From the IMG/VR virus record IMGVR_UViG_3300025892_000059, positions 1-35,185 of that record: a DNA stretch of 35,185 bases, one strand, 5' to 3'. Shown one piece after another: positions 1 to 35,185 of this stretch; within the stretch, counting starts at the first letter, position 1; every line of letters starts with the position of its first letter. The DNA comes from a virus. The notes beneath the pieces were generated by a model. It ran no database searches. It was not told where the DNA came from and saw nothing but the letters and a program-made list of their open reading frames with translations. A program made the position numbers and the translations under genes.

Positions 1-1457
1 GAGATACCACCAACCCAATTGTGTGAGTTCATAGATGCTCTTCTTATTAGAACTTCTCTGTTTACATTAGAATCTCTAAATCCATTAGAACCAATTAACA
101 ACCCTTCATATCCACCGATATCACCAGTGTATCCTTGAGTAGTTGCTTGGTTGTTTGCAACAACTGCATCGAAATCGATAAAGCCATTTGCATCTCTTGA
201 ACCTCTACCATTTTCTAAGTAGTGTTCAGTTAAATCCTTTCTGAAAGGTAGGATATCAGATACCCCATTACGATAGTTGTTACCTCTTGGACCTGTTCCA
301 CCACCTCTACCAGCTGAACCATATAATGATGTAGCTAGTTTAAGATTAGAATTAATTTCCCAATCCCAATTGAAAGTTGCTAGTGGTTTGTTATAGAAGT
401 TTCTTCTCATTGAGAATTCTTCTCCATTTAAAGTACCACCATTAGAGTTCCAACGTTGGTCGATTCCTTCACTACCAAAGTTTTGGTAATCTCTAATAGA
501 AACCCATACATCTCTTTGGTGATGCCATTGACCTGCCCCTAAAAAAGAAAAGTTCAACTCATGAGCTGAACCTTCTGGTGCGTAACCAACTGCTGCGAAG
601 TAAGTGTAACCTTCTCCACTTGTGTTATAAACATATCCATCTCCTTCCCATCTTGATAGTAAGAAAGATGATGCCCATCCCTTTTCGTTTTTACCTGTAT
701 TGTAAGATACTCCTGTTTTTTTGTAACCATCGTTACCAATCATTTGAAGTACTTTACCACCTTGACTTTTAGAAGCCGCTTTAGTAAAAATAGAAACAGT
801 TCCACCAACTGAAGGTACTGCTAATCTAGAGGCACCTAAACCTCTTTGGATTTGGATACCACTTGCAACATCAGTAAGACCTTGCCAGTTACTCCAATAC
901 ACCCAACCATTTTCCATATCATTAACGGGTTGCCCGTTGATAAGGAAAGATGTGTTTCTTTGGTCAAAACCTCTAAGAGAGATTCTTGAATCACCATATC
1001 CACCACCTTGTTTAGTAGCGTACACACCAGGTGTTTTGTTCATAATCTCAGGAAATTCTAAGTTACCAGTCTTTAGAGTAATCTCTGATACAGAGATTGC
1101 CGAAACTGCTACTGGAGTTTCCCTTACCTTCGCTACATCAATTACACCAGAAGTAACTACTACTTCACTTAATTGATTTAACGCAGTTTGTAAAACTACT
1201 TCCATTCCATCATATGCCTCTTCTTCAGCGGCATCGAATCCAATAAAAGTAATTACTAAAATATCCCCTGCTTTAGCATCAGAAATAGAAAAGAGACCAT
1301 CAAAATCGGTTGTTGTACCTATTTGGGTCCCTTTGATTACTACCGTTGCTCCCGGTAGGGGTTGATTTGCTTCCTCATCAATCACTGTTCCAGAGATTTG
1401 TGAGTAGCCGGTCATTGTGGTAAACACCATCAATAACCCAATTAAAAATTGCTTCAT
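1..1457 (-). CDS. TonB-dependent outer-membrane receptor, 3' end missing
   Basis: Read on the minus strand from ATG at 1457, this frame stays open to the left edge (about 485 codons), so the C-terminal barrel is cut off. It starts with a flavobacterial signal peptide (MKQFLIGLLMVFTTMTGYSQ), then a carboxypeptidase-regulatory-like domain (ISGTVIDEE...PLPGATVVIKGT), a TonB-box-like stretch (LSEVVVTSG), a plug domain with PGVYATKQGGGYGDSRISLRG and FLINGQPVNDMENGW, and the first aromatic-rich barrel strands. This order is standard for Bacteroidota SusC/TonB-dependent receptors, which import siderophores, glycans or peptides using TonB energy. The substrate cannot be read. It is divergent from the phage helicase and has its own promoter. 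On a phage genome it is unexpected; a host flank or a chimeric assembly remains possible. Confidence 0.93.
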   Translation of the reverse strand, partial: MKQFLIGLLMVFTTMTGYSQISGTVIDEEANQPLPGATVVIKGTQIGTTTDFDGLFSISDAKAGDILVITFIGFDAAEEEAYDGMEVVLQTALNQLSEVVVTSGVIDVAKVRETPVAVSAISVSEITLKTGNLEFPEIMNKTPGVYATKQGGGYGDSRISLRGFDQRNTSFLINGQPVNDMENGWVYWSNWQGLTDVASGIQIQRGLGASRLAVPSVGGTVSIFTKAASKSQGGKVLQMIGNDGYKKTGVSYNTGKNEKGWASSFLLSRWEGDGYVYNTSGEGYTYFAAVGYAPEGSAHELNFSFLGAGQWHHQRDVWVSIRDYQNFGSEGIDQRWNSNGGTLNGEEFSMRRNFYNKPLATFNWDWEINSNLKLATSLYGSAGRGGGTGPRGNNYRNGVSDILPFRKDLTEHYLENGRGSRDANGFIDFDAVVANNQATTQGYTGDIGGYEGLLIGSNGFRDSNVNREVLIRRASMNSHNWVGGI

Positions 1458-1588
1458 AATTGTACGTTTGTTTTTGTTCATATTAAATATAACTAATTAT
1501 TATAACTCTTACCATCAACGTGATGATAATCTTTAAATAGGTATCACATAATTCTAAAATAAGAAAAACGCTTCAACATATTTTGATA

Positions 1589-1620
1589 CTAAGATACGAA
1601 TAAATTTTTTAATAACCAAA
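1589..1620 (-). promoter_or_regulatory. Bacteroidota-type promoter for the TonB-dependent receptor
   Basis: On the minus strand TTTG (1620-1617) is followed by exactly 20 bases and then TATCTTAG (1596-1589), matching the Bacteroidota -33/-7 consensus TTG...TAnnTTTG and the spacing of the plus-strand promoters in this window. It implies a leader of about 125 nt. The leader contains a small inverted repeat, CATCA-ACG-TGATG, at 1513-1525. No other gene is seen between 1458 and 1725. Confidence 0.7.
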
Positions 1621-1652
1621 CAAAATTAGGAAAAAGTTAACATTTATTTTAT

Positions 1653-1683
1653 TTTGCTATGTCAATTTTTTTTCGTATATTAG
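1653..1683 (+). promoter_or_regulatory. Bacteroidota-type promoter upstream of the helicase
   Basis: TTTG at 1653-1656, a 19-base spacer ending in a run of T and CG, then TATATTAG at 1676-1683. The 3' part (T-run, CGTATATTAG) is nearly identical to the promoter at 23643-23674. Transcription would start near 1690, giving a leader of about 35 nt. Confidence 0.7.
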
Positions 1684-1688
1684 TAAAA

Positions 1689-1708
1689 GTGTATATTTAT
1701 ATATACAC
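1689..1708 (+). repeat. Inverted repeat over the helicase start site
   Basis: GTGTATAT and ATATACAC form a perfect 8-bp inverted repeat with a 4-base centre (TTAT). It sits immediately downstream of the host-type -7 box and overlaps the late-type motif at 1693-1701. It could be an operator, a hairpin in the early transcript, or a by-product of the AT-rich late box. Confidence 0.5.
1693..1701 (+). promoter_or_regulatory. Late-type promoter motif ATATTTATA (helicase)
   Basis: ATATTTATA followed by TATA, 24 bases before the ATG at 1726. The same motif at a similar distance precedes the virion-type genes at 26866 and 29847. T4 uvsW is a late gene, so a second, late promoter here fits the family. 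Confidence 0.55.
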
Positions 1709-1725
1709 ATATATAAGTATTGATA

Positions 1726-3108
1726 ATGTTAACATTAAGAAAAAATCAAATAGAGCCTGTTAAGAAGGGGATTGAGTACTTTTCACAAAAGAAACCAGTT
1801 CCTTCTATCATCGTTGCTCCTACTGCATTTGGTAAATCTATCGTTATAGCTCAAATAGCTAAAGGAATAGCTGAAAAAGTGTTGGTTATTCAACCTTCAA
1901 AGGAATTATTGGAACAAAATTACGAAAAATTCATCAATTTAGGTGGTGAAGCTACCATATATTCAGCCTCAATGGGTGAAAAAGAGATTGGTGATGTAAC
2001 TTATGCTACAATTGGTTCGATTGTTAACGTTGCATGGAAGTTTAAAGAGTATGGAATCACAAAAGTCATCATAGATGAGTGTGATAGGTTCCCCAGAGAG
2101 CCAAATGGTATGTTAAGAAGGTTCCTAAAGGGTGCTGGTATCACTTATACGTTGGGTTTAACAGCTACTCCTCTCAAATTACAAACAAATATGGGTGCAG
2201 ATGGTAAACCTTTCTCTAAATTAGTGATGTTAACCAATCGTTCTAAGAAAGGTAACTTCTTTAAGAAGATAATTTACGTTGCACAAATACAAGAGATGGT
2301 AAAATTAGAGTTTTGGAGTAGATTAGAGTACCAATCCTATGATTTCAACACAGGAGACTTGATTTATAACACTACTGGGGCTGAATATTCCAACTCTTCC
2401 ATCAAAAAAGCTTACAAAAACCAGAAAATCTCTTCAAAAATAGTAAAAAAGGTAGAAGAGTTGTACAATAGACGCTCAATATTGATTGCAGTACCTTCAA
2501 TTGATGAAGCTAAGGAGTTAACTACACTAATTCCAAGTTGTAAAGCGGTTTATTCTGATATGAACTCTCAAGAACGTAAAGAAACGTTAAAAGATTTCAA
2601 AGAAGGTAGATTAAGGTGTATTGCACAAGTAAATATCCTCTCAGTTGGGTTTGATTACCCAGAATTAGATTGTATTATCACTGGTAGACCAACAGCATCA
2701 CTTAGTTGGTGGTATCAGTTCGTTGGAAGGGTTACTCGTATTCATCCAAACAAGTCTGAGGGCTTAGTTGTTGATTTTGTAGGTGCAGTTCCTAAATTTG
2801 GTAAGGTTGAGGATATATATTTCAAATGTGATGATAAAAGTAGGTGGAGTATGTATGGTGAAGGTAAGAAATTACTAACAGGTATACCAATTAAGGAGAT
2901 TGGATTACATATAGAGGGTGAACCATCACCATATGAGAAGGCAGCTCAAGGACCTTCGGTAAAAATGCCATTTGGAAAATATGCAGGTAAAGAAATCATA
3001 CAAATACCAGCTCATTATAGAGAATGGATGTTAGATAACTTTAAATGGACACCATTTAATCAAAAGATTAAGGATGAAATTTTAAGGTTAAAAAACATCG
3101 GTATTTAA
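1726..3108 (+). CDS. uvsW: UvsW-like superfamily 2 DNA helicase with C-terminal DUF3820-like domain
   Basis: A 460-residue SF2 helicase. Visible motifs are I (PTAFGKS, residues 32-38), II (DECD, about 117-120), III (TATP, about 146-149), IV (SILIAVPS) and VI (QFVGRVTR, about 331-338). T4 UvsW unwinds branched DNA and R-loops and drives the switch from origin- to recombination-dependent replication. The last 47 residues (from MPFGKYAGKEI to the end) resemble DUF3820, a small domain usually seen alone or attached to nucleases. I chose ATG 1726; an in-frame TTG lies at 1720. The gene stands alone between the divergent receptor and the exported-protein operon, with both an early-type and a late-type promoter. 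RadD/SSL2-type helicases are close alternatives. Confidence 0.85.
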   Translation: MLTLRKNQIEPVKKGIEYFSQKKPVPSIIVAPTAFGKSIVIAQIAKGIAEKVLVIQPSKELLEQNYEKFINLGGEATIYSASMGEKEIGDVTYATIGSIVNVAWKFKEYGITKVIIDECDRFPREPNGMLRRFLKGAGITYTLGLTATPLKLQTNMGADGKPFSKLVMLTNRSKKGNFFKKIIYVAQIQEMVKLEFWSRLEYQSYDFNTGDLIYNTTGAEYSNSSIKKAYKNQKISSKIVKKVEELYNRRSILIAVPSIDEAKELTTLIPSCKAVYSDMNSQERKETLKDFKEGRLRCIAQVNILSVGFDYPELDCIITGRPTASLSWWYQFVGRVTRIHPNKSEGLVVDFVGAVPKFGKVEDIYFKCDDKSRWSMYGEGKKLLTGIPIKEIGLHIEGEPSPYEKAAQGPSVKMPFGKYAGKEIIQIPAHYREWMLDNFKWTPFNQKIKDEILRLKNIGI

Positions 3109-3117
3109 AACTTAGTT

Positions 3118-3126
3118 ATATTTATA
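3118..3126 (+). promoter_or_regulatory. Late-type promoter motif before the exported-protein operon
   Basis: ATATTTATA followed by GAAA, as at 14035 and 29816, but 149 bases before the next ATG (3276). If used, it would give a leader of about 140 nt that contains a small inverted repeat (GAGTA...TACTC, 3140-3157) and a near-tandem repeat of AATTGTTTTA just before the gene. No host-type promoter is visible in 3109-3275, so this is the best candidate for driving the operon. Confidence 0.4.
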
Positions 3127-3275
3127 GAAAATACTTACCGAGTAGTATCTTATACTCATAAGTAAAATTGTTCCAAAAATATCCGTTATTTAAGGGCTCT
3201 AAGCCTGTTGTAGGAAGTTTATCCGTTTTAGAATTGTTTTATCAATTGTTTTACCTAACTAGAAAGGTATAGCAG

Positions 3276-3782
3276 ATGAAGTGTGCTATAAACAAGTTTG
3301 TGTTAGTAGTTATATTCCTCTTTATGGGTATATCTACCCAAGCACAAAACGATTTTTACGAAACGAAAGAAATAGCAATCGGTGAAGTTACCAACGAAAT
3401 TCGTATGGGTAAGTTTGCTGGTAATAGGAATCTTACGGTTGGTATCAAAAATATTTTAGAAGAAATCATTCTAGAATTAGACTACGATTTATACGATGGT
3501 GCATCACAAAGGATTAATGTTAGATTAGTATTTTTTGATATTAAGAATATGGGTACATCTATCGCTGTTTTTAGAAAAGGTGTTGCTCTAACCCAAATTG
3601 CTGCTATCGGAGAGTTAATTGAAGATGGTAAAGTTATTAAGGTTTCCAAACAAGCAGGAACTTCAAAACAAATCTCTCAATCAACATTGATTATTGCAGC
3701 CGATGGTAGGTTCAATCAACAAACCGCATCAATCGCACTTAAACGAGTGTGTGAAAAAATAATAAAAGACTTATTAGAATGA
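3276..3782 (+). CDS. Exported protein, distant CsgG-like C-terminal half
   Basis: 168 residues with a clear signal peptide (residues 1-24, ending ISTQAQ). The mature part has the pattern K-G-V-x3-Q-I-x2-I-G, then a DGK turn, S-x2-A-G-T-S, a helix starting FNQQTASIALKRV, and a final amphipathic helix. The CsgG-like protein at 6440-7156 shows the same order of elements (KDGVTQKQITRLGLQ, a DAETG turn, GSGLGEATT, FRQSAIGVTTRKAL), so I infer a common fold. The N-terminal half of CsgG is missing. The start follows AGAAAGG spaced 10 bases upstream. It is the first gene of the operon and overlaps the next by 4 bases. A YajG/LptE-like periplasmic protein is another possibility. Confidence 0.6.
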   Translation: MKCAINKFVLVVIFLFMGISTQAQNDFYETKEIAIGEVTNEIRMGKFAGNRNLTVGIKNILEEIILELDYDLYDGASQRINVRLVFFDIKNMGTSIAVFRKGVALTQIAAIGELIEDGKVIKVSKQAGTSKQISQSTLIIAADGRFNQQTASIALKRVCEKIIKDLLE

Positions 3783-5404
3783 AAAAAATTTTACTATTAT
3801 TAGTTAGTGTAATGTTTACACTAAGTTCGTATGGACAATCATCAATTGATTATAGTCCAGTTAATACTGTTACGCAAGTTGGAGATACTTTGATTATGAA
3901 GTTCCAATACTTTAAAGGAGATGGAAACGACTTGACTTTAGGTCAATTAGATTTCGAATACAACAATAAATTGTTATCGTATGTATCACATGAATCACAA
4001 GCACCAACTGGTGCATCATTTGCTAGAAACAATTGGACAGGATATAAGTTTGTACCTAAAGCAGATTCCGATGAAGATGATATGGATGTACAATACACTT
4101 GGTGGAAAGATGAAGCAGGTGCTAATTCGTATGAGACTGGTGCTGATTGGAGTGTAGAAAGAGTTACTATACAATCTGCTAGTGCATTGGAAAATGGACA
4201 AGAATTTATTAAGTATTCGTTTAAGGTAAAGGATAAGTTTGGTAGTGGGTATTCCAACTATAATGATATCATTAAAGTGAATTGGGCAAACTACCAAGAA
4301 TCAGATGGTACACAAATACAAACTACTCGTTCTAAAGATGGACAAGATTTAAGTGGTATCGAAGGTGGTAATGCTGGTAACTTTGTAATAAATCTTAAAA
4401 CTGCTAATACTGATAACTATACTGATTACTCTTATACTGTTAAGAATGGTGTAGGTGAATCAGTTGCAACTGGTACGTTTGATGAAAGTGGACAAGCATC
4501 TATAAGTGATTTAGAAAACAACGTAACTTATACGGCAGAAGCAAACTTAACCGAAGCTGCATCTTACTTAGATGAAGTTGTAACTGTATCTGATTTGGCA
4601 TTAGTATTTGCTGAGGCGATTGGAGCTGGTTCTGGTCCAAGTGGTGGTTCAACTACATTCGATTATTTCGTACAAGATATAATGGCTGATGTTGTTGGTG
4701 ATGGTGGTGTTGTTGATTTCCAAGATTCATATGAGATACTTGCTTACCTTCAAGGTGTAGATAGTTCTAATACAAACTTAATCACACAAGATGGACAAAC
4801 GGAAGATTATAGTGGTATAGCATCTACATATGGTGCAGTTGCTAATGATGTAGTAACATTCGCTAAATCATTCACACCAATTGATTCAGATGCTAGTTCT
4901 AAAACAATTGATTTGGCACATGGTTTAGTTGGGGATGTAAACTTCTCCCATTCATATACTCCAGTAGTAGAGAGTGGTGGTAAATCAACTTCTGCTAGAC
5001 AATCATCTGCTAGATATTCTAAAAGAGATTCGGAAGATGCTAATATTGATTTAATATCTGAAATAAACGATGAGGGGCAGGTGGTATTCTCAATTAACTC
5101 TGATGTTGAAGGTATGGTTGGTTCTCAGTTTAATATCGTATATGACCCTAATGTACTTTCATTGGAGAATGTAATATTTGATACTGGTAATACGATGACT
5201 AACTTTTCTAACATAGTTCAAAATGGAATAGTAAGGGTTGGTTCATTTGACCAAAACTTTGAATCTACTGTTAAAGAAGGAACACCATATAAACTAATAT
5301 TCACACCATTAGAAACAATAGAAAATACATCTGGTTTAATTTCTTTTAGAGTAAAAGAAGGTGTGAAAGCAGATGGAACAAAAATTAACTTTATAATACA
5401 ATAA
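3779..5404 (+). CDS. Exported surface protein with two cohesin-like domains and a dockerin-like segment
   Basis: 541 residues. Signal peptide 1-20 (ending LSSYGQ). Residues about 21-180 look like a cohesin-type beta-sandwich (opening V-x2-V-G-D-T-L and later LGQLDFEYNNKLLSY). Around 295-330 is a dockerin-like helix with a GDGGVVDFQDSYEILAYL loop. After a linker with GDVNFSHS and STSARQSSAR comes a second cohesin-like domain (VGSQFNIVYDPNVLSLENV) to the end. Cohesin and dockerin modules dock to each other in cellulosomes and on surfaces; this pairing in one protein suggests self-assembly, which is inference. A clear paralogue is encoded at 9400-11457. It overlaps the previous gene by 4 bases and is followed after 4 bases by a lipoprotein gene. 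Confidence 0.7.
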   Translation: MKKILLLLVSVMFTLSSYGQSSIDYSPVNTVTQVGDTLIMKFQYFKGDGNDLTLGQLDFEYNNKLLSYVSHESQAPTGASFARNNWTGYKFVPKADSDEDDMDVQYTWWKDEAGANSYETGADWSVERVTIQSASALENGQEFIKYSFKVKDKFGSGYSNYNDIIKVNWANYQESDGTQIQTTRSKDGQDLSGIEGGNAGNFVINLKTANTDNYTDYSYTVKNGVGESVATGTFDESGQASISDLENNVTYTAEANLTEAASYLDEVVTVSDLALVFAEAIGAGSGPSGGSTTFDYFVQDIMADVVGDGGVVDFQDSYEILAYLQGVDSSNTNLITQDGQTEDYSGIASTYGAVANDVVTFAKSFTPIDSDASSKTIDLAHGLVGDVNFSHSYTPVVESGGKSTSARQSSARYSKRDSEDANIDLISEINDEGQVVFSINSDVEGMVGSQFNIVYDPNVLSLENVIFDTGNTMTNFSNIVQNGIVRVGSFDQNFESTVKEGTPYKLIFTPLETIENTSGLISFRVKEGVKADGTKINFIIQ

Positions 5405-5408
5405 AAAG

Positions 5409-5789
5409 ATGAAAAAATTATTACTAATATTACTTACGTTTACTATATTAATTGGATGTGCTAAAGATGATGAATTTTTAGAACCAATTACTAATGAAGA
5501 AATACCACAATCTTTACAAATAAAAGAATTGATTGGTATAAAATTAGAAAACACTATTGTAACTGATAGAGTTGCTATGAATGTTAAATTACCATTAGAT
5601 GGTAAATATAGAATTAAGATAAGACATGGAATTAATAATGAACTAATATCACAAGAGATGATAGAAGCTGAAGAGGGTGATAATCTTCTTAGAGTATATG
5701 TTGCTTCTTTAGATAAGAGTGGTTATATGATTCAATTAACTGATGAATTTCACAACGTATTGGGTAATCAATCATTTGTGGTAAATTAA
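5409..5789 (+). CDS. Small lipoprotein, partner of the cohesin-like protein
   Basis: 126 residues with a lipoprotein signal (MKKLLLILLTFTILIGC; lipidated Cys at residue 17, followed by AKDDEF). The C-terminal 65 residues form alternating hydrophobic strands (YRIKIRHG, LLRVYVASLD, YMIQLTDE, QSFVVN). They resemble the end of the lipoprotein at 11454-11795, which also follows a cohesin-like gene. The strand pattern also recalls type IX secretion sorting domains, but these are not expected on a lipoprotein. Role unknown; a membrane anchor or chaperone for the upstream protein would fit. Confidence 0.65.
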   Translation: MKKLLLILLTFTILIGCAKDDEFLEPITNEEIPQSLQIKELIGIKLENTIVTDRVAMNVKLPLDGKYRIKIRHGINNELISQEMIEAEEGDNLLRVYVASLDKSGYMIQLTDEFHNVLGNQSFVVN

Positions 5790-5800
5790 ATAAATAAATT

Positions 5801-6103
5801 ATGAGTGATAAAAAAGAAGGATTCTTTGCACAAATAAAGAATCAAATAATAGCTGGGGTTGGTATAATACTAACTACGTTGGGTGGTGTTTTTATAGATG
5901 AAGTAAAATCATTTGTAGGAATAGAATCCGAAGAACAAACCGAACAAGTTCAAATAGAACAAAAGCAAGAGGTTAATGTTCAAGGACCTACTATCGTAGT
6001 AAACATACCAGAACAACAACCAGTAAAGGAGAAGGTGATTATCAAGGAGGTTAAAGTCCCTGTTAAGAAGAAAAAAGAAGTAGAAGAAGAAGCGGATTGG
6101 TAG
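5801..6103 (+). CDS. Membrane-anchored stalk protein, unknown function
   Basis: 100 residues. A short polar start is followed by one hydrophobic helix (about residues 14-34, IIAGVGIILTTLGGVFI), then a Gln/Glu/Val-rich and finally Lys/Glu-rich tail with no Cys (VNVQGPTIVVNIPEQQ, KVIIKEVKVPVKKKK). The Val/Lys/Glu tail resembles the stalk of the protein at 8869-9399, so both may project from the inner membrane into the periplasm. A spanin- or holin-like role is possible but not shown. Confidence 0.6.
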   Translation: MSDKKEGFFAQIKNQIIAGVGIILTTLGGVFIDEVKSFVGIESEEQTEQVQIEQKQEVNVQGPTIVVNIPEQQPVKEKVIIKEVKVPVKKKKEVEEEADW

Positions 6104-6137
6104 TAAGTTATAGGAAGTTAATTATTAAAATAAAATT

Positions 6138-6329
6138 ATGGTGTTTTTAGATGTTATTAGACAAATATGGACAGATTGTACTTTTTGGTATGATTACATA
6201 ATAGCAGTAGTAATATATTGTTTGATGGTTATGGCTTTTTCAGGTATTGGTAAAATGATATTTGAATTGGTTACAAATCCATCGCAATTTGATAATGTAC
6301 AATTTGGTATATTTGATTATTGTTGTTAG
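6138..6329 (+). CDS. Small single-pass membrane protein
   Basis: 63 residues with one strongly hydrophobic segment (about 20-38, IIAVVIYCLMVMAFSGIG) and a C-terminus ending in two cysteines. It starts 34 bases after the previous gene in an AT-rich spacer without a clear Shine-Dalgarno site. Not recognised; its size and position among envelope genes would allow a holin-like or assembly-factor role. Confidence 0.5.
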   Translation: MVFLDVIRQIWTDCTFWYDYIIAVVIYCLMVMAFSGIGKMIFELVTNPSQFDNVQFGIFDYCC

Positions 6330-6330
6330 T

Positions 6331-6435
6331 ATGAGAAAGATTATAGAAATATTAAGGAAATTGGATAATTGGTTAATCCAATCAGGATATAATATGTATC
6401 CCAATTTAACCAAACATATGAAAAATAAAAAATAA
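6331..6435 (+). CDS. Possible 34-residue protein
   Basis: ATG one base after the previous stop, 34 codons to TAA, and 4 bases before the next gene, so it fills the gap in the operon exactly. The product is basic, begins MRKIIEILRKLDNWLIQSGYN and looks like one amphipathic helix. No family is recognised. It may be only a spacer, but the spacing favours translation. Confidence 0.4.
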   Translation: MRKIIEILRKLDNWLIQSGYNMYPNLTKHMKNKK

Positions 6436-6439
6436 GAAT

Positions 6440-7156
6440 ATGAAAAAAATACTTTTTTTATTAGTATGTGTATTGTTTACACAAACTATATTTGGACAAG
6501 TAGGTTCGGTAGAGGCAGAAAAGTATCAAGCAGATTTTGAAAAAAGAAAATCAATTGATGATGTATCAGATTACGATGGGGAGTATATTCCTATTGCACT
6601 AATTAACATATCTGCATCTGATATGGTGTATGAGATGTGGCCTGAGTTAAAGGATGCTAGGATTGGATTAGGGGTAACCAATATGGTAATTGAATACTTA
6701 GATTGGACTAATCGTTTTGAGTTCGTAGAAGAGAAATCTGAGATTAAGAATAGAATGAAATCACAATGGGTTGCATCTCGTAAGGGTGTATCTGAAAATA
6801 AAGTATATGGTATGGGTAAGATTACTCTTGCTGAATACTTTGTTACTATTGAAATATATGATTTCTCAGTATCAGAAGATGAAGTTGTTGCGCTTAAAGA
6901 TGGGGTTACTCAAAAACAAATAACTCGTTTAGGATTACAAGTTAGGTTTACTGATGCTGAAACTGGAAGATACTTTGTTGGTTCTGGTTTGGGTGAGGCA
7001 ACTACTGTAAAGAAACAAGAAGGTTTGTTGGGGTTAAGTGTAGATGAAGTAAACTTTAGACAATCTGCAATTGGTGTTACTACTCGTAAGGCATTAGAAA
7101 CTGCTTCGGCAAGAATAGTATCTAGAATGATAAGAAAAGGAATATTCGAAAACTAA
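6440..7156 (+). CDS. csgG: CsgG-like outer-membrane secretion pore protein
   Basis: 238 residues. Signal peptide 1-20 (ending TIFGQ) with no lipobox Cys, unlike E. coli CsgG. The mature protein shows the CsgG-type core: IALINISASD, a helix with IGLGVTNMVIEYL, then NRFEFVEE (about 51-97), the strand YFVTIEIYDFSV, the turn DAETGRYFVGSG, and a C-terminal helix ETASARIVSRMI. CsgG forms an oligomeric pore that exports curli subunits. Such genes have been described, as I recall, in marine phages of SAR11 and OM43 bacteria. A curlin repeat protein and CsgE/CsgF are not recognisable here, so the cargo is unknown; the neighbouring exported proteins are candidates. Confidence 0.65.
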   Translation: MKKILFLLVCVLFTQTIFGQVGSVEAEKYQADFEKRKSIDDVSDYDGEYIPIALINISASDMVYEMWPELKDARIGLGVTNMVIEYLDWTNRFEFVEEKSEIKNRMKSQWVASRKGVSENKVYGMGKITLAEYFVTIEIYDFSVSEDEVVALKDGVTQKQITRLGLQVRFTDAETGRYFVGSGLGEATTVKKQEGLLGLSVDEVNFRQSAIGVTTRKALETASARIVSRMIRKGIFEN

Positions 7157-7159
7157 TGA

Positions 7160-8866
7160 ATGAGAAAACTACTATCGATACTTTTTTTTATATTCGTAAC
7201 GAATCTTAGTTACGGACAAACTTTCACACAAACATTTGTTGATAGGTGTACTGGTGAGGTACAAATAGTTACTGCTGATTTCACATCTGGTTCAGCAGTT
7301 GTATCCTTTTATAATAAGGTTAAACTATTTACTTACAATCAATACATTAATGGTGAACTACAATCTTGGTTAGTTCAGCAATACGCTTGGTGGGCTGCAT
7401 TATCTCCATGTTCATCAGCAACAACCCAAACTCAAAACGCAACTAACAACGCTAACAACGCAACTAACAACAATAACTCAGGCTCATCTGGTAGTTCTGG
7501 TTCATCTGGTGGAGGAGATAGTGGTGGTAGTGGAGATAGTGGTGGTGGAAGTGGAGACTCTGGTGGAGGAGGTTCTGATGGCTCTGATGGTGGTGGAGGT
7601 TCTGATGGCTCTGATGGAGGTGGTGGTGATTCCGATGGCGGAGGAGGAGACTCTGATGGAGGAGGTGATTCCGATGGTGGAGGTGGTGATTCCGATAGTG
7701 GAGATGGTGATGGTGGTTCTGGTGATTCCGATGGAGATTCTGATTCTGATGGAGGAGGAGATTCTGATGGTGATTCCGATGGTGATGGTGGAGATGGTGA
7801 TGGTGATTCTGATTCCGATGGCGATAGTGATGGAGATGGAGATGGCGATAGTGATGGAGATGGAGATGGTGATGATGATTCTGATGGAGATGATTCAGAT
7901 GGAGATGGTGATGATGACTCCGATGATGATTCCGATAGTGATGATGATTCTGATGATGATTCTGATGAATCTGATGAAGATAGTGAAGAAGAAAGTGAAG
8001 AAGAATCTGAGGAAGAAGAAAAGGAAGAGGAAGAAGAATCTGATGAAGAAGAGGAAGAGGAAGAGGAAGAAAAAGAAGAAGAGGAGGAAGAAGAAGATGA
8101 AGAGGAAGAAGAGGAAGAGGAAGATGAGGAGGAGGAAGAAAAAGATGAGGAAGAAGATGAGGAAGAGGAAGAAGAAAAGAAAAAGAAATTTATGCCTATA
8201 CAATTAAAGGCAGATATGTTGGCTCAACAAGCATTAACATTGGATTACAATACAGTTCTTAATGTTGGAGCATCAATGAGTTCTATATATGGTGATGTAA
8301 CATATACATCTACATTACAAATTTATGATAACTTAAAACAGGTGGGATTATCATTGGGTAAATCAAAGGTAACTTTAAATGATAAGTACCAAGTTAATTG
8401 GGTAGATGGTGTTAATGTTTCTTATATGAGAAACTACGCTATGAATGCAACATCAGTTTCTTTAAGTAGAATGAAACCTATGGGTAAGTGGGGAACTGTT
8501 GGTGTTGGTGTTAACTATTCTTATATGTTTGGTAAAGATGCATTAGGTCAGAAGATGCCTAATATGGCTAGTGGTGGCTGGAATGGGTTATATACAAATA
8601 TGTTTATGATTAATAAAAGAATTGTTTATACTCCTGCTTTTATAGTTGCAGCAAGTCCAATATCATATACACAAAAATTACCAGGGGTTGTTGATTCTCC
8701 GTTTTCAAGTATTAGTAAAGATACCATAATGATATTAGCTAATTCATTCAACGCACAAATAACAAACAAATTTTCGGTTAACTTTTCTTGGACTATCATT
8801 CGTTCATCAAATGAATTTGTACCGATAATGAACTCATTTATGGTGGGTTCTAAAATACCATTTTAA
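7160..8866 (+). CDS. Exported protein with giant acidic Ser/Asp/Gly-Glu linker and beta-barrel-like C-terminus
   Basis: 568 residues. Signal peptide 1-20 (LSYGQ); a short N-terminal domain (21-104) with two Cys (DRCTGE, SPCSS); low complexity from about 105 to 342 that grades from Gly/Ser to Asp/Ser/Gly, Asp/Ser, Glu/Ser and finally Glu/Lys; then about 225 residues of alternating strands (SMSSIYGDVTYTSTL, VGVGVNYSYMFG, FSVNFSWTII) ending in Phe, as in outer-membrane barrels. The linker is extremely negative and could bind Ca2+ or stay extended in sea water, like Sdr proteins of Gram-positive bacteria. Its position directly after the CsgG-like gene makes it a possible cargo or partner. Function not recognised. 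Confidence 0.7.
   Translation: MRKLLSILFFIFVTNLSYGQTFTQTFVDRCTGEVQIVTADFTSGSAVVSFYNKVKLFTYNQYINGELQSWLVQQYAWWAALSPCSSATTQTQNATNNANNATNNNNSGSSGSSGSSGGGDSGGSGDSGGGSGDSGGGGSDGSDGGGGSDGSDGGGGDSDGGGGDSDGGGDSDGGGGDSDSGDGDGGSGDSDGDSDSDGGGDSDGDSDGDGGDGDGDSDSDGDSDGDGDGDSDGDGDGDDDSDGDDSDGDGDDDSDDDSDSDDDSDDDSDESDEDSEEESEEESEEEEKEEEEESDEEEEEEEEEKEEEEEEEDEEEEEEEEDEEEEEKDEEEDEEEEEEKKKKFMPIQLKADMLAQQALTLDYNTVLNVGASMSSIYGDVTYTSTLQIYDNLKQVGLSLGKSKVTLNDKYQVNWVDGVNVSYMRNYAMNATSVSLSRMKPMGKWGTVGVGVNYSYMFGKDALGQKMPNMASGGWNGLYTNMFMINKRIVYTPAFIVAASPISYTQKLPGVVDSPFSSISKDTIMILANSFNAQITNKFSVNFSWTIIRSSNEFVPIMNSFMVGSKIPF
7475..8186 (+). repeat. Degenerate tandem microsatellite coding for the acidic linker
   Basis: About 710 bases built from short purine-rich units, first GGTGGA/GATTCCGATGG-type, then GATGGAGATGGT, GATGATGATTCC, and finally GAAGAGGAAGAA. 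The reading frame is kept throughout, and the encoded composition shifts from Gly/Ser to Asp/Ser to Glu. Such tracts change length by slippage, so length differences between related phages are expected. Confidence 0.85.
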
Positions 8867-8868
8867 TT

Positions 8869-9399
8869 ATGAAAAAAATAGATTACAAATTAGGGATTAT
8901 AATAGGGTTAATAGGATTATCATTATTTCAATATTTTAATCCAACTATCAAAGAGGTAGAGTTAATAAAAGAAGTAGAAGTAGAAGTTGTAAAAACAATA
9001 ATAGATAGTGTTTATGTTGATAATATTATTGAAAAGAAAATATACTATCCAAAGTACATTACTAAAGTTGATACTGTTGAAGTTATCAAAGAGATAATAG
9101 TTGAAAAACCTGTAACTAAAATAAAGAAAATTTATAGAGAAAGAAAGGTTGAAAAGATAGTAGAGGTGCCTGTGAATGTTAAGAAGATGTTTATAGGGTT
9201 TGGTTATCAGTATGATGTAGGTAATTACTTTAGTGGTGCTAGTATCAAATTACTACACAAAACACCTAAAGATAAAATGTTTAGTTTAGATTTAGGTTTT
9301 AGAAATGATTTATTGGATGTACAAAGTAATGTAGGTGAATTAAGACCTTATGTTGGTGCATCAATATATTTTAGAATAGATAATCCAGATAAAAAATAA
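8869..9399 (+). CDS. Inner-membrane anchored periplasmic stalk protein with small beta-barrel-like end
   Basis: 176 residues. One N-terminal membrane helix (about 8-24, LGIIIGLIGLSLFQYF) without a cleavage site; a Val/Ile/Lys/Glu-rich stalk (27-103) with repeats such as KEVEVEVV, VEVIKEIIVEKP and VEKIVEVPV; then four likely beta strands (MFIGFGYQYDV, GASIKLLHK, FSLDLGFRND, RPYVGASIYFRI). The plan suggests a protein that spans the periplasm from the inner to the outer membrane. A unimolecular-spanin-like role is one option; a scaffold for the CsgG-like pore is another. It lies 2 bases after the acidic protein and directly abuts the next gene. Confidence 0.6.
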   Translation: MKKIDYKLGIIIGLIGLSLFQYFNPTIKEVELIKEVEVEVVKTIIDSVYVDNIIEKKIYYPKYITKVDTVEVIKEIIVEKPVTKIKKIYRERKVEKIVEVPVNVKKMFIGFGYQYDVGNYFSGASIKLLHKTPKDKMFSLDLGFRNDLLDVQSNVGELRPYVGASIYFRIDNPDKK

Positions 9400-11457
9400 A
9401 TGAAAAAGTTTATTTTTATTTTAATAAGTACACTATTAGTTTGTAAAGTAGGATATTCCCAAACTGGTGAGGGATATATAAATTATAAATCCTACAAAAC
9501 TCACTATGGTACTGGTGCAAGTTCTACTTTAAGTGGTGTAACATATAGTGGAGGAGCAGGTTCAACTGCTGAGTTTGATGCAATGGTTGATACAAACCAA
9601 CCAGGTACAACACTAACTCATACTGGAGAAGTATCACCATATGGTTCAACTGGATTAAATGGAGGACACCCACCACGATATGGAAGTTCATATTTTGCAA
9701 TAGTTTATTCTGGTTGGTTCAAACCAAACAAAAGTGGAACTTATAATATTAGAACTTATGCAGATGATTCATCAGAAACTCGATATAGAGAAGTAGGAAC
9801 TACTACTTGGCAAACAATGACATATCAATGGGGTTGTTGTTCTTATGTATATGGAACTGCAACTTTAGATAAAACTAAATGGTATGAGTTTGAATTTAGA
9901 TACCAAGAATATGGTGGTGGGGATTATTACTACTTCGCATATTCAATACCAGCAAATTCCTCAAATCCTTATTATAACCAAGTTAGTTCTAATCATCAAT
10001 TTGGAACTTGGACAAATATAAACCCAAGTGGTACAAGTACTACAACAGACCCTGAAGTTGATTTAGATTTAGAATTCCATTCTCAATTAGCACCAGAAGA
10101 ATATAGATTTGGTGTATATTATGATGCATCAAATGAACAAGATGGTTCAACATATTTCAATACTTCTACTATGAATTCAAAATATTATTTAGATGATGAT
10201 GGTAGTAAAGATATAACTGATTATCTAAATTTAGTTAAGATGGCAGATGGTAAGAAAGCAACTACAACTGGTGGTAATGTAGAATGGTGTGTGGTATATG
10301 ATTATGATAACACAAATAAAAGATATAGAGTTGGTATAGATAAAAGAGAATTTGCAAGTGGATTTACCTTTACTGATTTGAAACAATTACAATTATTTGA
10401 TTTATGGAATGATGAAATAACTTACAAATCCGATGACCAATATTGGGCTGAATATTATATCTACACCGATACTCAATTTGATTTTATCAATTCATCTAAT
10501 TCCTCAAACATACGAGATGCGAATGGATTTTATGGATTACAAGCAGAGTTCTCATTTGAAGATGTTGAAATATACAAAGGACATAAAATATCTTTTATGA
10601 ACCCATCTAATAATATAGAACAATGGACAGCGGAAGAATTTATGGATGATTACATTACAGTTGCAGATGTAGTTGCGGGATTTAATGAATTAGCTGGTGG
10701 TGGAATATTTGGTGGATATAAAGGAGATTTGAATGGAGTTCAATTACAAAATTCAGATGTAAATCAAGATGGTGAATTTGATTTCCAAGATAGTCAAATA
10801 GGATTAGCTTTCTTAAATGGTGGTGATACTCCTTTTAATGGTTATCTGTCTGAAATAATGAGAATAGTTCCTAAATCAGAATACGATAATACTACAACTA
10901 CTAATTGGAAAACACAAACAAATAAATCACCATCAACATCTTTTACTTTTAGTGTTATAGATACGATACAAACTTTAGAATATAAAGTTTCGTTTATAGG
11001 TGATGTAAACCTTTCACATTCTGCACCACAATCAACAAGTTCACCTGGTACTCAATCAACATCGGCTAGAAATTCATCTTCTCAAAAATCAAATGAATTG
11101 GAAATATTATTAGATATCAGTAAGGAAGAAGATAAATTTGTGGTAACATTAGATGTACCACAAAACAATCATAACATTGTAGGTTCTGAATTTAGAATAG
11201 GATATGATAACACTAGAGTAGAGTTTGATAGAATAGAAACTACTTCTAACTTACAATCATTCTCAGCTGAAAGAACAAACTACATAAAGTTAGGTTCTAT
11301 ATCTACTGATGGTTCTCAAAATCTAAATGGTGGTGTACAATATAAGATTTACTTTTCACCACAACAAACTTTTGAATCTACACTAGGATTACTATCAGTT
11401 TTAAAATCAGAATTAGTAAAACAAAATGGGGGTGGAATAGACCATAAAATAAAATGA
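9400..11457 (+). CDS. Exported PA14/dockerin/cohesin-like surface protein
   Basis: 685 residues. Signal peptide 1-21 (ending KVGYSQ). Residues about 22-205 resemble a PA14-type carbohydrate-binding domain (YFAIVYSGWFKPNKSGTYN, RTYADDSSE, then a strand with WYEFEFRYQEYGGGDYYYF). A central domain of about 225-400 is not recognised. A dockerin-like calcium loop follows (DVNQDGEFDFQDSQIGLAFL, about 450-475), then a GDVNLSHS linker (about 534), STSARNSS, and a C-terminal cohesin-like domain (VGSEFRIGYDNTRVEFDRI). The last three elements match the protein at 3779-5404, so the two are paralogues; this copy has the PA14 domain in addition. PA14 and cohesin domains point to glycan or cell binding at the surface. 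It starts on the base after the previous stop. Confidence 0.7.
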   Translation: MKKFIFILISTLLVCKVGYSQTGEGYINYKSYKTHYGTGASSTLSGVTYSGGAGSTAEFDAMVDTNQPGTTLTHTGEVSPYGSTGLNGGHPPRYGSSYFAIVYSGWFKPNKSGTYNIRTYADDSSETRYREVGTTTWQTMTYQWGCCSYVYGTATLDKTKWYEFEFRYQEYGGGDYYYFAYSIPANSSNPYYNQVSSNHQFGTWTNINPSGTSTTTDPEVDLDLEFHSQLAPEEYRFGVYYDASNEQDGSTYFNTSTMNSKYYLDDDGSKDITDYLNLVKMADGKKATTTGGNVEWCVVYDYDNTNKRYRVGIDKREFASGFTFTDLKQLQLFDLWNDEITYKSDDQYWAEYYIYTDTQFDFINSSNSSNIRDANGFYGLQAEFSFEDVEIYKGHKISFMNPSNNIEQWTAEEFMDDYITVADVVAGFNELAGGGIFGGYKGDLNGVQLQNSDVNQDGEFDFQDSQIGLAFLNGGDTPFNGYLSEIMRIVPKSEYDNTTTTNWKTQTNKSPSTSFTFSVIDTIQTLEYKVSFIGDVNLSHSAPQSTSSPGTQSTSARNSSSQKSNELEILLDISKEEDKFVVTLDVPQNNHNIVGSEFRIGYDNTRVEFDRIETTSNLQSFSAERTNYIKLGSISTDGSQNLNGGVQYKIYFSPQQTFESTLGLLSVLKSELVKQNGGGIDHKIK

Positions 11458-11795
11458 GAAAGTATATAGTATTAATATTGTTCGTTATATTATCTTGTCA
11501 ACCAGAAGAGTTGATGATTGTAGAACCTATGCCACAATACGAAATGATATTTGAAGAATCAATATCCAATGTTGTTGATGGACAAGAGTATTCATTTGAA
11601 GTAAGTTCAACTGAACCTCATCATTTAATAATAAGTAAGTTAAACGGCTCGGTGGTTTCTAAAGAAAGTATTATTCCTATATTGGGTTTGAACACTAAAA
11701 TAATTTACACTAAGTCATTGCCTAAAGAAGAATTATATTTATCTCTTATTAGTTCTGATATTGAAATCGAAAAAACAACTATTATTGTAGAATAA
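11454..11795 (+). CDS. Small lipoprotein, second cohesin-partner copy
   Basis: 113 residues with a lipobox (MRKYIVLILFVILSC; lipidated Cys at residue 15). The C-terminal half (HHLIISKLNGSVVSKESII, IIYTKSLPKEELYLSLI, TTIIVE) follows the strand pattern of the lipoprotein at 5409-5789. It overlaps the PA14/cohesin gene by 4 bases, just as the other copy follows its cohesin-like gene closely. Inference: a duplicated two-gene unit of surface protein plus lipid-anchored partner. Confidence 0.65.
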   Translation: MRKYIVLILFVILSCQPEELMIVEPMPQYEMIFEESISNVVDGQEYSFEVSSTEPHHLIISKLNGSVVSKESIIPILGLNTKIIYTKSLPKEELYLSLISSDIEIEKTTIIVE

Positions 11796-11808
11796 TATAT
11801 TTATAGAT

Positions 11809-12465
11809 ATGTTAGTATATGATTTCAAAAATGTAGCTAAGATTAAGAATCTTAAAAATAGTGAATCCGTTGAGCCAAAACATGCTGAACGTATTGCTGA
11901 GATTCCTAATTCTATTGTTAAAGATTTTGATATTGAAAAATACAAATCAAATCCTCCACATAAAAACGAATCGGTAAGAACTATATACGAACTTATGCAC
12001 ATTTCTGAGATTCCATCTAATGATGAATTTACAATAGAAATGGATAAGGTAAAAAAATCCTTTAAAGATTTATGTAAAAGGTTAGATTTGGATTTCCCAA
12101 AAGATAAAGTAGAGGAGTTAAAAAATGTTGCTGGTTCTATTGTGTTAGATTTAAAATACCACTATAATAGACCAAGACCATATATGTTGGCTAAAGAGTT
12201 TGAAATTCCATTAGATACGAATGAGATTAAAAATACAACAAAAGATTCTCCATCATATCCATCTGGTCATGCTGCACAAAGTATATTAATATCAAATTAT
12301 TTATCTGAACTATATCCATCTCACAAAATGGAGTTTATTAAATTAGGTAAAGATATAGCTAAAAGTAGGATAGTTGCAAAAGTTCATTATCCATCTGATG
12401 TTAGATTTGGAGAAATTATTGGAAACGATATATTCATATATTTAAATAAGAACGAACTTATATAA
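11809..12465 (+). CDS. PAP2-superfamily phosphatase
   Basis: 218 residues with the three PAP2 signatures in order: K-x6-RP (KYHYNRPRP, about 114-122), PSGH (SYPSGHA, about 150-156) and SR-x5-H-x3-D (SRIVAKVHYPSD, about 186-197), including both catalytic histidines. The family removes phosphate from lipid phosphates, polyprenyl pyrophosphates or small phosphomonoesters. There is no signal peptide or membrane helix, so a soluble cytoplasmic enzyme of the class A acid phosphatase or haloperoxidase fold is likelier than a membrane lipid phosphatase. Starts 13 bases after the lipoprotein gene and looks co-transcribed with the envelope operon. Substrate unknown. Confidence 0.8.
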   Translation: MLVYDFKNVAKIKNLKNSESVEPKHAERIAEIPNSIVKDFDIEKYKSNPPHKNESVRTIYELMHISEIPSNDEFTIEMDKVKKSFKDLCKRLDLDFPKDKVEELKNVAGSIVLDLKYHYNRPRPYMLAKEFEIPLDTNEIKNTTKDSPSYPSGHAAQSILISNYLSELYPSHKMEFIKLGKDIAKSRIVAKVHYPSDVRFGEIIGNDIFIYLNKNELI

Positions 12466-12470
12466 TAACA

Positions 12471-12671
12471 ATGCCTGCGAAATTAAAACCAAGTAGTAAA
12501 CAATACATAAAAGATAGAAATGGAAAAATGACCAATAAATGGTTCATGCAACATTATACTGTAAGTGGAGCTACTACTGAGGAGTTGAAAAAGTTATATG
12601 AATCTCCTTCTTATAAAAGAAAGAAGAGTTTGATTAAAAGTGAACTTCATAAAAGAGGAGTTGAAATATGA
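12471..12671 (+). CDS. Conserved small phage protein, unknown function
   Basis: 66 residues, basic, beginning MPAKLKPSSKQYIKDRNGKM and containing MTNKWFMQHYTVSGATTEEL. I recall short proteins of this type (KPSSK...MTNKW...HYT) in T4-like marine phages, but no function. Starts 5 bases after the PAP2 gene and overlaps the next gene by 4 bases. Confidence 0.65.
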   Translation: MPAKLKPSSKQYIKDRNGKMTNKWFMQHYTVSGATTEELKKLYESPSYKRKKSLIKSELHKRGVEI

Positions 12672-12901
12672 AAGAATACGCAATACAAAAACAATTGGTT
12701 CCTGTCGATAATGGAACTGACCCGAATTGGGCTAAAAGACAAATATGGGTTTATAAATTAAATTCAGAAGATACTTTAGATGAGTATGATACCCAATCAG
12801 ACGCGGAATCCAAAAGAGCTGAGTTAGACTCTAACGACCCGACAAGTAGAACATATAGAGTAGTAAGGAGAATAGACCAATTCACCTATGAAGTTCTTTA
12901 G
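12668..12901 (+). CDS. Hypothetical protein, 77 aa
   Basis: 77 residues, mixed charge, with two predicted strands around a polar middle (RQIWVYKLNS, TYRVVRRIDQFTYEVL). No signal peptide or membrane segment. Overlaps the preceding gene by 4 bases, so it is probably translated by coupling. It is the last gene of the 3276-12901 operon. Not recognised. Confidence 0.6.
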   Translation: MKEYAIQKQLVPVDNGTDPNWAKRQIWVYKLNSEDTLDEYDTQSDAESKRAELDSNDPTSRTYRVVRRIDQFTYEVL

Positions 12902-13212
12902 TTGTCATGTCTAAATTTTTATTATAATTTTTTTATTTAATAATTGTCTTGTCTTGCACCGTGTCACTGTGTCTGAAAAAAATCAAAAAGAAAATTTGCT
13001 CGGTCCAACAATCGTTTCTGATTGAAGTTTAGATGCGTTTAAACTCATAGCATCACCTTAGAGTATTTTATGTTAGTGTATATACATATATACCTATTTC
13101 CCCAAACGATAAAAAAAATTAAACTTTTTTTACTTTTTATAAATTTAGTTGAAAAAGCTTGGATATTAAAATTATTTTTTGTATCTTTGTTCATAAAGAT
13201 AAAATATAAATT
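12902..13212. other. 311-base gap with no gene: leader, small inverted repeats, promoter
   Basis: No open frame of note on either strand. It holds AGTTTA...TAAACT (13026-13045, 8-base loop), the perfect AT-rich inverted repeat GTATATA-CA-TATATAC at 13078-13093, a weak A-run/T-run dyad near 13110-13135 that might end the upstream operon, and the host-type promoter at 13159-13189. The stretch 12955-13060 is less AT-rich than the surroundings and could be a small RNA, but no known RNA family is recognised. Confidence 0.4.
13159..13189 (+). promoter_or_regulatory. Bacteroidota-type promoter for the DUF1599/dCMP deaminase genes
   Basis: TTG at 13159-13161, 20 bases, then TATCTTTG at 13182-13189, an exact match to TAnnTTTG. 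The ATG at 13213 follows 23 bases later. Confidence 0.75.
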
Positions 13213-13560
13213 ATGTCAAAGAAAGAAACAGCAGTAGAATTTTGTGAAAGAACTTATCCCGAAACTTGTAATGAGTTCAGAGTAATCTTAGATGAGATGT
13301 ACGAAACTTTTTGTAAGAAACAAAGAAACTATGGACCAGGTAACATATCAGTAGGTTCAACTTTAGAAACTGATGATGACAAGAAAGTTGCTCTAACTGG
13401 ATTATGGTTTAGAAAGAATGATAAGATTCAGAGGTTACTACAATTAGTTGTTAAAGGACAACCAGATGAGGTTGGTGAAAACATTCAAGATACTTATGAA
13501 GATTTATCAGTATATGGTATAATCTCTCAATTAGTTCAAAGAGATAAGTGGGCTAAGTAA
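13213..13560 (+). CDS. DUF1599 (Nmad1-like) nucleotide-metabolism protein
   Basis: 115 residues. KKQRNYGPGNIS, a GLWFRKNDKIQRLLQLV helix and a conserved NIQDTYEDLSVYGII helix match my memory of DUF1599, a small helical domain (also called nucleotide modification associated domain 1) found in many phages near thymidylate or dCMP enzymes. It has a MazG-like look, but I cannot place all metal-binding acidic residues, so pyrophosphatase activity is not claimed. Its stop overlaps the start of dCMP deaminase by one base, which supports a joint role in the dNTP pool. Confidence 0.7.
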   Translation: MSKKETAVEFCERTYPETCNEFRVILDEMYETFCKKQRNYGPGNISVGSTLETDDDKKVALTGLWFRKNDKIQRLLQLVVKGQPDEVGENIQDTYEDLSVYGIISQLVQRDKWAK

Positions 13561-14018
13561 TGAGATGGGTAGAATACTTTCAAAACTTAGCACACCAAGT
13601 TAAACTCAAATCAAAAGATGAGAGAACTCAGATTGGTGCAGTAATCGTTGGTAAGGATAAAGAAATTGTATCAACGGGCTATAACTCATTTCCAAGAGGT
13701 ATAAAAGATAATTTTAAAGAAAGACAAGAAAGACCAGAAAAGTATTTTTGGTTTGAACATGCTGAAAGAAACGCTATTTACAACGCAGCAAGAATAGGAG
13801 TTTCTACTAAAGGTTGTACAATGTATCTAAGTTGTGGTATTCCTTGTTCTGATTGTGCTAGAGGAATTATCAACGCTGGTATCACAAGAATCTTTTGTGA
13901 AAGAAGTGGTGGAGCAAAAGGAATCAAATGGGAAGAATCCGCCGAAAGAAGTTGGAGAATGTTTGAAGAAGCTGGTGTAAATGTTCAATTCTACGATGAA
14001 GGACATAGTGGAATCTAA
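13560..14018 (+). CDS. cd: Deoxycytidylate (dCMP) deaminase
   Basis: 152 residues with the zinc site of the cytidine/dCMP deaminase family: HAE (H67-A-E69, in FEHAERNAIY) and PCSDC (P95-C96-S-D-C99). An N-terminal TQIGAVIVGKD strand and the STGYNSFPRG loop are typical of dCMP deaminases. The enzyme converts dCMP to dUMP for thymidylate synthesis, in the cytoplasm; T4 encodes the homologue Cd. Length is normal for the short form. Translationally coupled to the DUF1599 gene and followed by a late promoter. Confidence 0.93.
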   Translation: MRWVEYFQNLAHQVKLKSKDERTQIGAVIVGKDKEIVSTGYNSFPRGIKDNFKERQERPEKYFWFEHAERNAIYNAARIGVSTKGCTMYLSCGIPCSDCARGIINAGITRIFCERSGGAKGIKWEESAERSWRMFEEAGVNVQFYDEGHSGI

Positions 14019-14034
14019 TCTTTCTTAAAAACTA

Positions 14035-14043
14035 ATATTTATA
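14035..14043 (+). promoter_or_regulatory. Late-type promoter motif ATATTTATA
   Basis: ATATTTATATAGAAAGG, 18 bases before the ATG at 14062. The same 17-base string recurs before the gene at 29847. It separates a likely virion gene from the early-type dCMP deaminase gene. Confidence 0.65.
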
Positions 14044-14061
14044 TAGAAAGGTATTAGTATA

Positions 14062-15207
14062 ATGGCAGAACAACAATCACCAAATTTTAATCCAACCGAA
14101 CCTGGATATTATCCCAATAGTGGAAACACTAATAGTGGTAATACTAATAGTGGTAATGATACCCCTCCAACTCAAACACCAACACCAATTCCAACACCAA
14201 CTCCCGAACCAATTCCAAATGATATAGTAAGTACTATTGAGGATATTGATGGTGATGGATATGTAGAATCAGTTAGGACTGATATTAAATCAGGTAGAGA
14301 ACAATTCAGAAGTATTAGAGATAGGTTCAATGAAGATGCTGAAGTAATCATAAAAGAATCGGTAGGTGATTTTGATATAAATGGATTAATCAGATTATAT
14401 AGAGATTCTTTAATACCAGAAGAAAAATCAGTTGGAACTACTTGGGATAGTAGACGAGCTAAGTATCCACAAATATCAATAGACTTTAATAAATATGATA
14501 TAGAATCCTCTATAACAATATTAGATAATCCAGATATCAATTTCGATTTTTTACTATGTTTAAAAGATGGAACGGAAGGTATACCTGATTTATATGCAAC
14601 TAAAAAACTAATGGATATACTTGCAGATGATTATTATAATCAAAAACCATTTGCTGTAAATTCGGTAATTCAAAAAGAAAATATTGTAGTAGTTGATATA
14701 AAACCATTAAAAGAAAAGGTTGAAGCATTACGAGCAAAAGAACTTAGTATTAATCTAAATAGAAACGAAATAGCTGGTCAAGTTGAGGTTAGAAAAAACT
14801 TATTTGTATATTCTAATTATCAAGTAGGTTATGGTGGAGTATTGGAAGCAACACCTACTTATGATATAATTGAATTAATTAAATATATAAGTTGGGTTGT
14901 AACAAAACCAGCAGCAAATTACGATGATAGATTAATACCTGCCAATGTGTTGGGTGATTTCGATGGATACTCACCAGAGGAAGAAAGTGTTCCAGCTGAT
15001 TCACCATCAGAACAAACCGATACACAAACAACTGATAATGGTGATACACCACCACCTCCACCTGGTCAATATACACCAATAGGAAGAATGGGAGTATCTG
15101 CTGGAGAAACTGTATTTAAAGATGGTGATTATTGGGAATGGGATGCTGAGTTTGAAACTTGGATTCTTGATAGAGGTGCAGATGGAAGAAGAGATTATAT
15201 AGATTAA
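14062..15207 (+). CDS. Probable late structural protein, Pro-rich termini
   Basis: 381 residues. The N-terminus holds three SGNTN-type repeats (about 19-33) and a Thr/Pro tract (TPTPIPTPTPEP). A DIDGDGYVE loop (about 63-71) could bind calcium. The middle (about 75-300) is a mixed alpha/beta region that I do not recognise (KYPQISIDFNKYDIESSI, VQVEVRKNLFVYSN-like strands). The C-terminus has PPPPPGQYTPIGR and a Trp-rich end (DGDYWEWDAEFETW). No signal peptide. The late-type promoter suggests a virion component or assembly factor. Confidence 0.6.
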   Translation: MAEQQSPNFNPTEPGYYPNSGNTNSGNTNSGNDTPPTQTPTPIPTPTPEPIPNDIVSTIEDIDGDGYVESVRTDIKSGREQFRSIRDRFNEDAEVIIKESVGDFDINGLIRLYRDSLIPEEKSVGTTWDSRRAKYPQISIDFNKYDIESSITILDNPDINFDFLLCLKDGTEGIPDLYATKKLMDILADDYYNQKPFAVNSVIQKENIVVVDIKPLKEKVEALRAKELSINLNRNEIAGQVEVRKNLFVYSNYQVGYGGVLEATPTYDIIELIKYISWVVTKPAANYDDRLIPANVLGDFDGYSPEEESVPADSPSEQTDTQTTDNGDTPPPPPGQYTPIGRMGVSAGETVFKDGDYWEWDAEFETWILDRGADGRRDYID

Positions 15208-15244
15208 AACATTCCTAATTTTACCAAAAAACTTATTTACTTTC

Positions 15245-15253
15245 ATATTTATA
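15245..15253 (+). promoter_or_regulatory. Late-type promoter motif ATATTTATA
   Basis: ATATTTATA followed by ATTG, 27 bases before the ATG at 15281. It lacks the GAAAGG extension seen at 14035 and 29816. Confidence 0.5.
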
Positions 15254-15280
15254 ATTGTAACAACTTAACATTTATAGGTT

Positions 15281-15640
15281 ATGAAGAAAAAACCACTAGC
15301 AAATGTTGAGTGGAGAAAGTATTTCTCTCTCAATAATACCACACTTAATGAGTATTTGTATAACTACGGAGATGACTTTCTTACCCAATCCCTATTTCTT
15401 TTAATTGACGCCCATAGAAGAAATGTACCTTCTATTATATTAATTGAATTTTCTAATTTGGATATTGTATCCATAGTAGAAAAGAAGGATTATATGTTGG
15501 CGTTGCATAGATTACTAAATTTATGTGAACGAATGGAAAAATATGAAATTTGTGCTGAGATTGTTAAATACGAAAAAACAATCAAACCCAAACGAACAAG
15601 TCCATCTAAAAAATCGCATAAGATAACAATTACAAATTAA
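15281..15640 (+). CDS. Hypothetical protein, 119 aa
   Basis: 119 residues, mostly helical (FLTQSLFLLIDAHRR, DYMLALHRLLNLCERMEKYE) with a basic, Lys/Ser-rich tail (KPKRTSPSKKSHK). The N-terminus contains ANVEWRKYFSLNN. No membrane segment or known motif. It begins 27 bases after a late-type promoter and ends 3 bases before phoH, so part of phoH expression may be late. Not recognised. Confidence 0.6.
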   Translation: MKKKPLANVEWRKYFSLNNTTLNEYLYNYGDDFLTQSLFLLIDAHRRNVPSIILIEFSNLDIVSIVEKKDYMLALHRLLNLCERMEKYEICAEIVKYEKTIKPKRTSPSKKSHKITITN

Positions 15641-15643
15641 AAA

Positions 15644-16306
15644 ATGGCAGAGAACATCAAGAAGGTTCCACCTAAAGGTAAGATTAAATTTAACTTATCC
15701 TTATCAGATGAACAAAAGTTAGCAAAAACAGCAATCCTTTATCACCCTTACAATTTTATTCAAGGTAAAGCAGGTTCTGGTAAAACGTTATTAGCAGTAC
15801 AAATAGCATTAGATATGTTTTTTACTCGGCAAATAAATAAAATAGTTATAACAAGACCAACTGTTTCAAATGAAGATAATGGATTTCTTCCTGGCTCATT
15901 GGATGAAAAGATGGAACCTTGGTTAGTACCAATTCGTTCCAATATGAGAAAGGTTTATAATAAACCAGCCATTTTAGAAAAGATGGAACAAGATGAGAAA
16001 ATTGAATTAGTTTCGTTAACACACTTTAGAGGAAGAACATTTGAAAACTCAATAGTAATAGTCGATGAATATCAAAACCTAACTAAATCACAATTAGGAA
16101 TGGTATTAGGTAGATTAGGTAAAGGTTCTACTATGATACTTTGTGGAGACCCTCAACAAATTGATTTAAAGTTTTCGAATGATTCAGCCATACATGATGT
16201 TCCTAAATTGAAAGATTCAAAATACGTTTACTATACTCATTTGGTAGATAACCATAGACATGAGGCATTAGATGAACTACTTAGATTACTAAGTGCATAT
16301 CAATAA
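15644..16306 (+). CDS. phoH: PhoH-like ATPase
   Basis: 220 residues. Walker A GKAGSGKT (41-48), preceded by the family's YHPYNFIQ strand, TRPTVSNEDNGFLPGSLDEKM (about 69-89), and Walker B IVIVDEYQN (about 135-143), then GRLGKGSTMILCGDPQQID. PhoH proteins are SF1-helicase-like ATPases; some are RNA helicases or nucleases, and they are common in marine phages. The N-terminal domain of cellular PhoH is absent, as usual in phages. A rho-independent terminator follows 18 bases after the stop. Confidence 0.92.
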   Translation: MAENIKKVPPKGKIKFNLSLSDEQKLAKTAILYHPYNFIQGKAGSGKTLLAVQIALDMFFTRQINKIVITRPTVSNEDNGFLPGSLDEKMEPWLVPIRSNMRKVYNKPAILEKMEQDEKIELVSLTHFRGRTFENSIVIVDEYQNLTKSQLGMVLGRLGKGSTMILCGDPQQIDLKFSNDSAIHDVPKLKDSKYVYYTHLVDNHRHEALDELLRLLSAYQ

Positions 16307-16324
16307 AAATTATTAAAATTTATT

Positions 16325-16366
16325 AAAAAAAGTTGGGAAAACATTTGGTAGTCTCAACTTTTTTTT
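16325..16366 (+). terminator. Rho-independent terminator after phoH
   Basis: AGTTGGGA (16331-16338) pairs with TCTCAACT (16352-16359) with one G-U pair; the stem is lengthened by an A-run (from 16325) pairing with the T-run (to 16366). The T-run also belongs to the spacer of the next promoter. The weak A-T base makes it bidirectional in appearance. Confidence 0.75.
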
Positions 16367-16375
16367 GTATATTAG
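16344..16375 (+). promoter_or_regulatory. Bacteroidota-type promoter embedded in the phoH terminator
   Basis: TTTG at 16344-16347 lies in the terminator loop, then 20 bases including the terminator's T-run, then TATATTAG at 16368-16375. The next gene starts at 16433, giving a leader of about 50 nt. Confidence 0.75.
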
Positions 16376-16388
16376 TGTTGTAATTGAG

Positions 16389-16405
16389 TGGGAGTGATTC
16401 TCCCA
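16389..16405 (+). promoter_or_regulatory. Hairpin near the 5' end of the leader
   Basis: TGGGAG-TGATT-CTCCCA, a perfect 6-bp stem with a 5-base loop, starting about 5-8 bases after the expected transcription start. There is no T-run after it, so it is not a terminator. A 5' stability hairpin is the simplest reading. Confidence 0.5.
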
Positions 16406-16432
16406 AAACGTTAAACCTTAAAACACTAAAAT

Positions 16433-16744
16433 ATGAAAAGTAAATTTGATTTCTGGCTTGAAAAAGTAAACAAAGAAAGAGAAACATATTGGAATAATAA
16501 TTTCTCATACAAACCATACGAACCATTAGAAGTTAGTAAAGGTAGTAAATACCTTAAAATTATGGATGGTACTACCGTTTGGGCATTCATCTCTATGGTG
16601 GATGGTGAGTTAAAACAATCACCAATCAAAAAAGGAGACCTATTAAAACCTGCTGGTTGGAGAACTCCTGCTAAACATAGTAGGGGTAACATCTTTGATG
16701 GTACTGATAACTGGAGTTATTACGGACCAGAATACTTAAAATAA
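16433..16744 (+). CDS. Conserved phage protein, unknown function
   Basis: 103 residues, rich in Trp and Lys, beginning MKSKFDFWLEKVNKERETYW and containing GSKYLKIM, VWAFISM and a C-terminal GWRTPAKHSRGNIFDG signature. I recall small proteins with this AK-x-x-RGNI ending in T4-like marine phages and some other phages, without known function. Expressed as a single gene between the promoter at 16344 and that at 16757, so probably early. Confidence 0.7.
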   Translation: MKSKFDFWLEKVNKERETYWNNNFSYKPYEPLEVSKGSKYLKIMDGTTVWAFISMVDGELKQSPIKKGDLLKPAGWRTPAKHSRGNIFDGTDNWSYYGPEYLK

Positions 16745-16756
16745 ATGAGAAAAAGC

Positions 16757-16787
16757 TTGTATATGTTAAATATATTTTGTATATTTA
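16757..16787 (+). promoter_or_regulatory. Bacteroidota-type promoter for the nucleotidase operon
   Basis: TTG at 16757-16759, 20 bases, TATATTTA at 16780-16787 (last base A instead of G). Expected transcription start near 16793. Confidence 0.65.
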
Positions 16788-16828
16788 CATAGTAAATGAG
16801 TGATAATAATAACCCTTTAAACCAATTA

Positions 16829-17308
16829 ATGAAGAAAAAAATAATTTATATCGATATGGATGGAGTCTTAGTTGACTTGGGAAAAGCTTTTGATAAGTTT
16901 TTCAAATTACATCCGTATTTAAAGGAAAGATACAAAGATAATCCTGACCACATTCAAGGTATTTTCAGAAACGCACCTCCAATGGAGGGAGCTATTGAAG
17001 CTGTTAAAAAACTTGCTGAAAGTGGTAAATATGAATTGTTTATAGCTACTTCAGCTCCTTGGGGAAATCCAATGAGTGGTTCTGATAAAAGATTTTGGGT
17101 TGAAGATTACTTTGGAAATCTATTTCACAAAAAAATATTTGTAACACATAGAAAGGATTTGTTAGTTGGTGATTATCTTATCGATGATAGAACTAAGAAT
17201 GGTGCTGGTGAGTTTGATGGTGAGTTATTACAATTCGGTATCAATTGGGAAACTGGTAAGGAAGGGCCTTATCCAAATTGGGATTCAATTTTAGATTACT
17301 TATTATAA
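16829..17308 (+). CDS. 5'(3')-deoxyribonucleotidase (HAD superfamily)
   Basis: 159 residues from ATG 16829. HAD motif I is IYIDMDGVLVDL (nucleophile D9, D11), motif II FIATSAPWGNP, motif III K-x-LLVGDYLIDDRTKNGAGEF with the metal-binding DD. The family dephosphorylates deoxynucleoside monophosphates and is common in phages, where it adjusts the dNTP pool. An in-frame ATG at 16796 would add 12 polar residues, but it lies only about 3 bases after the expected transcription start, so I prefer the downstream ATG, which also gives the usual family N-terminus (MKKKIIYIDMDG). Overlaps the next gene by one base. Confidence 0.88.
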   Translation: MKKKIIYIDMDGVLVDLGKAFDKFFKLHPYLKERYKDNPDHIQGIFRNAPPMEGAIEAVKKLAESGKYELFIATSAPWGNPMSGSDKRFWVEDYFGNLFHKKIFVTHRKDLLVGDYLIDDRTKNGAGEFDGELLQFGINWETGKEGPYPNWDSILDYLL

Positions 17309-17880
17309 TGAAAGATAAACACAGAAAAGAACAAACTGAAAAAATAACAATTAAATTGTTAAAATTTATTGCATTGTTATTATTTGTATTAGTTTCTCTT
17401 ATATTCATAACAAGTTGTGAGGATAATATTATTGATGAATTGCCTGATAACTATACAATGCAATTGGATGGTAGATTAGATACAACCGATGAAGGTTTGT
17501 ATAAATTAGAACTAAACTCATCGGATAACTCTATTCAGACTATTCATACAATAGGTGGAACACTTTTAAATAATGGTGAAGAACCATATCCACAATTGGT
17601 TGAATGGGAATCATCACACAATTGGACTTTAAATGATACGGCATATGTTATCGTTAGAAGAACAATAAATGTATTGGGTAATTGGGTTACAATTGATACT
17701 TCATATGTGACTGGATTCAATGGGAGTAGTGTTCCAACTATTAATGAGTTTTCTTATAGTGGAGATGGTGGAGAAATAAACACAGTAATTGCACCAATAG
17801 ATGAAATGGTAGGTGATACACTTATTGTTAAAGCAAGATTTGAAGATATAGAAAAAACTATTAGAATAGTATTAGAATGA
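17308..17880 (+). CDS. Lipoprotein of unknown function
   Basis: 190 residues from ATG 17308, which overlaps the upstream stop codon. A long charged n-region (KDKHRKEQTEK) precedes a hydrophobic helix and a lipobox (LIFITSC; Cys about residue 39). The mature part looks all-beta (YTMQLDGRLDTTDEGLYKLEL, TAYVIVRRTINVLGNWVTIDTSYVTG, TLIVKARFEDIEKTIRIVLE), like an Ig-type fold. It sits among early nucleotide genes rather than in the envelope clusters, so it may act early, for example in superinfection exclusion; that is a guess from position. Confidence 0.65.
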   Translation: MKDKHRKEQTEKITIKLLKFIALLLFVLVSLIFITSCEDNIIDELPDNYTMQLDGRLDTTDEGLYKLELNSSDNSIQTIHTIGGTLLNNGEEPYPQLVEWESSHNWTLNDTAYVIVRRTINVLGNWVTIDTSYVTGFNGSSVPTINEFSYSGDGGEINTVIAPIDEMVGDTLIVKARFEDIEKTIRIVLE

Positions 17881-18251
17881 GAAAAGTAAAACTACAAGTT
17901 ACACCACTAACCGATGAAACTTTTAAAAGACAGGGTTGGTCAAAACATATCTCAAATGATTATGAGGGTACTCCTGATTTCATAGAAAATAGAGAAGATA
18001 TTAAAGAGGGTGATGAGTTAGATAAGGCTTATTTTTGGACACTACCTATTCCAAAGGAGAGAACTGATAAATATGCACCACGTTTTGTAACTAACTCATC
18101 TGATGATGAAATGGAGTTAGTAAGTATGGGTTTAAAACCAGACCAATATTTCGTTGAGATATTAGATTTCGATGGATTGGGGTTTTGTACAACCGAAGAA
18201 GAATTAGAAGTATTATATAGAGCGTTAACATCAAAATATATAGAAGAATGA
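17877..18251 (+). CDS. Hypothetical protein, 124 aa
   Basis: 124 acidic residues, soluble, with no recognised motif. The start MRKVKLQVTPLTDETFKRQGW and a C-terminal FVEILDFDGLGFCTTEEELEVL-like segment suggest a small alpha/beta domain. It overlaps both neighbours by 4 bases and is therefore part of the unit from the nucleotidase to the HD hydrolase. Confidence 0.6.
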   Translation: MRKVKLQVTPLTDETFKRQGWSKHISNDYEGTPDFIENREDIKEGDELDKAYFWTLPIPKERTDKYAPRFVTNSSDDEMELVSMGLKPDQYFVEILDFDGLGFCTTEEELEVLYRALTSKYIEE

Positions 18252-18934
18252 TTAGAAATTACACCGAAGAACAATTAGAAGCAAACTATAATAGATTTAT
18301 AGCAGCTATCAAAAAAGTGTTTACTGGAGATAGGTTAGAAAAACTACTCCATATGTATTCACCTGATGAATTGGGGAACGAACTAGCAATGGCACCAGCA
18401 AGTGGTAAACTAAACTTTCACTCGGCATATCCTGGTGGATACATAGACCACGTAATGAATGTAGCTACAAATGCTTACAAAATTAAAAAGATGTTTGAAG
18501 CAAGTGGTGGTATTATTAACTTTACCGATGAGGAATTATTATTTGCAGCATTCCATCATGATTTAGGAAAGTTAGGGGATGGTAAAGAACCATATTACTT
18601 ACCACAAACATCAGAGTGGCATATGAAAAATAAAAAGGAATACTTTACTCACAATCCAAAGTTACAATACTTTGATGTAACCGATAGAGCATTTTGGTTA
18701 TTGAATCAATATGGAATTAAATATACTCAGAAAGAACAATTGGGTATTCATATGGCTGATGGTTTATACAATGATGCTACTAAGAAGTATTTCATTTCTT
18801 ATAACGAAGATTTTCAAGTAAAAACCGATTTACCATATATTCTACATTGGGCTGACCATATGAGTACTAGAATAGAGAATTCGGAATATAGAAAATCAAC
18901 TGGAATGTATGACAACATTTCCGAAAACTTTTAA
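18248..18934 (+). CDS. HD-domain phosphohydrolase
   Basis: 228 residues. First metal His in GGYIDHVMNV (H68), then FHHDLGKLG (H103-H104-D105), the classic HD pair, and a likely further ligand in LHWADHMS near residue 202. This layout is seen in phage HD proteins and in YhaM-type 3'-5' exoribonucleases or dNMP/dNTP hydrolases; the OB-fold of YhaM is absent. With a nucleotidase and dCMP deaminase nearby, nucleotide hydrolysis is the likeliest role, but RNA cleavage is not excluded. Last gene of the four-gene overlapping unit. Confidence 0.78.
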   Translation: MIRNYTEEQLEANYNRFIAAIKKVFTGDRLEKLLHMYSPDELGNELAMAPASGKLNFHSAYPGGYIDHVMNVATNAYKIKKMFEASGGIINFTDEELLFAAFHHDLGKLGDGKEPYYLPQTSEWHMKNKKEYFTHNPKLQYFDVTDRAFWLLNQYGIKYTQKEQLGIHMADGLYNDATKKYFISYNEDFQVKTDLPYILHWADHMSTRIENSEYRKSTGMYDNISENF

Positions 18935-19018
18935 TAAATCGGAAAAAACGTCATCTTTAATCAATTGGTATGGATTTGGTAATATATGGATTGTATGTTT
19001 AACTTAAAAAAGAAAAGT

Positions 19019-19396
19019 ATGATTTTTACAATTGATAATTTATTTAACGAACTATCTCCTTTAAGAAATGAGAAGTTTAATTGGGATTCAGCACTCCCAA
19101 ACAATCAAGGAAACTATTCCATCACTACATTAGAAGATGGTAAGCAAGAACTTATTGTAAGTGTTGTAGGACACAATCCAAAGAATGTGGATGTTGATGT
19201 TACTGAAGGTATTATTACAGTTAAAGCAATTGCCAAAAAGGTAAATGCAGTAGTTGGTGATGTAAACCTACAATTCAAAGTTGGAAAAGATTTTGATGGA
19301 ACAACATCAGAAGCATCTATTGAAAATGGTGTGTTAAGAATCGTTATGGACAAAAAAGAAGAAAGAAAATCTAAAAAAGTAAAGATTAGATTTTAG
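19019..19396 (+). CDS. hsp20: Small heat-shock protein Hsp20
   Basis: 125 residues from ATG 19019 (an in-frame ATG at 18986 would add 11 residues). The alpha-crystallin domain runs from GNYSITTLEDGKQELIVSVVGHNPKNVDVDV to the end, with the typical ENGVLRIVM strand and a basic KVKIRF end in place of the usual IxI tail. Hsp20 proteins hold unfolded proteins for refolding and are frequent in T4-like marine phages, probably helping folding of virion proteins. A possible -7 box (TATGTTTA, 18994-19001) would favour the downstream start. A strong terminator follows. Confidence 0.85.
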   Translation: MIFTIDNLFNELSPLRNEKFNWDSALPNNQGNYSITTLEDGKQELIVSVVGHNPKNVDVDVTEGIITVKAIAKKVNAVVGDVNLQFKVGKDFDGTTSEASIENGVLRIVMDKKEERKSKKVKIRF

Positions 19397-19414
19397 TTTT
19401 AGTGATGTTAGTTA

Positions 19415-19448
19415 AAAGAGGGGAGATTACAAAAAATCTCCCTTTTTT
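19415..19448 (+). terminator. Rho-independent terminator after hsp20
   Basis: GGGAGATT (19421-19428), loop ACAAAA, AATCTCCC (19435-19442), then six T. A-rich bases before the stem can pair with the T-run. This is the clearest terminator in the window and separates hsp20 from the late gene at 19489. Confidence 0.88.
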
Positions 19449-19457
19449 GATTATTTA

Positions 19458-19466
19458 ATATTTATA
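19458..19466 (+). promoter_or_regulatory. Late-type promoter motif ATATTTATA
   Basis: AATATTTATATATACGAA, 22 bases before the ATG at 19489 and directly after the hsp20 terminator, so it starts a new transcription unit. Confidence 0.6.
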
Positions 19467-19488
19467 TATACGAATAAAGAATGTTATT

Positions 19489-19662
19489 ATGAAAGCAGAA
19501 TACAAAGAAAAGGCAGAATCATACTTAGAGGGAATTGAAAATTCCAATAAAGTAATTGGTGAAATGTTAGAAGGAAAAAGACCTTCCAATCAAGCAGACG
19601 CTTTAAAGTTAACGAAGAAGATTCAAAGGTTATTGGAACTTACTCGAACTTTAATTGGCTAA
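19489..19662 (+). CDS. Small helical protein, 57 aa
   Basis: 57 residues from ATG 19489 to TAA 19660-19662. The product (beginning MKAEYKEKAESYLEGI, ending LLELTRTLIG) is highly helical and basic. It has its own late-type promoter and lies 8 bases before the next gene, which supports real translation. No family recognised. Confidence 0.6.
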   Translation: MKAEYKEKAESYLEGIENSNKVIGEMLEGKRPSNQADALKLTKKIQRLLELTRTLIG

Positions 19663-19670
19663 AACCCCAC

Positions 19671-21026
19671 ATGAAATTTAGAACTTTATTGTTAGGATTA
19701 TCAGCATTGTTTGTAGCATTCAATGCAGCATTCTTCTCCGTAAGTGGTTTATCTAAACTATTTGCTGGAGCAGCATTCTCTGTAATAATAATGGCAAGTT
19801 CATTAGAACTAGCAAAACTTATAACTGCTGGTTATCTATACAACTATTGGGAAAAGATAAACAAATCATTTAGGTTATACCTAAGTGGAGCAGTTCTTAT
19901 TTTAATCCTTATAACATCTTTAGGTATCTATGGATTCTTAACATCCGCATTTCAAGATACATTCAATCAATTCAGTATAAAAGAAAAACAATTAGCATTC
20001 TTACAACAAAAAGAAAAGTTTTGGGGTGATGATGTAATACGATATGATGAAGAACTTAAAAGAATCAGTAATAACATTAGTACTCTTTCTAATGCGAAAT
20101 CTCAATCAATCCAAGTACGAGACACCTCGGTGGTTGGGGGCGTTAGAACAACCATCTCTACTTCCGAACTTAGGATTTCACAAAAACGTATTGAAGTTGA
20201 AGAAGAGAATCGTAAAGGTGTTCAATCAAAAAGAGAAGTAGCAGCAGATTCATTACAATCAATTCAATTAAAAATATTAGATGTTGAATCATCAGAAGGT
20301 GTATCATCTGAATTAGGTCCATTAGAATATCTAAGTGGATTGTTGGATAGACCTATGGATGTTATTATCAATTGGTTTATTCTAATTATTATCTTTGTAT
20401 TTGACCCACTTGCAGTTGCATTAGTAATTGCTTTTAACAACGCATTAAAAGTTGATAGGGGAATTGTTGATAAAGAAAAGATAATTCGTAAGAGAGAACT
20501 ATACGATGAGGAGCCAGAAGAAGATGATGGCTTTTGGACTGAAGAAGAGATGGAAGATTTTAGAAATCAATTTGATGTTGATGATGAATTGGCAAATGAA
20601 GAGTTTGATAATGAAGATTTAGATTTCTCACCAAAAGATATTTCAAAAATGGTAGAAGAATCTGAAAAGGAATCAGAACCTAACGAAGAGTTAAAAGAAG
20701 CTGCAAAGAATTATAAAAAAAAAGTTGATGAAACCGAATCATTAACAAAGGATACTACACGTAGAGGAATTGATATTGATGGTGATGGTACTATTGATGG
20801 ATATGATAATGATGGGGATGGATTAATAGATGAACCAGCTCCTTCATCATCTCGTAGAGCACAATATGTAATGAATGAAGTTCCATTTTATGCTAGACCT
20901 AATTTCAATTGGGGTGATAGAAGTAAGTGGATAAATAACCAAAATGCAGTAAACTATTGGTTAACATATGTAAAAAACGAAAAGGATACAAGCTATCCTG
21001 ACAACTTCGATTCAAAAACTTATTGA
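19671..21026 (+). CDS. Four-helix membrane protein with Ca-binding-type repeat
   Basis: 451 residues. Three hydrophobic segments near the N-terminus (about 4-24, 30-54, 63-86) and one near 225-250 (VIINWFILIIIFVFDPLAVALVI). Between them is a coiled coil of about 110 residues (QLAFLQQKEKFWGDD... to ...LQSIQLKILDVE). The C-terminal 190 residues are very acidic and then contain DIDGDGTIDGYDNDGDGLID (about 366-385), a thrombospondin-type-3/EF-hand-like calcium loop pair. I recall similar membrane proteins with a central coiled coil in T4-like marine phages, without known function. Expressed late by its position after 19458. Confidence 0.65.
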   Translation: MKFRTLLLGLSALFVAFNAAFFSVSGLSKLFAGAAFSVIIMASSLELAKLITAGYLYNYWEKINKSFRLYLSGAVLILILITSLGIYGFLTSAFQDTFNQFSIKEKQLAFLQQKEKFWGDDVIRYDEELKRISNNISTLSNAKSQSIQVRDTSVVGGVRTTISTSELRISQKRIEVEEENRKGVQSKREVAADSLQSIQLKILDVESSEGVSSELGPLEYLSGLLDRPMDVIINWFILIIIFVFDPLAVALVIAFNNALKVDRGIVDKEKIIRKRELYDEEPEEDDGFWTEEEMEDFRNQFDVDDELANEEFDNEDLDFSPKDISKMVEESEKESEPNEELKEAAKNYKKKVDETESLTKDTTRRGIDIDGDGTIDGYDNDGDGLIDEPAPSSSRRAQYVMNEVPFYARPNFNWGDRSKWINNQNAVNYWLTYVKNEKDTSYPDNFDSKTY

Positions 21027-21032
21027 AATAAA

Positions 21033-21064
21033 TTTGGTTTTTAAATATTTTTTTCGTATATTTG
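21033..21064 (+). promoter_or_regulatory. Bacteroidota-type promoter for uvdE
   Basis: TTTG at 21033-21036, 20 bases ending TTTTTTTCG, then TATATTTG at 21057-21064, a full match to the consensus. A TTG at 21062 lies inside the -7 box, so translation must begin downstream, at 21092. Confidence 0.8.
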
Positions 21065-21091
21065 TTTATAACAAATGATAAATCCAACGAA

Positions 21092-22045
21092 ATGAATTTA
21101 GGATACGCTTGTATTAATATGACTCTATCGGGTCAAAAACCAAAAGTAACTACCAATCGTTCAATGATTAAAAGAACATTCTTAGAAAGGGGTGTTGAAT
21201 ACGCAACGGAATTGGGATTACAAAACGCTAGAGATTTATATAAGATTTTAGAATGGAATAATGAGAATGGTATTAAACTATTCAGATTATCTTCTGAGAT
21301 GTTTCCTTGGGGTTCTGAATATGAGATAGAGAAATCACCACACTATCTTAGAATCAAAACTATATTAATGGCTTGTGGTAACTACGCTAAAAAAAATGGT
21401 ATTAGGATTACTTCACATCCTGGTCCATTCAATGTATTAGTTTCACCAAGACCTCATGTTGTAGAAAATACAATTACTGATTTAGAATTACATGGTAAGA
21501 TATTTGATTTGATGGGATTAGAACAATCACATTATAATAAAATCAATATCCATTGTAATGGAGTTTATGGAGATAAAGAATCAGCAATGAAACGATTTTG
21601 TGAAAACTTTAAAAGATTATCACCATCAGTAAAAAGTAGATTAACAGTTGAGAACGATGATAAAGCATCAATGTATTCAGTAAAAGATTTGATGTATTTA
21701 AACGAACAAATTGGAATACCAATTGTATTTGATTATCATCACCACAAATTTTGTACAGGTGGATTAACTGAAGAAGAGGCATTAAAGTTGGCAATATCAA
21801 CTTGGCCTGAAGATATTAAACCAATAGTTCATTACTCTGAAAGTAAAGCATTGCATGAGGAGAATGATAAACTAAAACCACAAGCACATTCAGATTATAT
21901 TAACAAACTTCCTAAGTTATATGGAACGGATGTTGATGTTATGGTAGAAGCAAAGGCAAAGGAACTTGCGATTATACCACATATGGCAAAATTTAATGTA
22001 TGTGAATATAGTGGATTGTTAAACACACAAAGTTACGCAGAATGA
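21092..22045 (+). CDS. uvdE: UV damage endonuclease (UVDE family)
   Basis: 317 residues. A UVDE TIM-barrel: the N-terminal LGYACINMTL, LRLSSEMFPWGS-like FRLSSEMFPW, the HPGPFNVL loop with a metal-ligand His, KINIHCNGVYGDK, LTVENDD with the conserved Glu, and PIVFDYHHHKFC. UvdE nicks 5' to UV dimers and other lesions and starts an excision repair path that needs no UvrABC. Normal length for the bacterial core enzyme. Surface marine phages suffer strong UV damage, and T4 uses DenV for the same need. It heads an early unit and overlaps the cupin gene by 4 bases. Confidence 0.9.
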   Translation: MNLGYACINMTLSGQKPKVTTNRSMIKRTFLERGVEYATELGLQNARDLYKILEWNNENGIKLFRLSSEMFPWGSEYEIEKSPHYLRIKTILMACGNYAKKNGIRITSHPGPFNVLVSPRPHVVENTITDLELHGKIFDLMGLEQSHYNKINIHCNGVYGDKESAMKRFCENFKRLSPSVKSRLTVENDDKASMYSVKDLMYLNEQIGIPIVFDYHHHKFCTGGLTEEEALKLAISTWPEDIKPIVHYSESKALHEENDKLKPQAHSDYINKLPKLYGTDVDVMVEAKAKELAIIPHMAKFNVCEYSGLLNTQSYAE

Positions 22046-22428
22046 TTATAGATGTAGATATTAAAGCTCCTAAGAGAGTAGAAAAGAATTGGGGATACGA
22101 ACTATGGATTCACAACGATGAAGAGTATTGTGGAAAATTATTAGTATTCACAAAAGAAAGAAATAGATTCTCAATGCATTATCACCTAAAGAAAAAAGAA
22201 AGTTGGTATGTACAAGAAGGAAGATTTCAATTTAATTGGTTGAATGTAGAAGATGGAAAGTTAGAAGGTAAAACTTTAGAAAAGGGAGATAGTGTTTTAA
22301 TCGATAGAGGATTACCCCATCAGTTAATATCATTAGAAGATAACTCAATTGTATTTGAGGTTTCGACTGAACACTTTGATGAAGATAGTTATAGAGTTTA
22401 TAGAGAAACACCAGAAGATTTATTATGA
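22042..22428 (+). CDS. Cupin-fold protein (mannose-6-phosphate isomerase type 2-like)
   Basis: 128 residues forming a single cupin barrel. Metal-ligand pattern H-x-H...E in SMHYHLKKKESWYV and the second His in DRGLPHQLISL; the N-terminus has the WGYELWI strand of the ManC/type II PMI C-terminal domain. These proteins isomerise or epimerise sugar phosphates, or only bind sugars. As a single-domain phage protein coupled to uvdE, its substrate is unclear. Confidence 0.8.
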   Translation: MIIDVDIKAPKRVEKNWGYELWIHNDEEYCGKLLVFTKERNRFSMHYHLKKKESWYVQEGRFQFNWLNVEDGKLEGKTLEKGDSVLIDRGLPHQLISLEDNSIVFEVSTEHFDEDSYRVYRETPEDLL

Positions 22429-22601
22429 GTTATATAAAGGTTCAATTGCCTGAGAGATACAAATTAAAAGAAAGAATCGAAACCAACAAAGATATGTGGA
22501 TTCCATTTTACGCAAAACATGGAGCATATATAGGTAGTGCAGAATCGATAGATTATTTAACAAACGAAATAAAAAAATACTATGATAGTAAAGAGAATTG
22601 A
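22425..22601 (+). CDS. Small protein, 58 aa
   Basis: 58 residues from ATG 22425, overlapping the cupin gene by 4 bases and the next gene by 20 bases. The product (MSYIKVQLPERYKLKER, then MWIPFYAKHGAYIGSAESI) is basic and soluble. Its exact fit between two coupled genes supports translation. Not recognised. Confidence 0.55.
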   Translation: MSYIKVQLPERYKLKERIETNKDMWIPFYAKHGAYIGSAESIDYLTNEIKKYYDSKEN

Positions 22602-23160
22602 AAAAACTCCCGTTACGAATGAAGAGTTAAACGAATATAAAGAAAAAATATCTAAATTAGAAAACGAATATGCTGTAAATGCATCTGATGTTGGAATAGA
22701 TAAACGTATTGTTACTATTAAGTTTGGTGGTGAGTATGATGATTTAACATTAGTTAATCCGAAGGTTACCGAAACATCAAAAGAGATGGTTGTTTATTTT
22801 GAAAAAGAATTAGATAAAAAACAAAAGGTTAGAAAAACTGCTAGACATCAATGGTTTAAAATTGATACTGATAATTTAGGTATTGTAGAGTTTTCATCTG
22901 ATAAAAAAGAATGGAAAGACCAAGAAGAATATATGAATGATTTAGGATTGTTCGAATGTATTACTGCTCAGAGATTAATTGATTCTATTGATGGTATAAG
23001 TATAAACTCTTCAATTAGAAGATATAGTGGTCAAATAAAAGCAGAGAAAAAACCTGGAAGAAACGAAAGAGTAATGTTACAATCACCTGAAGGAGAAATG
23101 GAATTTGTTAAATACAAAAAAGCACAACCTCTTTTAGATAAAGGATATCAATTAGTATAA
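22582..23160 (+). CDS. Degenerate peptide-deformylase-like protein
   Basis: 192 residues. The order of elements follows peptide deformylase: VNASDVGIDKRIVTIKF in place of GxGLAAxQVGxxxR, then LTLVNPKVTETSKEMV as in the iNPxIxxxS strand, then FECITAQRLIDSIDGISI where deformylases have the QHEIDHLxG helix. The metal-binding HExxH is replaced (QRLIDS) and there is no EGCLS cysteine, so it should be inactive. The C-terminal 45 residues (GRNERVMLQSPEGEMEFVKYKKA) form an extra domain that I recall from phage proteins. T4-like marine phages often carry active deformylases; this looks like a derived relative. The similarity is judged by eye and needs a profile search. Confidence 0.45.
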   Translation: MIVKRIEKTPVTNEELNEYKEKISKLENEYAVNASDVGIDKRIVTIKFGGEYDDLTLVNPKVTETSKEMVVYFEKELDKKQKVRKTARHQWFKIDTDNLGIVEFSSDKKEWKDQEEYMNDLGLFECITAQRLIDSIDGISINSSIRRYSGQIKAEKKPGRNERVMLQSPEGEMEFVKYKKAQPLLDKGYQLV

Positions 23161-23411
23161 TGGGAGTATTATCATACAAATCAGAAGAGCCGTTAAATAG
23201 AGAGGCTATAAATATAACATTCGATGTACCGGATGATATGAATATACATGAATTTAAAATTATGTGTGTTCGAATGGCATCATCTATGGGATATCACCAC
23301 AACTCAATTAAAAAATCATTCGGTGAGTTAGAATACGAAACTCCATCAGATAAAGAATTCAAAGAATTTTTACATTCACTTAACGTAACAACTGGTTCGT
23401 TAACTATATAA
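23160..23411 (+). CDS. Conserved small phage protein, 83 aa
   Basis: 83 residues, mixed alpha/beta, beginning MGVLSYKSEEPLNREAINIT and containing MNIHEFKIMCVRMASSMGY followed by HHNSIKKSFG. I recall this middle segment from small conserved phage proteins of unknown function. Its start overlaps the preceding stop by one base, so it belongs to the uvdE unit. Confidence 0.65.
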   Translation: MGVLSYKSEEPLNREAINITFDVPDDMNIHEFKIMCVRMASSMGYHHNSIKKSFGELEYETPSDKEFKEFLHSLNVTTGSLTI

Positions 23412-23414
23412 CGT

Positions 23415-23642
23415 ATGACAAGACTCTATATATTAGAACAAAAAATTAAAACTTTAGAAATTATATTAGAAACAATTGTTGATGAACTGATTGAAGAAGA
23501 GTTAATTGATGAGGTAAGATTTGATAATGCTATTATCGAAAAAATCAAAAATCTTAATAAAGAATTGGAAATAAAAAAAGAGGAAGAAGATGAAAAAGAA
23601 TTTTCATCATTTCCCTTCTTTGGAAAAAAAGGTGAAGCATAA
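23415..23642 (+). CDS. Small coiled-coil protein, 75 aa
   Basis: 75 residues, mostly a charged coiled coil (LEQKIKTLEIILETIVDELIE, then IIEKIKNLNKELEIKKEEE) with a short hydrophobic end (FSSFPFFGKKGEA). Begins 3 bases after the previous gene and ends at the -33 element of the next promoter. Unknown; a DNA- or RNA-polymerase-binding helper is conceivable. Confidence 0.55.
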   Translation: MTRLYILEQKIKTLEIILETIVDELIEEELIDEVRFDNAIIEKIKNLNKELEIKKEEEDEKEFSSFPFFGKKGEA

Positions 23643-23674
23643 TTTGGAAAGTTAAACTTTTTTTCGTATATTAG
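23643..23674 (+). promoter_or_regulatory. Bacteroidota-type promoter for the late sigma factor unit
   Basis: TTTG at 23643-23646, 20 bases ending TTTTTTTCG, TATATTAG at 23667-23674. It serves the small membrane protein at 23692 and the gp55-like gene behind it, placing the sigma factor under host-polymerase control. Confidence 0.75.
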
Positions 23675-23691
23675 TAGAATATAATATCAAA

Positions 23692-23961
23692 ATGGAAGAA
23701 ATTTATTTATACATAATAATTGGAGTTTTAGTAATATCCAATATATTTTTTATTATCAGAGGCACTCAGTTGGTTAGACAAATAGAAACAATTGCTAACG
23801 ATATGGATAACCTAACTGAATTATCCATTGGCACTTTGGAAAAAATGTTAGAGGAGATGAAAGAGATAGATATCAGAGGTTCATTTGAATCCGATGATGA
23901 AGTTGGTGTGGTTTTCAAAGAATTAAAAGATACTATTGAAAAATATAAAAATAATTTATAA
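23692..23961 (+). CDS. Small membrane-anchored coiled-coil protein
   Basis: 89 residues. One N-terminal membrane helix (about 4-22, IYLYIIIGVLVISNIFFII), a coiled-coil stretch (QLVRQIETIANDMDNLTELSIGTLEKMLEEM) and an acidic end. It begins 17 bases after the -7 box. I recall short proteins of this kind from T4-like marine phages. It lies 5 bases before the gp55-like gene. Function unknown. Confidence 0.65.
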   Translation: MEEIYLYIIIGVLVISNIFFIIRGTQLVRQIETIANDMDNLTELSIGTLEKMLEEMKEIDIRGSFESDDEVGVVFKELKDTIEKYKNNL

Positions 23962-23966
23962 AAAAT

Positions 23967-24692
23967 ATGCCTAAACCTAGAAAAAAGAAATCAAAAATAT
24001 ATTTCGGTACTCCTGCTCAAGAAGCCATCATTGAATATAATGCAAGTGATGACCCAAAAGAGAGAAATAAAATATATAAAGATAGAATCCAATTTCCATT
24101 TGAAAAGTTAGCAGAAAATATTTTAAATACATTTAAGTTCTCATACTTTGATGTATCTAAAGAAGATGTTAAAAAGGAAGTAGTATCGGTATTGGTACAA
24201 AAGATTCATATGTTTAAACCTGATAAGGGTAGAGCATTTTCTTATTTTTCTATTGTTGCTAAGAATCACTTAATCTTACAAAATAACGGAAACTACAAAC
24301 GTTATAAGAAAACGGCACTACTTTCTCAGATGCCTGAAACTTGGAATCCTGAAAATGATTTCTATCACGAACAAAAAGGTAATGAGTTCGATGAGTTCAA
24401 AGAATTGATGTTAGGATATTGGGATAAAAATCTTACAAAAGTATTTACAAAGAAAAGAGATATTCAAATAGCAGATGCTATCTTAGAATTATTCAGAAGA
24501 AGTCAGTATATAGAAAATTTCAATAAAAAACATCTCTATCTTTTAATTAGAGAAATGACAGATTGTAAAACACATTACATCACAAAAGTAGTTAATGTTA
24601 TGAAAACTCATCAGAAGAGAATGTTAAACGAATACTTAGACCATGGTGAAATATCTGACAACAATGATGAAGATGAGTTTTTTTCTTATTAA
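23967..24692 (+). CDS. 55: gp55-like sigma factor for late transcription
   Basis: 241 residues, somewhat longer than T4 gp55 (185). The core KIYFGTPAQEAIIEYN, then PFEKLAENILNTFKF, VSVLVQKIHMFKPDKGRAFSYF and FSIVAKNHLILQNN corresponds to the conserved sigma region 2-like part of gp55 in T4-like phages; the C-terminal half has further helices and an acidic tail (DNNDEDEFF) that could hold a sliding-clamp-binding end. gp55 directs host RNA polymerase to late promoters, in T4 together with gp33 and the gp45 clamp. Here the probable target is the ATATTTATA motif. It is expressed from a host-type promoter, which fits an early/middle-to-late switch. Confidence 0.75.
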   Translation: MPKPRKKKSKIYFGTPAQEAIIEYNASDDPKERNKIYKDRIQFPFEKLAENILNTFKFSYFDVSKEDVKKEVVSVLVQKIHMFKPDKGRAFSYFSIVAKNHLILQNNGNYKRYKKTALLSQMPETWNPENDFYHEQKGNEFDEFKELMLGYWDKNLTKVFTKKRDIQIADAILELFRRSQYIENFNKKHLYLLIREMTDCKTHYITKVVNVMKTHQKRMLNEYLDHGEISDNNDEDEFFSY

Positions 24693-24695
24693 CAT

Positions 24696-24704
24696 ATATT
24701 TATT
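24696..24704 (+). promoter_or_regulatory. Weak late-type motif before the outer-membrane protein gene
   Basis: ATATTTATT, one base off the late motif, 105 bases before the next ATG. The leader 24693-24809 also contains AATTCAAA (24737-24744) and TTTGAATT (24767-24774), which can form an 8-bp stem with a 22-base loop, and a degenerate motif AATTTATTTAGAA just before the gene at 24810. Which of these is used cannot be told. Confidence 0.3.
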
Positions 24705-24809
24705 CTAAATAGGTTACATTACCTCACATAATTAAAAATTCAAACAATTATCTCCCGATAGCTTACTTTGAATTGAATTTTGTAAGAAATAAAAATTTAT
24801 TTAGAACCA

Positions 24810-26000
24810 ATGATAAAAAAAGCTATACTAATAGTTGTAGTATTATTTACTACGACAAACATACAAGCACAAATTGTAAAAGAGTTATACAAAGATTTCC
24901 TAAAATATGGAACTATCTATGGTGCAGGGGATATTAATAATTCCGTTGAAGCCATTGAACCAACATATGTTTTAGAGAGAACTGATAATGTATATGAAAT
25001 TCCAATCATTAAAGATAATACAGAAGTATTTCCATTCGATTACAGATATGGATTTGGTATTAGAAAATTAGCTAGATTCGATTACGAAAGAAAACCTAAA
25101 AACTTTTATGATGGAACAGAATCTCAATTAGCATTTACTGCACCAACTTCAGCATTCAAAGGATTGGAATACCAATTCCATTTTGAAAAAGAACGTTGGA
25201 GGGGTAGAGATTTTACAAATTATAGATTTTTCCTAAAACATACAGGTAAAAATCATATCGTAAAGATAGAAACAAGAGAAGTAGATAAGATTAATCTTAA
25301 CTATAACTCAGCAGAAGCTAGATTTAGATTGCCAATCGGTAAGAAGTTTTCTCTATCGGCCGGAGCTATCCTAAGAGGACATGATAGAGCGTATGGATAC
25401 AATCCAATTGAAATTTATTTGAATGAAACTACCAAAGATGAATTTGGAAATGAATTTCCAACTAATCCTTGGTATATACTTGCAGCAAATTATGGATATG
25501 TTGAAGTTCCAACTACATACACAAATAATACAACCGGTGAAGAATACTCTGATTTTGTTTGGGAAGATGAAGATGGTAATATAGTTGCTTATAGTGACCA
25601 AGATTTTAGAGAAAGAGTATTTCCATCTATTATGAATGAGTTTAATGGAAGAGCATGGGATTTATTAGACCCATGGATGGAAGTTGCTCCAATCATCGGA
25701 TTCGATTTCTACCACTACAAATCAGATTTTTGGTTTCATGCATATGGAAACTATATATTACCATTTCACCAATACGTTGCTGGTGAAGAAGAATTTAGTT
25801 ACCTTAATAGAAACAATTGGGGTAAAGGTGGATTACGACAAGATTCAGATTTAGAACAATGGACTGATTATTCTTTTGGTGTTAGTTTAGGTTATAAGGT
25901 AGGAAAGAACTTTGGAATATTTGCAGAAGGTGAATATTCAAAAATGTGGGATAGTAGATTATACCAAACTACATTTGGTATAAATTATACTTTTAGATAA
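24810..26000 (+). CDS. Outer-membrane beta-barrel protein
   Basis: 396 residues. Signal peptide 1-20 (TTNIQAQ). The mature chain alternates polar and aromatic residues in strand pairs (FPFDYRYGFGIRKLARFDYER, GLEYQFHFEKERWRG, FSLSAGAILRGHDRAY, WFHAYGNYILPF, YSFGVSLGYKVG) and ends in FGINYTFR, an outer-membrane barrel-type C-terminal strand. The aromatic content and length would suit a barrel of 12-16 strands. No channel family is recognised. It starts the second envelope cluster and overlaps the next small gene by one base. A role as porin, receptor mask or lysis partner is open. Confidence 0.75.
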   Translation: MIKKAILIVVVLFTTTNIQAQIVKELYKDFLKYGTIYGAGDINNSVEAIEPTYVLERTDNVYEIPIIKDNTEVFPFDYRYGFGIRKLARFDYERKPKNFYDGTESQLAFTAPTSAFKGLEYQFHFEKERWRGRDFTNYRFFLKHTGKNHIVKIETREVDKINLNYNSAEARFRLPIGKKFSLSAGAILRGHDRAYGYNPIEIYLNETTKDEFGNEFPTNPWYILAANYGYVEVPTTYTNNTTGEEYSDFVWEDEDGNIVAYSDQDFRERVFPSIMNEFNGRAWDLLDPWMEVAPIIGFDFYHYKSDFWFHAYGNYILPFHQYVAGEEEFSYLNRNNWGKGGLRQDSDLEQWTDYSFGVSLGYKVGKNFGIFAEGEYSKMWDSRLYQTTFGINYTFR

Positions 26001-26113
26001 TGATGTGGATATATATTATAAAAGATTGGATTGGGTTATTTGGATTTAAAATGAATAATGATTATTATGATATAGCAAATCCAGGTAAAACATTACCAGC
26101 AAAAGGAAGATAA
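26000..26113 (+). CDS. Possible 37-residue amphipathic peptide
   Basis: ATG overlaps the stop of the barrel gene (TAATG), and the TAA at 26111-26113 lies one base before the next ATG. The peptide opens with two Met and an aromatic hydrophobic stretch (MMWIYIIKDWIGLFGFKM), then a polar end (ANPGKTLPAKGR). The spacing favours a real gene; a small membrane-active peptide is possible. Confidence 0.45.
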   Translation: MMWIYIIKDWIGLFGFKMNNDYYDIANPGKTLPAKGR

Positions 26114-26114
26114 G

Positions 26115-26399
26115 ATGGCAAAAGAATTAAACGAAGGAACTAAAATCACACTTGATTTAAAAACAATAGGTATCTTATTATTTACTGTATCTGTTGTTAT
26201 TGGAATGTGGTTTACACTACAAGGTGATATCGAAGAAGCTAAGACATTACCCAAACCACCTATTGATAGAATCGAATATGATTTGAAAGATGAGTTAATC
26301 AGACAAACTATTCTTGATACACAAGATGATGTTGAATCAATACTCGAAGAGTTAGAAAAAATTGATGAAAGATTATACGAATTACAAAAAGAAAGATAG
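26115..26399 (+). CDS. Membrane-anchored periplasmic coiled-coil protein
   Basis: 94 residues. Short cytoplasmic start, one membrane helix (about 18-35, IGILLFTVSVVIGMWFTL), a Pro-containing linker (TLPKPPIDRI) and a C-terminal coiled coil (TQDDVESILEELEKIDERLYELQKE). This plan is that of inner-membrane spanin subunits, but also of many small membrane proteins. Its neighbours, an outer-membrane barrel and an exported thioredoxin-like protein, keep an envelope or lysis role open. Confidence 0.65.
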   Translation: MAKELNEGTKITLDLKTIGILLFTVSVVIGMWFTLQGDIEEAKTLPKPPIDRIEYDLKDELIRQTILDTQDDVESILEELEKIDERLYELQKER

Positions 26400-26400
26400 T

Positions 26401-26802
26401 ATGAAACATTTATTAATATTCATATTTTTACTATTCTCTACACCAATATTTTCTCAACAATGGATTGATGATTCAAACTTTAATACTAAGATTCATGCTA
26501 ATGATGCATTTGGTGATGATGAGACAATTATAACAATTGTAGAATTTTGGGTAGAGTTTAATAAAGCCAATGCTTTTCCTGATTGGGATAAGTTAGAAGG
26601 TGTAGAGTACTTCAGAGTAGATATATCTAAAGCTCCTCAAGCAAAGAAAGATTATAGGGTTAGAATGGCTCCAACTATTATCATATTTAAGAATGGAACC
26701 AAGGAAGATAGTTTCAAAGCAAGTTTAGATTTAGAGTGTCCTGTTAATTTAAATGAACTAAGAGAAGCAATAGAAGAAGTCAAAAGAGCTGACAAGTTCT
26801 AA
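26401..26802 (+). CDS. Exported thioredoxin-fold protein lacking CXXC
   Basis: 133 residues from ATG 26401, one base after the previous stop. Signal peptide 1-19 (ending PIFSQ). The thioredoxin order is clear: TIVEFWVEF strand, VEYFRVDIS strand, AKKDYRVRMAPTIIIFKNG with the cis-proline, and a last helix. The active-site position after the first strand reads EFNKANAF instead of W-C-x-x-C, so no disulfide chemistry is expected; the only Cys is in LECPVN near residue 109. It may bind peptides or act as a structural partner. An upstream in-frame ATG at 26362 would overlap the preceding gene and remove the signal peptide. Confidence 0.75.
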   Translation: MKHLLIFIFLLFSTPIFSQQWIDDSNFNTKIHANDAFGDDETIITIVEFWVEFNKANAFPDWDKLEGVEYFRVDISKAPQAKKDYRVRMAPTIIIFKNGTKEDSFKASLDLECPVNLNELREAIEEVKRADKF

Positions 26803-26832
26803 TCTAAAATAAAATCACTTTTTTGTTTATTG

Positions 26833-26841
26833 ATATTTATA
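26833..26841 (+). promoter_or_regulatory. Late-type promoter motif ATATTTATA (baseplate operon)
   Basis: GATATTTATATATAGAATA, 24 bases before the ATG at 26866. It begins the baseplate/tail transcription unit. Confidence 0.65.
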
Positions 26842-26865
26842 TATAGAATAATAATCAATAAACGT

Positions 26866-27261
26866 ATGTCAACAGATTTCGAATTATTCCCAGGTAAAAA
26901 CCTTAGTGGTTTATTTGAGGATATATACAACAATCAGATAAATAAAAAGAAACACATTTCAGAAGTAATTTTTGAAATGAGAAAAATGATTAGTCATAAA
27001 GGTGATATGGCACTCATAGGTCCAGTCATCAAAGATTTAATAGATACATCAGTTCGTAACGATGACCAATTGGTTAAATTAGCAACAATAGCACAAAGAA
27101 TTGTTGCATCAAGTCAAAAATCAGAAGGTGATACCGGTTTTCTTACTGATAAAGAAAGAGAACAACTTCTTTCAGAAATTGAACAAGTACAGGATGAGGT
27201 TCAGAGAATAGATGATATTCAAAACGATATAGAGGAAGTTAAACAAAAAATAGAAAGTTAA
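26866..27261 (+). CDS. Conserved baseplate-associated protein, unknown role
   Basis: 131 residues from ATG 26866 (a TTG at 26830 lies inside the promoter). Helical throughout; ALIGPVIKDLIDTSVRNDDQ and LVKLATIAQRIVA recall a protein found next to gene 5 in T4-like marine phages, whose function I do not know. The C-terminal 45 residues form a coiled coil (LLSEIEQVQDEVQRIDDIQN). First gene of the late baseplate unit, one base before the gp5-like gene. Confidence 0.65.
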   Translation: MSTDFELFPGKNLSGLFEDIYNNQINKKKHISEVIFEMRKMISHKGDMALIGPVIKDLIDTSVRNDDQLVKLATIAQRIVASSQKSEGDTGFLTDKEREQLLSEIEQVQDEVQRIDDIQNDIEEVKQKIES

Positions 27262-27262
27262 G

Positions 27263-28474
27263 ATGAGTTTCTTTGGTGGAAATTTAATTTGGAATGTAGC
27301 TAAAAGGGCTACTTCTGCAATTATTAATAAATCTCAAGAAGATTTAGCAGTAGTATATTCCGTCATATTGGATGAAAATCACCCATTAATAAAATCAGGA
27401 GAATCAAGTATAGCTGATGTTGGTTCAATTCAATGTAGATTATTAAATGATGTTACTGGTGAAACTTTATTGGTAGCTAAACCATTAGATTCCACTGTAA
27501 CAATACTACCAATTAGAAATCAAACTGTATTTATACAAAAATTAGGAAGTGGTTATGTATATAGCCAAATATCAAAAGGATTATCACCCAACACATCAGA
27601 TTCAGAAAATTTAATATCTAATTTATTTAACGAACAACAATCAGCAGAAGGTGGTAGTAAAGCAGAGGGATATTCAAATGTAAGTGCTACTGGTATAGCT
27701 CGTTCAAATACAAAAAATGTTAATGATTTTGATGGATTTGGTGATTACTTCACCGCAGAATCAGGTATTCATAAGTTAAAATTATATGAGGGTGATGTAT
27801 TATTCCAAAGTAGATTCGGCCAATCCATAAGGCTTAGTGGATATAATAATAGTGAAAACAAATTTTCTCCTACATTAACAATACGAAGTGGTGAATCTCC
27901 TGAAAATAGAAAAAAGGATGATAATGTATTGGTGGAAGAAAATATAAATGAAGATAGTAACATTATATTCTTAGGTAGTGGAGAAAAATTATTAGAATGG
28001 ACTCTTCCTACTACTAACGAAAAAGAATCATTTTATAATTATCCATCTGAATTAAAGGGAAATCAAATTCTACTTAGTTCAGATAGAATTATTCTTTCAG
28101 CAAAAACAGCAGAAATGATATTCGCTAGTAAGGGTGATGTTGGATTTATAACGGATGGTCAATTTTCAATAGATGCTAATAGGGGTATAAACATAACAAC
28201 AAAAGATAATATTTTTATTGATACTAAAAATAGAGATTTAAATATCACTCAAGGTGATGGTGTTATTTTCTTAGGAACTGGAGGTGAAACAGAACCTGCT
28301 GCAAAAGGACAAACATTAGTTGATTTGTTAGGTGAAATGTTAGATTTAATAGCCCAACAAATATATGTAACTCCAGCCGGCCCATCTGCACCTGGACCAA
28401 CAAATGTTGCTCAATTTTCATCTTTAAAAGCTAAGTTGAATTCAATGTTAAGTAATAATGTACAATTAAAATAA
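27263..28474 (+). CDS. 5: gp5-like baseplate hub/spike protein
   Basis: 403 residues. An OB-fold-like start (VVYSVILDENHPL, VGSIQCRLLND, VTILPIRNQTVFIQ, about 28-110), a middle with GDVLFQSRFGQSIRLSGY, typical of the family, and then strands (ILLSSDRIILSAKTAEMIF, GVGFITDGQFSIDANRGI, FIDTKNRDLNIT) of a short spike-type beta-helix. In T4, gp5 is the trimeric tail spike carrying lysozyme; as in marine T4-like relatives I see no lysozyme domain. The protein should sit at the tail tip and puncture the outer membrane. Confidence 0.78.
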   Translation: MSFFGGNLIWNVAKRATSAIINKSQEDLAVVYSVILDENHPLIKSGESSIADVGSIQCRLLNDVTGETLLVAKPLDSTVTILPIRNQTVFIQKLGSGYVYSQISKGLSPNTSDSENLISNLFNEQQSAEGGSKAEGYSNVSATGIARSNTKNVNDFDGFGDYFTAESGIHKLKLYEGDVLFQSRFGQSIRLSGYNNSENKFSPTLTIRSGESPENRKKDDNVLVEENINEDSNIIFLGSGEKLLEWTLPTTNEKESFYNYPSELKGNQILLSSDRIILSAKTAEMIFASKGDVGFITDGQFSIDANRGINITTKDNIFIDTKNRDLNITQGDGVIFLGTGGETEPAAKGQTLVDLLGEMLDLIAQQIYVTPAGPSAPGPTNVAQFSSLKAKLNSMLSNNVQLK

Positions 28475-28475
28475 T

Positions 28476-28961
28476 ATGGGATTAGCAGATGACATAGGTA
28501 ATATGGCAAATGAAACTATTGGTGGTGTGACTGATGCCGAATCTTCTGTGGTAGGTGGTGTGACTGATACAATTGATGATGTTACTGGTGCAGTTGGTGA
28601 TATTGTTTCATCGATACCAATCGAACTACCTGAGCTACCAGAATTACCAGAATTACCTGAGATACCAAAGTTACCTAAAATTCCAAAGATATCACTACCA
28701 AAACTACCACCTCTTCCTAAATTTAAAAAAAAGGAAAAGGCAGAAGAAAATCCGAAACATAAAAAAAAGGGTTTACCTAAGATACCAAAAGTTCCTTCAT
28801 TGGAGTTACCACCAATACCAGAGTTACCAGAACTACCCGAATTACCTGCAATACCAGAACTACCAAACCTACCAGAATTACCTGATGTGGGTGGTATAGT
28901 AGATGGGGCTTTGGGTGGAGTAACTGATGCCGTTGGTAACGTTACTGATAAAATTTCATAA
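28476..28961 (+). CDS. Pro-Glu-Leu repeat protein of the tail tip
   Basis: 161 residues in three parts: an N-terminal helix rich in Gly, Val and Asp (GGVTDAESSVVGGVTDTIDD), a proline repeat region (about 49-145) made of P-E-L and P-K-I units (ELPELPELPEIPKLP, later PELPELPAIPELPNLP) with a basic break (KFKKKEKAEE), and a C-terminal copy of the first motif (GALGGVTDAVGNVTDKIS). The repeats should give a stiff polyproline-II rod. It follows the gp5-like gene by one base and precedes another tail gene, so a virion role is likely. Not recognised as a family. Confidence 0.65.
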   Translation: MGLADDIGNMANETIGGVTDAESSVVGGVTDTIDDVTGAVGDIVSSIPIELPELPELPELPEIPKLPKIPKISLPKLPPLPKFKKKEKAEENPKHKKKGLPKIPKVPSLELPPIPELPELPELPAIPELPNLPELPDVGGIVDGALGGVTDAVGNVTDKIS

Positions 28962-28962
28962 A

Positions 28963-29793
28963 ATGTCTTGGTCACTATTCAAAAGAAACATATTAAGGAA
29001 AACGAATCCAAATAATAATCCATCATTAAACATTAATCAACTAGCAACTATTTGGGCAGATGAATATGATGCGGTTGTAAAGAGGGGAAGGGATTTATTA
29101 AATTTAGAATCCGTTCAAAAAGGTAATAAAGATTTAGCTAAAGTATTTTTTCAACTTGCACTATTAAAGGGATTAGCAACTCCACCTGGTGTTAATTTTT
29201 CATTAGTAAATGAATTTGGTAATGGTGTTAAGGCATATTGGATGGGTGCACAAATGAATCCATTTCCAATCCCATTAATACCAGCACCCGGTACAATACA
29301 AAATATAGTAGTTAATTCAAATATAGCAAGTAATCCAGGTACTTGGCCAATGTATCCACCATTAAAGCCCGCTAAAAAACAAGTTATAATGGTTAATATG
29401 TTTATCTTAGCAGCAACAGTACATTTATTTAGTGTAGGTGGTATTATACAAACGACATCGTTATATCCATCGGCACCATCTCCAATACCATCACCTGCTG
29501 TTATACCTTGGACTGCGTATTTAATACCACCAAATATACCAATACCCAATATTAACTTTCCATCTTCGGATGGTAGTGAACCACCGGTATTAGAACAAGT
29601 GGTTGATGATAGTGTTACCACATTAACACCAACTCCACAATATGTTGATAACGATGTAGATATATTAGGTACTCCGATATTAAAGGATGTTATAGAAGAA
29701 ACTATACCAGATGGTGTAATTGATGAAGAAATGGAAAATATTCTGCCTGATTTCATATCACAATTGGAAATGGGTGGAACAAAGTGTGAATAA
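28963..29793 (+). CDS. Tail/baseplate structural protein, unknown type
   Basis: 276 residues from ATG 28963. The N-terminal half is helical and conserved-looking (IWADEYDAVVKRGRDLLN, then LAKVFFQLALLKGLATPPGVN and FGNGVKAYWMGAQMNPFPIP). The second half is rich in Pro, Ile and Ser (YPSAPSPIPSPAVIPWTAYL). I recall homologues between genes 5 and 25 in T4-like marine phages, annotated only as structural. No signal peptide. It ends before a late-type promoter. Confidence 0.65.
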   Translation: MSWSLFKRNILRKTNPNNNPSLNINQLATIWADEYDAVVKRGRDLLNLESVQKGNKDLAKVFFQLALLKGLATPPGVNFSLVNEFGNGVKAYWMGAQMNPFPIPLIPAPGTIQNIVVNSNIASNPGTWPMYPPLKPAKKQVIMVNMFILAATVHLFSVGGIIQTTSLYPSAPSPIPSPAVIPWTAYLIPPNIPIPNINFPSSDGSEPPVLEQVVDDSVTTLTPTPQYVDNDVDILGTPILKDVIEETIPDGVIDEEMENILPDFISQLEMGGTKCE

Positions 29794-29815
29794 AAATCAA
29801 AAAACAATAAAACAA

Positions 29816-29824
29816 ATATTTATA
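29816..29824 (+). promoter_or_regulatory. Late-type promoter motif ATATTTATA
   Basis: AAATATTTATATAGAAAGG, 22 bases before the ATG at 29847, and identical over 17 bases to the motif at 14035. It would drive the gp25/gp6 group. Confidence 0.7.
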
Positions 29825-29846
29825 TAGAAAGGAAAACATTACAACA

Positions 29847-30407
29847 ATGGATACTGACAAATTAGTAAAAGCAATACAAATAATAGTTAAGGAGGAAATC
29901 AAAGTGATTCTTCCTACACTAGTTAAGGAAGGTGTAAAGAAAGAAATGGCAAAGTTGTTAAAAGAAAATAAACAACTTAAAAAGGCTATTACACCAAAAC
30001 AACCTACATTTATGGATGAGGTAGTTTCTGAAAAACCTATACAAACAGAAAAAGTTTTAAGTAAAAACCCTGTGTTGAATAAGGTACTACAACAAACACA
30101 ACCACTTAGTTTAAGTGAAAATACAAATAAAAGTGTATTAGATAATCATCAACCATCTTATGCTGGTGCACCAACTGAAGTTTCTGAAAGAACAATGAAT
30201 TTTGATTCAAACTCAACTCATACATTGGGTGCACAAAGTATAGCACAAAAAATGGGATATGGTGATATGCAAGGAGGAGTTAAAAAACAAGGGTTAGGAG
30301 TTACAACTGGATTAGCTGGATTGGATAGAGTTTTGAATAGAGATAATTCTCAGTTAATAAAAGCTATGGATAAAAAAAGTAATGGTAACTGGAGACCGGG
30401 AATGTAA
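29847..30407 (+). CDS. Late protein of unknown function before gp25
   Basis: 186 residues. The N-terminal 50 form a charged helix (LVKAIQIIVKEEIKVILPTL, KKEMAKLLKENKQLKKAI); the rest is polar and probably extended, ending in a conserved-looking GGVKKQGLGVTTGLAGLDRVLNR-type stretch. Starts a late unit and lies 8 bases before the gp25-like gene, so it is probably a baseplate or assembly protein. Not recognised. Confidence 0.6.
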   Translation: MDTDKLVKAIQIIVKEEIKVILPTLVKEGVKKEMAKLLKENKQLKKAITPKQPTFMDEVVSEKPIQTEKVLSKNPVLNKVLQQTQPLSLSENTNKSVLDNHQPSYAGAPTEVSERTMNFDSNSTHTLGAQSIAQKMGYGDMQGGVKKQGLGVTTGLAGLDRVLNRDNSQLIKAMDKKSNGNWRPGM

Positions 30408-30415
30408 TATAAATT

Positions 30416-30844
30416 ATGGCAGTTGAGTTAGGAAGAAAAATCGTTAAAGATACCAAATCATTTGCAAGTTATGCAATTGGTATCACTTTACCATTACAAT
30501 TTGGTGAAAGTACTTTCGAGCAATCTTTCCAAACCAAAGACCAAGTTAAATCAAATATTAAAAATCTTCTACTTACTAAAAGGGGGGAACGTATTTTACA
30601 ACCCGAATTTGGTAGTGGTTTACAATCATTATTGTTTGAACAAAATGTAGATGATTTAGAGGGTAGAATTGAAGATACTATAAACGAAAGTTTAGAACAA
30701 TGGTTACCTTATGTTACGGCTGAAGAGATTGATATTGAATCAACTGATGAATTGAGAGATAACAACAAAATAAACGTTTCAATTAAATTTAGAATAGGGG
30801 ATGATATTAATTTAGAAACTCTAACATTCACAGTACAGGGATAA
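30416..30844 (+). CDS. 25: gp25-like baseplate wedge protein
   Basis: 142 residues. The gp25/lysozyme-like wedge pattern is clear: a hydrophobic start (GITLPLQFGE), VKSNIKNLLLTKRGERILQP, EFGSGLQSLLFEQ, then an acidic helix and final strands (KINVSIKFRIG, LETLTFTVQG). This family (T4 gp25, T6SS TssE) forms the conserved core of the baseplate wedge and starts sheath assembly. Length and position directly before gp6 match T4-like phages. Confidence 0.93.
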   Translation: MAVELGRKIVKDTKSFASYAIGITLPLQFGESTFEQSFQTKDQVKSNIKNLLLTKRGERILQPEFGSGLQSLLFEQNVDDLEGRIEDTINESLEQWLPYVTAEEIDIESTDELRDNNKINVSIKFRIGDDINLETLTFTVQG

Positions 30845-30850
30845 TACGAT

Positions 30851-32887
30851 ATGGCAATAACAAAAACATCAAAGAACTTTAAGAACAAAGGTAAGGATAT
30901 AAAATATCTTAACAAAGATTTTAGTGCGTTTAGAGGTAATCTAATTGAATTCGCTAAAACGTACTTCCCGAAAACATATTCTGATTTTAATGAATCATCT
31001 CCGGGTATGATGTTTATTGAAATGGCATCTTATGTGGGTGATTCACTTTCATATTATGTAGATGATACATTAAAAGAATCTTTAATGGTTCATGCAGATG
31101 ATATTGAAAATGTAATAGCACTTTCACAATACTTAGGATATAAACCAAAAGTATCATCTCCATCAGTAACAACTCTTTCAGTTTATCAATTAGTACCATC
31201 AATAGGTAGTGGTGGTGATAACACATTTGATTCAACTTACTTTTTAAGAATAAAAGAAGGTATGAGGTGTGAATCAACAAATGGAGTACAATTTATTACA
31301 CAGGATGTTTTGGATTTTTCTGATGAAAGAGAACGAGAAATTACAATATATCAAAGAGATGGTGTAAGTGGAGAAGCTTCATTTTACTTAGTAAAAAAGC
31401 AAGTACAAGCAATATCTGCAGAATTAAAAACTAAAGAAGTTTCATTTGGTGCTTTTGAAGAATTTCAAAGTATTGAATTGGGAGATACTGATATTATAGA
31501 TATATATGATGTAAGAGATTCGGATTCAAATAAATTTTATGAGGTTCCTTATTTAGCACAAGAATTGGTATTTACTGATTACCCAAATACTGAAAATAAT
31601 GATCCTGATTTATTTCAATTTAAATCAACAACTCCATATATTTTAAATACACTTAAAACATCTCGTAGATTTGTAAAACAAATAAATCCAAATAGTACAA
31701 CAACTATTCAATTTGGTAGTGGAGACCCAACAGTTAGTGAAGAAACAATTATCCCTTCATTTAAAAATGTAGGATTAGGATTACCTAATTCAATTTCTAA
31801 ATTAGAAGAATCATTTGACCCAACTAACTTTTTGAAAACAAAAACATATGGAACATCTCCATCTAATACAACTATTACTGTAAAGTATTTAGCTGGTGGT
31901 GGTGTGGAATCAAATGTTAAAAAGGGAACTATTACACAAATTAATGGTGTTGAATATGAAGAAGATATTGAATTGTTTACACCAACTCAATTAGCACTAT
32001 ATAATGCAGCAAAGAATTCAATAGCAATTGATAATGAAGTACCTGCAACTGGTGGTAAGGGTGGTGATACTATTGAAGAGATTAGACAAAATGCATTGGC
32101 AAACTTTGGTTCTCAGAATAGAGCAGTAACATCAAAGGATTATCAAATAAGAGCTTTATCAATGCCAACCAAATTTGGGGCTATTGCAAAAGCATACGCT
32201 ACCGCAGATGGTACATTGGATAATAACTCACCTTCTTCTATTTTAGCTTCACCACAAGTTCTTAGAGAGTTTACTGAGTTAGTTGATGGGTTTGTAAATA
32301 GAGAAGAAGGAGCAGGAGAAGTTGATAAACAACTTATCCAAGATGAAATTAGAAAATTCTTAGTTGGTAAAACTTCTAATGATAATGAAAAGAATAATCC
32401 ATTTGCTATTAATCTTTATCTATTGGGATACGATTCAAATAAAAAATTATCAACTCTTAATAGAGCAATAAAAGAAAACTTAAAAACATATTTAAACGAA
32501 TATAAAATTCTAACAGATGGTATAAACATTAACGATGGTTTTATAATCAACATAGGACTTGAGTTTGAAATAGTAACACTAAAAAATTACAATAAAAGTG
32601 AAGTATTATCAGAGTGTATAACTGAATTAAAAGAATATTTCAATATAGATAGTTTTACATTTAATAATACAATTAACATTTCAGAATTGGAATTAATCAT
32701 AGCAAATGTTGATGGAGTTAGTTCCGTTCCTAAATTAAAGATTGTAAATAAGTGTGGAGGTCAATATGCACCAAACACATACAATATAGAAGCGGCGATT
32801 AAAGATAAGGTTTTATATCCATCTTTAGACCCATCGGTTTTTGAAATTAAATATCCAGATTCGGACATAAAAGGAAGAGCAAAATAA
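30851..32887 (+). CDS. 6: gp6-like baseplate wedge protein
   Basis: 678 residues, close to T4 gp6 (660). YLNKDFSAFRGNLIEFAKTY and PGMMFIEMASYVGDSLSYYVDD near the N-terminus are family hallmarks, followed by the J-like core with GGKGGDTIEEIRQNALANFGSQNRAVTSKDY (about 400-430). gp6 dimers form the iris-like ring that links the wedges around the hub (TssF/gpJ relatives). It begins 6 bases after the gp25-like gene and overlaps the next by one base. Confidence 0.9.
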   Translation: MAITKTSKNFKNKGKDIKYLNKDFSAFRGNLIEFAKTYFPKTYSDFNESSPGMMFIEMASYVGDSLSYYVDDTLKESLMVHADDIENVIALSQYLGYKPKVSSPSVTTLSVYQLVPSIGSGGDNTFDSTYFLRIKEGMRCESTNGVQFITQDVLDFSDEREREITIYQRDGVSGEASFYLVKKQVQAISAELKTKEVSFGAFEEFQSIELGDTDIIDIYDVRDSDSNKFYEVPYLAQELVFTDYPNTENNDPDLFQFKSTTPYILNTLKTSRRFVKQINPNSTTTIQFGSGDPTVSEETIIPSFKNVGLGLPNSISKLEESFDPTNFLKTKTYGTSPSNTTITVKYLAGGGVESNVKKGTITQINGVEYEEDIELFTPTQLALYNAAKNSIAIDNEVPATGGKGGDTIEEIRQNALANFGSQNRAVTSKDYQIRALSMPTKFGAIAKAYATADGTLDNNSPSSILASPQVLREFTELVDGFVNREEGAGEVDKQLIQDEIRKFLVGKTSNDNEKNNPFAINLYLLGYDSNKKLSTLNRAIKENLKTYLNEYKILTDGININDGFIINIGLEFEIVTLKNYNKSEVLSECITELKEYFNIDSFTFNNTINISELELIIANVDGVSSVPKLKIVNKCGGQYAPNTYNIEAAIKDKVLYPSLDPSVFEIKYPDSDIKGRAK

Positions 32888-33969
32888 TGGCATACTATTT
32901 TCTAACAGCATCAAAGGATGCATCGGTTTACCTACAACAACCTGACCAAAACGCTGGTTTAGATGAGGTATTGGAGGTAAGTAAGGTTTACTATGGTGGA
33001 GTTAAAGATGTATCAAGAGCACTTCTTAAATTTGAAACTAATGGGTTCTCATCATCACTATCTAATGGTAGTGTTGGTTTTGAAGAAGCCAAACTTATTT
33101 TGAAAGAAACTGAATCAGAAGAAGTACCATTAGAATTTAATATTAACATATATCCAGTTTCTCAAAGTTGGGAAATGGGTAAAGGTACTAGATTTGATAA
33201 TATAGAAACCGCTGGAGTAACTTGGAATTATAGAGAAGGTGATTCATCACTTAGATGGGTAAACAACGTAGTAGGTGGTAATATTGTATTTGCTACTAAC
33301 ACAACTGGTTCTTTTGCTGGTAGAGGTGGAGTATGGCATTCTAATCTTAGTAGTTCTAAATCATTTACATATAAGACTGAAGATGTTGATGCTGATATAA
33401 CTACAATTTTCCAAAGTTGGTTAAGTGGTTCGATTCAAAACGAAGGATTGATAGTAAAGCACGAAAATTCATCCGAAGAAGATACAAACGATTATGGTAT
33501 CTTAAAATTCTTTAGTAAAGAAACAAATACAATACATCAACCAAAAGTTAGAATAGGGTGGAATGATGTATCATTTTCAACTGGTTCATTAACTGAACTA
33601 ACATCCGAAGAAATAAAAGTTGGAATTAGAAACTTTAAAAAACATTACAAAGTAAATACAACACCTAAGTTGAGAGTAGTTGGTAGAGATTTATATCCTA
33701 CAAAAACATTCTCATCTACGGCACAATATAGTATCAGTAAATTCTTACCAACAACATCATACTATCAAATATGTGATTACCATTCAGGTGAGACAATTAT
33801 TCCATTTAGTAATTACACAAAATTAAGTTGTGATACTGATGGTAACTATTTCAATCTGAATTTATCTAATTGGGAAGTTGATAGGGTGTACAATATAGAA
33901 TTTAAGATTACTATTGGTGGAGTTGATTATTTCTTTGATAACGATTATACATTTAGTTTAATTTCATAA
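32887..33969 (+). CDS. Tail protein with DNRLRE-like domain
   Basis: 360 residues. Residues 1-220 follow the DNRLRE pattern: KDASVYLQQPDQNAGLDEVL, SRALLKFE, EEAKLILKE, a YPVSQSWEMGKGTRFDN strand, GVTWNYREG, then FQSWLSGSIQNEGLIVKHE and HQPKVRIGW. DNRLRE domains are beta-sandwiches of surface and carbohydrate-binding proteins. The C-terminal 130 residues form another beta domain (TPKLRVVGRDLYP, YFNLNLSNWEV, NIEFKITIGGVDYFF). It replaces gene 7 in position; a peripheral wedge or fibre-attachment role is likely. Confidence 0.7.
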   Translation: MAYYFLTASKDASVYLQQPDQNAGLDEVLEVSKVYYGGVKDVSRALLKFETNGFSSSLSNGSVGFEEAKLILKETESEEVPLEFNINIYPVSQSWEMGKGTRFDNIETAGVTWNYREGDSSLRWVNNVVGGNIVFATNTTGSFAGRGGVWHSNLSSSKSFTYKTEDVDADITTIFQSWLSGSIQNEGLIVKHENSSEEDTNDYGILKFFSKETNTIHQPKVRIGWNDVSFSTGSLTELTSEEIKVGIRNFKKHYKVNTTPKLRVVGRDLYPTKTFSSTAQYSISKFLPTTSYYQICDYHSGETIIPFSNYTKLSCDTDGNYFNLNLSNWEVDRVYNIEFKITIGGVDYFFDNDYTFSLIS

Positions 33970-33975
33970 TAACAA

Positions 33976-35058
33976 ATGAAGAATAGTGGATTAAAAAATG
34001 AGGCACAAGTTGCTAAGATATTTGTAAGTGGTTCGGATGCCTTACCGCAAACAAATGATATCGGTGTCCGTTTATTTAAAGAATCTGATTTAACTGATGG
34101 TATTATTGCTGGTAAATTAACAAGACCTAAATATAATACAAAAGAATTAAAGAAATCAGTTGATACTACTATATTTGAACTTCTACCAAATGAGGCACCC
34201 ATTGGTCTACCAATGGTTCTCCGTTCAATTTATGAAGATGCATTAAAGAGAATAGATGAATTAAACGCTTTGTTGGAAAGGTTAAATGTTACAATTGGTG
34301 AGAGAGATGCAACAATAGCAGAATTGCAAAGTATTATAGAACAGCTTAGAATTGAATTAGAAAACGAACAATTAAAAGCAAATATAGCAAATCAACAAAG
34401 TGAAATAGCAAATACACAAATTGGTGAAACAACAATTGATTTACAAAACGCAATACAAAATTCAATTAATGAGGCAATAGCTAGAGTATCTTTAACTGCT
34501 AGAGTTGAGGCATTATTACAAGAAAACGAATCATTAAGAGAACAACTATTTGGATTGGCTGCTCAAACTGCAGAAGGTGCTATTAGTGGTGGTGATAATG
34601 GATTTACTGTTAAGGTAAATAATGGAGATGGTGATGCTGGACAATTATCAGCAGACTTATATGCTAAAACAAGTCATAATGTAGGTAGTGGTAGAACACT
34701 TGGAACTACATTAGAGGTAAGTAACGTTACTACCGATAATAAAATAACCAATATTTCATTTGTATTTGATGGAAAACCAAAATGGTTCAAAGTAAAAGCA
34801 GGGGCAACTTCAATCGAACCTGAAACTTCTGAAACATATCAATGTGAATATGACCAAGGAGTAATTGGAGGACCGGGTACTGGAGGTGCTGGTGATGGTA
34901 ATCGTGAAGGTATTAAACCAAGACGAAGAAGAATTGGTTGGAGAGGAAAAGCTACAAACTATACTGAATTGGTACTAAAAGTTAAGGTAACATTTGCAGA
35001 TGGTAGTACGGATGAAGTAAATTTATCAACCGATTTAAGAAAAAATAGAAAATCATAA
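33976..35058 (+). CDS. Coiled-coil tail protein, possible fibre or wedge component
   Basis: 360 residues. A short N-terminal domain (AQVAKIFVSGSDALPQTNDIG, FKESDLTDGII) is followed by a long coiled coil (about 80-195; RIDELNALLERLNVTIGERD, AELQSIIEQLRIELENEQ) and a C-terminal beta domain (GFTVKVNNGDGDAGQ, NISFVFDGKPKWFKVKAG, ELVLKVKVTFADG) with a Gly- and Arg-rich loop (GGPGTGGAGDGNREG, KPRRRRIGWRG). No signal peptide. The layout of anchor, rod and head domain fits a trimeric tail fibre or whisker-like protein. Confidence 0.65.
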   Translation: MKNSGLKNEAQVAKIFVSGSDALPQTNDIGVRLFKESDLTDGIIAGKLTRPKYNTKELKKSVDTTIFELLPNEAPIGLPMVLRSIYEDALKRIDELNALLERLNVTIGERDATIAELQSIIEQLRIELENEQLKANIANQQSEIANTQIGETTIDLQNAIQNSINEAIARVSLTARVEALLQENESLREQLFGLAAQTAEGAISGGDNGFTVKVNNGDGDAGQLSADLYAKTSHNVGSGRTLGTTLEVSNVTTDNKITNISFVFDGKPKWFKVKAGATSIEPETSETYQCEYDQGVIGGPGTGGAGDGNREGIKPRRRRIGWRGKATNYTELVLKVKVTFADGSTDEVNLSTDLRKNRKS

Positions 35059-35059
35059 A

Positions 35060-35185
35060 ATGGCAATTAAAACATTTAAAGAAATAATAGATAATAAAGG
35101 GTATCGAATCTCTACTAAAGATAGAGAGATTTTCGAAGAAGGAACTCTACAATCATTTTTCGGATTCTCTGATTCTGATATGATT
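35060..35185 (+). CDS. Next tail gene, 5' end only
   Basis: ATG at 35060, one base after the previous stop, open for 42 codons to the window edge. The visible start (MAIKTFKEIIDNKGYRISTK) and FFGFSDSDMI suggest a soluble protein of the same tail operon. Too short to identify. Confidence 0.65.
   Translation, partial: MAIKTFKEIIDNKGYRISTKDREIFEEGTLQSFFGFSDSDMI

Follow-up and report, generated by a model that had tools for sequence, protein, structure and literature searches.

The window analysed here is a 35-kb viral record (35,185 nucleotides) of a large myovirus, with T4-like baseplate genes at its right end whose nearest isolate relatives belong to Microcystis phage Mel-JY01 and Flavobacterium phage immuto. 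Between positions 3276 and 11795 it carries an operon whose products are largely furnished with export signals (Table 1). A sequence-only reading had described eleven genes separated by at most 34 bases. Ten of these ORFs have homologues in the same order in 6 to 86 loci, and the spacing holds elsewhere in the operon, but the eleventh, a 34-codon ORF, is doubtful, given that no counterpart was seen between the same genes in relatives. It alone spans the interval 6329-6440, so that the real gap there is perhaps 110 bases.

Table 1. Genes of the operon and copies of the promoter-like motif in the window
Feature	Position	Strand	Description
TATTTATA	3119..3126	+	promoter-like motif, 158 bases upstream of the first gene (3276)
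TATTTATA, copies	1694, 3119, 11798, 14036, 15246, 19459, 23704, 26834, 29817
D	3276..3782	+	small exported protein, CsgG-like; signal peptide
E	3779..5404	+	exported scaffold, 541 aa; signal peptide; N-terminal domain aa 30-180, dockerin-like segment aa 263-326, C-terminal cohesin aa 434-538
F1	5409..5789	+	lipoprotein, LIGC-AKDDE; domain related to the T9SS sorting domain
A	5801..6103	+	N-terminal membrane helix, then P/Q/E/K-rich tail with terminal Trp
Small membrane protein	6138..6329	+	variable slot between A and B
34-codon ORF	6331..6435	+	ATG at 6331, end at 6435; doubtful gene
B	6440..7156	+	CsgG-fold protein; plain signal peptide without lipobox
C	7160..8866	+	signal peptide; N domain of about 75 aa with two Cys; acidic low-complexity linker; barrel-like C-terminal region
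H	8869..9399	+	N-terminal membrane anchor; V/I/E/K-rich stalk; short beta-like C-terminal strands
G	9400..11457	+	exported adhesin by homology, 685 aa; signal peptide; PA14/GLEYA-type head aa 21-206, dockerin-like segment aa 414-474, C-terminal cohesin aa 577-681
F2	11454..11795	+	second lipoprotein, ILSC-QPEEL; F1 family; follows G as F1 follows E

Comparison of the window with a related locus (L003) gave dN/dS values of 0.14-0.40 for eight of nine genes, indicating purifying selection; for the first gene (3276) dS was saturated. Inspection of the sequences, together with a simple hydropathy rule, reproduced the counts of export signals first proposed, with five signal peptides (genes starting at 3276, 3779, 6440, 7160 and 9400), two lipoboxes (5409 and 11454) and three membrane helices (5801, 6138 and 8869), and these N-terminal signals recur in homologues. 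No Pfam or PHROG family was significant when the window proteins were searched alone, and the names given to the proteins were therefore tested through their relatives. A host fragment joined by misassembly was ruled out, since the flanking genes on both sides keep their order, at 65-93% identity, in a 252-kb contig (L010).

The gene for B is present in at least 444 viral contigs of up to 434 kb, the best 80 of which were retrieved. Among 84,980 prokaryote genomes it was found once, on a 254-kb MAG contig, probably a phage, where the rest of the operon is present too; an origin of the operon in the host was rejected on the basis of this single match. A search of 50,697 phage records matched only isolates of immuto, whose host is Flavobacterium sp. 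LMO8 and which carries the operon. The suggested comparison of gene order among viral contigs revealed a core that recurs in 86 loci (A in 80, C in 79 and D in 77), these loci being related to each other and not independent. The recurrent core consists of a tailed membrane protein, a CsgG-fold protein, a putative outer-membrane barrel, a smaller CsgG-like protein and a cohesin scaffold, while H occurs in 17 of the 86 loci, chiefly in the lineage of the window. Two layouts were distinguished: D-E-F-A-(small membrane protein)-B-C-(H)-(G-F), to which the window belongs, and E-A-(small membrane protein)-B-C-G-D, found in most other loci. Between A and B, six loci encode proteins that share 32-38% identity with the small membrane protein of the window, and unrelated small membrane proteins fill the slot in other loci. 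No description of the full set was found in the open-access literature, in agreement with the earlier remark that it was not known.

The CsgG-like character attributed to B is supported by structure prediction. An AlphaFold model (AF2, 56 homologues) reached a pLDDT of 72 and a pTM of 0.64, and in Foldseek its nine best PDB matches are all CsgG chains (E 2.9e-7 to 4.7e-6, TM 0.44-0.51; top entries 4uv2, 4uv3 and 6l7c), followed by PelC and FlgT, which are other proteins of the CsgG fold; the best match among viral models (BFVD) is a phage CsgG. An earlier AF2 model built from 13 sequences, with a pLDDT of 55, had already matched CsgG. At the sequence level, the CsgG family PF03783 did not match B of the window and, at E<=1, recovered nothing from 11 phage records in a search that detected E. 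coli and other controls; a PDB profile search with 13 CsgG-like sequences gave no match, and B was rejected as a sequence relative of the CsgG of phage HTVC008M after a negative profile comparison. The model shows one long hairpin (aa 133-172), and a second hairpin was not seen in it. The D family, present in 77 of the 86 loci, is distantly related to B according to profile-profile comparison (probability 99.8 between D1 and D2, and 95.9 between D2 and B). In C, the C-terminal regions of two lineages match each other with a probability of 100 and the N domains with 99.9, the last residue is Leu or Phe in 69 of 79 proteins, and the linker is acidic in the lineage of the window. The C-terminal region of C is thus described here as a putative outer-membrane barrel.

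The cohesin assignment proved correct for both E and G. The C-terminal domains of the two window proteins and the Pfam cohesin of immuto gp015 form one HMM family (E 6e-24), and gp015 itself matches both cohesin (5.9e-9) and the T9SS type A sorting domain TIGR04183 (9.3e-12). Among 66 E-type proteins of relatives, Pfam recognised a cohesin (PF00963) in 42, and a sorting domain was recognised by Pfam and NCBIfam in 34. In the lineage with lipoproteins, Pfam mostly fails to detect anything in E, and for this reason the HMM linkage was used there. Cohesin matches were confined to operon proteins in the genomes searched whole, and in the eight sorting-domain phages searched in this way PF18962 matched once per genome, within the operon. 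The dockerin assignment stands in part: both E and G of the window have a dockerin-like segment, but the matches to its calcium loop lie mostly below the Pfam cut-off, with one above it, and cohesin-dockerin pairing is consequently treated here as hypothetical.

The window itself has no T9SS sorting domain, and lipoprotein F stands in its place. When our own HMM was applied to the 77 loci with enough sequence upstream, 41 had the sorting domain and the other 36 had F, with no locus having both or neither. On the tree of B, the two were switched independently at least twice, and since the loci are related, with about two switches among them, this mutual exclusion weighs less statistically than the raw count of 77 loci implies. 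The F profile matches the sorting-domain profile with a probability of 94.5, and the Pfam sorting-domain model weakly matches F in one phage (the record of L031). Surface lipoproteins of Bacteroidota follow the LES rule, with Cys followed by K-(D/E)2 at +3 to +5, and a reporter carrying this signal, SiaC+2AKDDE+6, was localised to the surface in Capnocytophaga canimorsus (PMC5080379). F1 (C-AKDDE) shows this pattern and F2 (C-QPEEL) is a looser match; in the F family as a whole, positions +4 and +5 after the Cys are acidic in 68 and 78% of proteins, respectively, against a background of 13%. The same operon slot thus appears to be filled by two different surface signals, a sorting domain or a LES-type lipoprotein. 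In the lineage of the window, the signals of E and G themselves do not explain how these proteins cross the outer membrane.

The other large exported protein, G, is distinguished by a head that changes between phages. Among 43 G proteins, Pfam recognised the head families Lectin_C (18), Laminin_G_3 (9), GLEYA (7), PA14 (6) and GEVED (4), and the EPN...WND sugar site is kept in the 18 lectins. For the window, the PA14-like head first proposed is upheld by homology: its family includes proteins of L042 (PA14 2.6e-19), L002 (2.3e-9) and L010, the last of which matches PF07691 over the cut-off (1.3e-5), and the head is therefore assigned by homology to the PA14/GLEYA group. In two closely related loci (L017 and L018), B, C and D are 100, 96 and 95% identical, respectively, whereas the heads are only 27% identical; these unrelated heads are flanked by a conserved N-terminal part (86%) and conserved dockerin ends (79%). 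Between the window and L003, dS is lower in G (0.15) than in E (0.44) and B (0.80), which points to a recent exchange of G. A sorting domain was found in none of 58 G proteins, and G of the window has neither a sorting domain nor a lipobox alongside its signal peptide. This indicates that G needs another route across the outer membrane, for which B, C, D and A are the natural candidate; alternatively, G may be co-exported bound to E.

The operon is probably governed by a phage-wide control element, given the intergenic enrichment of the motif TATTTATA ahead of this operon and of tail operons. Ten copies lie on the plus strand of the window, nine of them intergenic against 0.72 expected, and none of 1000 shuffles reached nine; most are situated 12-36 bases ahead of an ORF. 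In relatives, ATATTTAT occurs within 200 bases upstream of the operon in 30 of 83 cases, compared with 3% of random stretches. The T4-type late promoter TATAAATA was considered and set aside, having a single plus-strand copy, and TATTTATA, the enriched motif, is likely to be a promoter element of the phage.

Taken together, the conserved signal peptides, the T9SS sorting domain in equivalent proteins and the lipoprotein with a Bacteroidota surface-export motif strongly favour the placement of the products in the envelope and on the surface of the infected cell, as had been suggested. It is probable, judging from sequence and predicted structure, that the operon encodes a surface-display apparatus in infected Bacteroidota cells. 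In such an apparatus, E would be a cohesin scaffold bound for the outside of the cell: one set of phages would achieve this with the sorting domain of E itself and the secretion system of the host, and in the set of the window the routing would be taken over by F, a surface lipoprotein with a relative of the sorting domain. G would carry an exchangeable glycan-binding head and attach to the scaffold by contacts of the cohesin-dockerin type, and A, B, C and D together may make up a phage-encoded channel or platform in the envelope, needed for G. The infected cell would then display lectins of the phage's choosing, and adhesion to neighbouring host cells or particles could allow progeny to be freed beside new hosts. 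What is shown is the conservation of the genes, their signals, the homology-based domain assignments, the exchange of heads and, in prediction, the CsgG fold; the order of assembly, the role of the channel and the purpose are what we infer from these features, and adhesion, as the most likely purpose, is put forward tentatively, its chance being somewhat below even.

Several known systems resemble this operon in part. The curli (type VIII) operons of pelagimyophage HTVC008M and methylophage Melnitz also combine a phage-borne CsgG-fold protein with exported neighbours, and gp018 of HTVC008M bears PA14, as does G of the window. These operons have PF03783 CsgG, CsgF, curlin repeats and a FecR protein (in HTVC008M, PF10614 CsgF, PF03783 CsgG, a curlin-associated protein, a FecR protein and gp018), whereas the phages described here are phages of Bacteroidota and have cohesin/dockerin-like scaffolds, a sorting domain or surface lipoprotein, and lectin heads. 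The CsgF and Curlin_rpt families of Pfam were found in neither the window nor the E and G proteins, and both are present in the pelagiphage and Melnitz controls. The pore of E. coli curli, CsgG/CsgF, shares the predicted fold of B; in contrast to E. coli CsgG, B has a plain signal peptide and no PF03783 match, and a curlin-type substrate was not found in the operon. As a separate observation, gp018 of HTVC008M (L106, NC_020484 10638-11963), annotated as hypothetical, fuses PA14 (2.7e-6, over the cut-off) with curlin repeats (5.2e-8). In Melnitz (L108, MZ577097), curlin-repeat proteins are encoded next to csgG at 6863-7582 and 8641-9657; csgA and csgB were stated to be absent from this phage (PMC9004378).

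The T9SS type A sorting-domain proteins of Cryophage, which include a variable PA14 protein, are similar to those of the present phages (PMC7468147). The Cryophage cargo consists of separate variable genes (endoglucanase, GH39 and PA14; PMC7468147), whereas in the present phages each genome has a single scaffold with a sorting domain, encoded in a conserved operon alongside CsgG-like proteins, a putative barrel and a separate lectin, and in the lineage of the window a lipoprotein substitutes for the sorting domain. Cellulosome scaffoldins and dockerin proteins likewise distribute cohesin and dockerin-like modules over distinct exported proteins that have binding heads; in contrast to cellulosomes, no catalytic modules were seen here, anchoring is predicted to proceed via the T9SS or a lipoprotein, and the pairing is hypothetical.

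For the pelagiphages, "sibling capture" has been proposed (PMC7029224). The authors of the Melnitz study reported no clumping in culture (PMC9004378), an argument against adhesion being the role in every case. Of the roles listed at the outset, adhesion or aggregation and superinfection exclusion both fit the present results, and pure lysis fits poorly with exchangeable lectin heads.

Superinfection exclusion is the close rival to adhesion and cell capture, although we regard it as rather unlikely. According to this explanation, the same display apparatus would serve to mask the cell's own glycans or receptors with lectins and to destroy incoming DNA with exported nucleases, and progeny would be kept off dead envelopes. 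Superinfection exclusion or competition has been proposed for the T9SS cargo of Cryophage (PMC7468147). The rapid exchange of heads would suit strain-specific glycans of the host, and 10 loci have, within the operon or next to it, the gene for an exported Endonuclease_NS whose D(K/R)GH site is intact, which is nevertheless only 10 of 86. Short superinfection-exclusion proteins are usually enough, and a scaffold of ten genes would be costly by comparison.

The presence of CsgG-fold and exported PA14 proteins in two unrelated groups of large phages is our main reason to prefer display and adhesion over lysis. A lysis apparatus, in which a CsgG-like pore would act with holin-like small membrane proteins, and anchored tails and stalks would serve as spanin-like bridges, sometimes beside an endolysin, is improbable. 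Lysis has been proposed as the role of CsgG in Melnitz (PMC9004378), the slot between A and B does hold small membrane proteins, and an endolysin comes after the operon in the L017 lineage. This is the one lineage in which an endolysin is adjacent, and a cassette of holin, endolysin and spanin was not encountered; the endolysin of immuto lies about 6 kb from the operon. The small membrane proteins were rejected as holins or spanins, no such family being recognised, and lysis would leave the sorting domains, export lipoproteins, cohesins and swapped sugar-binding heads unexplained.

Equally doubtful is the gathering of polysaccharide, or attachment to algae, for nutrients during infection, in conjunction with a neighbouring TonB-dependent receptor gene. 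Lectin, laminin-G and PA14 heads would be appropriate to such a function, and in the window such a receptor gene is found 1.8 kb upstream of the operon and has conserved counterparts in relatives, but the operon has no polysaccharide-degrading enzyme and the receptor family occurs in only 7 of the 86 loci. Least probable is that the exported proteins join virions at or after lysis as secondary adhesion fibres: heads are exchanged as in tail-fibre tips, and a small number of other genes in these phages weakly match a single dockerin-like calcium loop, but signal peptides, sorting domains and lipoprotein signals would remove the proteins from the cytoplasm, where virions are assembled, and cohesin was not found elsewhere in the genomes searched.

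Returning to surface display, we propose, with a chance only a little short of even, that large phages of Bacteroidota share an extracellular cohesin-dockerin lectin scaffold, exported via the host T9SS or the surface-lipoprotein pathway and with heads traded as cassettes, and that marine phages of Proteobacteria converged on a similar solution with PA14 curli. If this is true, making infected cells present glycan-binding proteins of the phage's choosing would be a general phage strategy that has so far gone unrecognised. Infected Bacteroidota, which are among the main degraders of polysaccharides in coastal seas, would bear a surface chosen by the virus, which would either make the infected cell adhesive or shut out rival viruses. 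The unexplained CsgG genes of marine phages also gain testable content, given that they adjoin exported sugar-binding or PA14-headed proteins in two unrelated phage groups. Phage immuto on Flavobacterium sp. LMO8 offers an isolate with which display, adhesion and superinfection exclusion could be told apart.

Several genes in and around the operon are recorded here as observations in their own right. The TonB-dependent-receptor-like gene of the window (3-1481, minus strand) is truncated by the contig end; it is 72-86% identical to genes in L006, L010, L011, L012 and L015, beside the same operon, and has weaker relatives in other phage records, two of which exceed 630 kb. The exported DNA/RNA non-specific endonuclease is found at NC_055915 9935-10513 (L025) and in L009, L047, L048, L063, L085, L088, L093, L095 and L098. 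The gene after D in L048, L050, L059, L060 and L066 encodes an exported protein of about 150 aa with the motif HES(Y/H)HL (HExxH), which has no Pfam match and is a possible zinc metallopeptidase. Exported-looking proteins are also encoded outside the operon of the window, namely a lipoprotein (SC-EDN) at 17278-17880, a barrel-like protein with a signal peptide at 24810-26000, and a thioredoxin-like protein with a signal peptide at 26362-26802. Directly 3' of the operon, the gene at 11809-12465 encodes a protein of the PAP2 phosphatase superfamily (1.3e-12), with relatives in 12 loci.
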